This document shows positions 1 to 40,457 of a stretch of 40,457 nt of DNA, in pieces. The notes beneath the pieces are model-generated. The model was not told the origin of the DNA. It saw nothing but the letters and a program-made list of their open reading frames with translations, and ran no database searches. Source of the stretch: a virus; IMG/VR virus record IMGVR_UViG_3300044626_000868, positions 1-40,457 of that record; one strand, written 5' to 3'. Every line of letters starts with the position of its first letter. The stretch's first letter is position 1. The translations under genes were made by a program, and so were the position numbers.

Positions 1-61
1 GGTTACTATACTCATACGAAAGCGGTCGGAAGCCGTTGTTCAGTTGCAGTAATACAAGATT

Positions 62-110
62 GAGGGTTATCCCTCCCCTTCATTAAAACTTTTGTGAGGG
101 TTCACTCCCT
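62..110. repeat. Two operator-like GAGGG/CCCTC elements
   Basis: A perfect palindrome, GAGGGTTATCCCTC, lies at 62-75. A related but imperfect copy, AGGGTTCACTCCCT, lies at 97-110 and overlaps the candidate promoter at 92-120. A repressor-operator role is inference. The second copy read in reverse (AGGGAGTGAA) also resembles the AGGGAGTTAA iterons at the far right end of the window. Confidence 0.35.
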
Positions 111-120
111 AGCCTATAAC
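92..120 (+). promoter_or_regulatory. Candidate sigma70 promoter of the left early operon
   Basis: TTGTGA at 92-97 and TATAAC at 115-120 are separated by 17 bp, matching 4/6 and 5/6 of the sigma70 consensus. The site lies about 70 bp upstream of the first gene. No better candidate was seen in 1-190. Confidence 0.4.
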
Positions 121-144
121 TGAACGGCTCTTCCACACAAAAGA

Positions 145-162
145 GCCTCCCTTCGGGGAGGC
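145..162 (+). other. UUCG-tetraloop hairpin in the leader of the first gene
   Basis: A perfect 7-bp stem GCCTCCC/GGGAGGC closes a TTCG tetraloop, an exceptionally stable RNA hairpin. No T-run follows, so this is more likely a 5' mRNA-stabilising or processing element than a terminator. It sits 30 bp before the first start codon. Confidence 0.55.
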
Positions 163-192
163 GGTGAAGGGCTATTGTTTTGGAGAATGATT

Positions 193-447
193 ATGTTTAT
201 TGAAGCGCATCGTGTGCAAAGAGAGATTAGCCCAGTATGGGCAATGTATTATTTTACAGAGGATTCCACCCAGACCCACAGCCCAGAGGATGAGCCTGGC
301 AACATAGAAATAAACTTATCACACGTTTTGAGGGTTACTTATTGTGGCAAAACAGTTGTCATTGATTACACCGATGGTTCAAACGACACCGTGGATATTC
401 AAGATGAAACTTTGCCCTTCCCTGATTGCATAAGGGTTAAAAACTAA
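193..447 (+). CDS. Hypothetical early protein (84 aa)
   Basis: First gene of the left early operon. The ATG at 193 is chosen because GGAG at 182-185 sits about 7 nt upstream; an ATG at 187 is too close to that site. The product is acidic in its C-terminal half and rich in beta-branched residues (HVLRVTYCGKTVVIDYTDG), suggesting a small beta-rich domain. No family recognised. It ends 2 bp before the next gene, so the two are probably co-translated. Confidence 0.6.
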   Translation: MFIEAHRVQREISPVWAMYYFTEDSTQTHSPEDEPGNIEINLSHVLRVTYCGKTVVIDYTDGSNDTVDIQDETLPFPDCIRVKN

Positions 448-449
448 CC

Positions 450-698
450 ATGTACCCGATGCGCTACGTAACGTCACAAGCCGATTTAACACCCAATGAG
501 CGGGAAGTCTATGGCTACCTATGCAAACAAGGCTTTGTGACGTTACAGCGCATTGTGGAGGCCACAGGGCTAACAAAACAGGATGCTATGAAAGCCCTTG
601 AGGGGTTGAATGGCCAAAACTTTATCCTTAACGAACAGGGCAAGGTATCACTAAACGTACACGCCAAGCAGGTGTTGGGGTTTTATGCTAACAAGTAA
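450..698 (+). CDS. Small winged-helix-like DNA-binding protein (82 aa)
   Basis: Residues about 13-60 (LTPNEREVYGYLCKQGFVTL, then an IVEATGLTKQDAMKALEGL helix pair) have the spacing of a winged helix-turn-helix, followed by a short beta-wing. It could be a transcription regulator or a replication accessory protein. The gene overlaps the primase-helicase start at 685 by 14 bp, so the two are translationally coupled. An in-frame ATG at 459 is an alternative start. The fold is inferred from pattern only. Confidence 0.55.
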   Translation: MYPMRYVTSQADLTPNEREVYGYLCKQGFVTLQRIVEATGLTKQDAMKALEGLNGQNFILNEQGKVSLNVHAKQVLGFYANK

Positions 699-2955
699 CA
701 AACGGCTTGAATCAATGGTTGATGCTATGGCTAAGCTAATGCCAGCAATAAACCGTGACATACTGTATGTGATGGTGTTACACCAAGTTGGAGGCCAGTT
801 GTGTCGTTGTCACGTTAAGGTTGAAGCCCCTGATGCGGAGACCTTCCCCAACTTTTACTCCTTAGTGTTTAGCCGTATGGGTGGGGGTAAAGATAGGGCT
901 TATGACAAGGTAGAGAGTTATTTCTTTGCTAAGGCGAACAAGTACCTTGATGAGCAGGAAAAGCAGGCTTACTTGACTTTACAGGGCAAGGTAAAGGAAG
1001 AGGCTTTAAAGACATACCCCGATGTTGAGAACGAGACGCAACCAAGAGGGCGTAGTTTAGCAGCCCAGTTTAGGCAAAAGTATATTGAGGAGCGGATGCC
1101 AAGGCAGTTGCATGGGGTGTTGAGCCACGCAACAGCAGAGGGGATAGCAGCGGATAAACAGGCCATAAAAGACCACGGCATAGGGTGTGTTAGGCTAGTG
1201 GATAGTGAGCTAGGGGACACCCTTTGCAACATGAAAGAGCCTGAAAGGTTGTTGTTGAAGTACCTGAAAGAGGCTTGGGACAAGGGAGACAACAAGGGTA
1301 AAAGTATTAAAGCTGATAGGTTTAGCAAGCAGGTTAGTGGCGTGCCTTGCAACTATATGGCCTTTACAACCCTTAGTAATATTATTGATAGCAAAAGGGC
1401 AGTAAGCGAGTTGTTATCCTTGTTAAAGGGCGGATGGGCTAGGCGTAGCATGATTGTTTATGACAAGCGCATTAGCGAGTACATTGCCCCAACAGAGAGA
1501 TGGGCTATAGAATACCATGCCAAAGAAGTAGCAGAGGTTGAGGCTTTAGCAAATGAGGCACAGGTGTTTTTTGAGAGCTTGGCCATACGCTATAACCCTA
1601 GGGGTAAGTCTAGCGGGTGTACTCTTAAGTATGATTACGAGGCTAACATAGCGAGGCTGACGTACTCCAACCAAGTTTACAACGATGCGAGGGCTATTGT
1701 AGAGCGGGTGGGGTTTGATACAAACGAGAGTAGTGCCTTGGCCTCCCTTGGTTGGCAGGCGTTTAGGGTTGCAGGCATCATGGCAGCATTGGATGAGTCG
1801 GATGTTGTAACTACTGCCCACTACAACGATGCAAGGTTGGTTTGTGAGCGTTACTTTAGGCAGGGGGTTGAGCTTGAGCGGGTGCTAAGGAATGAAAAGC
1901 ATGTGGCTGATAACCCCTTGAACAGTGTGTTTACCCAGTTATTAGAGGGAGTTGTTTACAAAAAAACAGAGCTACGCCACGCTTTAGGCGGAAGCAAAAA
2001 CACCAGCGACAAGTTTAATGAGCAGGTTAAGATGCTTGAGGTTATGGCAGATGAAGCCAACTTAATCTTTGTGCAGGAGCCATCAAAGGGCAACGGCGCA
2101 TACAATTACAGCATCATGCCAAAAGTACACAGCGAGACTGTACCAGTCGCTATAAGCATATCAGACGACATGACCAAGGATTACCTTTGGTGGCCATTAG
2201 AGGAGGAGGTTTCTCTACAGTACACGGTAGAGACGGCTACCAAACACAACTACTCCCCCAGTCAGTTCAAAGACGGTTACAGAAAGGCCGACAACTGGCT
2301 AGGTGGTAACACGATGCTGGTGTTTGACGTAGACGACGGCACAACATTAGAGCAGGCACAGAGCATGTTCATTGACACCTGTTGCGCTCTGTTGCCCACT
2401 AAAAACCACCAAGTGGCTAAGGATGGGCAACCACCAAGGGATAGATTTAGGGTGTTCTTGCCTATGGTTGAGCCGATTAACTTTACCGATGCAGAGCGTT
2501 TTAAGCGGGTAATGCGTAACGTGGCAGGGGCGTTTAAGCTGACCTTTGACAAAGCCACGGTAGACCCTAGCAGGTTCTACTTCCCCAGCCCCCCTGAGGC
2601 GTTAGAAAAGGTATGGTATAGCCTCCACAATGGCAACTATGTAGACTGGCGAGACTTTGACCATGAGGAGATGAGCAAAGAGCAGACGGCTATCGTGGTT
2701 AGGAAGCACAACAGCACCAAGACCTTTAGGCTAGGCGATGATAAGGACTTTGTGGCCAAGTGTGCCAACAAGTTTATGGCTAACCATTATAGGCAGGGCA
2801 ACCGCAACAACGCCTTGTTTAGGGCATTAAGTTGGCTAAGGGATGTAGGCTTTAGTGAGCATGAGGCTAGCCAAGTGTTAAGTGAAAGTGTAAGTAGTGA
2901 CCCTTTGCCGAGGGATGAAGAAAGGAAGGTATATCGGCAGGTTTATAAAAAGTAG
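685..2955 (+). CDS. Primase-helicase: DUF3987-like domain fused to AEP primase and PriCT (756 aa)
   Basis: Replication initiator/primase candidate. Residues about 1-450 resemble the DUF3987 helicase-like family: a degenerate Walker A (SRMGGGKD, 63-70, lacking the usual Ser/Thr), a Walker B-like VRLVDSELG (169-177) and an arginine-finger-like GGWARR (249-254). Residues about 520-690 look like an archaeo-eukaryotic primase, with a metal-binding D548-x-D550 in VFDVDDG, then RDRFRVFLP and DPSRFYFPSP. The end (about 695-756, RNNALFRALSWL...DEERKVYRQVY) fits the helical PriCT domain. The usual order in phage and plasmid proteins is AEP, PriCT, then helicase; here it is reversed. No polymerase gene is visible, so the host polymerase or primer-extension activity of this protein must copy the genome. 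Family assignments are from motif recall, not a search. Confidence 0.75.
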   Translation: MLTSNKRLESMVDAMAKLMPAINRDILYVMVLHQVGGQLCRCHVKVEAPDAETFPNFYSLVFSRMGGGKDRAYDKVESYFFAKANKYLDEQEKQAYLTLQGKVKEEALKTYPDVENETQPRGRSLAAQFRQKYIEERMPRQLHGVLSHATAEGIAADKQAIKDHGIGCVRLVDSELGDTLCNMKEPERLLLKYLKEAWDKGDNKGKSIKADRFSKQVSGVPCNYMAFTTLSNIIDSKRAVSELLSLLKGGWARRSMIVYDKRISEYIAPTERWAIEYHAKEVAEVEALANEAQVFFESLAIRYNPRGKSSGCTLKYDYEANIARLTYSNQVYNDARAIVERVGFDTNESSALASLGWQAFRVAGIMAALDESDVVTTAHYNDARLVCERYFRQGVELERVLRNEKHVADNPLNSVFTQLLEGVVYKKTELRHALGGSKNTSDKFNEQVKMLEVMADEANLIFVQEPSKGNGAYNYSIMPKVHSETVPVAISISDDMTKDYLWWPLEEEVSLQYTVETATKHNYSPSQFKDGYRKADNWLGGNTMLVFDVDDGTTLEQAQSMFIDTCCALLPTKNHQVAKDGQPPRDRFRVFLPMVEPINFTDAERFKRVMRNVAGAFKLTFDKATVDPSRFYFPSPPEALEKVWYSLHNGNYVDWRDFDHEEMSKEQTAIVVRKHNSTKTFRLGDDKDFVAKCANKFMANHYRQGNRNNALFRALSWLRDVGFSEHEASQVLSESVSSDPLPRDEERKVYRQVYKK

Positions 2956-2981
2956 TACAGTTGAAACAAAGGTTAAACAAA

Positions 2982-3644
2982 ATGGCACTTTTAAGTTATG
3001 ACGAGTCTAAAACATTTGCTATCCCTGACCCAAACACCTATAAAGCAAGATGTGTAAGGGTTGTTGAGATTGGAAAGCAAAAGACAACTTATGCAGGTGT
3101 TGAGAAAGAGAAGCCTCAAGTTATTATTCAGTGGGAGTTATTCGGAGCGAAAGGGGCAGAAGAAAACCCTTTCTTAATATCAAAATGGTATGGCTTTAAC
3201 CTTGCACCTAAGTCAACCCTTAGGATTCATTTAAAGTCATGGAGAGGCAGAGACTTTACAGACGAGGAGCTTGCTGGCTTTTCTTTGGGAAAGATACTAG
3301 GCGCAAACTGTACCCTTACCCTTGTGCATGAGCAAAAAGGTGAGTACACCAACGCCGTTATCGCTGCTATTACCCCAGTTGACCAAGAGCTACTACCAAG
3401 GGTAAAGGCGTTTAAGCAGACCACCGAGTTACTTCATTTTGAGCTTGACAAGGCTGGTGAGATTGGCTTTGAGACCAATTACAACCTATTGCCTGAATGG
3501 ATGAAAAAGCAGGTACACAAAAGCAAAGAATGGCCTGACGTAATGCGTAAGATGCACGGCAATGGCCAACAGGCTCCACAAGCTCAACAATGGCCAGCTC
3601 CCACAGAGTTGGACGAGGATGAGCTAGCGGTAATGCCCTTCTAG
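2982..3644 (+). CDS. Putative single-stranded DNA-binding protein (220 aa)
   Basis: The N-terminal 130 residues are beta-rich with the pattern of a phage OB-fold replication protein (YKARCVRVVEIG, VIIQWELF, LGANCTLTLVHE, YTNAVIAAITPV). The C-terminus is low-complexity, Gln/Pro-rich and ends in an acidic tail (ELDEDELAVMPF), as in many SSBs, where such a tail recruits partners. It lies between the primase-helicase and the YqaJ nuclease, the expected place for an SSB. The ATG at 2982 with AAAGG upstream is preferred over a TTG at 2961. The assignment rests on context and composition. Confidence 0.6.
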   Translation: MALLSYDESKTFAIPDPNTYKARCVRVVEIGKQKTTYAGVEKEKPQVIIQWELFGAKGAEENPFLISKWYGFNLAPKSTLRIHLKSWRGRDFTDEELAGFSLGKILGANCTLTLVHEQKGEYTNAVIAAITPVDQELLPRVKAFKQTTELLHFELDKAGEIGFETNYNLLPEWMKKQVHKSKEWPDVMRKMHGNGQQAPQAQQWPAPTELDEDELAVMPF

Positions 3645-3662
3645 GGGTTAGTAGGTAATAAC

Positions 3663-3686
3663 AGGGGTACAACTTGTACCCCTTTA
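3663..3686 (+). terminator. Strong hairpin between SSB-like and YqaJ genes
   Basis: AGGGGTACA (3663-3671) and TGTACCCCT (3675-3683) form a perfect 9-bp stem with a 3-nt loop, followed by TTTA. The short T-run suggests partial termination or 3' mRNA protection. Expression of downstream genes may be lower than that of the SSB-like gene. Confidence 0.5.
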
Positions 3687-3705
3687 CCCCTAAGGGAGAT
3701 GAGCC

Positions 3706-4356
3706 ATGTTTGAAGTAAAGATAAGTGCCAGCCAAGTAGGCGCAATACTTGGGTATAACAGCTTTAAAAGCCGTGACGATGTTATGAGCGACATGGTGTT
3801 TAGGGCGCATGGGTATAACCGTGGTTTTGTTCACAACGAGGCCACGTTACACGGTGCGAACTATGAGAGATGGGCTAAGTTATGGGCGCAGATAAGGCTA
3901 GGCCAGTTGATTAACGACACCGAGACTAAGACCCACCCCTTAGCCCCTTGGCTAGTGGCTAGATTTGACGGCGTTGTGGATATTGAGGGCTTGCCCATTG
4001 AGATTAAATGCCCTCATGGTTTGTTCCACAAGTACGCAGTGACAGGGGTTGCAGACTTCAAGCCCTTGATTGAGCAACCTAACTACTACGCACAGGTACA
4101 GGTAGCCATGATGTGCTACGGCGTTAATAGTTGCTACTTTTACCAGTACGTCAAGCCCGATGTTGACCACCTTGAGAAAGTGGAGCTATGCGAGGAGTGG
4201 GCTACTGGTGTAGAGGCTCACCTTAAGGCGTTTTACGATGAGTTTCAAGTAGAGTCACGCAACCCTGCCAAGTGGCTAGAGGCAGTGGTAAAGCAACAAA
4301 CAGAGGATGAGCCACGTAACCCTTATACCTTAACCAGTTTAGGAGACCCACAATGA
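3706..4356 (+). CDS. YqaJ-like viral recombinase/exonuclease (216 aa)
   Basis: Lambda-exonuclease-like PD-(D/E)XK nuclease of the YqaJ family, expected to resect double-stranded DNA for recombination or replication repair. Visible motifs are the N-terminal ISASQVGAILG, E54 in YERWAK, the active-site pair D88 (ARFDGVVD) and E99-x-K101 (IEIKCP), and a downstream YYAQVQVAM helix typical of the family. Length is normal. The start has AAGGGAG 9 nt upstream. No separate RecT/Erf annealase was recognised, so the SSB-like neighbour may be its partner. The end overlaps the next gene by ATGA. Confidence 0.85.
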   Translation: MFEVKISASQVGAILGYNSFKSRDDVMSDMVFRAHGYNRGFVHNEATLHGANYERWAKLWAQIRLGQLINDTETKTHPLAPWLVARFDGVVDIEGLPIEIKCPHGLFHKYAVTGVADFKPLIEQPNYYAQVQVAMMCYGVNSCYFYQYVKPDVDHLEKVELCEEWATGVEAHLKAFYDEFQVESRNPAKWLEAVVKQQTEDEPRNPYTLTSLGDPQ

Positions 4357-4547
4357 CGCATAGTGTCGTAGTAACCGAAGATTACAGAGTAGCAGGCAAG
4401 CCCCGCTTTGGCGTTGAGCTTAATGGAGTGGAGGTGTTTCATAATTGGAGAAACTACATGGAGTCGGTTACAGAAGCTAAAGAAGAAGCTGAACAAAAAG
4501 CAACTTTATTACGTGTTGCCCTTGGCCTAAAGGAACTTAACCAATGA
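4353..4547 (+). CDS. Hypothetical protein (64 aa)
   Basis: Overlaps both neighbours by ATGA-type junctions, so it is translated as part of the nuclease operon. The first half is beta-like (KPRFGVELNGVEVFHNW) and the second a charged helix (EAKEEAEQKATLLRVALGL). No family recognised. Confidence 0.6.
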   Translation: MTHSVVVTEDYRVAGKPRFGVELNGVEVFHNWRNYMESVTEAKEEAEQKATLLRVALGLKELNQ

Positions 4548-4756
4548 ACACCGACATTGAAGCCTGTGTTGACCGTGATTGCACACTGAACACCCTCTGC
4601 CACCGCTACCAAGTGGGGCTAAGGCAGACGATATTCCACGTTGGCCAGTGGCGCATGAAAGAGGGCGGGTGTGATGGCTTTAAGGAGCTACCCCCTGCCA
4701 CCGATTACAGCAATGCGCCTGTTACCCGTAGTTTTATGAACAAAGGAAAGGTTTAG
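4544..4756 (+). CDS. Hypothetical Cys/His-containing protein (70 aa)
   Basis: Starts in an ATGA overlap with the previous gene. The N-terminus carries C8, C13 and C19 plus nearby histidines (DRDCTLNTLCHRYQ), and C44 follows in EGGCDGF, so metal binding is possible but unproven. No family recognised. Confidence 0.5.
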   Translation: MNTDIEACVDRDCTLNTLCHRYQVGLRQTIFHVGQWRMKEGGCDGFKELPPATDYSNAPVTRSFMNKGKV

Positions 4757-4758
4757 CG

Positions 4759-5013
4759 ATGGAGCAGATTTTACTCGTCTTAAAGCAAATTGAAACAGTG
4801 CCGAAAGGGAAGCCTATTATCTTGTTTTACCAAGATTCAGTTTCAAATGTTGCTTGCGGACTTGCTACCCTTACAGAACAAGGCTTTTGCCTTAAAGCAT
4901 TACCACAAGATGTTAGTTTTGTTGAAACAGTTCACCTTAACCCTGATTGGTTTGATTTTTTGGGATACATAGACTGTCCTGTTATAAAAACAAGCAAACC
5001 CCTATTGCATTAA
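4759..5013 (+). CDS. Hypothetical protein (84 aa)
   Basis: Follows the previous gene by 2 bp with AAAGG upstream. Alternating hydrophobic strands (KPIILFYQDS, VACGLATL, VHLNPDWFDFLGYI) suggest a small alpha/beta fold. No family recognised. Its last codons (TTG CAT TAA) overlap the -35 of the promoter at 5005-5038, so the operon boundary is built into the stop codon. Confidence 0.55.
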   Translation: MEQILLVLKQIETVPKGKPIILFYQDSVSNVACGLATLTEQGFCLKALPQDVSFVETVHLNPDWFDFLGYIDCPVIKTSKPLLH

Positions 5014-5038
5014 ACTACTTTTAGTGTATACTTATACT
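5005..5038 (+). promoter_or_regulatory. Promoter P1 with tandem -10 boxes (copy 1 of a duplicated element)
   Basis: TTGCAT at 5005-5010, a 16-bp spacer, then two abutting TATACT boxes at 5027-5032 and 5033-5038. GTATACTTATAC makes a palindrome across the boxes. Almost the same sequence and the same spacing recur at 8169-8202 ahead of the XRE gene, so both probably answer to the same regulator. Confidence 0.7.
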
Positions 5039-5059
5039 GTCTGTTAGGAGGACAACGAA

Positions 5060-5551
5060 ATGACGATTAGCAACATCCCCAAGCCCGACGGTGGGTTTTA
5101 CCAAGTAGGCGACGTGCTGGCCACAAAGGAGCAGGCTGTCGCTTTTGCTGAAGCGGTTGGGTGGCGGTTTTTTATGTACTGCACTAATTGTGATTTATTA
5201 TGTGATTGTCATAAATATGAGGTTCTCAGTCGAGAAATAGAAATAGCTCAGGGATTACCCTACACCATTATAGGCTTCCTGCCCGAACACACAGCCACGG
5301 CCACCCCGCCTAACCCGCCGTTGACGTTTGAGGAGGTTATTGCCTTAGAGCAGACTCATAAATTAAACGAAGTTTACCTTCAATGGAATGACAAGTTAAA
5401 CATAACACTGCCTTTTCAGATATTGCCAAGCCAGTGTGGCGGGTTTTATTTAGACGACTTAAAGTCTATTGATTGTTGCTTACGCTGGGGTGGCAAGGTC
5501 TACGCCCATGACCCCGACGTTTACCCGCCAACGCCAAAGGAGGAGGGCTAG
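5060..5551 (+). CDS. Hypothetical protein (163 aa)
   Basis: First gene after promoter P1, with a strong AGGAGG site 8 nt before the ATG. The N-terminus (FYQVGDVLATKEQAVAFAEA) is followed by a Cys-rich patch, C44-x2-C47 and C51-x-C53 (CTNCDLLCDC), that may bind metal. A proline-rich linker (TATPPNPPL) leads to a beta-rich C-terminal half. No family recognised. Confidence 0.65.
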   Translation: MTISNIPKPDGGFYQVGDVLATKEQAVAFAEAVGWRFFMYCTNCDLLCDCHKYEVLSREIEIAQGLPYTIIGFLPEHTATATPPNPPLTFEEVIALEQTHKLNEVYLQWNDKLNITLPFQILPSQCGGFYLDDLKSIDCCLRWGGKVYAHDPDVYPPTPKEEG

Positions 5552-5552
5552 C

Positions 5553-5993
5553 ATGAGCTACGATACCCATATCGCCTTACAGGGCGAGGCTGTTTATGGT
5601 GAGCCTGATTACACCGCTATTGAGTGGGAGGAAGCCAGCTTTGGCCTATCCACCACCGAGGCGTGGGAGCAGGTAGTGCAGAATGGCTTAGTTGCTAACA
5701 AGGTTTACAATAAGGCCATTGACGACTTAGCCGACGGCACAACCCTTGGGGAACCAACAGAGGCGCAGGCTAAAAACCTGTTGATGGAGCTTGATTGGCT
5801 AGTGAGGGAGTTTATTGCCATAGCCCCCACTGCTACGTTGGTTGAGTTTACAGCTACCGATGTTGAGGTAATGGCCAACCAGTACAAACGTGGTGGTATA
5901 GCCAAAGTGTTGACCAGTATGCTAAACACCGACGGCGACTGGCCTAGTGCAGATACGCAGTTTGAGAACCTTAGGGGGTGTGGTGGTGAGTAG
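5553..5993 (+). CDS. Hypothetical protein (146 aa)
   Basis: The ATG at 5553 is chosen because AGGAGG at 5541-5546 lies 6 nt upstream; the reading frame is open further upstream but without a ribosome site. Acidic and mostly helical (EEASFGLSTTEAWEQVVQNG, AKNLLMELDWLVREFI). No family recognised. It ends overlapping the GTG of the next gene. Confidence 0.65.
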   Translation: MSYDTHIALQGEAVYGEPDYTAIEWEEASFGLSTTEAWEQVVQNGLVANKVYNKAIDDLADGTTLGEPTEAQAKNLLMELDWLVREFIAIAPTATLVEFTATDVEVMANQYKRGGIAKVLTSMLNTDGDWPSADTQFENLRGCGGE

Positions 5994-6195
5994 GCATGAT
6001 TTTAGACCAAGCTGGTCATCGGCTAAAACAAAATACCGCCAGCTTAAAATGGAGCAACGCTTTGAGTTAATTAAGCTATGGTCATTTATTGCAGGAGCTT
6101 TGATTGTTGTAATTGGTTTGGGTTTTTTGTTGGTTTTAGACAACTACTTTGATGGGTTAAGTGCAACAGCCAAGGTAGAGGGCAACCATGATTAA
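5986..6195 (+). CDS. Small single-pass membrane protein (69 aa)
   Basis: A GTG start at 5986 overlaps the upstream stop and follows AGGGGGTG; the frame stays open upstream but that region lies inside the previous gene. A charged N-terminal cytoplasmic part precedes one clear transmembrane helix (FIAGALIVVIGLGFLLVL). Function unknown; phage proteins of this shape are often host-membrane modulators. Confidence 0.5.
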   Translation: MSRHDFRPSWSSAKTKYRQLKMEQRFELIKLWSFIAGALIVVIGLGFLLVLDNYFDGLSATAKVEGNHD

Positions 6196-6697
6196 AGGCT
6201 TTACCTTCCCCCACAAACCTTTACCCGCCGTGCGGACTACTGGCAAGATGTTATGGACAAAGCCAGCGCAGAACTACGCAGGGTATAAACAAGCTCTAGC
6301 CAAGGCGTTAGCAGAGGCTTACCCTGAACTGGTAATACCCCTTTGCCCCCCCACTACCACTAAGAAGGCTGACCCGACTGGATGGGAGGCGAGAAAAGGG
6401 TGGGATAGCGAGTTCAAGTATCAGGGCTATTACTTGTATGTTGACTTTAGCAACCCTAACCACATTAGCGACATTGACAACCTTGAGAAGGCGGTCATGG
6501 ATGCTTTACAGTTAGCCCGTATTGTCCCAAACGATTGCCAAATACTAACAGGCTGGCCAGCTAAGTTTAAGCTGGGTAAGCCTGAAACCGTTATAACCTT
6601 TACCGACCTGCCTGCTGACGAGATGCTTTGGAGGAGAGCAAGGGAGCAGGCTAACCAGTTGTTTTTAAACCTAATTGGAGGAGGCCACGATGCCTAA
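6188..6697 (+). CDS. RusA-like Holliday junction resolvase (169 aa)
   Basis: Expected to cut four-way junctions or branched DNA before packaging. The RusA signature is clear: D95-x-D97-N98 with K101 and D105 (SDIDNLEKAVMDAL), then N115-D116 (VPNDCQI). The acidic residues would bind Mg2+. Somewhat longer than classic RusA (about 120 aa) because of an insertion around residues 45-80. It overlaps the upstream membrane gene by 8 bp and fits functionally with the YqaJ nuclease. Confidence 0.85.
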   Translation: MIKGFTFPHKPLPAVRTTGKMLWTKPAQNYAGYKQALAKALAEAYPELVIPLCPPTTTKKADPTGWEARKGWDSEFKYQGYYLYVDFSNPNHISDIDNLEKAVMDALQLARIVPNDCQILTGWPAKFKLGKPETVITFTDLPADEMLWRRAREQANQLFLNLIGGGHDA

Positions 6698-6965
6698 CGA
6701 TACCCGCCCCTTTTGGTTAGTGTGGGGGGCTAACAAGAACCGATGCCACGAGGCTAATCAAGCCACCTTTGCGATAGCCCCGCATGGCCTAGTCCCTGCT
6801 AAACGGCACTACACCTACGCCAGCGCATGGGAAGAGTGCCAGCGTTTGTGCAACCTTACAGGCGCAAGGTTTTACCCACTTGAGGCTAAAGGCTACTGTG
6901 AGCCGTTACCCCCTGACCCAAGGCCGATGAACAAGGTTGTTTTTGGAGGCACGATTGATGATTGA
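6690..6965 (+). CDS. Hypothetical protein (91 aa)
   Basis: The ATG at 6690 follows a strong GGAGGAGG at 6677-6684 inside the end of the RusA gene. The first 60 residues (FWLVWGANKNRCHEANQATF, then ASAWEECQRLCNLTGARFYPLEA) look like a small phage domain with Trp and Cys at conserved-looking positions, ending in a proline-rich tail. No family recognised. Confidence 0.6.
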   Translation: MPNDTRPFWLVWGANKNRCHEANQATFAIAPHGLVPAKRHYTYASAWEECQRLCNLTGARFYPLEAKGYCEPLPPDPRPMNKVVFGGTIDD

Positions 6966-7122
6966 GGTAGTAAGCGTTACGCCTTGGGTATGGCGAGAGG
7001 TTAAAACCTACTACGAAGTCCATGTAGACGGCCAGTCGGTTGCCCGCTTCCCTAGCCGTGACGAGGCCGAGGCATACGCTGAACGGTTGAGGGAGGAGGC
7101 AGGCGATGCTAATGGCGGCTAG
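6958..7122 (+). CDS. Hypothetical protein (54 aa)
   Basis: Overlaps the previous gene by 8 bp; GGAGG lies about 8 nt before the ATG at 6958. A beta-hairpin-like segment (TYYEVHVDGQSVARFPS) followed by a charged helix (RDEAEAYAERLREEA) resembles the single-repeat small beta-alpha proteins common in phage early regions. Function unknown. Confidence 0.55.
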   Translation: MIEVVSVTPWVWREVKTYYEVHVDGQSVARFPSRDEAEAYAERLREEAGDANGG

Positions 7123-7453
7123 GCAAGGCAGTATCTTAACTGAACACGGCTTTTTTACAGATGATATTTTCAATGGCGACCTTGGGGAGTTTGCAAAGGT
7201 TAGCGACATTCTTGCCTTTAAACAGGTAACAAGCTCAACTAACGACACGATGATTGTTGTGTGTGGATTAAGGGAGTTTCACACAGGCGGGTGTAAGATG
7301 TCCGACAAGCCAGCCATTGCCCTTGTAAATAAAGACGGTTTTACTGCCACGGCATTAGGGCTGATTCGCTACCAATGCCCACCATACATGCCCATTGACG
7401 AAGCCAAGGCGTTCTTTAACAACGAGGAGCAAGCCAATGATACCCCCAATTAA
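7106..7453 (+). CDS. Hypothetical protein (115 aa)
   Basis: GGAGGAGGC lies 7 nt before the ATG at 7106, with an in-frame ATG at 7112 as alternative. Mixed alpha/beta composition (FAKVSDILAFKQVTS, TMIVVCGLREF, KPAIALVNKDGFTATALGLI) with a helical C-terminus. No family recognised. Both ends overlap neighbours. Confidence 0.6.
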   Translation: MLMAARQGSILTEHGFFTDDIFNGDLGEFAKVSDILAFKQVTSSTNDTMIVVCGLREFHTGGCKMSDKPAIALVNKDGFTATALGLIRYQCPPYMPIDEAKAFFNNEEQANDTPN

Positions 7454-7628
7454 CCCATACCCGCCCACAACGCCCCACAGCAGGCCGTTAGTGCAAAGGG
7501 CTAGGCAGATAGGCGACACGGCTTTAAACGCCTTTACGCTTGTCTACGGCACGGCATTTGGGGCGTTTATAACCCACTGTTTTGTGGAAGATGCCAAGAT
7601 GGTGAAGCCTAGGAGGTGGTTGGCGTGA
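7437..7628 (+). CDS. Hypothetical protein with hydrophobic segment (63 aa)
   Basis: The ATG at 7437 overlaps the end of the previous gene, with GAGGAG upstream. The N-terminus is proline-rich (MIPPINPYPPTTPHSRPLVQ) and the middle is hydrophobic (TALNAFTLVYGTAFGAFITH), possibly membrane associated. It ends in an overlap with the GTG start of the next gene. Confidence 0.5.
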   Translation: MIPPINPYPPTTPHSRPLVQRARQIGDTALNAFTLVYGTAFGAFITHCFVEDAKMVKPRRWLA

Positions 7629-8122
7629 ATAATAAAGCCGATGTTGAGAGAAAAATTACCTTGTTCAAAACAATGATTGGCGAAAAGAAAGCCGAGGCAA
7701 AAGAACTTAAAGTATTTATTGAGCAGCAACTAAATGCAGAGCTTGCAGAACTAAGAGAGCGGATTGCAGATTGTGAAGCCGAGCTAGCCAACCTAGATAA
7801 AGTAGAACTAACCCCGCCAAGCCCACCGTTTCCAGTTTTACTTGAAAGCTATGAGCGGGGGGTAAGAGCTGGCCTATTTCAATCCCGCAACCTTACAAGC
7901 TGGGAGCCGATAGAGGAAGCTCCTTACGATGAGTACGTCGCTTGCGCCTATTTTGATGGCGTTGAGTGGAAATGGCAAAAAGACAGGCAGTTTGCCGAAG
8001 TCCCTTTTTCTTCAAGTAACCCTGAATATAAGTATTTCAAATATGTAACCCCGCCAAGCCCACCGTTTCCAGTGGGCGGGGTGAGTGACGAGGGGAAGGG
8101 TGTGTTAGCCCCACAGGGGTAG
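7625..8122 (+). CDS. Coiled-coil protein with partial DUF551-like segment and duplicated linker (165 aa)
   Basis: The GTG at 7625 lies 8 nt after AGGAGG (7611-7616). Residues about 1-62 are a heptad-rich coiled coil (AELAELRERIADCEAELANL). A proline linker (TPPSPPFPV) follows, then a segment like the start of DUF551 (SWEPIEEAPYDEYVACAYFD), then a second copy of the same linker and a glycine-rich tail. The linkers are encoded by a 28-bp perfect DNA repeat, which suggests recombination built this gene. Function unknown. Confidence 0.6.
   Translation: MNNKADVERKITLFKTMIGEKKAEAKELKVFIEQQLNAELAELRERIADCEAELANLDKVELTPPSPPFPVLLESYERGVRAGLFQSRNLTSWEPIEEAPYDEYVACAYFDGVEWKWQKDRQFAEVPFSSSNPEYKYFKYVTPPSPPFPVGGVSDEGKGVLAPQG
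7809..7836 (+). repeat. 28-bp direct repeat, copy 1
   Basis: The 28 bases at 7809-7836 (beginning TAACCCCGCC, ending TTTCCAGT) recur without change at 8046-8073, 237 bp downstream in the same frame of the same gene. Both encode the proline linker TPPSPPFPV. Confidence 0.9.
8046..8073 (+). repeat. 28-bp direct repeat, copy 2
   Basis: Second perfect copy of the 7809-7836 repeat. Recombination between the copies would delete the DUF551-like segment in frame. Confidence 0.9.
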
Positions 8123-8168
8123 TATAGCACCCCTCCCCCAAGCGGTGTAGATACACCCTAAAGGGGTA

Positions 8169-8202
8169 TTGCATTAAATTACCTTTAGTGTATAGTTATA
8201 GT
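8169..8202 (+). promoter_or_regulatory. Promoter P2 with tandem -10 boxes (copy 2 of a duplicated element)
   Basis: TTGCAT at 8169-8174, a 16-bp spacer, then abutting TATAGT boxes at 8191-8196 and 8197-8202. It matches P1 (5005-5038) nearly base for base. A short inverted repeat GGTGT-AGAT-ACACC lies just upstream in the 8123-8221 gap and may be an additional operator. It drives the XRE gene. Confidence 0.7.
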
Positions 8203-8221
8203 ATCAAATGAAAGGAACGAA

Positions 8222-8437
8222 ATGCCTAAACCAACACCTACATTACGCACTATTATTGAAGAAATTGGGCTAACCCAAAAGGAGCTTGGAGACTTAATAG
8301 GCGTTTCATCCACTACCGTATGGCGTTGGTATGAAGGCGAGGCTTACCCAAGGCCAGCTAGAAAAAAGCAACTTATGGCATTGGCCAAGGCTTATGGTGT
8401 ATCAGAAAAAATGAGTACCGCCTTACTTGCTTTTTAA
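8222..8437 (+). CDS. XRE/Cro-family HTH regulator (71 aa)
   Basis: Small DNA-binding regulator made almost only of a helix-turn-helix: LTQKELGDLIGVSSTTVWRW (residues 17-36) is a textbook XRE HTH with a Gln/Leu first helix and a Ser/Thr/Trp recognition helix. It starts right after promoter P2 with AAAGGA as ribosome site and is followed at once by an intrinsic terminator, so it forms its own transcription unit. Autoregulation, and control of the matching P1 promoter, is inference from the shared sequence. No integrase is visible, so this is not clearly a lysogeny repressor. Confidence 0.85.
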   Translation: MPKPTPTLRTIIEEIGLTQKELGDLIGVSSTTVWRWYEGEAYPRPARKKQLMALAKAYGVSEKMSTALLAF

Positions 8438-8472
8438 CGTGTTGCTGGCGACGGCAACACGATAGTTTTTTG
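8438..8472 (+). terminator. Intrinsic terminator after the XRE gene
   Basis: CGTGTTGC (8438-8445) pairs perfectly with GCAACACG (8454-8461) across an 8-nt loop, followed by ATAGTTTTTT. It begins at the base after the stop codon. Confidence 0.85.
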
Positions 8473-8489
8473 ATAACCAAGGCGAGAGC

Positions 8490-8540
8490 GTGGGGTGCGC
8501 CCCACCTTCACCCAAAGCCAGCACCGTTAGCTGGTTTTTA
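8490..8540 (+). other. Two further hairpins in the XRE downstream gap
   Basis: GTGGGG-TGCG-CCCCAC is a perfect 6-bp stem at 8490-8505. A second stem AGCCAGC/GCTGGTT (8516-8522/8530-8536) is followed by TTTTTA-like sequence (8535-8540) and could terminate. Together with the terminator at 8438 this makes three hairpins in 100 bp with no gene, possibly a short structured RNA. No promoter was found for it. Confidence 0.4.
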
Positions 8541-8584
8541 GTGGAGGCGCAAGCCGTTAGTGTGTGTGAATGGAGTACCTAGAG

Positions 8585-8779
8585 ATGAAAACCCCTCAAT
8601 ACCCCGATGCCGTTCAACGGCGGTTAGGTAAAGAGCTGTACAACCAGCAAGCCCCCTTAGGCTTTGTTAAAGGCCAAGCCCCTGACTATAGCCAGTTTGA
8701 GACAGCCGACACCTTGGCGCAGGAGGCCGAGATTAAGGCGATACTTAACCCTGCTAGGCTGTATGGAGGGTTGTTTTAA
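8585..8779 (+). CDS. Hypothetical protein (64 aa)
   Basis: The ATG at 8585 has TGGAG 9 nt upstream; an ATG at 8570 lacks a close ribosome site. Short and helical with a glycine-terminated tail (PARLYGGLF). It overlaps the next start by one base (TAATG). No family recognised. Confidence 0.5.
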   Translation: MKTPQYPDAVQRRLGKELYNQQAPLGFVKGQAPDYSQFETADTLAQEAEIKAILNPARLYGGLF

Positions 8780-8976
8780 TGGCAACTGCTACTGCTAAAG
8801 AGATAGCCAAGGCCATAATGGCCGAGTGGGGCGACGAGCATCAGCTTATAGAACGCATAAAGCTGGCTCTCCAAAAGTATTACCAGCAGGGCTGGATTGA
8901 TGGGGCAAAAGGCATGAAAAGCGGAAGCCTCAAAGAAAGTTACAACCCTGAATGGGGCGGAGAATTGCCATTATGA
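8779..8976 (+). CDS. Hypothetical helical protein (65 aa)
   Basis: Starts in a TAATG junction with the previous gene. Two amphipathic helices (ATAKEIAKAIMAEWGDE, QLIERIKLALQKYYQQGWID) and a Gly/Ser-rich end. No family recognised. Confidence 0.55.
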   Translation: MATATAKEIAKAIMAEWGDEHQLIERIKLALQKYYQQGWIDGAKGMKSGSLKESYNPEWGGELPL

Positions 8977-9158
8977 AAACCCTTAAACACCTAGGCGCAA
9001 CCCTTGGCCTAGCCGTTATCGTCGCCCTTATGGTGACAGTGGCTTACGTTGACTACCAGCACCACGTGCAGATTGACAGGCTATCCACCGCCACGGTAGA
9101 GGCCAGTAGCGATGCCCCTGTGCCAGTTGGCTACCCTGATGATAGTGAGGTTGTTTAG
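8973..9158 (+). CDS. Small membrane protein (61 aa)
   Basis: The ATG at 8973, inside an ATGA overlap with the previous stop, follows GGGGCGGAG; an ATG at 8952 would lie inside the previous gene. One N-terminal transmembrane helix (TLGLAVIVALMVTVAYVDY) is followed by about 35 outward-facing polar residues, a topology shared with inner-membrane spanins and exclusion proteins. No further assignment possible. Confidence 0.55.
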   Translation: MKTLKHLGATLGLAVIVALMVTVAYVDYQHHVQIDRLSTATVEASSDAPVPVGYPDDSEVV

Positions 9159-9200
9159 GCCGAGAGGAGGCCAGTTAAGTTAGTTCACGGAGATGGATAG

Positions 9201-9389
9201 ATGGGCATTATACCCGCATGGTTGCAACAAAGGGGCTTCAAGTTTAGAGAGCTTGACGGAGAAGTTAAACCCCTGCACGAACAGATTACAAATGAGAGCG
9301 CACTCAACTTTTACAGCGACCTCACACAAATTGCTAAAGATGAACGAATCCCTGTGATTAAGACAAAAAGCCTAGACAGGTGGGCTTAG
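9201..9389 (+). CDS. Hypothetical protein (62 aa)
   Basis: ATG at 9201 with GGAG upstream, after a 42-bp gap with no other feature. Mixed composition; (IPAWLQQRGFKFRELDGEV) is the most ordered-looking part. No family recognised. Confidence 0.5.
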   Translation: MGIIPAWLQQRGFKFRELDGEVKPLHEQITNESALNFYSDLTQIAKDERIPVIKTKSLDRWA

Positions 9390-9397
9390 TGTGTAGC

Positions 9398-9418
9398 AAC
9401 CGAGGAGAAAACGAGATG
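9398..9418 (+). repeat. Repeated ribosome-binding leader, copy 1
   Basis: AACCGAGGAGAAAACGAGAT followed by G at 9398-9418 is repeated at 9679-9699 immediately before the start codons of two consecutive genes. It contains GAGGAG at optimal spacing. Confidence 0.7.
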
Positions 9419-9670
9419 AAACAAGCGATTACATGCGGTATAGTGGCGACAGTGCTAAGTTTGATTTATGGGTATCAGCTTGGCCAAATTACAAGGCTGG
9501 ATGCTGACAAGCAACTATACCGTGGGCAACTTGAAGCCTTAATGGATAACGCAACAACACGTGGGTTTGAAGTAAGTGTTGATAAGGATTACGCTTGTTT
9601 AAGGCCACCAAATGAGCGAGTTCCTTACTGTGCTTCTGTTAATGAAAGAATTACCCCTATTGAAGGTTAG
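9416..9670 (+). CDS. Membrane-anchored small protein (84 aa)
   Basis: The start at 9416 is fixed by the repeated leader. The N-terminus (ITCGIVATVLSLIYGYQLG) is a transmembrane anchor or signal peptide; the rest contains two cysteines (DYACLRPP, VPYCASV) that could form a disulphide outside the cytoplasm. It directly precedes the transglycosylase lipoprotein and shares its leader, suggesting joint action at the envelope. Confidence 0.55.
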   Translation: MKQAITCGIVATVLSLIYGYQLGQITRLDADKQLYRGQLEALMDNATTRGFEVSVDKDYACLRPPNERVPYCASVNERITPIEG

Positions 9671-9678
9671 AGTTAATA

Positions 9679-9699
9679 AACCGAGGAGAAAACGAGATG
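9679..9699 (+). repeat. Repeated ribosome-binding leader, copy 2
   Basis: Second copy of the 9398-9418 leader, placed identically before the transglycosylase start codon. Confidence 0.7.
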
Positions 9700-10530
9700 A
9701 CGACATACTTAGTGCCTATCACCGCCACGGCCTTGATTGCTAGCGTGGTGCTGTTTAGCGGGTGCAGTGGCGAGAGCTACACCTTTGATGACGTGCAAAG
9801 CGATAAGAGCCGTAACTACCAGCAGGTAGGCGAGGGTGTGGCTAGTGCTTGCAACCAAGGGGAGCAGGCTTGTAAACTGGCCATTGACGGTGCTTGGTTA
9901 GGCCAAGGGCTGACTTTTAAAAACCCCTACGACAAGCCGAAAGTGGAGGTAGCTCAAGCCGAGCAAAGCCCAAAGCCCCAGTTACTGCTAGAGCAGACAG
10001 CCCAAGCTTACCCAGTGCCAGTGCTGGCAAAGGTAGCCTCTAGCGACGGCAGGCCAGTAGGCAAGGCTTGGGAGGCGTTAAGCCCACAACAGCGTTACCA
10101 GTGGGTGTTAAAAGATTACGCCTACCGCCACGGGGTGCCGTTTGAGATAGCCCACTCACAAATTAACCAAGAAAGTGGGTTTAGGGCGAGGGTGTGTAGT
10201 AATGCTGGTGCTTGTGGCATTGCGCAGTTTATTGCCACCACTGCCAAGCGGTTTAAGGTCAATCGTAACGACCCGCACTCATCACTAGATGGTGCGATGC
10301 GGTACATGGCAAAGTTAAGGCGTGACTATGGGGGTTGGGAGGTAGCCCTAGCTGCATACAACGGCGGGGCAGATGGTGCAAGATTTGCACAAGCTGGCTT
10401 TAGCCCTGATTATGGTAGGCAGTTACACGCCAAGCGTAAGGCCAAAGGCAGTTACTTTGACTGGAAGCAGAACAAGCATTACGTTAGCAGTATTATGAGC
10501 AACGCCCAGCGCATGGGCTATGGAGGTTAA
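9697..10530 (+). CDS. SLT-type lytic transglycosylase lipoprotein (277 aa)
   Basis: Peptidoglycan-cleaving enzyme with a lipoprotein signal: hydrophobic residues 4-20 and a lipobox FSGC ending at C23, so it should be lipid-anchored in the host envelope. Residues 24-125 are a low-complexity linker. The SLT fold (about 130-275) shows the catalytic E159 in NQESGF, the GACGIAQF motif (171-178) and AAYNGG (219-224). The ACG variant in the second motif, usually A-x-GxMQ, is unusual. It lies in the early block far from the late lysis genes, so a role in entry, exclusion of other phages or early wall remodelling is as likely as lysis. Confidence 0.85.
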   Translation: MTTYLVPITATALIASVVLFSGCSGESYTFDDVQSDKSRNYQQVGEGVASACNQGEQACKLAIDGAWLGQGLTFKNPYDKPKVEVAQAEQSPKPQLLLEQTAQAYPVPVLAKVASSDGRPVGKAWEALSPQQRYQWVLKDYAYRHGVPFEIAHSQINQESGFRARVCSNAGACGIAQFIATTAKRFKVNRNDPHSSLDGAMRYMAKLRRDYGGWEVALAAYNGGADGARFAQAGFSPDYGRQLHAKRKAKGSYFDWKQNKHYVSSIMSNAQRMGYGG

Positions 10531-10533
10531 ACG

Positions 10534-10899
10534 ATGCACGAGATGACGCTTGATGAGATGATTGCTTGTGTTGAAGGGGATGCAAAATATTGGGAGGAAT
10601 GTACCCCCTATGTACCTGAAAACGCAGAAGAAATGCAGTGTATCGCCCGCTTTTTAAAACGGCTAAAATGGTTGCCGATTGAGGATGCCCCGCCAACAGA
10701 TATAGACAATGAGGTATTACTTACTGGCTATGCTTACGGCGACCCTAATAAAGGGCGATATGTTGCGACAGGCTTTTGTGACCAAGACGGTATTTGGCGA
10801 AGCGACACAGATAGCGACGAGTTAATCCAGCCTACCCACTACATGCCCCTTGACGCTTTACCCCCTGTCCCTAAGGAGACAACCCCCAATGACAACTAG
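10534..10899 (+). CDS. DUF551-like protein (121 aa)
   Basis: TGGAGG lies 9 nt before the ATG. After an acidic N-terminal helix, residues about 47-115 show the DUF551 pattern: WLPIEDAPP, a VLLTGYAYG strand, then IWRS and a final THYMPLDALPPVP. DUF551 proteins are small phage/prophage proteins of unknown function. Related sequences occur at 7625-8122 and 11351-11671 in this window. Confidence 0.7.
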   Translation: MHEMTLDEMIACVEGDAKYWEECTPYVPENAEEMQCIARFLKRLKWLPIEDAPPTDIDNEVLLTGYAYGDPNKGRYVATGFCDQDGIWRSDTDSDELIQPTHYMPLDALPPVPKETTPNDN

Positions 10900-11074
10900 C
10901 ACACTAACCCTAGACGAGGTACTCAACGCCAACAAAGTGCAGGTGAGTGGCAAGCTCGGCATTTACAAAGAGACGCTTACCCGCCGTACTGATTGGCGAC
11001 CTGACCAGCTTGCCATACTCTACGCCTGCTACATGGCGGGTGAGGTGACTATCCTTGAAGCAGGGGAGGGGTAG
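10889..11074 (+). CDS. Hypothetical protein (61 aa)
   Basis: The ATG at 10889 with AAGGAGAC 9 nt upstream is preferred over a start at 10850 inside the previous gene. Contains LTLDEVLNANKV and a possible short helical bundle (RPDQLAILYACYMAGEV). No family recognised. Confidence 0.5.
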   Translation: MTTSTLTLDEVLNANKVQVSGKLGIYKETLTRRTDWRPDQLAILYACYMAGEVTILEAGEG

Positions 11075-11079
11075 TAAGT

Positions 11080-11340
11080 ATGCCATCCGCCCAAAGTTCT
11101 CAAGCCTCTATGCGTTGGGTTGTGCGCCAATGGTTAAGAGATAAGCCAACTGGCTTTGAGTTTACCATAGCTAAAGCCTGCACAGCTCTTGGGTTACATA
11201 GAGGGGGTGGGCTAAGTGGGGCAATACACGCCTACCTTGGCCACCTGATTGAAAGCCGTGGCAAAAAGGCAAAAGGTGCAGAACACTTTGGGATGCTCCC
11301 CATTGCTAGCCGTACCCCTGAACATTTACTACCTAAGTAA
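11080..11340 (+). CDS. Hypothetical protein (86 aa)
   Basis: GGGAGGGG precedes the ATG. Basic, with helices (MRWVVRQWLRDK, FTIAKACTALGLHRGGGLSG) spaced like a DNA-binding helix-turn-helix, but no family is recognised. Confidence 0.55.
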   Translation: MPSAQSSQASMRWVVRQWLRDKPTGFEFTIAKACTALGLHRGGGLSGAIHAYLGHLIESRGKKAKGAEHFGMLPIASRTPEHLLPK

Positions 11341-11350
11341 AGGATTTATT

Positions 11351-11671
11351 ATGAACGACAAAGACTTGATTGAAGCACTTAGGCGAGAGGGCAAGTTGAG
11401 TGGCAAGAATACACCTATCAACTTAGCCGCCGTTCGCCTAGCCGAACTCACCCAGCCCCAGCTGATTGAGACGGCTCCGAAAGATGGGCAGCGTTTAATA
11501 GGCCTCGCATGGGATGGAGACGGTTACTTAAATCAGACAATAATGGAGTGCCGTATTGGAGTATGGACTGACCCCAATGATTGGAGTGATATTAAGTTTA
11601 CCCCCACCCACTGGCTACCCTGTGTTAAGGTTGACCCTGCCAGCCTAGGGGGGCAAGTGGATGAGGAATAG
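11351..11671 (+). CDS. DUF551-like protein (106 aa)
   Basis: The ATG at 11351 follows AAAGG. The core (LIETAPKDGQRLIGLAWDGD ... THWLPCVKVDP) matches the DUF551 layout: an aliphatic-x-x-AP start, a central strand and a terminal THWLP. Second full member of this small family in the window. Function unknown. Confidence 0.65.
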   Translation: MNDKDLIEALRREGKLSGKNTPINLAAVRLAELTQPQLIETAPKDGQRLIGLAWDGDGYLNQTIMECRIGVWTDPNDWSDIKFTPTHWLPCVKVDPASLGGQVDEE

Positions 11672-11843
11672 GGGGGTTATAGCATGGCTATTTACTGTGT
11701 TGCTTATCGTTCTGCCAATTCTCTATCAGCTTAACTCACACCACCAATCGTTGATGCAGTTGGTACGAGAATCACAAGCAGAGATTGAGGCTATACATAA
11801 TAACACTTTGCAAGAACTAGAGGAGATGCAAGCAAATGGATAA
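11661..11843 (+). CDS. Small membrane protein with coiled-coil tail (60 aa)
   Basis: Overlaps the previous gene by 11 bp. A positively charged N-terminus (MRNRG), one transmembrane helix (VIAWLFTVLLIVLPILYQL), then a heptad-like helix (LVRESQAEIEAIHNN). This inner-membrane single-pass layout occurs in i-spanins and other phage membrane proteins. No partner o-spanin was seen. Confidence 0.5.
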   Translation: MRNRGVIAWLFTVLLIVLPILYQLNSHHQSLMQLVRESQAEIEAIHNNTLQELEEMQANG

Positions 11844-12096
11844 TAACCAAGCCCTTGCTCAAGCCCTTAACATGGTTATAAAGGCCATGACGATAGCCCA
11901 GTTACAGTCACGGTTAACCCTTTTGGAGGTTATTAAGGCCAATGCCTCGGTGGAAGATATTAAAGCCATTGACACCATAGACAACGCCTTATTTGCTTAC
12001 AGAGAGACACTATCAGCATGCTTGACGCTGCTTGACACTTTACAACTTAACGACGACGTTGCCTACCTTAACCGTTGCCTAACAAAAACCCCTTAG
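11836..12096 (+). CDS. Hypothetical helical protein (86 aa)
   Basis: Last gene of the left early block, overlapping the previous gene by 8 bp. Almost entirely helical (QALAQALNMVIKAMTIAQL, IKAIDTIDNALFAYRETL). The stop codon lies inside the convergent terminator stem. No family recognised. Confidence 0.55.
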   Translation: MDNNQALAQALNMVIKAMTIAQLQSRLTLLEVIKANASVEDIKAIDTIDNALFAYRETLSACLTLLDTLQLNDDVAYLNRCLTKTP

Positions 12097-12112
12097 TCGG
12101 TTGGCTAAGGGG
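12084..12112 (-). terminator. Terminator between the convergent operons
   Basis: CCCCTTAG (12089-12096) pairs perfectly with CTAAGGGG (12105-12112) over an 8-nt loop. On the minus strand it is followed by TTTTTG, so it terminates the late operon efficiently. On the plus strand the T-run is missing, so it would act more weakly on the early block. It overlaps the last early stop codon. Confidence 0.85.
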
Positions 12113-12156
12113 AAAGGATAGAGAGTTAGAGTTCACTGGCATTATAACATAGTTTG

Positions 12157-12594
12157 TTAGTAGTCCCAAACGGCACGCACGCCCCTTAGGTCACTGTGGA
12201 TAAACTGCCCCGCCTTCATGGCTATCCCGCCTTGGAAGCCACTGTTTAGCAGGTCACGGTGTACTGTGGCCATAGGCTGCTTTAAGGGTTGCCAGTCAAC
12301 GCCCCAGCCATGCAAGTGCTGGCTGTTTGTAGCCCCGCCAATACGCCTGTTGTAAGCAGGCGGACGTAGCCAGCTTGTCACACGAATAGCCCCGTAGCGG
12401 TCACGCTGTGCCTGTAGCCAGCCTGCCTTTAGCACGGCACGCTCTAGCATTAACAAAGTGACTTCTTTCCACTCTGCCCCCTGCATGGAGCCAAACACGT
12501 CTGCCCATGTAAAGTTTTGGGCAATACGGCCAAAGCCATCACGCTTGCCGTCGCCTATCATGTCAAATACTGTGGTTGCGGTGTTAATGGTCAT
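12157..12594 (-). CDS. Peptidase M15-type endolysin (145 aa)
   Basis: Last gene of the late operon. The zinc-peptidase signature S-x-H-x2-G-x-A/G-x-D is seen as SQHLHGWGVD with H93 and D100, and the third ligand H133 in FIHSDLRG, so it should cut peptidoglycan stem peptides. SWLRPPAYN is the usual substrate-side motif. The start at 12594 is chosen because it overlaps the upstream stop (ATGA) and follows GGGAGAGG. No signal peptide, so a holin is needed for release. Confidence 0.85.
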   Translation of the reverse strand: MTINTATTVFDMIGDGKRDGFGRIAQNFTWADVFGSMQGAEWKEVTLLMLERAVLKAGWLQAQRDRYGAIRVTSWLRPPAYNRRIGGATNSQHLHGWGVDWQPLKQPMATVHRDLLNSGFQGGIAMKAGQFIHSDLRGVRAVWDY

Positions 12595-12992
12595 ACCTGC
12601 CTCTCCCTTACCCATACATGTGGGCTGTTTGATTGCTTGCCACTTGGGGCTAACTTGTAAACGTAACCCTTCTCAACCCTGTCTAGCTTCTTGGCTCTCA
12701 TTAAACAGCGCACCTCGCTTTGAGTAATACTCTTCGCCTCACAGTATTCTGCTTTAGTGACGTAGCCATCTGCCCTAAGTGCCTGCTCCTGCTCTGCTGT
12801 AATGCCAGTGATGCGGTAGGCAGGCTTTGGTTGTGCGTTGTAGCGTAGTTTCTTTTTAGCCCTAAACGCCCCTTGCTTTTCAAGCAGGCGATACAGGCCG
12901 TCCTCATCGTGCAACACTGGCCTACCATCAATACGGCCAAAAAGTGTACCAAAGCGGGTGTCAATCGCTGGCAATGCGTAAGCCCCTTGCAT
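12591..12992 (-). CDS. Hypothetical protein with HTH-like segment (133 aa)
   Basis: Lies between the holin candidate and the endolysin. Residues about 80-115 (YVTKAEYCEAKSITQSEVRC) resemble a helix-turn-helix, and the chain is basic. It overlaps the endolysin start. It may be a late regulator or virion protein. No family recognised. Confidence 0.5.
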   Translation of the reverse strand: MQGAYALPAIDTRFGTLFGRIDGRPVLHDEDGLYRLLEKQGAFRAKKKLRYNAQPKPAYRITGITAEQEQALRADGYVTKAEYCEAKSITQSEVRCLMRAKKLDRVEKGYVYKLAPSGKQSNSPHVWVRERQV

Positions 12993-12994
12993 GG

Positions 12995-13258
12995 CTAGGC
13001 CTCACGCCACGCTTTAATAGCCCCAATGACGTAGGGGAGCGATGCCGTTACCTTTGCCCATAAATCGCTCTCGGTCATCCGCTTGGGTAGGTAAGTCTTA
13101 AGTTGCATCAACAGCGATGATGTGCCAAGGTCATAAACCACTTGCCAGCCTGTCTTGCCCCCAACATGGCGGTATATCGTCCACGCCACTAGGGCTAGGT
13201 TGGCCACCGTGCCGCTCTTAAATAGAAACTCAAGTGTCTTAAAAACAATAGGTATCAT
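12995..13258 (-). CDS. Small membrane-associated protein, holin candidate (87 aa)
   Basis: Two hydrophobic or amphipathic stretches (FLFKSGTVANLALVAWTIY and, near the C-terminus, VTASLPYVIGAIKAW) and position two genes upstream of the endolysin suggest a role in lysis. A start-like extended -10 lies in the gap just upstream (13295-13303). Holin function is inference from context. Confidence 0.45.
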   Translation of the reverse strand: MIPIVFKTLEFLFKSGTVANLALVAWTIYRHVGGKTGWQVVYDLGTSSLLMQLKTYLPKRMTESDLWAKVTASLPYVIGAIKAWREA

Positions 13259-13294
13259 CTAGTTGTGTCCTCTCTGCGGGGTAACTCTATGGCT

Positions 13295-13303
13295 ATTATA
13301 CCA
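13295..13303 (-). promoter_or_regulatory. Candidate extended -10 promoter of the lysis genes
   Basis: On the minus strand TGGTATAAT is a perfect extended -10. No good -35 is visible. It shares GTGGTATA with several minus-strand sites at 39.4-40.2 kb. Confidence 0.4.
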
Positions 13304-13308
13304 CTGCT

Positions 13309-13602
13309 TTACTGCCGTCCGCTACTACCTACCGCTCTGCGCTCGTTGCCATTGTAGCCACATACCTTGGGTAGTTCTGTCTTAACAAGGTGGATGTCAT
13401 TAACGGCCGTTTTAACACCTAAGGCTATCTCTTTTAATGCCTCAGCCTGCTTCTCGCTTGCAATAGTGTACTTAGCGTAAAGCTCAATGACTTGCTTAAT
13501 ATAAGGCGACAACTTCCATACTGCACTACCAATACCCCCGCCAATACCAAGCCAAGGGCTTACAATTTTAGCGATGTCTAAAAGTAGTTGCTCTACTGTC
13601 AT
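13309..13602 (-). CDS. Putative membrane protein, holin candidate (97 aa)
   Basis: The N-terminus has a glycine-rich hydrophobic segment (IVSPWLGIGGGIGSAVWKL) that could cross or sit on the membrane, followed by a helix and a charged, Arg-rich C-terminus. Phage holins often look like this and sit next to endolysin genes. With the protein at 12995-13258 it may form a holin/antiholin pair. Inference from context. Confidence 0.45.
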   Translation of the reverse strand: MTVEQLLLDIAKIVSPWLGIGGGIGSAVWKLSPYIKQVIELYAKYTIASEKQAEALKEIALGVKTAVNDIHLVKTELPKVCGYNGNERRAVGSSGRQ

Positions 13603-13685
13603 ACCGATGCCTCTTTACCTGCTGTTGTGGGCGATTCTAGGAGCCTCTGTACTGCGTCAATTATAGCGGGGAGGGAGTCTGTCAT
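13599..13685 (-). CDS. Possible 28-aa micro-protein upstream of the holin candidate
   Basis: An open frame of 28 codons (starts MTDSLPAIIDAVQRLLESPT) fills the only sizeable gap in this part of the late operon. It ends in an ATGA overlap with the gene at 13602, which suggests translational coupling. It starts 6 bp after the stop of the previous gene. No Shine-Dalgarno sequence precedes it, so it could be reached only by re-initiation. Too short for similarity-based support. Confidence 0.3.
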   Translation of the reverse strand: MTDSLPAIIDAVQRLLESPTTAGKEASV

Positions 13686-13691
13686 GGGTGG

Positions 13692-13925
13692 TTACTCATC
13701 ATAATTTGGCAACACCACGCCGACAGCTTCCGCTATTGTAATAGCTGTGGCAGAATCGGGGAAACGCAAGAAGTGAGTGTCATCGGGGGCAACGCCAGCA
13801 AACAAGGCACTAGGCGTTGCAGGCGTTGCAATAACGTAGGGTTGTGCCTCGGCTGGCAAATCGCCTAAGGCATTGACAAGCACTTGCTCGCCCTGCTTGC
13901 CCACTACGTGATAACTTAGATTCAT
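13692..13925 (-). CDS. Hypothetical protein after tail fibre (77 aa)
   Basis: Overlaps the tail-fibre stop by ATGA. Short beta-rich sequence (NLSYHVVGKQGEQVLVNAL, then YVIATPATPSALFAG). It could be a fibre chaperone or a small virion protein. No family recognised. Confidence 0.55.
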   Translation of the reverse strand: MNLSYHVVGKQGEQVLVNALGDLPAEAQPYVIATPATPSALFAGVAPDDTHFLRFPDSATAITIAEAVGVVLPNYDE

Positions 13926-15784
13926 CGTGTAATAGCCTCCAGTTCAGCTTGTGAAACAGCAAACGGTGCAAACCAAAAACGACTAAGACGTTGGTTAAGA
14001 TTCCTTGCAGATGAGAGGTTTGCCCCAACAACCAAAGTGGTCATGGCCGAAGGCGTTATTGTGCGTGTCCAAGTTCCAGACTGCCCATTCATCGCTGCAA
14101 TAATTACGCCATTATTATAAGTTAGTGCAATCCTAACAGGTGTACTTGTCGGCACAACTAAAGTCCCGATTTGGCTAAGGCTTGCCCCGTCATTGGCGTT
14201 TTCACCACTTACCGATAAGTTATTTCCCGAAACAAATATGTCCAACAAGTCCGATGAACCAGTAAATAGCGTTGCCAAATACCGACGATACTCGGCAGCG
14301 GTTGCTCCTTGAGTGTGGTCAAACACAGTCTCAAAGTACATCGTCACGCCAGTAGGTGAGCCATACCACTCCTCTGATACAGGGAAAGTAAGCACATCAG
14401 CGTTGCGTGTTACTGTGGAGCCAGTTGTTGCGCCAATATAAGGCGTGGGTCTCCATCTCTCAAACTGAAAGCCCCAAACATCTACTTGCTCTGTCCCCGC
14501 TGCCGTCCACGTTGTATTACCGCTTGCGTCTATGAAGCCAAACTCAACGGTTGCCCCTGTTGCGCCAATAGTAACGGAAGTGTACACCTCAAGCCTATGA
14601 TGATTATGAGAGCCAGTGAAAGGAAATACCAATACATCCGCAGCATTAGTGCCACTGATAACTGGAACGCCACTGGCTAGGTTTATGTCAAAAGTGCTTA
14701 TCACTGTGGCTGAGGAGTTGATTATTCTGCACCTTAAAAAGTCATAGTTTACTTTACGCAAAAAGAAACTTAGGCCGTAGTGGTCCGTACTCGTAAGGCT
14801 GGTCATGCTGGTTGTCGTGACTGTCTTAGCGTCTGTACCAGCAGAACATTGTAGCGTGTTGCTGGTTGCCGTTAAGTCAGGCGCACCCGCCTTGGTTACA
14901 GTAGGGACTGTAAGCCCAGCACCTTTTGTCCACCAAGCATTGGCAAGGTCTTGGCTCCACAGCAATAAGTTAGTGGCTGCCCTAAACAAACCAAGCCCCC
15001 CTTGGGCAGTAAGCCGAGGGAAGTTAAACGTAGGCACGCCACTGGAAGCTGAGCGAATTACCCCACTTGCGTCGTGATACAGAGAGGTAGTGGCTCTGGT
15101 AAACGTACTAAAGCTGGAACTTGTAACATCCCCTTGGCGTACCGTACTCGCACGGTTACGCTTGATAAAAGTACCTTCAACGGCATCAATCACCAAAGTA
15201 GGCACTCTTATTTGCTCACGAGTATTTGCCCAAGGGATAGCCAAGCTACCCCTAGCCACGGAGGTAGTAAGAGCGTTCATTACCGCATAACCTGCCTCTG
15301 TGTAAGGCACTTCAACCACATTACCGCTTGTGGTACGCCTACCTAACAGCACGTTAGCACTAGCCTGAACAAGTTTGTCTAAAGCCAGCGTGTTTGTTAC
15401 TACCTTAGTGTTATCAACACTATTAGTAGCCAGCTTTGCTAAGGTAGCCGCACCGTCGCTAAGTTCCGCTGTCCCCACGACAGCAGGGTCTATATCCCCC
15501 ACGCCAACAGAGTCTTGCGTTGCCAAATCGCCTAGCTGGTCTATAATGCTGGCAATCTGTTCAGGGGTTAAGTCAACAGAGGCAACACCTACCCATGCTG
15601 TATTGCTGTCATTGCGCCGTTTCAGCACTTGGTTTACGGTGTCGTACCAAAAAGTTCCAGCGTTAAAGACAGAGGGCGCACTCGGTCCACTATTTTGTGT
15701 AAGTATTGCCTGCAAAGCAGCGTTAATATCCGCCCTTGTTTGAGGGAAAAGCTGGTTGTCTATAACGTAATCGTGTTGTGCCAT
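13922..15784 (-). CDS. Tail fibre / receptor-binding protein (620 aa)
   Basis: Distal adhesin that should bind the host surface. The first about 65 residues look like a virion-attachment segment (DINAALQAILTQN, FNAGTFWYDTVNQVLKRRND). Residues about 260-460 carry the widespread phage tail module with ATNLLLWSQDLANAWW at its start and FERWRPTPYIGATTGS-VTRNADVL at its end, probably a beta-sandwich carbohydrate-binding domain. A LamG-like beta domain (about 470-620) follows. No depolymerase active site was recognised. It follows the other tail genes in the operon. Confidence 0.75.
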   Translation of the reverse strand: MAQHDYVIDNQLFPQTRADINAALQAILTQNSGPSAPSVFNAGTFWYDTVNQVLKRRNDSNTAWVGVASVDLTPEQIASIIDQLGDLATQDSVGVGDIDPAVVGTAELSDGAATLAKLATNSVDNTKVVTNTLALDKLVQASANVLLGRRTTSGNVVEVPYTEAGYAVMNALTTSVARGSLAIPWANTREQIRVPTLVIDAVEGTFIKRNRASTVRQGDVTSSSFSTFTRATTSLYHDASGVIRSASSGVPTFNFPRLTAQGGLGLFRAATNLLLWSQDLANAWWTKGAGLTVPTVTKAGAPDLTATSNTLQCSAGTDAKTVTTTSMTSLTSTDHYGLSFFLRKVNYDFLRCRIINSSATVISTFDINLASGVPVISGTNAADVLVFPFTGSHNHHRLEVYTSVTIGATGATVEFGFIDASGNTTWTAAGTEQVDVWGFQFERWRPTPYIGATTGSTVTRNADVLTFPVSEEWYGSPTGVTMYFETVFDHTQGATAAEYRRYLATLFTGSSDLLDIFVSGNNLSVSGENANDGASLSQIGTLVVPTSTPVRIALTYNNGVIIAAMNGQSGTWTRTITPSAMTTLVVGANLSSARNLNQRLSRFWFAPFAVSQAELEAITR

Positions 15785-15803
15785 TGCTTAATCCTCAAGC
15801 GTC

Positions 15804-16862
15804 TTATACCTGTAGTATAAACCCTAAACAGGCGTGGTGGGTATTGTTAGCCGTAACTTTATACTGATACGTCCTAGCCGTATCTAGCAACACCCAAGCA
15901 CTTGTTTGAATATCGGTTGAAGCAGCAGCGGTAAGCACCTGCTCCTGTGATAACAACTTAGGCTTAACCACACTGTTTGCCGACCTTGCCGACCATGCGA
16001 TTAAGGCTTGGGTAGCTCCTACTGGTACAAGCGTCAAGGCTACATCCGTGTTACTTGTGGCTGCACCGTTATCAAGGCAGATGTTAGCCCCTGTTGAGGT
16101 TGAGCTTGTTATACGATATTCGGGAGCATTGTACAGGCAAGTGAGCGTGTTTGTCCCAAACCCTTGATACACAAAGGGCATTAACGCCGTACTACTTGGC
16201 ATAGTACGCACAGGGCAAGGAAGACGTGCAAACTTAGTGTAGCCACTGGGTAACGTAGGGGTTGTGGCGTTAGTTGACAGTAAAGCCGATACGCCACTAT
16301 CCCCTTGTATCAGGTAAGGCCAGTACCAAGTGTTGCTAGCTACCGTGCCACTGTCTAACCCCAATGCCCCTAAAGAGCCTGTGCTAATGGTGCGGTTGCT
16401 TGGCACTTCAATTACTGTCGTGCCTGTTGAATCCAGCATACGAGTAAAGGGGAATACTCTTATCGTGGTAGTGGTTAAAAACTGTGGAGCTGACCCCATA
16501 GGGTACACGTTAAGGTTTTGCGCTTGTGCCTGCTCAATAGGGGTTAAGAATGAGTAAAAATCTGTACCGTTGTTGCTAAATTGCCAGCGGTCTAGTGACT
16601 CATTGTATTTTAGCCACACATCAGGCAATGAGCCACGGTTTACGGCAATGCCACCATCTACCGTAGGCGAGCCTGTCAATGCGTAGTTAAGGGTTAGTGT
16701 TGCGCTTTCATTTACCCGCCCTAACAGCAAGGCATCCACAACCGCCTTTAGGGCATTACTATTGCCAGCAAGCACGTTAAGGGCTGCCACAACAGGAGTA
16801 GCGTTGTTAGCTTTACCGTTTACGATTTTGCTTGTATCAGGGGTTGAAACGGATACTGGCAT
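15804..16862 (-). CDS. Tail appendage protein (352 aa)
   Basis: Beta-rich, Thr/Ser/Asn-rich virion-like protein with N-terminal helices (ATPVVAALNVLAGNSNALKA) then strands such as VWLKYNESLDRWQFSNNG, a motif common in phage fibre/baseplate proteins. It abuts the 1391-aa tail protein by one base. Probably a tail-tip or fibre-connector protein. No exact family recognised. Confidence 0.6.
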   Translation of the reverse strand: MPVSVSTPDTSKIVNGKANNATPVVAALNVLAGNSNALKAVVDALLLGRVNESATLTLNYALTGSPTVDGGIAVNRGSLPDVWLKYNESLDRWQFSNNGTDFYSFLTPIEQAQAQNLNVYPMGSAPQFLTTTTIRVFPFTRMLDSTGTTVIEVPSNRTISTGSLGALGLDSGTVASNTWYWPYLIQGDSGVSALLSTNATTPTLPSGYTKFARLPCPVRTMPSSTALMPFVYQGFGTNTLTCLYNAPEYRITSSTSTGANICLDNGAATSNTDVALTLVPVGATQALIAWSARSANSVVKPKLLSQEQVLTAAASTDIQTSAWVLLDTARTYQYKVTANNTHHACLGFILQV

Positions 16863-19800
16863 TACAAAACGCCTCCTTGTTGTACTAGGGCTTCAATATC
16901 AAAGACTTCTACTGTAGCAGCCGTGGCGTTAGTGATTAAAGCGTCTAGCTCTCGCAACAACTGCCCAAGGGTCACTAACACTTCCGACTGGTGGAACACA
17001 TAAACTAATTGGCCTGGCTGATAAGAGAACGCCCCAGCCCTATCGCCTGTGGTTATCTGTATCTCTAACAGCTCCATTAAACACCGCTCTAAAAGCAAAT
17101 AAGTTGCATTGTCTGTGTCATCCACTTTCAGCTTGTTTAAACAGGCACGGCCTAGCAAACACCAAAAGTCAGGGCTTGCATAATTCGTCTCTACCGTGCC
17201 GTCTGTCCTAAAGTCACTAGGCAAAGCCTCGTTATCTTCAAGATAGCTACTTACCCAAGTAATGAAGTTGTTAAGGATAAACTTAGCCTCTTCATCCCGC
17301 TGGCCAGTGGTCTTAAAGATTGAGTAATACGTCTCGCCTACCGTGCTAATAGCCCTAAACTGCCAACCAGCCCAGTTGGTATTCGGATCGGGTCCATCCC
17401 AGCCAAAGGTGCCGATTGTGCCGTATTGTGCGTTTTCTTCAAGGTTGCGATAGAACACTGGCATAAATGGACCGATAAAGCCGTAGCGTTTTTTGTACTC
17501 AAGTTGAGCGTCTCTCAAAAACACAAGGCACTCCACGGCATCAGCTAGGTTGTAGTACACCCAAGGGTTAGGCACTTGATAACCAGCATAACTAGGGCCC
17601 CGCCAGCCTGTTAGGCCTAAGATGTTATACTCAAGGCTGAACAAGGCAACCCCTGCACCATCGTAGGCATCGTACTGTGTGCGCCGTGTCCTAGCATAAA
17701 TGATGCTAAAGTTACCTGCTCCGCTTTGCCGTGTCTCAAACCCTATCAGGTCAATATCATTGCTGGCCAACACTTCACGATTGCCTAAGCAAAATCCGCC
17801 AATGTACAAGTCAGCAGTTACACCCGAAGGCATCAACAGCTCTACCTTGTCCACTGGATGAGCAATAGCCCCACCATCAAAACTAGCCCAAGGGATACTA
17901 TGGCTAGTAGGTGTCGTTGTTACTGCCAAAGTGTAGCTATGCTCTACTGCATCGTCGTCAGTAAGCCTTACCACTACCGATTGAGCGATACTCCCCGCTA
18001 CTGTAATAAAGACGCTTCCCGAGCCATCAGAGCCAGTATCAGAGGGCTTACTGATACCTGCTATAACATAGCCTCCGCCCCCGCTATGGGTATACGTGAG
18101 TTTGCTCCACACAGGGAAGGGGACAGATTGATGGTCTGTAAAGGTAGGGTTAAAGTTAGTCACTACGTTAGTAAGCGTCAAGGTGGATGAGCCATCTTTA
18201 GCCGTGTACAGCGTTAAAAACGGCTTTCGGCTTGGGTCAAAGTATTGGTTCTTCCACGACACACAAGCCGCCTTCGTAAAGCTAATAACCCTGTCAGTAG
18301 TGTTGCTATCCAACCAAGGGTAGCGGTAGCGAACGCTAGTATCGTCATCAAACAGTATCCATCGCAAAGCACCACTACCATCACCTTTAAGGCGTATCTC
18401 CATTGGGTAAGCTGTCTCCCAAAAGAAGGGCTTGCCTTGTGTCCAGTTGACTGCTCCACTCGCTGCACCAAAACTAAAGTTTGTTTCAGAACTGTTAAAC
18501 AAGTCTAACTCTGCATTGCGTGTCCCTGCCTCGTCATATAGGGCTATAGCAGAAAAGTGTAGGCCACGTTGTGCGCTATTGAAAGGCGTAACATACCCAC
18601 CGTTTAGTGTTTGGTCATCAATCAACTTTTGCATCAAAGCGTCAAACTTGGTTTTGTACTCAACCTTACCAGTGGCTTGAAACACATCCCAGTAGGCATC
18701 AGCTATCCACAAGGCAGCATCGGCAGCAATGCGATTCTCTACCAAGTCAATATCAGGGTCATAACTTCTCAACAAAGCGGGGTAGCTCATGTAAAGCCCG
18801 TATTGTGGCAAAGTTGCACCATCAAAGTACGAGTAGTACACCTGCACAGTGCCGTTTACACTTAGGTCATCTAGCGTAACCACCGTGCCACTGGCCGTAG
18901 TCACGTAGTTGTCTATGGTGTAAGTGTCACCAGTGCCAGTAATCGGCTGTAGGTCATAGCCCTTATAGAGAAACTCACACGAGCCGTCGCAAACTAGCTG
19001 GATGCCTAAAACAGGCGCACCCCCTAAGTTGCCAGTGGGTTGTATCAACGTCTCACCATAATGAGGAAAGCCAGCGGGGATAGTAAACACCCCAGCCGTA
19101 GCCGTGTAAGACGCTCCATCATAGTTGCCCATACGCACGGCGTGAGTCTTTGTCCCGCCCACCAAGTCAACTAACCAGTGGGGCATATCAATGTTGTTAA
19201 AAAAGGTTTTTTCTTCAATTAAGGCCAAAACACGTTCAGCCTCTACCACTTCGCCAGCCCATACTAAAGCCCTTACAAAAATACTCAACCCCTCGCTTGT
19301 CGTAGCCGTTGGGCTAATCAGCCATTGGCTAGCGTTCTCATAAACGTGGTATGGCAAACCGTCATTGTTAATGGCATTGGGCTTTACATTGCCCCTATTG
19401 CGGTTAAAAAATCCTATGCAATCCGTAATCGCTTGGGCAATGCTGTCTCTGTAGCCACTAAGCAAGGCAAAAGGGCTGTTTGGCCTAATGGCCGTTGACA
19501 CACCACTACCAGCGTCAAACAAGCCTGCATAATCATCAAAGCTCCCTTCGGCATCGTCAAACAGCACCTGCTCATCGGCGACCTTAACCAGCGAAAAGCG
19601 CACGTTATCAAACCATGATGAAGGATAGAGCTTAGTCTCTTGAAGCCCAGCACTTGCCCACACGTTAATGTCAGGGTCATCTGTCCATACGCCCTCACCC
19701 CATACAGGCAAGGTATTAACGGCATCTAGCTTGTACTGCTGGCCTTCAATCAACCCGTTGTTGTAATGCAACTGCAAAGCATAGGGTAGCTTACTTTGTG

Positions 19801-21037
19801 TTCTAAACTTAACTCGCAACTCAACAAGGCGTTTTTTGTTGAAGCTATTGCCAAAATCCATAAAATCAGTACGTAACACTGGCTCAATTTCTTCATTGCC
19901 AAAGGCTAAGCCCTGCTGGTGTAGATACACCGCCCCATCTTCATTGCCGTGGTACACCGTACCATCCTGCAACACGGTTAAAGCCGTTATCTTTTGCGTT
20001 CCCCATTGCTCTGTGTACCAAGCCTTTAGCTCTGTATCATAGCAATAAAGATAGCTAGGCTCTGTTTGCCCAAACAAAGGGACAGCAAAGCAAAGCCTAC
20101 TCTGTTGCCAATCATGCCATGCTATAGCGTTTTGTAACCCTAAAGCATCTAAATCTAAAAACTGGTCTCTTATTTTCTCGCTCAAGTAAAAATGCGTTAA
20201 GTTGCCACTCATTGTATCAGTTTTGTAACTGCTTACCCCCTTAGGAGTCAAGTAGGCAATATCTTGGCCAAACTGCACTATTTGCCTTGCCCCAGCCACT
20301 CCTACCTCAGTGTTTACCTTCATGTAAGTGTAAGGGTTAGCATCGCTACCATTCCCTGTTACAATGCCGACACTACGCTCTTTAGCAACCACAATCACAG
20401 GCTCAAGCGTGGCTGGCACAAAGTATTGGGCTATTGCCGTAATGGCCTCACCATCGCTTGGGGAGCAAGAGACAAAGTTGCTATCGTAGCCTGTTGTTAT
20501 GTCTAGCGGGTCACTGTAATAAAGCAAACTTGTTTCAGCATCAGCCCTAAAATACCAAAGCCTGTTTTGTGCAAACAAGCTAGCCTTTACGCCAGTAGTG
20601 CTATCTGCAATGGCCGTTAAGGCCGTTCCATCCCACTGCCACAACTTGTTCACACCATCACATAAAACCGCCTTGTCGTAGGCCGTGGCTATCTGTACAG
20701 GCGCATTTGATTCTAGCCCACTAGCCAGCTCTGTAAAAAGCGTTTCTGTAATGCTATACAGTTTAGTGCCAGCCGTGGCCAGCAATACGGTCACGCCGTT
20801 ACTTCTCGTAAACTCATGCAACCCTGTCACCTTAGCAGGCAAGGCTACTGTCTGCCTAAAACCATAAGGGAGCGATAAGCCTCCTCTGCGTTTTGGCACC
20901 CAGTTATGATGCTCTCTTAGCTCAACTGGCACACCTTGGCTATTTTGGTAGCTTACAAGCGACCCTTCCTCGGCATTGGTGTTTAGCCCACCTGATAGTG
21001 GCCCTATTACATACCGCTTGAGTTGCTTGCCAACCAT
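16862..21037 (-). CDS. Very large tail protein: beta-propeller fused to an enzyme-like alpha/alpha barrel (1391 aa)
   Basis: The first about 440 residues match phage stabilisation/tail-needle-gate type beta-propellers: repeated blades such as GLHEFTRSNGVTVLLATAGT, LWQWDGTALTAI, RLWYFRADAETSLLYYSDP and an N-terminal GPLSGGLNTN. From about residue 520 the sequence switches to Trp/Tyr-rich helical repeats (ATTSEGLSIFVRALVWAGE, RIAADAALWIADAYWDVFQA) typical of six-hairpin glycosidases or lyases. A beta-sandwich resembling a carbohydrate-binding domain interrupts it at about 880-1100, then helical repeats resume (PNPWVYYNLADAVECLVFLR). Such propellers normally end near 450-500 residues, so the extra 900 residues may be a virion-borne polysaccharide-degrading enzyme. 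Catalytic residues cannot be assigned by eye. Confidence 0.7.
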   Translation of the reverse strand: MVGKQLKRYVIGPLSGGLNTNAEEGSLVSYQNSQGVPVELREHHNWVPKRRGGLSLPYGFRQTVALPAKVTGLHEFTRSNGVTVLLATAGTKLYSITETLFTELASGLESNAPVQIATAYDKAVLCDGVNKLWQWDGTALTAIADSTTGVKASLFAQNRLWYFRADAETSLLYYSDPLDITTGYDSNFVSCSPSDGEAITAIAQYFVPATLEPVIVVAKERSVGIVTGNGSDANPYTYMKVNTEVGVAGARQIVQFGQDIAYLTPKGVSSYKTDTMSGNLTHFYLSEKIRDQFLDLDALGLQNAIAWHDWQQSRLCFAVPLFGQTEPSYLYCYDTELKAWYTEQWGTQKITALTVLQDGTVYHGNEDGAVYLHQQGLAFGNEEIEPVLRTDFMDFGNSFNKKRLVELRVKFRTQSKLPYALQLHYNNGLIEGQQYKLDAVNTLPVWGEGVWTDDPDINVWASAGLQETKLYPSSWFDNVRFSLVKVADEQVLFDDAEGSFDDYAGLFDAGSGVSTAIRPNSPFALLSGYRDSIAQAITDCIGFFNRNRGNVKPNAINNDGLPYHVYENASQWLISPTATTSEGLSIFVRALVWAGEVVEAERVLALIEEKTFFNNIDMPHWLVDLVGGTKTHAVRMGNYDGASYTATAGVFTIPAGFPHYGETLIQPTGNLGGAPVLGIQLVCDGSCEFLYKGYDLQPITGTGDTYTIDNYVTTASGTVVTLDDLSVNGTVQVYYSYFDGATLPQYGLYMSYPALLRSYDPDIDLVENRIAADAALWIADAYWDVFQATGKVEYKTKFDALMQKLIDDQTLNGGYVTPFNSAQRGLHFSAIALYDEAGTRNAELDLFNSSETNFSFGAASGAVNWTQGKPFFWETAYPMEIRLKGDGSGALRWILFDDDTSVRYRYPWLDSNTTDRVISFTKAACVSWKNQYFDPSRKPFLTLYTAKDGSSTLTLTNVVTNFNPTFTDHQSVPFPVWSKLTYTHSGGGGYVIAGISKPSDTGSDGSGSVFITVAGSIAQSVVVRLTDDDAVEHSYTLAVTTTPTSHSIPWASFDGGAIAHPVDKVELLMPSGVTADLYIGGFCLGNREVLASNDIDLIGFETRQSGAGNFSIIYARTRRTQYDAYDGAGVALFSLEYNILGLTGWRGPSYAGYQVPNPWVYYNLADAVECLVFLRDAQLEYKKRYGFIGPFMPVFYRNLEENAQYGTIGTFGWDGPDPNTNWAGWQFRAISTVGETYYSIFKTTGQRDEEAKFILNNFITWVSSYLEDNEALPSDFRTDGTVETNYASPDFWCLLGRACLNKLKVDDTDNATYLLLERCLMELLEIQITTGDRAGAFSYQPGQLVYVFHQSEVLVTLGQLLRELDALITNATAATVEVFDIEALVQQGGVL

Positions 21038-21696
21038 CAGAACCTCGCAGGGCGAACAAAGTAAGTCCCAGTATTACGCTTACTATCATACACCAAGCGA
21101 TTGAGTTTATCTTTATATACTAAATAAGCCGTATCGGCATCGGGCATGGCTATCCGTTGCTTTAAGTAGGCCAGCACCCCATCCTCTAACACGTCCTCAT
21201 CCCTTTCAGGCATAAGCAACGTATCCGTGGTTGCCGTCACCCTTGGCATATCCTTGTAATGCTCAACCACTAGCCCATAATCCTTGTCATGGCTAGTGTT
21301 AAACTCTAGGGTATCGTTAAACACCGAGTAGGCTACTGGTGTGCCGTCAATCAAAGGGTTACGGCGGTACAACTGGTTAAACACCGCCCAGTTCATTACC
21401 CTTACAGCCCCTTGCTGGTCAAGTGTTCTAGCAATGCGCTTAATGCGCCTTGGGTCAATGTTAAGCGTGCCAAGGTCATACACATGGTTAGTGCTGGTAT
21501 CAGCGTAGGTAAACGTTGTTTTGGTCAGCAAAAACCATAGCTCGCCCTGCCTGTTAATCTCGTTAATCACGTCGTTAAGCAGGTCAAGGGCAAAGTTAAA
21601 CGGCTCGTTTTGGTTAGTCCCAAACGACGTTAAAGGCTGGCCTACCATAGCTTTACGGTAAGCCCTTTGGCAAATCTGTAATGCCGTGCTACCCAT
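21037..21696 (-). CDS. Head-tail adaptor / tail tubular protein A-like (219 aa)
   Basis: Resembles podoviral connector proteins (T7 gp11 / P22 gp4 type) in length and pattern: an N-terminal helical ALQICQRAYRKAMVGQPLTS, then ALDLLNDVINEINRQGELWF, a beta section (TNHVYDLGTLNIDPRRIKRI) and a C-terminal helical stretch. It would join the portal ring to the short tail. It starts one base from the gene before it in the cluster, as expected for co-expressed connector genes. Confidence 0.75.
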   Translation of the reverse strand: MGSTALQICQRAYRKAMVGQPLTSFGTNQNEPFNFALDLLNDVINEINRQGELWFLLTKTTFTYADTSTNHVYDLGTLNIDPRRIKRIARTLDQQGAVRVMNWAVFNQLYRRNPLIDGTPVAYSVFNDTLEFNTSHDKDYGLVVEHYKDMPRVTATTDTLLMPERDEDVLEDGVLAYLKQRIAMPDADTAYLVYKDKLNRLVYDSKRNTGTYFVRPARF

Positions 21697-22058
21697 TACA
21701 CAGCCTCGTCAGGATTGGCGTGTCTGTGGCCTTGCTCATACTCTAGCAACCCTTGTATGGCTCCATACACTTCGGGCGTTACTTTAGCAGGCACATTGCA
21801 AGGCACATGGAACTTAATACCATTAACCGCACCGTAAATATGAGGCTTGTCTTTGCCACCATAAGGTTTTAGCACAGTTTCTTTGCCGTTTGAGCTGATA
21901 AAAACCTCAATCAAGCCATCATCTTGTAGCTCTACTGGCTTTGGTTGCCTGCCACGCTTTTTTGCTTCTTCTACTGGGGCATCCCCCGCAGCCTGTACAA
22001 TGGCATCAAGCCCTTGTTTTGGTTCATCTTTAGCTGGAGTAATACTTAATACTTCCAT
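21696..22058 (-). CDS. Hypothetical head/tail-region protein (120 aa)
   Basis: A charged N-terminus with KKRGRQPKPVE (an AT-hook-like basic patch) is followed by a beta section (KPHIYGAVNGIKFHVPCNVP). Small proteins of this type lie between capsid and connector genes in many podoviruses, but no function is assigned. Confidence 0.55.
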   Translation of the reverse strand: MEVLSITPAKDEPKQGLDAIVQAAGDAPVEEAKKRGRQPKPVELQDDGLIEVFISSNGKETVLKPYGGKDKPHIYGAVNGIKFHVPCNVPAKVTPEVYGAIQGLLEYEQGHRHANPDEAV

Positions 22059-22069
22059 GGTGGTTGCTC

Positions 22070-22450
22070 CTAATAGCTTGCGTCTTTAATACAACGGCCA
22101 GTAGTGGCTTGGGCTTGTTGCTCACCTGCTAACATCTGTGGTTGCAAATCAGCTTCCTCAAGCAACTTGTAAATGCTCCACGGTACAACCGTAGGCTCTT
22201 GGGCTGGCACTGGCCATTGTACACCGTTAATGCTTGGCGTAGCAGCAACCCTTGTTATTGTACCATCTCCATTCACTACTACGTTATCCGTTTCAGGGTT
22301 ACTTGGCAAAATAATCTTAACTTGCCGTTCACTCATTAAGTCTTGGTACGTCGTCACTTCATCTTGGCTTTGTGGCACAAGCCTCATGTTACCAGTGCTA
22401 GTAACCTGAAAAGACGGCAGTTCTGTTTTGACTTCTCTTAGCTTAGTCAT
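22070..22450 (-). CDS. Hypothetical head-region protein (126 aa)
   Basis: Between the major capsid gene and the adaptor. Beta-rich centre (QVKIILPSNPETDNVVVNGD) and Gln-rich end. It may be a head-decoration or completion protein. No family recognised. It starts after the hairpin at 22472-22487 with AAAGGATG upstream. Confidence 0.55.
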   Translation of the reverse strand: MTKLREVKTELPSFQVTSTGNMRLVPQSQDEVTTYQDLMSERQVKIILPSNPETDNVVVNGDGTITRVAATPSINGVQWPVPAQEPTVVPWSIYKLLEEADLQPQMLAGEQQAQATTGRCIKDASY

Positions 22451-22471
22451 AACATCCTTTCTTAGCTAGAA

Positions 22472-22487
22472 GGGGGCTTGCGCCCCC
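22472..22487 (-). terminator. Hairpin directly after the major capsid gene
   Basis: A perfect 6-bp GC stem GGGGGC/GCCCCC closes a GCAA tetraloop on the minus strand. No T-run follows, so it more likely stabilises the 3' end of capsid mRNA or causes partial attenuation, giving more capsid than downstream protein. Confidence 0.55.
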
Positions 22488-22500
22488 AGCTAACCACAAA

Positions 22501-23469
22501 CTAGATAGCTTCTAGGCTGGCACCAGTTTCAATGCGAGCCATAAAGTTGTTGTTTAAAATGACAGGGGCAAGGTGAGACTTCCAACCAATCGTACCACGT
22601 TGGTCTAGGGCATCAGCACTACCAGCAGAGCCAAGTTGCTTGACAATAGTTTGATACTTTCCAGTCCCAAACACGTTAGGGTTGCCGTAGGCCTCTTGGC
22701 CGATAAGGTGAGTAGCGTACACGTTAGCTCCACCAGCACCTGCACCAGCAAATTGAGCGGCCATATCGGTAATAATCCACGCCACGCCACCAAGCTCATC
22801 TAGCTTCCAGCTATACAACTTGCTAGGGTCAGAGTTGATAAACGTGTTAAGCACCGTGGTGTCAAGGGTCAAGTCATGCCACACCATAGGGTGAATTAAC
22901 CCTAAGTAAAAACCACCTTGTCCTTTGCCACTTTCAGTTCCATAAAAGGGCTTTGCACGGTTTGCACGGAGGTTTGTTACCGCTTGGCGCACCTTGGCTA
23001 GAGTTAATGGGTTTGACTTGTTTTGAGAGTTCCTAGCACTGCCAGTACCGTAAAACACGTTTGTACCAGTAACAACGGTTGCACGGATAATAGCGTCTAC
23101 CGATTCGCCACCGTTTTCACCAAGCACATCCACCGACTCTTGGATAAAAGGGTCAATATCCGACATGGTAATCAAATCACTGTGAGTAATGTAGTTACCG
23201 TGTTGGGTCAGCTCTTTTGTAATTTCAGAGCGGGTAATGGAGGCAGCAGCAGGGGTCACGCCTTCTGTAAGCGTCCCTGTAGCAACGGCCATACGCTCAA
23301 AACGGCGGTAACTTACAAGCTTACCTTGACCACGGCCAATCGTTCTAGCTTTGGCAGGAGATGCGCCTTGGTAATAAGCCAACAAAGGCAAAGCTCTCAT
23401 AAGCAAGCCTTTGTCATAAAACTTCTGCACGTCAGGCGGAATAAAGTTTACTGTAGTCGTAGCGGTCAT
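22501..23469 (-). CDS. Major capsid protein, N4 gp56 type (322 aa)
   Basis: HK97-fold shell protein. The N4_gp56-family layout is recognisable: the LTEGVTPAAASITRSEITKE segment, QHGNYITHSDL, PFIQESVDVLG, and a beta-rich C-terminal half ending LAPVILNNNFMARIETGA. Length is slightly below the usual range for this family. It is preceded by GAGGAC at good spacing and followed by a GC-rich hairpin. The scaffold gene lies directly upstream in transcription order, as usual. Confidence 0.85.
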   Translation of the reverse strand: MTATTTVNFIPPDVQKFYDKGLLMRALPLLAYYQGASPAKARTIGRGQGKLVSYRRFERMAVATGTLTEGVTPAAASITRSEITKELTQHGNYITHSDLITMSDIDPFIQESVDVLGENGGESVDAIIRATVVTGTNVFYGTGSARNSQNKSNPLTLAKVRQAVTNLRANRAKPFYGTESGKGQGGFYLGLIHPMVWHDLTLDTTVLNTFINSDPSKLYSWKLDELGGVAWIITDMAAQFAGAGAGGANVYATHLIGQEAYGNPNVFGTGKYQTIVKQLGSAGSADALDQRGTIGWKSHLAPVILNNNFMARIETGASLEAI

Positions 23470-23479
23470 CTAAGTGTCC

Positions 23480-24046
23480 TCAATACTGTGTGGCTTTTTT
23501 AGCGTCCCAAACCTTTGCAAATTCGGTAAAATCACTATCAAGCACTTTGGCTAATTCTGTTTGTTGAGCTTTGGCGGGAACGCTACCCATATCAGGGCTA
23601 AACGCACCGTTGCGTAAGGCTTCATTCTGTTGCGCTTGGGTTAGCTTCATGCCAGTCTCCTTTTCAGTAACGGCAATCGCAGTATCTAGCAACGTCTTGA
23701 AGTCAACTTTTTTGCCTTGGCTTTCTGCCTCTAAGCGAAGTCTCTCCACGTTGGGAGCAATATAATGAGCCTTGCTTGCCAAATCAGGGTATCGTTGAGC
23801 GTACTCGTTAATAACGGCCTGTTGTTGGGCTTGCTCTTGTTGTTGAGTGACCTTGTTTACTACACCTGTCACTATCTCATCTACTAGGGTAGCACCCGCT
23901 TGTGGTTGTTGTAAAGAGGCTTGATACCTTTGCTTGTCTAGCTCGGCTTGCTGTGCAGCCTTGCTAGGCGGAGGGCTGGCTTGTTGGCCAGCATCCTCCA
24001 CTGTTTCAGCATCATCAAAATAATAGTTGTCATCTTGTTCAGACAT
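23480..24046 (-). CDS. Capsid scaffold protein (188 aa)
   Basis: Acidic N-terminus (DDNYYFDDAETVED), then Gln/Ala-rich helical and coiled-coil sequence (NKVTQQQEQAQQQAVINEYA) and a charged helical end, the usual composition of phage scaffolds. Position directly ahead of the capsid gene agrees. It would guide procapsid assembly and then leave. Confidence 0.75.
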   Translation of the reverse strand: MSEQDDNYYFDDAETVEDAGQQASPPPSKAAQQAELDKQRYQASLQQPQAGATLVDEIVTGVVNKVTQQQEQAQQQAVINEYAQRYPDLASKAHYIAPNVERLRLEAESQGKKVDFKTLLDTAIAVTEKETGMKLTQAQQNEALRNGAFSPDMGSVPAKAQQTELAKVLDSDFTEFAKVWDAKKATQY

Positions 24047-24085
24047 GGCTTACTGCCCTTTCATCTGCTAATGGCTAATACTTAA

Positions 24086-24595
24086 CTAGGTTAATTCGTT
24101 GTACTTAACAAACGCACCCAAAATACTTAACACAGAGCTTGCACCAGCGTTAATTGTTAAGCGAGCAAAATAAGTGCAACGTGTTTCGGAGCCATAATCC
24201 CATTTAGGCTCATCCACAGTAAAGGTCATAATGCGGTCATCTGCATCAGCCGTCACAACAGCGTTACCAGTGGTTGCAATGGTTGTGGCAACAACATCGT
24301 CACCCGCTGCCGAAGTTACAAGGTCATAATCTTGGCGGTAAAGTGTTAGTGTTGGTACAGCGTCTAAATCCGCCGTTGTATTGCGGTAAGCAATATCAAT
24401 ACCAGTTAGCTTAACGCCATGCTCACCAGCACGACGTGGCAAAGGGATAGGAATATCAATCGTGCTAGTAGTATCACCCGCAGTTTTTACTGCGCTAGAG
24501 CGACCACTTGCAAAGGTGTCTGTCCATGTGCCAGTAGTAATTGTCATTAACTGATGCGGGATAAACTGTTCCACTTTTACTTCATTAAAGCTCAT
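24086..24595 (-). CDS. Virion protein, probable head decoration (169 aa)
   Basis: Almost all beta (IDIPIPLPRRAGEHGVKLTG, TLTLYRQDYDLVTSAAG, YFARLTINAGASSVL). Placed between portal and scaffold. The composition fits a beta-sandwich structural protein such as a head-decoration subunit. It overlaps the previous gene by ATGA. No exact family recognised. Confidence 0.55.
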   Translation of the reverse strand: MSFNEVKVEQFIPHQLMTITTGTWTDTFASGRSSAVKTAGDTTSTIDIPIPLPRRAGEHGVKLTGIDIAYRNTTADLDAVPTLTLYRQDYDLVTSAAGDDVVATTIATTGNAVVTADADDRIMTFTVDEPKWDYGSETRCTYFARLTINAGASSVLSILGAFVKYNELT

Positions 24596-24864
24596 TTTGC
24601 TTGCCTTTCTGCTTGCTGTGTAAGTGACTTCTGTTGACTAACATGTAACTTTGCGAGTTTATCTACCTCAGCCAAAACGCTTTTTATGCCATCGGCCTTG
24701 CCTAGCTCATAGTTCGCAGCTAAGGCATCCTCTAGCCCCCGCAGGTAGCCTCTAGGGCGGGGTTGGCTACCTGCCTGTAGGTACGGTTCTAGCCACACCT
24801 TCCATGCGGGTGTAAGCACTAAATCAAAGGCTAGCTTGGCGGTTTCTTTAAGCTGGCTGGTCAC
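24592..24864 (-). CDS. Hypothetical helical protein (90 aa)
   Basis: Starts inside the end of the portal gene and ends in an overlap with the next gene. Helical and basic (AEVDKLAKLHVSQQKSLTQQ). It may be a portal-associated assembly factor. No family recognised. Confidence 0.5.
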   Translation of the reverse strand: MTSQLKETAKLAFDLVLTPAWKVWLEPYLQAGSQPRPRGYLRGLEDALAANYELGKADGIKSVLAEVDKLAKLHVSQQKSLTQQAERQAK

Positions 24865-26782
24865 GCAATGCCCCCCTTTGTGCTAGCACTTGGGTTAGTT
24901 GCATAATCTGTTCGGCTGCCCCTTGGGCTTGGGGATTCTCAACACTGGCTAAACCTTGGGCGGTTTGCATCAGCACCTGCACAAGCTGGCCATTCATATT
25001 GGCGTTTTGCTCTGCTGGGGTCATCATAAACTTGTCAAAGTCATTGATATTGTTGAGCTTGGCCAAGCGTTGCAACAATGGGTACATGCCATTCTTTGCC
25101 ATAGCCCCAATTTCAGGGCTACCCATCATCAACTGCAACAGCTCTTTAAGGCTATTGCTTTCAGCCAGCTTGCTTTCGGCTAAGTTGACGCTGGTCATTT
25201 CCATAGTGAAATCACCACGTCCCACCGCTTTAGGGTTGTTAGGGTCTTTAATCTTGCTTAGCACGCTTAAATTAACTTCAAGTATTTGGGTTTGTTCAGC
25301 CTCATCAATGCGTATCTGCACTGGCGTATCCCCAAAATACTCTGCTGCAAGATACATAAACCGCTCTAGCACTGGTTGCATAAACGTCTCAGCAATATGC
25401 TGTGTCACTTCTTTCAACACGCTTATAACCGTGTCTTGTATGATGCTAAACTCGGTAGCTGTCTTTTGCGTGTCTTGGTTGGCCATGCCCATATAAGGGT
25501 GCGTTGAGCCCGCTAGGGTTTGCGCCTCGGCCTTGATTAACCCCATTGCCGTAAACAGCGTATTCATCTCGGTATCTTCGGTGTTTAACAGTTGCACATC
25601 TTCGCTTGGCCTACCCTCTGTTCTTAGCAGACCACCTGCTCTGCCTATTTGACTAATATCTACCTGCTTATTTACCGCTAGCAGATTGCCACTTCGTGCC
25701 ATCGTTTCAATGCTATGGTTAAAAATAAAGTTGATTAACCGTTGCAGGGGCATAATATCTTCAACTGGCCCCGTTCCGTAAGGGCTGGCAATATCAGGCA
25801 TCCAGTTACCGTACACCGCAGGGTTTAGCCCCATTGGGTACAGGTTAGGGTAAAAGCGTGTCACCACTTGGTCAGCCACAACCCCCACCAGCATATTACG
25901 GTAAGGCTGGCCGTTTTTCATCTTTATCTTGGGCAGCACAGGGAAATAGTACAGGTCATAGTCTACCCTGTCGTCTGTGTCGTTAAAGTCTTGCTGTAAG
26001 CGGTTGGCAGCAGAGAGGTTATACTCCTGCTCCATTTTAACGCTACGCTCGCTTCCCCTGTTAGTCACAAGGCTTTCAATCTCTTCTAGCTTGCTATACA
26101 TATCAGGCTTGTCTAGCATATCTTGGTAGCTTTTTTGCTGGCAGTACACCCACCTTGCTTTGTTAATATCCTTAGCAACAGGGTCAGGGTAAAAATCCAA
26201 GGGGTTACACACATCCACACACAGAGACGGCTCAAGCGTGACGTTAGCCATTTGGTACTGGCCATTCACTACCGACCATTCGGCCACTTGTTGCGTGTCT
26301 ACAGTAGGCACAGTGGCGCAAAACCCGCTCCATATCACGTTGATAAGGTTCTCGGATAGTTTTTCGCTAAGGTTGCTTTGCTTAAACAGCCACTTAAAGG
26401 CAGTGGTTAAGTCATTTTCTAGTTGAGCCGCTTCTGCCGTCTTGCCAAACACACGGAAAAAGTCAGTGTCATTGGGGAATAAAGCCATTTTTAGTTGAGC
26501 ATACAGCATCTTAGCCGTGCTTCGGGTCACAGGTAAAAACACTTGAGGCCGTTGCGTACCACCTTCTGCCTCGGCGTTATATTCGCCACCCTCTGCAAAC
26601 TTTGGTTCGGGTAACAAGTCACCGTCCTGTAACTCACTCATAAAATACGAGTAGCAACGGCGTTGCACATTGCGTTTTTCTCGTGAGTGGTCTTTAACAG
26701 CCTGCTTAAACTGGTTGCATTGCTCTACTAGCGTACGCAAGTCATCGTCGCTAAGCTCTTTTATCATGTTAATGCTTGGCAT
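24848..26782 (-). CDS. Portal protein, podovirus type (644 aa)
   Basis: The dodecameric DNA gate of the capsid. Length and features fit T7/P22-type portals: a helical start (DDLRTLVEQCNQFKQAVKDH), the wing/stem region (AEFSIIQ-like TATEFSIIQDTVISVLKEVT, residues about 430-460) and a long C-terminal helical tail (QLVQVLMQTAQGLASVENPQ). The segment KMLYAQLKMALFPNDTDFFR is characteristic. It lies downstream of the internal proteins, a less usual order than terminase-portal adjacency. Confidence 0.8.
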   Translation of the reverse strand: MPSINMIKELSDDDLRTLVEQCNQFKQAVKDHSREKRNVQRRCYSYFMSELQDGDLLPEPKFAEGGEYNAEAEGGTQRPQVFLPVTRSTAKMLYAQLKMALFPNDTDFFRVFGKTAEAAQLENDLTTAFKWLFKQSNLSEKLSENLINVIWSGFCATVPTVDTQQVAEWSVVNGQYQMANVTLEPSLCVDVCNPLDFYPDPVAKDINKARWVYCQQKSYQDMLDKPDMYSKLEEIESLVTNRGSERSVKMEQEYNLSAANRLQQDFNDTDDRVDYDLYYFPVLPKIKMKNGQPYRNMLVGVVADQVVTRFYPNLYPMGLNPAVYGNWMPDIASPYGTGPVEDIMPLQRLINFIFNHSIETMARSGNLLAVNKQVDISQIGRAGGLLRTEGRPSEDVQLLNTEDTEMNTLFTAMGLIKAEAQTLAGSTHPYMGMANQDTQKTATEFSIIQDTVISVLKEVTQHIAETFMQPVLERFMYLAAEYFGDTPVQIRIDEAEQTQILEVNLSVLSKIKDPNNPKAVGRGDFTMEMTSVNLAESKLAESNSLKELLQLMMGSPEIGAMAKNGMYPLLQRLAKLNNINDFDKFMMTPAEQNANMNGQLVQVLMQTAQGLASVENPQAQGAAEQIMQLTQVLAQRGALRDQPA

Positions 26783-26818
26783 TGAATATCCTCTTTAGCT
26801 AGGCAAAGCATATCACAT

Positions 26819-28579
26819 TTACTCATCTTTCACTATCCGCTTGCCAAGTAGCCCTTCTTTTATCACAGAAGCAGCAGGTGTACCTCTTTGTTCCCTAAAG
26901 TCCTCAATCAAGGCTTTGATTACGTTCTGCATCTGTCTATTTTCAAGCCAAGGGATTGCATTACCAAAGGGGCTATCGTCAATTTTTTTAAGCACGCCAG
27001 CGGGGCCAGCCGCCATGCGTAGGTTGCTTGGTATCGCAGACGACACAGTGCCTACCATGAGCATAATCTCAATAGCAGAGCCAAGGTCTAGCTCACCTTC
27101 TTCGTTTTGCTTGCCCAGCTTGTCTAGGGTGTTAGGGATAGCGTTAAAGGCATCGGCCAGTTGCTTAGAGCGTGCGCCTAAAAACCACAAAGGCGGAGCC
27201 ATTGCTTCGGCCATGCTAAACGAGGCATCTTCATCAACCAGCTTTATGAGGCCATCCCCTGTGGCGTTCACAACACCCCAGTTCAGCAACTCCTCATAAT
27301 CCTCACCTAAGGCAGAATTAAGGGCATTGTAAGCAAAGGTGGGCAGAATAGCCCTTGTGCCAAACAACGAGGCTTTAAGAGCGGAGTGTGTTACAAACTC
27401 AAGGGCTTGGCGTTTTTGTTGCTGTGTAGGGGCTTTGCCCTGTAACGCATTTATACCCATTGTTAGCACGTTATCGTAGTTCGTTAGGTTGTAGTTTAGC
27501 TCTGATAGCACAAACCGCCCAAGCCCTACCACGGCCTTATTGCCTGTGGGGTTAAGCCTTGCCTTGTAGGTAATCGCAGGCACATCATGCTCTTGGAACA
27601 CAAAAGCAGCCTTGCCCAACGCCTCTAGTGGGTTCTCACCCATTGCCAACGCTTTAGCAGTCGTAAAACGCTCAATAGCCCTAGTGCTTAGGGCGAAGGG
27701 GTCAAGCATACCCAAGCGATGCTCTGTTGCGCCTATAGGTGCTTCAAGCCCTTTTATCTTGCCCATAGCTCCACCGTAAGCAATATCTCTAGTCTTAACG
27801 TCTCTCATAAAGCCTTCGGCAAGCTCTTTAAAGCCCGCTACCGTCCCTTTGCCGTAGCCTTTTTGCCCTACGCCATAAGAAGCCACCTTGAGAAAATCAC
27901 CCATGTTAAACAGCGTCCAAGCCACGTTATAGCCAGCTTGTGCGCTTGCCATGCGGTCAAAGGCTTCGCCAACGTCGTTTCTATGGTCAGCGTAAAGTTG
28001 CCCTGTCTCTAGGTACTCTAGGTACTCCACCGCTTCTTTCGTGCGGTTCCATTCAATACCGTAAGGCTCAAGGGATTTGTTAATATTAGCCTTGTCTGCT
28101 TTTGTTTTGCCGTAGTTGTTGTTACGCCATGCGTCTTTAATATCAAGCCGTATCTGCTTTATTTCAGGCACAACATCACGAACAAAGCTCTCTTTAAGCC
28201 CTTTACGGCTTTTAAGCTGGTCAGGGTCTAGTGTTTCTTTCCAGTAATTTATCTCCCTGTTAATCGGAGCCATAAACTTTTCGCCCAAAAAGTCACTTGC
28301 CCTCCCCGCCCAGTTAGCCATTTGCCCCTTGTTGTACTGTAGGCCTTGCATCTTTACCGCCTCGTCAAAGGCTGTATCGGTATAGCGGGTGTTGTTCGCA
28401 GGGTTTTGAGTCAATGATAGGCTCATCATTTCTTCATACCCAGCTTGGTTTTTAGCAGGGTTAGTTGTTTTGTTTAGCCCCACAGCGTGTTCACGGTCTG
28501 TTAAGTCAGGCCTGTGCTTTAAGCCCATAGCAGCATGGAACATCCCGCTTATTTCATCAGGGTCGCAAAAACTCATCAT
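26819..28579 (-). CDS. Internal virion / ejection protein candidate (586 aa)
   Basis: Large helical protein with Gly/Ala-rich stretches (QAGYNVAWTLFNMGDFLKVA, then SHSALKASLFGTRAILPTFAY). It follows the 1199-aa protein with an ATGA overlap; the ATG at 28579 is preferred over a GTG at 28588. The pair occupies the place of the ejectosome proteins in other podoviruses. Functional assignment is by context; a part of the 1199-aa chain by frameshift is unlikely, since the overlap is a clean stop/start. Confidence 0.5.
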   Translation of the reverse strand: MMSFCDPDEISGMFHAAMGLKHRPDLTDREHAVGLNKTTNPAKNQAGYEEMMSLSLTQNPANNTRYTDTAFDEAVKMQGLQYNKGQMANWAGRASDFLGEKFMAPINREINYWKETLDPDQLKSRKGLKESFVRDVVPEIKQIRLDIKDAWRNNNYGKTKADKANINKSLEPYGIEWNRTKEAVEYLEYLETGQLYADHRNDVGEAFDRMASAQAGYNVAWTLFNMGDFLKVASYGVGQKGYGKGTVAGFKELAEGFMRDVKTRDIAYGGAMGKIKGLEAPIGATEHRLGMLDPFALSTRAIERFTTAKALAMGENPLEALGKAAFVFQEHDVPAITYKARLNPTGNKAVVGLGRFVLSELNYNLTNYDNVLTMGINALQGKAPTQQQKRQALEFVTHSALKASLFGTRAILPTFAYNALNSALGEDYEELLNWGVVNATGDGLIKLVDEDASFSMAEAMAPPLWFLGARSKQLADAFNAIPNTLDKLGKQNEEGELDLGSAIEIMLMVGTVSSAIPSNLRMAAGPAGVLKKIDDSPFGNAIPWLENRQMQNVIKALIEDFREQRGTPAASVIKEGLLGKRIVKDE

Positions 28580-31500
28580 GGCATACACCTCATGCCTGTC
28601 AACAACTTACGCAAAGCGTCTTTTTGGTCTTTTGGAAACTTGGCAATAACGCTTTCAATCTTTGCTCTGTCAGGGTAGGTTAAGAGTTCTCTGCCAGCCA
28701 TTCCTAATTCTTCAGTGCTAAACTCGGCTTGGTCTAATAACTTTTTAGCCAACCAACTGCTTATAGGTACACTATCGGCCTCTACCTGCTCAACAATGTT
28801 GCCGTCTCGGTCTCTTACTACCAGTTGAGGCTTACCATCGGCATCAGGCTCATAACTTGGGCGGTACATTACCTCTTTGTCGCTAGGCGTTACTTTGGTT
28901 ATTTCACTCTTAACCTCGGTATCTTTGGGTATCTGCAACACGCCATCACGTTGCACAAAGCCAAGCTGGCCTTCTTTTAGCAAACGAGAACGATTTTGGC
29001 CATCTGTTTGCTTTATTCCACTTAGCAAAATATCCCCAGTAGTAGGGTTTACATCCGCATCATAGGGGTAGTCTAGCCTGTTGTAAGGGTCATCCCCTAC
29101 CGTCATGCCATACTTTTCTGCAAAGGAGTCAATATCTACCAGCTTGCCGTCTTTCACTGCTTTAAAAAACGCCTTAACCAGTGGCTTTTTGTCCGCTGGC
29201 ACTAAGGGGAGGAGCTGATCAACCTTTGAGGCGTTGGCGTTGATGTTGGCAGGGTTTACAGGGTCTTTAATCTTGGCCTTAACGTCTGCTGTCTGCCTTA
29301 GCACACCAGCTTTAGCCACATACGCCTTGGCCGTGGCCTCGTCTGCTACCCTTACCCCTTTGCCATAGCTTCCATCGGGCAGTTTTGGCTCCACAACCCA
29401 GTTGCCTTTTTTTCCTTTACGAACGGTCAAGTTAGGGTCAGGCGTGGTGTACCTTGTGCCTTTTTTGCCTTCGTCTGTGGCTTTGGGGGTAAACTTGGCT
29501 TTAGGTTGCTCAACAGGCATCAATGCCCGTTTGTGGCTTGGGTTCAATGGGCTTGTTTTATTTGTAATAAACACATGGCCAGCAAGGGGGCTTCCTGCTG
29601 TCTTACTAACCGCCCAGCCATCGGGCAAATCTTGGTAAATCGGCCAGTCTTTATAACTGGTGGGGCTATCTGCTTTAACCGCCGTTGCCTCAACTGGCTT
29701 AGACTCTACTGGCTTAGGAACTTCTGGGGGCTTGGCTTTAGCCTTAGGCTTAGGCTTAGGGGCAACTGGCTCTACTGGCTTAACCCCAAGGCGTTGCGCT
29801 TCTTCAATCAGGGCTTGGTTGGCGTCTGCTCGTTCCCCAGCTTTTTCATAGGCATCCATCCACGTTTTTTCATCTTTTAAAGCCTCAAAATCAGACTCTA
29901 AGCCTCGCCACTTACCAGCAAAGTCCTCAAAAGCTGCTTCTAGGGCTTCGGGCGTTTGCGCCCTATCCATGTTTTGTAAGCCTGCTTTTGTTATTCTGTC
30001 TAGCTTTTCATAGAGTACTGCTATTTCTGCCTCTCTTTTTGCTTGCTCTGTTACCCCGCTACGCTCTAAAGCGGCTATCAGGCTATCAGGCAGGCTTTCA
30101 CCTGCTTTTTGCACAGCCGTTACATCTTCGGCTATGGCTGCTAAAACATTAGAGTCACGAGCCACACGCCCCCCAATAATAGAGGCTACGTTTAGGTTAG
30201 GGTATTTCTTTTGTAAGCGAGTTATTACCACGCCAAGTGTTTCTTTTTCACCAATGCGTTGCATCCCTAGTTGACGGCCTAGGTTTGCATTATACACTAG
30301 CTGATTGCCAAATCGGGTTACATCCGATGAGGTTATATTATCACGATGCACCTTTTTTGTAGGCACATCAAGCATTCTAAACACTTCATACGCCGTTTGA
30401 TTATCTACCACCCCTATATGGTCGCCACTATACAGCTCTGTTAGCAACTGGCCAGCTTCTTTAGGGGTTATCTTAGGTTGCTCTTTAGCTTTAGTTGGCG
30501 CATCTTCATCAACAACAGCAGGCTTTATTTTGGCCTTTTGAGCCATTTGCGCTTGTGCAGCCTGCCTATTGGTTGCCGTTTCTGTCATAGCGTCAATACG
30601 GGCTTGCACCGTGTCTAGCCGTTGCTTGGCTAGTGGGTTTGTTGGGTCAGCTATCAGCTTGTTTTGCGCCTGTCCTAGTAGCTTTCTGTAAGCCTTTAGC
30701 CTACTGGCATCATCAGGCACAGCATCGGCTTGTTTAATCACCGTGGCAAAGTCTTGTGTCTCTTGTGTAGCCTTGGCTTGCTCCCCAGCCCTTACCCTTG
30801 CTTGTTCGGCTGGTTTGCCTGTCATAGCCTTAGGCACGCTACCTTGGGTAGGTTGAGGTATCCGCACCTTACCCTTAACGTCTATAACCTCTTGGCTAGG
30901 CGGTAACACTTGGCCTTGTTGCCTTACCCTAGCCTCGATGTTGCGCAGTTGCCCTTTTGTCATTGACGGCAAGGCTTGAATTGGCCTAGCGGGTAGCTGG
31001 CCTATAGGTTGCTTTAACAGCGTGGCTTGTACTTGCTTTTGCGCCTTCACTAAACGAGGCTTAGGCGTTGCATCATACCCTAGCTTGGTCACGTCTTTGT
31101 CTTTTTTAGGTGTCTTTTCGCCTGTTTTAGTCTCAATAACACGCTCAATAGCTTGCCGTGCCTTTGTCCGCTCTTTGTATTCTAAGCTATCCTCTCTCCC
31201 CTGCTTTTTTAACAAGGTTGTGCTTTTTAGCAAAACGTTTCTTTGAGCGTAGGCACTCTTTAACACGTCTTTATCTGTTACGCCTTGTTGGCTGGCTAGT
31301 ACGGCCACATCCTCTAAAGCCCTGTTGCTCATACCGTCGTCACTGTAGCGTTGTTTCTGTGGTGACTCTGCCTGCTCTAGCATAGAGTTTTGTGGCTCTT
31401 TGGGGGATTGGCTAGGGGTTTGTTTTTTTTGCTGGTTACGCACGGTTAAAAGGGCATTAAGGCCACGGCCTGCTACCGAACCACCTACCCCCATACCGCC

Positions 31501-32175
31501 TGCCTTAGCTATTTGGCCAAGGTCAGGGGCTTGCCCTTCAAGTGCCTGAACGCCCGCTACCTCGCCAGCGTTAAAGCCAGCGTTGATTAGCGCATCTCTT
31601 AGCAATGTTGTGCCAAGCGTTCCACCTGCTAAAGCTCCACCTGATGAGGCTAATCCACGGAAAGCCGTACGCCCTAAGTTTAGCTCATCCATGCTCCGCC
31701 CAGCGTCTAGCTGGTCTCTAATATCAGTGCCAATCCCTTGCGCCCCAGCTAAACTTGCTGCAATAGGCAAAGTAAAAGGCAATGTTGCGGGTACGGCTGC
31801 ACCTAAAAGAGCAGTCAAGCCGTAAGGGACAGCACCGCCAATCATACCGCCTGTAAACATAGCAGCTTCGTTTGTCGCCATAGGGCGGTCAACTAGGCCA
31901 AAAGTTCCCGTCTCAATAGCCGTGTTAGCCACTTGGCCAAGGAAGTCCAGCGCAGGGTTAGCCTGTTGGGGAGGTGGGGCAACATTTTCGGCAAAAGCAG
32001 GGAAAACATATTGATTTATGTAAGCGTCTTGTTTGTCAGATGGTGCATTTGCAAAACCTTCATCTACAGAAGGTAGCACATATTGCTTTAGGTATTTAAG
32101 TTGTTTATCTTTAGGCGCACTAATAAACTCTTTGTCTTTTCTTAGCACCTCTATTTGGGCTTCAAGAGTTACCAT
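28576..32175 (-). CDS. Giant internal virion protein (1199 aa)
   Basis: The N-terminus has two similar motifs, each pairing APKDKQLKYLKQYVLPS-like sequence with NAPSDKQDAYINQYVFPA-like sequence, i.e. a tandem repeat of about 24 residues. A long glycine-rich hydrophobic stretch (about 105-165) follows, able to insert into membranes. The middle is Gln/Lys-rich, with a Pro/Lys linker (VAPKPKPKAKAKPPEVPKP) near residue 800. The C-terminal third looks like a globular domain. This fits a DNA-ejection protein that enters the host; a polyvalent protein carrying enzymes is an alternative. No catalytic motif recognised. Confidence 0.55.
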   Translation of the reverse strand: MVTLEAQIEVLRKDKEFISAPKDKQLKYLKQYVLPSVDEGFANAPSDKQDAYINQYVFPAFAENVAPPPQQANPALDFLGQVANTAIETGTFGLVDRPMATNEAAMFTGGMIGGAVPYGLTALLGAAVPATLPFTLPIAASLAGAQGIGTDIRDQLDAGRSMDELNLGRTAFRGLASSGGALAGGTLGTTLLRDALINAGFNAGEVAGVQALEGQAPDLGQIAKAGGMGVGGSVAGRGLNALLTVRNQQKKQTPSQSPKEPQNSMLEQAESPQKQRYSDDGMSNRALEDVAVLASQQGVTDKDVLKSAYAQRNVLLKSTTLLKKQGREDSLEYKERTKARQAIERVIETKTGEKTPKKDKDVTKLGYDATPKPRLVKAQKQVQATLLKQPIGQLPARPIQALPSMTKGQLRNIEARVRQQGQVLPPSQEVIDVKGKVRIPQPTQGSVPKAMTGKPAEQARVRAGEQAKATQETQDFATVIKQADAVPDDASRLKAYRKLLGQAQNKLIADPTNPLAKQRLDTVQARIDAMTETATNRQAAQAQMAQKAKIKPAVVDEDAPTKAKEQPKITPKEAGQLLTELYSGDHIGVVDNQTAYEVFRMLDVPTKKVHRDNITSSDVTRFGNQLVYNANLGRQLGMQRIGEKETLGVVITRLQKKYPNLNVASIIGGRVARDSNVLAAIAEDVTAVQKAGESLPDSLIAALERSGVTEQAKREAEIAVLYEKLDRITKAGLQNMDRAQTPEALEAAFEDFAGKWRGLESDFEALKDEKTWMDAYEKAGERADANQALIEEAQRLGVKPVEPVAPKPKPKAKAKPPEVPKPVESKPVEATAVKADSPTSYKDWPIYQDLPDGWAVSKTAGSPLAGHVFITNKTSPLNPSHKRALMPVEQPKAKFTPKATDEGKKGTRYTTPDPNLTVRKGKKGNWVVEPKLPDGSYGKGVRVADEATAKAYVAKAGVLRQTADVKAKIKDPVNPANINANASKVDQLLPLVPADKKPLVKAFFKAVKDGKLVDIDSFAEKYGMTVGDDPYNRLDYPYDADVNPTTGDILLSGIKQTDGQNRSRLLKEGQLGFVQRDGVLQIPKDTEVKSEITKVTPSDKEVMYRPSYEPDADGKPQLVVRDRDGNIVEQVEADSVPISSWLAKKLLDQAEFSTEELGMAGRELLTYPDRAKIESVIAKFPKDQKDALRKLLTGMRCMP

Positions 32176-33522
32176 TTACAACTTATCCTTTACGCTTGAA
32201 TACGAAGGAAGAGCTTGTTTTTGCGCTGGTTGCGCCTGTGGCTGGCTGCTGCCTGTTATGCCTGTTAAGCGTTGCAACACTTCATCATATTGTTGCGCCC
32301 TTTGTTGGTACTTAGCCAAAGCGGACTGTTGTTCGGGGGTCTTAGCCTTGTTGGGCTGTATCTCCCCACGCTTATTTACCAACCCTGCGGCTTTCACCTC
32401 TTTAAGCGATTGATTGTAAGCAGATTCAAGGGGCTTCAAGGCATTGCTGGCTTGGTAGTTGCCTTGTGATTCAGCATACGCTAGCCGTGCTTGTGCAGAT
32501 GCTTCAAGTGACTTTATTTGAGCAGGCAACTTAGCCATTGTTGCTTGTGCTTGTGCGCTACTGGCTTGTGCCGAGGCTCCCCGCTGTCCAATTAAAGACT
32601 GTGCCAAGGCGGGGGCAAGGCTGGCATTGGTACGGTTTAGGCTTTCGGCAGAACGCCGTTGCCCTGTTAAGGCCATTAAGGCCTGTAATTCAGCAGGCAA
32701 TTTGGCGTAGTCAGGCACTTGCCCACTTGCGCCAGTCATTGCTTGCTGTGTTGAAGCTATTATTTGCCTTTGCACATCGGGAGATATAGGAATGGGCAGT
32801 TGCTTACTTGCCCCAGCCTCCACTTGCAAGGGTTGCTGTGTTGGCACCTCTCTTATGCCAGTGCTTCCCTCCATGCCTTCACCCATTGGCACATACTCAT
32901 AACCATCGCCCTGTGGTGCTTGGGACTTCTCACCACCTTGGTTAGCAACACGGCCACCATCAGGGGTTACAGTTGCTACAGTCTCACGCTTAGGGTATGG
33001 CCTTAACTTGGGCGCACCTTCAAACATTTGGGTAAGTCCAAGCCCTTGATTGAAGCCAGCACCAGCCCCACCCTGTATCTGCTGGTTTCCAAGTTGCATA
33101 ACAGCAGGGGCATTAAGGCTATAAAGCAGGTTTAAACCATCTGCCCCCATCTGTTGAGGTGCGTTGACACCCGCAGCTTGAAACAATGGCGCAGCCACAC
33201 CAGCCAAGGCCGTATCGTTTCGGGCGTTGTTGGTTTGGTTGACGCTATACGACAACACTTTTAACGCTTCTAATGCGTCTAGTTCTGCTTGGCGTGACTG
33301 GCGTTGCCTTGCCATGTTTCCGCCTACGTAATTGCCGTATGCGTAACCCGGGCCACCTAGCAGTGTTAAGGCCAAAGCCTCTAGCACTGGATGCTTTTTA
33401 GGGGCGTTTATCTGTTGTTGGCGTTGCTCTAGCTGGCTTGTAATATCTCCAAACGCCTGCATCAACTGAGGAGGTAAGCCTGCCCCTGCTTGGCTAAACA
33501 TTGAGGGAGGTTGTGCGCTCAT
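32176..33522 (-). CDS. Internal/structural protein, Ala/Gln-rich (448 aa)
   Basis: Ala, Gln and Gly dominate, with helical Q-rich segments (ITSQLEQRQQQINA, AQASSAQAQATMAKL) and a Gly/Pro-rich middle. It lies between two other virion-like proteins and ends next to the start of the 1199-aa protein. Composition resembles phage internal and ejection proteins. No family recognised. Confidence 0.5.
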   Translation of the reverse strand: MSAQPPSMFSQAGAGLPPQLMQAFGDITSQLEQRQQQINAPKKHPVLEALALTLLGGPGYAYGNYVGGNMARQRQSRQAELDALEALKVLSYSVNQTNNARNDTALAGVAAPLFQAAGVNAPQQMGADGLNLLYSLNAPAVMQLGNQQIQGGAGAGFNQGLGLTQMFEGAPKLRPYPKRETVATVTPDGGRVANQGGEKSQAPQGDGYEYVPMGEGMEGSTGIREVPTQQPLQVEAGASKQLPIPISPDVQRQIIASTQQAMTGASGQVPDYAKLPAELQALMALTGQRRSAESLNRTNASLAPALAQSLIGQRGASAQASSAQAQATMAKLPAQIKSLEASAQARLAYAESQGNYQASNALKPLESAYNQSLKEVKAAGLVNKRGEIQPNKAKTPEQQSALAKYQQRAQQYDEVLQRLTGITGSSQPQAQPAQKQALPSYSSVKDKL

Positions 33523-33525
33523 CCC

Positions 33526-34353
33526 CTAACCTCCAAAGCCAGCAGCAGAGACACCTGCCGTTTGCACGCCACCAGCTCCCGCCATCGGGTTGCCCATCGC
33601 CGCGCCAACTGCCGTACCAGCCATTTTGGCAAACTGCTGTTGTTGTTTTTGATAAAAATCCCACGCCGTCTCAAAGTCACTCTTACGTTGCATCTCAATT
33701 TGAGCGTTAGTTTGCCCTGCCTGCTGGAACGCTGGCGACATGAGTTGAGCTAACTGCATGGGCAAGCCTGCCCTTTGAAGATTCAAAGCGTTGTTGGCCT
33801 GCATCCCCTGCATGGCCAACTGAATAGGCTGTAATTGTTGCGCCAAGTTAGCCCCGCTCTCGTTGCGTAACGCCTGCAAGGCCTGTAACGTGGCATCAAA
33901 GCCAGCCAACCCAGTCTTGAGCTGCTGGTCTGCAAACACCTCGCTTAGGTCTTTCATGGCCTTGTTTTGGAGGCTCCCACCAAGTTGCCCCTTGGCGTTC
34001 AGGTTATCAAACATTTTTTTAAGCTGGCTGTCTTGCTCTCTGCCCATCAGCTTGTTTAAGCTGTCTGTAATGGCGTTGTTTTGGCTTAAATCACTACCAA
34101 AGCCCTGCAACAACTGCTGTATATTTCTGTTAGCAAGCGTTAGGTTCTCATCACCAAACGGCATACGGCCTGTGACTTGTGGTGTGCCTTGGGCATCTAT
34201 CCCAGCATACGCTCCCCCTAAACCCCCTATGTTAAAGCCCTTGGGCTGGCTAATGGCCATAGACTGGTTAAGCCTATCCATGCCAAAGTTTTGATTCTGT
34301 TGTAAAGCGTTGTCGCTAGCTGCCCTAGCTTTTTTCTCTTTGCCAAACGTCAT
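33526..34353 (-). CDS. Internal/structural protein (275 aa)
   Basis: Helical, Gln/Asn/Leu-rich, with a basic N-terminus (MTFGKEKKARAASDN) and a Gly/Ala-rich C-terminus (AGTAVGAAMGNPMAGAGG) that resembles short membrane-active tails. It starts within the end of the GNAT-like gene (29-bp overlap). Probably a small ejection protein. No family recognised. Confidence 0.5.
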   Translation of the reverse strand: MTFGKEKKARAASDNALQQNQNFGMDRLNQSMAISQPKGFNIGGLGGAYAGIDAQGTPQVTGRMPFGDENLTLANRNIQQLLQGFGSDLSQNNAITDSLNKLMGREQDSQLKKMFDNLNAKGQLGGSLQNKAMKDLSEVFADQQLKTGLAGFDATLQALQALRNESGANLAQQLQPIQLAMQGMQANNALNLQRAGLPMQLAQLMSPAFQQAGQTNAQIEMQRKSDFETAWDFYQKQQQQFAKMAGTAVGAAMGNPMAGAGGVQTAGVSAAGFGG

Positions 34354-34870
34354 GCTGTGGTATCCACTTGTCTAACCAGTACTGTTGCGTTAGTTCATAA
34401 AGCTCCATATCCGCCAGTTTACCTTGAAAAATTGTTTCACCCTTTAGGTATCCTTGGTTGCGGAATCCGTAGCTTTTAAGTAATCGCTTAGCCCCGACCT
34501 GCTGCGCTAGACACTTGCCCTTTAACTTTACCAGCTTTAGCGAAATAAATAAAGCGGTAACAATTTCAACCAGTGCCGTTGAGCGTAACACGTCTCGCAT
34601 TGCCCACGGCCTAACCAGCAGGTGTATCTCGGCGTGTAGGTTCGGGTAATGGTCAGTAAAGGCCAATGCGCCCACCGTGTAGCCGTCTAACGTCAACGAG
34701 AACACGCTTTGTTCAGCCACCAGTTGTTCAGCAACGCTTGGGTGTACTGGCTCAATCGCATGGGCGTATTTCTCGCCAAAGTCTGCTATAAGGCCGTAAA
34801 TAGCTGGTAAGTCATCCGCCGTAGCTAGGTGATACGATACCCTACCGCCTTGCCCTATAGGCTTCTTCAC
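34325..34870 (-). CDS. GNAT-like acetyltransferase (181 aa from GTG)
   Basis: The sequence follows a GNAT pattern: YHLATADDLPAIYGLIADF at the start, VFSLTLDGYTVGALAFTDH (strands 2-4), LLVRPWAMRDVLRSTALVEI in the CoA-binding position, and GAKRLLKSYGFRNQGY near the end. The usual Q/R-x-x-G-x-G/A pyrophosphate motif is replaced by RPWAMRDVLRST, so activity is doubtful. The frame stays open upstream to 34,993 inside the terminase gene; the GTG at 34,870 is chosen because AGCAGG lies 6 nt upstream. Similar genes occur next to terminases in other podoviruses; their target is unknown. Confidence 0.6.
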   Translation of the reverse strand: MKKPIGQGGRVSYHLATADDLPAIYGLIADFGEKYAHAIEPVHPSVAEQLVAEQSVFSLTLDGYTVGALAFTDHYPNLHAEIHLLVRPWAMRDVLRSTALVEIVTALFISLKLVKLKGKCLAQQVGAKRLLKSYGFRNQGYLKGETIFQGKLADMELYELTQQYWLDKWIPQHDVWQREKS

Positions 34871-36290
34871 GATAAACCTGCTTACGTCCCCCCGCTTCGT
34901 CTTTAAGGCGGTTGCTGTATTTCCAGACGAGGTAGCTAACCGCATCGTAGGGGTGGAAAAAGTATTTAAGCTGGCCTGTTGCATCTCGTTCAATCTCCTT
35001 GCTACTGTGGCTCTTGATTGCGAAACCTTCCCCGCCTGTCACCCACTCCATATTCGTTAATACATGGTAGGTTCTAGGGCATGTTAGCGGGTTAATCGTA
35101 AACAGTCTATCACCCGCAGCGTTCTTTACGATAGACACAAACAACTGATGCCTAGCGTCAACGTGCGGGGCGTTGCGTAATGGCTCTATGCTTACATCTT
35201 GTATCTGCCATTGGCCAACTAAGACTTGCTCAATCACCTTGTAATTGTGGTAGTTCGGGTTTGTGGCCTGTGTGCTTCGGTTTGTACCACTAGCGTCGCC
35301 TGTTACCGTGATACCCGCCCTATGGTCTCGGTACTTACTCCCTACCCTATCCGCCGCCTCTTCTGTCGTCGTGGGTCCATATGCCACCTCGTCAAACTGT
35401 TGGTAATGCACCAAGCCCGTAGCAGGGTCACGCCCGATATGGCACAATGCCCAGCACATTGGGTCTACGTTGAAATCACACGTTAGGTAAATACGCCGTT
35501 CAGGGTCATAGGCGAGCGTTTTATCCTCATTGGCAACGCTCCAGTTTTGCAACACTAAACCGCTATCAATCATAATATCTTCCCCCAAGACTAAAGCCCT
35601 ATACTGCTGCTCTGATAGCGTCTCTTTCAGGTTCAGCGCATACACCGCAGACAGCTCTTTGTTGTCTCTGGTGGATGATACCACCCGCCGACGGTGTACG
35701 GTAACTGTGCCACCCTTGCCATCGTCGCTTGTAAACTTGCCTGCACCCTTAACAAACAAATCATAAATCCAATCTTTGCGCATTGTAGGGTTTAGCGTCA
35801 ACACTACCCGCTTTGTTTTGTTTCGCCCGGGTCTCCTTACCCGCTCAATCACCTTGAGGTAGGCGTTTAACCCTGCCAAGTTGGCCTCCTCAATATGCGC
35901 CCAATCGGCGTTCATTGAGCGCAACGTGTCGTCGGGGAACTCCAACGACTTGAAGTGTATCACCGAATCACCCCAGCAGTGAAACGTGAGTGTCTGCTCC
36001 CCCTTGTTGTGCGTGTAGGCCTTGGGCGGGATACACCAGCTCTCAATCGTTGCCAAATAATCTTTAATGACCGTGCTTTTTAGCGTGCTTAGGTACTTAT
36101 GGCCTACAATGCCAATGCTTCCATGGAACCCGCTGGCCATATACATACCCAAGTCAACCGCCGCTTTAGTCTTGCCACTCCCCAAGCCCCCCACGGCGCA
36201 CACAATATCCATATCAACCGCTTTATCAGGCATCTCAAGCATAGCCAACTGGTGGGGAAAATACTCTTTAATCGGGCAGACTAGCTTCAT
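34842..36290 (-). CDS. Terminase large subunit (482 aa)
   Basis: DNA-packaging motor with ATPase and nuclease. Walker A GGLGSGKT at 34-41; Walker B with catalytic Glu in DWAHIEEA (129-136). The RNase H-like nuclease carboxylates appear as D272 (LTCDFNVD), D332 (VTGDASG) and D449 (HPYDAVSY). Length is typical. It overlaps the small subunit by 23 bp and is itself overlapped by the GNAT-like gene. Confidence 0.9.
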   Translation of the reverse strand: MKLVCPIKEYFPHQLAMLEMPDKAVDMDIVCAVGGLGSGKTKAAVDLGMYMASGFHGSIGIVGHKYLSTLKSTVIKDYLATIESWCIPPKAYTHNKGEQTLTFHCWGDSVIHFKSLEFPDDTLRSMNADWAHIEEANLAGLNAYLKVIERVRRPGRNKTKRVVLTLNPTMRKDWIYDLFVKGAGKFTSDDGKGGTVTVHRRRVVSSTRDNKELSAVYALNLKETLSEQQYRALVLGEDIMIDSGLVLQNWSVANEDKTLAYDPERRIYLTCDFNVDPMCWALCHIGRDPATGLVHYQQFDEVAYGPTTTEEAADRVGSKYRDHRAGITVTGDASGTNRSTQATNPNYHNYKVIEQVLVGQWQIQDVSIEPLRNAPHVDARHQLFVSIVKNAAGDRLFTINPLTCPRTYHVLTNMEWVTGGEGFAIKSHSSKEIERDATGQLKYFFHPYDAVSYLVWKYSNRLKDEAGGRKQVYREEAYRARR

Positions 36291-36705
36291 CGCCCCACAC
36301 TGCCGACATATCGGCCATCGCTACCACCTGCACACCCACGCCCCCGCTATGCTCTACCTTAGTAGGTGCATCATAGCCGTGCATTTTGTTTAACGCCTGC
36401 ACCGCATTAACAGCATCACCCGCCTTGGCGTGGCTTTCAGGGTCAAGGCCGAGCTTGGCCACCTGCTTTAACACCTTGACGCTATCTTCACGGCTCCACA
36501 AGGCCTTTGCCTCTAGCTTTGCCCTTAATTGGGCTACCCTTTGTGAAACCTTTGGGTTTGAGAATAGTTTACTGGCTTCTTCCCAAACCTGCTTATCGCT
36601 CATCTTTTCAGCATTATAAGCCTGCCTGTAAGCGTCACTCTGTGTCATGCCATCAGCAACAGCTTGCGCAAAAGCCTCTTGTTTAGCTGTGAGCGGCTTC
36701 TCCAC
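36268..36705 (-). CDS. Terminase small subunit (145 aa from GTG)
   Basis: First late gene. The N-terminal KPLTAKQEAFAQAVADG with TQSDAYRQAY is the DNA-binding helix-turn-helix typical of small terminases (Terminase_2 type); a helical multimerisation region and a Gly/Val-rich end follow. AGAGGA lies 6 nt before the GTG at 36,705; an ATG at 36,720 would add five residues but has no ribosome site. It should recognise the packaging site and load the large subunit. Confidence 0.8.
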   Translation of the reverse strand: MEKPLTAKQEAFAQAVADGMTQSDAYRQAYNAEKMSDKQVWEEASKLFSNPKVSQRVAQLRAKLEAKALWSREDSVKVLKQVAKLGLDPESHAKAGDAVNAVQALNKMHGYDAPTKVEHSGGVGVQVVAMADMSAVWGDEASLPD

Positions 36706-36724
36706 CGTTAATCCTCTCATTGTC

Positions 36725-36758
36725 GCCAGCGAGCCACACCACAACAGCGCCCGCTGGC
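36725..36758 (-). other. Hairpin in the terminase mRNA leader
   Basis: GCCAGCG (36,725-36,731) and CGCTGGC (36,752-36,758) are exact inverted repeats around a 20-nt loop, between the late promoter and the terminase start. It may control translation or be a protein-binding site such as a packaging signal near the small terminase gene. Confidence 0.45.
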
Positions 36759-36764
36759 TTTATC

Positions 36765-36794
36765 ATTGTACACCGCTTGATGTAGTTTTGTAAA
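36765..36794 (-). promoter_or_regulatory. Late-operon promoter
   Basis: On the minus strand TTTACA (36,794-36,789), an 18-bp spacer and TACAAT (36,770-36,765). It reads into the terminase genes and thus the whole 24-kb late block. Its -35 lies 15 bp from the -35 of the divergent plus-strand promoter, so one bound factor could control both. Confidence 0.7.
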
Positions 36795-36809
36795 CCTTCT
36801 CTAAAAGTG

Positions 36810-36838
36810 TTGACAAGTACCTGTTATACCTGTATACT
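36810..36838 (+). promoter_or_regulatory. Consensus promoter of the right early operon
   Basis: TTGACA (36,810-36,815), a 17-bp spacer and TATACT (36,833-36,838): a near-perfect sigma70 promoter and the strongest seen in the window. It drives the cassette genes that follow, so these are probably the first phage genes expressed. Confidence 0.85.
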
Positions 36839-36866
36839 AATTACATGAGGTTGAGCAAGTGGCTAA

Positions 36867-36892
36867 CCCAGTCTGAAAGGAACACCGAGATG
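36867..36892 (+). repeat. Cassette leader repeat, copy 1
   Basis: CCCAGTCTGAAAGGAACACC then GAGATG. A repeated 26-27-bp leader ends in the start codon of each of three consecutive small genes (others at 37,185-37,211 and 37,450-37,475). The AAAGG element is the ribosome site. Confidence 0.85.
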
Positions 36893-37162
36893 AACACTAT
36901 CACAAGTCGCAAAGTAGCAAACACCCTTCGCAAAGCTGGTTTTGAGTTTACAAGCTACGGCGCAAAGCACGGCGCATCATGCTGGACGGCTTCAAATCGC
37001 AAGGTTAGTATCACAGTCTTTGCCAACAACAGCATCCGCATCGCCGCCTTACCTGCTGGCACAACGCAAGACGCTAAAACTGTGTTTGACGTTTTGGCTA
37101 GACGCTTCAAAGGCGAAGCCGTTGTTTTTAACACCAAATCCTACGCTATAGAAGCCGCCTAA
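36890..37162 (+). CDS. Hypothetical cassette protein 1 (90 aa)
   Basis: The start at 36,890 is fixed by the repeated leader; the frame is open from 36,845 but that part is leader. The sequence (SRKVANTLRKAGFEFTSYG, KVSITVFANNSIRIAALPAG, TVFDVLARRFKGEAVVF) predicts a basic alpha-beta-beta-alpha domain. The beginning is vaguely like HicA-type double-stranded-RNA-binding folds, but the family's catalytic histidine pattern is not clear, so this is only a note. First gene from the strongest promoter, a place where phages often keep host-takeover or anti-defence genes. Confidence 0.65.
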   Translation: MNTITSRKVANTLRKAGFEFTSYGAKHGASCWTASNRKVSITVFANNSIRIAALPAGTTQDAKTVFDVLARRFKGEAVVFNTKSYAIEAA

Positions 37163-37187
37163 CCCCCGCCCCTTCGGGGGCTCACCC
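37160..37187 (+). repeat. Cassette hairpin repeat, copy 1
   Basis: TAACCCCCGCCCCTTCGGGG and the following bases form a GC-rich hairpin, possibly with a TTCG tetraloop (GCCCC-TTCG-GGGGC). It starts one base upstream of the stop codon of cassette gene 1. The 3' side (GCTCACCC) differs from copies 2 and 3, which end GTTTAACC. Confidence 0.8.
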
Positions 37188-37211
37188 AGTCTGAAAGGAA
37201 AAACCGAGATG
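37185..37211 (+). repeat. Cassette leader repeat, copy 2
   Basis: CCCAGTCTGAAAGGAAAAAC then CGAGATG, matching copy 1 apart from one base change and one extra base. Confidence 0.85.
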
Positions 37212-37415
37212 CAACTTATTCAAAACCCTGAAGCTGGCTTAGGGACTTGTAACAGCGGGCTAGCTCTTGTTGAAGTTGGCCAAGATGTTTACGGTGCATG
37301 GGTAGATAACTCGTTAGCCGTTCACGTTATTGCAAAAAGGTTGAACAGTGAAGCAGTTTACGAGCTTACAACAGTTAAAGGCATTGGCGACCCCGTTCGT
37401 GTTTTTGAGTTTTAG
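37209..37415 (+). CDS. Hypothetical cassette protein 2 (68 aa)
   Basis: Second gene of the repeated leader-ORF-hairpin series. Short, mostly beta (SGLALVEVGQDVYGAWVD, LAVHVIAKRLN, VYELTTVKGI). Unrelated in sequence to cassette proteins 1 and 3 although the flanks are near-identical. No family recognised. Confidence 0.65.
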   Translation: MQLIQNPEAGLGTCNSGLALVEVGQDVYGAWVDNSLAVHVIAKRLNSEAVYELTTVKGIGDPVRVFEF

Positions 37416-37417
37416 AC

Positions 37418-37445
37418 TAACCCCCGCCCCTTCGGGGGTTTAACC
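37418..37445 (+). repeat. Cassette hairpin repeat, copy 2
   Basis: AACCCCC pairs with GGGGGTT over an 8-nt loop, followed by TAACC with a short T-run (GTTTAA). The 28 bases are identical to copy 3 at 37,699-37,726. It may terminate partially or protect mRNA 3' ends. Confidence 0.85.
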
Positions 37446-37449
37446 TTAT

Positions 37450-37475
37450 CCAGTCTGAAAGGGAAAACCGAGATG
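37450..37475 (+). repeat. Cassette leader repeat, copy 3
   Basis: CCAGTCTGAAAGGGAAAACC then GAGATG; one base differs in the ribosome-site region compared with copy 2. Confidence 0.85.
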
Positions 37476-37697
37476 AACGCTTTTAAAATTACAGTTGTAG
37501 CCTACAACTTACCTTATTTTGAACTTAACGATTCAATTGTTATACCCACCGTTGCCGACGGCATTGCCCAAGGGTTTGATTTTATTGAGTGCTTTGAACA
37601 TAAAACCAATCAACGTTGGCAAATGGGTGATTTAGTTAGCCAACACAGCAAAGAAAACGATTACAGAGAAGATTTAATGAGCGACGACGACGAATAA
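37473..37697 (+). CDS. Hypothetical cassette protein 3 (74 aa)
   Basis: Third gene with the repeated leader. A beta-like start (AFKITVVAYNLPYFELND) and a strongly acidic end (DYREDLMSDDDE). An acidic tail of this kind is seen in DNA-mimic inhibitors, but the chain is short and only the tail is acidic, so no function is claimed. Confidence 0.65.
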   Translation: MNAFKITVVAYNLPYFELNDSIVIPTVADGIAQGFDFIECFEHKTNQRWQMGDLVSQHSKENDYREDLMSDDDE

Positions 37698-37698
37698 C

Positions 37699-37726
37699 TA
37701 ACCCCCGCCCCTTCGGGGGTTTAACC
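37699..37726 (+). repeat. Cassette hairpin repeat, copy 3
   Basis: Identical over 28 bases to copy 2. It follows cassette gene 3 and closes the repeated series. Confidence 0.85.
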
Positions 37727-37749
37727 CACTAACAGAGGATTAACATACC

Positions 37750-37965
37750 ATGAGAACTTTAAAAGAGATTAACTTAATTTGGAAGCACACCCACCCTGAT
37801 TACAGGGGTATCAATGACAGAGGGGTTAAGTGCATTATGTTTTTATGCCCCACCCGCGGGGCGACAACAAGCGGGGCTATTGAAACGTTACCTGAGAAGG
37901 CTTGGAATGATTGTTTGGCTTACGCACAAAAAAAAGAAGCTAAAAAAAGATTTTCTATGGATTAA
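37750..37965 (+). CDS. Hypothetical protein (71 aa)
   Basis: Fourth gene of the right operon; it lacks the repeated leader and uses AGAGGA upstream. Helical ends around a loop with two cysteines (CIMFLCPTRGATTSGA), with a Lys-rich C-terminus (AQKKEAKKRF). No family recognised. Confidence 0.6.
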   Translation: MRTLKEINLIWKHTHPDYRGINDRGVKCIMFLCPTRGATTSGAIETLPEKAWNDCLAYAQKKEAKKRFSMD

Positions 37966-37979
37966 ATATCCACCTCCCA

Positions 37980-37999
37980 GCCCCCTAGCAATAGGGGGC
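37980..37999 (+). other. GNRA-tetraloop hairpin between right-operon genes
   Basis: A perfect 8-bp stem GCCCCCTA/TAGGGGGC closes a GCAA tetraloop, an especially stable RNA element. No T-run follows, so a stability or processing role is more likely than termination. It has the same position as the cassette hairpins but a different sequence. Confidence 0.6.
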
Positions 38000-38027
38000 A
38001 TTGCCCTATACACATAAGGATACCATT

Positions 38028-38273
38028 ATGCCCCAATCACCCGATGCCCGCCGTGCCTACCACCGAGAAGCCCAAGCTAAACGCCGTTTAAGGTTAAGAG
38101 AGGAAGGTAAGCTACCCCCTAAGCCAACCCCACTATGGCACGATGACCACCCAGCCCAAGTAACCGCCGTTGTGCCTGTCGTGGTTAAGGCCTACCTAGC
38201 CACGCCCGAGGGGAGGCAAGCCGTGTTGGCGTTGGCTTTGGCTAGCGAGAGCCAAGGGGGTAACTATCAATGA
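38028..38273 (+). CDS. Hypothetical basic protein (81 aa)
   Basis: The ATG at 38,028 follows AAGGA. The N-terminal half is a basic helix (ARRAYHREAQAKRRLRLREE) that could bind nucleic acid; the C-terminal half is Ala/Val-rich helical. Overlaps the next gene by ATGA. No family recognised. Confidence 0.55.
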   Translation: MPQSPDARRAYHREAQAKRRLRLREEGKLPPKPTPLWHDDHPAQVTAVVPVVVKAYLATPEGRQAVLALALASESQGGNYQ

Positions 38274-38479
38274 CCCAGCGTAGTTACCGCATCGCCTACT
38301 GCTACTGGAGGGCTTGGGCGAGGCTGTGCGCCATGCTAGAGATGTTTAGGTATGTTGACCACCCTGCCGACCCTTACAAGGCTTCACGAGGCACACAGCC
38401 CCCTCTGTGGAGGCGTAGGCGGTTGAGGCGGCAACACCTTGGCCGTCGCAGGGTGAACATAACGCAAGGGTGGGGTTGA
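38270..38479 (+). CDS. Hypothetical Arg-rich protein (69 aa)
   Basis: Starts in an ATGA overlap. Rich in Tyr/Trp/Arg at the start (SYRIAYCYWRAWARLCAMLE), with a very Arg-rich end (WRRRRLRRQHLGRRRV), so nucleic-acid binding is plausible. No family recognised. Confidence 0.5.
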   Translation: MTQRSYRIAYCYWRAWARLCAMLEMFRYVDHPADPYKASRGTQPPLWRRRRLRRQHLGRRRVNITQGWG

Positions 38480-38482
38480 GAT

Positions 38483-38818
38483 ATGAGCAAACGGCATGAG
38501 TTCGGCCATCGGGTAAAGCAACGCCGTGAAACCTTAGGGCTTGGCCAAAAAGAGCTGGCTTATGCCTTGCGAGTTGACCAAGGGAAGATTAGCTTACTAG
38601 AACAAGGTGCTAGACGGGTGGATGCAGTGGAGGAGCTACCCGCCTTAGCCCTAGTGTTGCAGTGTAGCGTTGACTACCTTCTGGGGTGTCAATCTAGCGA
38701 GGGTGGAGCGGTTGAAAGGCTTGTTAAGGATACTCACCCCCACCTTGAGTTATCCCCCCTTGAGTTACAACGGTTGACGGCTATTTTAAACGCCGTAGTA
38801 GTTGCTTATATTAACTAG
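38483..38818 (+). CDS. XRE-family HTH regulator (111 aa)
   Basis: The N-terminal 65 residues are a full XRE domain (RVKQRRETLGLGQKELAYAL, then VDQGKISLLEQGARRV), ending in the typical VDYLLG. The C-terminal 45 residues may dimerise. It is followed by a strong terminator. Larger than the left XRE protein; the two may oppose each other at the divergent or duplicated promoters. It lies 3 bp after the Arg-rich gene. Confidence 0.85.
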   Translation: MSKRHEFGHRVKQRRETLGLGQKELAYALRVDQGKISLLEQGARRVDAVEELPALALVLQCSVDYLLGCQSSEGGAVERLVKDTHPHLELSPLELQRLTAILNAVVVAYIN

Positions 38819-38836
38819 CCCCCCCTTTGACTTACA

Positions 38837-38864
38837 CCCCCTTGAGTTAGCTTGAGGGGGTTTT
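38837..38864 (+). terminator. Intrinsic terminator after the right XRE gene
   Basis: CCCCCTTGAG pairs with CTTGAGGGGG across a TTAG loop (two G-T wobbles), followed by TTTT. A good rho-independent terminator; the HNH gene downstream therefore needs read-through or another promoter. Confidence 0.8.
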
Positions 38865-38928
38865 GTCATCACCACGCCATAAGCCCACTGTAGCCTCATG
38901 GAGAGGCCTTAACCCTTGGGGGGTAGTT

Positions 38929-39312
38929 ATGATACCTATAGCAGCGTTTGGAGGGGTCTACGGCCAAGTAAAAGCCTTAGGCAAAGGCGGGGGGTTTAAC
39001 TGTTACGATTGCGGGGTTAGCCTCAACAAGAACAACTCAACCGTTGACCACTTGATACCAGCTAGCCAGCGGGGGGCAGGAGGGCGGAAGGAGGAGGGCA
39101 ACAACACCAATGCCCTTGGTTTGTTATGCCGGGCTTGCAACATAGCCAAGGCTGATACCCCTATGATGCAGTACCTGCAGGACAACCCTCATGCCGTTGA
39201 GGGCTTAGCCAAGCAGGGGGAGCAGATGAGGGGTAAGGGGGTTGACCACATTGCCCAGCAGGCCAGTGAGATAGCGGATAAAGGGCGCAAGGCTAACCGC
39301 TGGCTAGCATAA
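38929..39312 (+). CDS. HNH endonuclease (127 aa)
   Basis: Zinc-containing HNH nuclease: C25-x2-C28, the D40-H41 pair (VDHLIPAS), N61 (NNTNALGLL), then C67-x2-C70-N71 and K74. The start at 38,929 follows GGGGGG 4 nt upstream; an upstream extension to 38,863 lies within the terminator. Phage HNH enzymes of this size aid DNA packaging or act as homing enzymes. It lies next to the origin-like region and opposite the minus-strand terminators. Confidence 0.75.
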   Translation: MIPIAAFGGVYGQVKALGKGGGFNCYDCGVSLNKNNSTVDHLIPASQRGAGGRKEEGNNTNALGLLCRACNIAKADTPMMQYLQDNPHAVEGLAKQGEQMRGKGVDHIAQQASEIADKGRKANRWLA

Positions 39313-39346
39313 CAAAACCCCCCGCCAGGTTGCTTGGCGAGGGGGT
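39313..39346 (-). terminator. Minus-strand terminator Ta
   Basis: On the minus strand ACCCCC-TC-GCCA pairs with TGGC-GGGGGT-type sequence (one bulge), followed by TTTTG. It begins at the HNH stop codon and would stop minus-strand transcripts from running antisense through HNH. Confidence 0.6.
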
Positions 39347-39393
39347 AAAGGAATGTTGTACCCGTGTGGAACGTGTAGTGTCATCACACCCCC

Positions 39394-39421
39394 AGCATAG
39401 CAATTTGTGGCTGGCTGTCAA
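39394..39421 (-). promoter_or_regulatory. Minus-strand promoter with consensus boxes
   Basis: TTGACA (39,421-39,416), a 16-bp spacer and TATGCT (39,399-39,394). It reads toward the terminator at 39,313-39,346, giving an expected transcript of about 75 nt. Confidence 0.65.
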
Positions 39422-39430
39422 TCCTAACAA

Positions 39431-39472
39431 AAACACCCCGCAAGATGCGCTTGTATCAGAGGCGTGCGGGGT
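39431..39472 (-). terminator. Minus-strand terminator Tb
   Basis: ACCCCGCA (39,435-39,442) pairs with TGCGGGGT (39,465-39,472) over a 22-nt loop; on the minus strand TGTTTTTG follows. Confidence 0.6.
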
Positions 39473-39484
39473 ATGTTGCTTGAA

Positions 39485-39496
39485 AGCATACCACAA
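39485..39496 (-). promoter_or_regulatory. Minus-strand extended -10 motif, copy 1
   Basis: TTGTGGTATGCT on the minus strand, close to the two exact copies TTGTGGTATACT at 39,627-39,638 and 40,153-40,164. It lies directly downstream of terminator Tc. Confidence 0.5.
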
Positions 39497-39499
39497 AAC

Positions 39500-39536
39500 C
39501 AAAACCCCCTCAACCGTTGACCGTGGCTAAGGGGGT
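39500..39536 (-). terminator. Minus-strand terminator Tc
   Basis: An imperfect stem of ACCCCCT and AACC-type arms (39,504-39,515) with GGCTAAGGGGGT (39,525-39,536), followed on the minus strand by TTTTGG. Confidence 0.55.
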
Positions 39537-39565
39537 AAGGCGTTACCGTTTACTAATTAAACCAA

Positions 39566-39585
39566 CAGGAGTCGTGACGCTCCTG
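39566..39585. other. Hairpin CAGGAG/CTCCTG
   Basis: A perfect 6-bp stem with an 8-nt loop, inside the interval transcribed from the 39,627-39,638 promoter to terminator Tc. On the minus strand it would be the main structure of a possible small RNA of about 125 nt. Confidence 0.45.
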
Positions 39586-39626
39586 CTTGTCGCATAAGGA
39601 GACTTGGCAAAACTAGACGCAAAGCT

Positions 39627-39638
39627 AGTATACCACAA
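39627..39638 (-). promoter_or_regulatory. Minus-strand extended -10 motif, copy 2
   Basis: TTGTGGTATACT on the minus strand has an extended -10 (TGGTATACT). It directly follows terminator Td; no clear -35 box. Confidence 0.5.
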
Positions 39639-39639
39639 A

Positions 39640-39668
39640 CAAAAAGCCCCCGCCATACGGTCGGGGGT
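39640..39668 (-). terminator. Minus-strand terminator Td
   Basis: CCCCCG (39,647-39,652) pairs with CGGGGG (39,662-39,667); on the minus strand CTTTTTGT follows. A typical intrinsic terminator. Confidence 0.65.
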
Positions 39669-39775
39669 GTTCTCTGTAGGAGGGAGTTAGCGAGAGAAAA
39701 GTTAGAGATGAACAAGGCCAGTATAGCACAGCTGTCAATCGGTGTTATACCTACGCCGTCGCTGTGAGAGCTTTG

Positions 39776-40111
39776 TCGTGTCGATAAAACGGCTAAAAAC
39801 GTACACGATAGCTTTGCGGGCGACATTGATGTCGGTCACAAAATAGCCGATTAACCCGCTCAAACGGTGCTAAAGCTGGCCAGTTTAGCCACTTTGCCGA
39901 TATGGGGATTCCCATTTCGGCCGACCATAACCACTAGTTAGGGTCATTTTTTGCGAGCGTCCGCAAAAAACAGTTATACGGGGCGTGTTGTAAAACCATT
40001 TTGCTGGCATCGGCAATATGGTCGCCGTGGCTATTGCCATAATGGAAACAACCACCGAGGGATACTCGGTAGTTGCTCGTTCGGTTTACTACCAACAAGG
40101 ACAAGTTGTTG
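39776..40111. other. Gene-free run of consecutive inverted repeats
   Basis: Seven inverted repeats in about 340 bp: TCGTGT/ACACGA (39,774-39,808 region), CGACAT-TG-ATGTCG (39,821-39,834), GCTAAA...TTTAGC around CTGGCCAG (39,869-39,889), an 11-bp stem with one mismatch (39,896-39,921), TTTTTTGCG/CGCAAAAAA (39,947-39,970), a 10-bp stem with one mismatch (39,995-40,022), CAAC-ACCGAG/CTCGGT-GTTG (40,049-40,075) and CAACAA/TTGTTG (40,093-40,111). No open frame here looks coding. It may be a structured RNA transcribed from the minus-strand motif at 40,153, or part of the replication/packaging region. Confidence 0.6.
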
Positions 40112-40152
40112 ATAGCCAAGCCGTAAAACCAACAGGGTCACAACATAGGCCA

Positions 40153-40164
40153 AGTATACCACAA
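40153..40164 (-). promoter_or_regulatory. Minus-strand extended -10 motif, copy 3
   Basis: TTGTGGTATACT on the minus strand, identical to the copy at 39,627-39,638. It points into the hairpin run at 39,776-40,111. Confidence 0.45.
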
Positions 40165-40187
40165 CCCCTTTGCCGTGGGGTGGGGGT

Positions 40188-40416
40188 AACTTCTTAACTT
40201 CTAAAGGGAGTTAAGCAGGGAGTTATTATAAACCCAGTGATAGCTTGATATTTAACCCTAACTCCCTAACTTTTCATCTCTCTTATAAAAAAAAATATAA
40301 TATAATATATTTATTTATATAAGAGGCTTGGAAGTTAGGGAGTTAAGGTGTTTCTTGTTGATATGACTAGGTTTATAATAACTCCCGCCTTAACTCCCTT
40401 TAGAAGTTAGGAAGTT
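40188..40416. other. Candidate replication origin: 229-bp palindrome with AT core and iterons
   Basis: Outer arms of 47 bp (40,188-40,234 and 40,370-40,416) are inverted repeats with three mismatches. Inner arms (40,256-40,272 and 40,332-40,348) match at 16 of 17 positions, and a third pair CTCTTATA/TATAAGAG (40,280-40,287/40,318-40,325) flanks a core of 40 bp of pure A/T (40,283-40,322). All pairs share one centre near 40,302. Six GGGAGTTA and five GAAGTTA-like motifs lie in the arms in both orientations, like iterons bound by an initiator next to a DNA-unwinding element. Origin function is inference; the primase-helicase is the likely partner. Confidence 0.7.
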
Positions 40417-40457
40417 AAGAGCTACAGTGGTTGCTTGGTTCATAAGTATATACTTTG

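Follow-up and report, generated by a model that had tools for sequence, protein, structure and literature searches.

Near the right end of the window, the whole 40,457-bp virus record analysed here (IMG/VR class linear, i.e. without detected end repeats), we identified an imperfect palindrome of 231 bp (40187-40417, centre 40302) that is very likely the replication origin of an uncultivated phage. Our data show how it is built, that it exceeds chance, that its layout recurs, with another iteron word, next to homologous primases, and that its core coincides with the melting minimum in all three contigs compared; origin function is inferred, there being no replication, binding or read-depth data. 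We consider it very probable because the closest relatives keep the layout, with different words, beside the same replication gene, a comparative case that rests on three contigs and on computation only.

The palindrome sits in a non-coding stretch running from the end of an HNH nuclease gene (39312), the last plus-strand gene on the right side of the window, to the right contig end, 40 bp beyond the palindrome. Two pairs of inverted repeats share its centre (Table 1): outer arms of 56 nt, which are 91% complementary, and inner arms of 18 nt (40255-40272 and 40332-40349), which are 94% complementary. The 12-nt spacers between outer and inner arms are of equal length and show no complementarity. 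The arms are not identical, differing at several bases, and the strand folds into a single long hairpin (z −14 as DNA). The iteron, a 7-mer TAACTYY (reverse RRAGTTA), is present in 12 copies within these 231 bp as against 25 in the remaining 40.2 kb, where no 300-bp stretch contains more than 2. Denoting TAACTYY by f and its reverse by r, with start-to-start distances in between, the array reads f8f12r12r, f8f, core, r8r, f12f12r8r. All 12 iteron sites have an exact mirror partner, a number that reached 7 at most in 5000 random placements. At offsets 15-124 from the centre, 75 of 110 mirror positions are paired, compared with maxima of 53 in 100 dinucleotide shuffles of the whole window and 50 in 1000 shuffles of 39313-40457. 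The mirror array and its core are thus far beyond chance. An earlier note on this stretch, made from the sequence alone, had placed the element at 40188-40416, which held to within 1 bp; its common centre at about 40,302, its 40 bp of uninterrupted A/T, its motif repeated in both directions (12 RRAGTTA/TAACTYY sites, all mirrored) and its view that such nesting is unlikely by chance (no shuffle comes close) were likewise confirmed. Its count of three nested pairs was not, as only the 56-nt outer and 18-nt inner arms were found.

Table 1. Location of the palindrome, its iterons and associated features in the window.
Feature	Position	Strand	Description
-10-like hexamer	7..12	+	TATACT; weak; ~162 bp right of palindrome centre if ends join
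82-aa winged-helix ORF	450..698	+	sub-threshold TrmB / Phage_rep_O matches; possible accessory factor
756-aa primase	685..2955	+	phrog_2135, N4 gp43-like; proposed initiator helicase-primase
Predicted winged-helix codons of the primase (residues 405-482)	1897..2130	+	proposed iteron reader; no binding data
227-aa protein after primase	2961..3644	+	homologue in G046 (31%); no annotated family
Two extra RRAGTTA copies	39683..39704	+	at 39683 and 39698; outside palindrome, within small-RNA array
Outer left iteron block	40187..40225		TAACTTC 40187, TAACTTC 40195, GGAGTTA 40207, GGAGTTA 40219; spacing 8-12-12
Outer left inverted-repeat arm	40187..40242		56 nt
Inner left arm	40255..40272		two direct iterons, TAACTCC 40259, TAACTTT 40267; spacing 8
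A/T core	40283..40322		40 bp pure A/T; putative DNA unwinding element
Inner right arm	40331..40349		GAAGTTA 40331, GGAGTTA 40339; mirrors inner left arm
Outer right arm	40362..40417		TAACTCC 40379, TAACTCC 40391, GAAGTTA 40403, GAAGTTA 40411; spacing 12-12-8; exact mirror of left block

Relatives were sought by scanning viral_contigs with an alignment of the 756-aa primase and ten N4-like primases. Two full-length relatives stood much closer than the rest: L153 (contig 3300042992_001079, 19,240 bp, record G045) with 32% identity to the 756-aa primase and L154 (contig 3300032283_000637, 29,587 bp, record G046) with 33%. Immediately upstream of the primase gene, both carry nested inverted repeats with an A/T-rich core between them, centred at 5660.5 in L153 (primase start 5989; array 328 bp upstream) and at 5677.5 in L154 (primase start 5956; array 278 bp upstream). 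The iteron word is TAACTYY in the window, CAAAAA[AC] in L153 and AAAAATRY in L154, those of the two relatives being A-rich and of low complexity. The L154 word is absent from the L153 array, the L153 word occurs once in the L154 array, and the word of the window is found in neither. Block order and orientation (ffrr-ff-core-rr-ffrr) are nevertheless common to all three, and the 8/12-bp spacings are mostly kept: L153 reads f8f15r12r, f8f8f, core, r9r8r, f12f15r, and L154 reads f20f24r, f8f(7f), core, r8r8r, f12f12r, with brackets marking the lone L153-type copy. Thirteen of the 25 copies of the L153 word in G045 fall inside the 300 bp of the array (next densest 300 bp, 1), as do 11 of the 22 copies of the L154 word in G046 (next densest, 3). 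Mirror spacing is nearly exact in L153, with 10 of 13 sites exact and 12 of 13 within 3 bp. L154 keeps the block order and orientation, yet its distances deviate from an exact mirror: 6 of 12 sites fall within 3 bp, which is not above random, and the inverted-repeat score is just above that of shuffles (45 versus a maximum of 44).

No further relatives that close were returned by a second, more specific primase scan of viral_contigs, and none at all by single-protein primase scans or exact arm DNA patterns. At the other loci with a primase, no upstream palindrome of this strength was seen. Among plasmids, we found no relative of the window's primase and one weak relative of that of L154. Two contigs near-identical to the window (3300035187_002392 and 3300035681_001383) do not extend as far as the palindrome. 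Several candidates were discarded. The palindromes of L169 and L201 looked like coding or composition effects, and in the N4-like L233 and L234 the primase follows directly on another gene, too closely for an array to fit. Of two prokaryote genome matches, that in Bifidobacterium is a short hairpin and that in Prevotella an A/T-rich stretch; both look like chance. The one match of a degenerate inner-arm pattern, L152, is an A/T-rich repeat region of an unrelated 36-kb contig and is not homologous; this region (6400-6620) combines A/T-rich repeats of TTATTAACTC with an inverted pair of 23 nt, lies 2.6 kb from an ORF of 989 aa that may encode a replication helicase, and could be another iteron origin.

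The least stable 40 bp of the contig is the core of the array in the window, in L153 and in L154. In the window, the stability of the core is −0.837 per step against a contig mean of −1.397 (sd 0.089), the next worst segment being at −1.052. The cumulative G minus C minimum of the window lies at 38,250, 2 kb off the palindrome centre; in the relatives it lies no more than 0.6 kb from the palindrome, at 4,750 in G045 (palindrome 4,168) and at 16,500 in G046 (palindrome 15,918). Such skew is compatible with an origin at the palindrome, yet we give it little weight because it is confounded with gene strand.

Comparison of L153 with L154 indicates how the array is inherited. The left flanks of their palindromes share 86-96% nucleotide identity (97% aa for the LHH nuclease), and the regions beyond the primase 94-96% (91% aa for the ORF), whereas identity falls to 54-66% in the palindrome and to 53% aa in the primase. 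Array and primase thus diverge together inside otherwise near-identical neighbourhoods, a pattern that probably reflects inheritance of origin and initiator as one cassette, although this is inferred from sequence alone. The primase is the only protein that blastp detected in all three contigs, and their large terminases belong to different Pfam families or lack recognisable homology. Conversely, forty-odd viral contigs related to the window by terminase or head protein have no homologous primase, and those fetched whole have no comparable palindrome, so that the array follows the primase and not the virion module. In the window, this module (12157-36744) is mosaic, with a head protein closest to that of Bacillus phage Page (35%), an SU10-like portal and a Terminase_3; the major head protein, portal, and large and small terminases are all present, and its 352-, 448-, 589- and 1199-aa proteins have no PHROG match. 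A gene for an HNH/LHH-superfamily nuclease lies beside the palindrome in all three contigs (window 38863-39312; L153 5021-5425; L154 5009-5350).

The 756-aa primase matches phrog_2135 over residues 3-753 (E 2e-55), a full-length match that places it in the N4-type primase family. It is predicted to comprise an MCM-like AAA+ domain (1-404), a winged helix (405-482), an archaeo-eukaryotic primase (AEP) domain (483-665) with conserved residues D548, D550, H575 and R589, and a PriCT-like domain (684-756). Pfam detected PriCT_1 in the primase of a relative (E 2e-8) and DUF3987 with PriCT_1 among members of the family, but neither DUF927 nor a SaPI Rep family in the members scanned. An AlphaFold2 model of the protein, built with 33 sequences (mean pLDDT 81; 84 for residues 1-486), contains the AAA+ domain, a winged helix of three helices and two strands, the primase domain and a helical C-terminal PriCT-like domain. 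G66, G68 and K69 of the AAA+ domain are invariant (Walker A-like GGGK). MCM subunits were the top Foldseek matches in the PDB (E 1e-4 to 3e-4, probability 1.0, 10-14% identity); we use the term MCM-like rather than MCM because TM scores were just 0.25-0.51. Between the window and its relatives, the winged helix and the preceding helical domain are the least conserved (14-20%, versus 49-51% for the primase domain), which could fit a fast-changing specificity module and is not proof by itself. We regard the 756-aa protein as the likelier initiator when compared with the 82-aa ORF, for which no homologue was found in the L153 and L154 contigs; that it binds the iterons is inferred, without binding data. 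The 227-aa protein encoded after the primase is, judging by its position, probably a single-stranded DNA-binding protein. We found no obvious ORF for a DNA polymerase in the contig, where no plus-strand ORF other than the primase exceeds 300 aa and the large ORFs of the minus strand encode structural proteins or have no family match, which makes the host polymerase the likely partner.

In the window, primase gene and palindrome centre are 0.84 kb apart provided that the contig ends join. The relatives carry a -10-like TATTAT at 161 bp (L154) and 178 bp (L153) from the centre, distances similar to that of the weak hexamer at the left end of the window, which raises the possibility that the ends of the window are adjacent. 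This evidence is weak because no convincing -35 was found near the -10-like hexamers of the right-hand operon. Overall, the contig ends are probably neighbours, although the junction is inferred, and the origin would therefore lie just upstream of the replication operon.

The surroundings of the palindromes also contain putative small RNAs. Six of the nine extended -10 sites (TGnTATRCT) found on the minus strand contig-wide lie at 40161, 39728, 39635, 39493, 39402 and 39314, most of them directly after a hairpin terminator with a C-run and a G-run, so that the minus strand of 39313-40161 resembles a series of small RNA genes in tandem, directed away from the palindrome. Within it, the 422 nt of 39729-40150 (minus strand) fold at −155 kcal/mol versus −120 kcal/mol for shuffles (z −6.5) into many hairpins closed by a long end-to-end helix, possibly a new structured phage RNA; no Rfam family matched this segment at threshold. 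A sub-threshold abiF RNA match (27.3 bits, gathering 37) at 39435-39471, minus strand, may be just a terminator hairpin. Between palindrome and primase, L153 (5838-5970) and L154 (5839-5970) share a conserved leader with a terminator-like hairpin of a C-run and a G-run, CACCCCCTCC...GAGGGGGTG, which could be a small RNA or an attenuator of the primase gene.

The most serious alternative is that the element is a transcriptional control region only, its iterons being operators for divergent transcription and its A/T core a promoter region, with no role in replication. The array is upstream of the replication operon, minus-strand extended -10 sites start at 40161 on its left with a weak -10 on its right, and repressor-like HTH genes are present at 8222-8437 and 38483-38818. 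However, at least 12 mirrored sites arranged as two nested blocks are more than an operator usually has, the core coincides with the melting minimum in each of the three contigs, and the array is exchanged as a cassette with the primase and not with a regulator. We consider this explanation unlikely without excluding it; autoregulation might also coexist with origin function. That the element is a partition or centromere-like iteron site, or a cos/pac packaging site, finds some support in the iteron arrays that also occur at plasmid centromeres and in the proximity of the contig end. This is very improbable, given that neither ParA nor ParB turned up among the proteins scanned (a scan that did not include all small ORFs), that the terminase genes are 4 kb away, and that terminases differ in the three phages, the array remaining with the primase.

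A telomere or hairpin genome end, which the earlier note had offered as an alternative, or a telomere-resolution site like N15 telRL, would be compatible with the one long hairpin that the whole element could form and with the contig end 40 bp to its right. Yet unique, non-complementary sequence flanks the array on both sides in all three contigs, L153 and L154 continue straight through into the primase gene, and the spacers within the arms lack complementarity. Among the large proteins scanned, some of which have no family match at all, none matched a protelomerase, and this reading is accordingly disfavoured, with very little probability left to it. A fold-back mobile element (MITE), a repeat family near the primase or an assembly or amplification chimera could account for terminal inverted repeats beginning with TA close to a contig end. 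Such explanations are very strongly disfavoured: a degenerate outer-arm pattern had no match in viral_contigs and, in 84,980 prokaryote genomes, matched only two unrelated places, near-identical copies elsewhere being largely absent; the arms diverge at several bases, unlike those of a fold-back chimera; and two other phages have the same position and layout with different sequence.

The origin reading is thus the one we favour, and it agrees with that of the earlier note, bidirectionality and origin activity remaining inferred. The note had asked whether the arms co-vary among related phages; they do, since two relatives keep the symmetric array at the same place with other words. Its GC-skew check lends weak support only, and of its two candidate binders the 756-aa protein is favoured over the 82-aa winged-helix protein. 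As we picture the mechanism, mirrored iterons, two per inner arm and four per outer arm, would flank the A/T unwinding element, and the 756-aa fused protein would bind them, probably through its winged helix. Two oligomers would load facing each other because the halves of the array are mirror images, an arrangement also put forward for SaPI and SV40 origins (PMC9894130); they would melt the A/T core and unwind outward to give two forks, both primed by the primase domain and extended by the host polymerase. A bolder reading, which we advance tentatively and hold to be slightly more apt to fail than to stand, is that the arrays form a new origin class in phages: each would be a doubly nested iteron mirror of fixed grammar (ffrr-ff-core-rr-ffrr, 8/12-bp steps), read by one protein that unites an MCM-like self-loading helicase with a winged-helix iteron reader and an AEP, and of which two copies would load head to head, like MCM in archaea and eukaryotes, the cassette being swapped between otherwise different phages and the word evolving in concert with the winged helix. 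With the layout fixed and the words varying, nature has provided a specificity-swap experiment on winged helix and iterons, with L153 and L154 types to set against each other. Compact, orthogonal origin/initiator pairs are a possible use.

Several known origins share parts of this organization. Iteron plasmid origins such as those of RK2 and P1, and lambda ori, also have iterons next to an A/T unwinding element (PMC5043065). In all of these, however, the repeats are direct and confined to one flank of the A/T region instead of being mirrored around it (PMC5043065 for RK2). In HSV-1 oriS, inverted boxes for the origin-binding protein flank an AT spacer with hairpin-forming potential (PMC12543377), but that origin belongs to a eukaryotic virus, has three boxes versus twelve and uses an unrelated initiator, the SF2 helicase UL9; no UL9-type origin-binding protein family was seen in the proteins scanned. 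The mirror-oriented sites of the SV40 core origin direct two head-to-head hexamers of T antigen (PMC9894130), which has a different origin-binding domain. The gp43 primase of phage N4 (Schitoviridae) belongs to the same family as the 756-aa protein (phrog_2135, E 2e-55, full length), although N4-like phages are of ~70 kb and carry a DNA polymerase gene of their own (PMC7650795). A comparable upstream palindrome was absent from all N4-like primase loci that we fetched, and we found no described origin for the N4-type primase family in the literature searched.

The closest parallel is with the origins of PICIs and SaPIs (SaPIbov1, EcCICFT073). Every PICI origin has an AT-rich region with an iteron set on each side (PMC6092414), and in SaPI origins repeats in opposite orientations recruit two head-to-head hexamers (PMC9894130). 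Two iteron sets around an AT-rich melting region, and the opposite orientation of the repeats, are thus common to these origins and to our array, and the cognate Rep of PICIs and SaPIs is a self-loading helicase, one branch of which is related to the MCM-like Cch (PMC6092414, PMC9894130, PMC7581432). We have not filed the array as a PICI origin because of its 5′ position, its other initiator family and the capsid and terminase genes of its carrier. Their ori lies immediately 3′ of rep, whereas the arrays of L153 and L154, and that of the window if its ends join, are on the 5′ side of the primase. Those elements are satellites that rely on a helper phage for capsid and packaging genes; the phage studied here encodes its own capsid and terminase and does not qualify as one. 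The candidate initiator here is an AAA+/winged-helix/AEP fusion of the N4-primase family, which corresponds neither to SaPI Rep/Cch nor to Primase_Cterm, and the array is a doubly nested mirror with four plus two sites per half. By analogy, the array may work as PICI and SaPI origins do while differing from them in initiator and position, and it would represent a more elaborate mirror form of origin, here in phages and beside N4-type primases.
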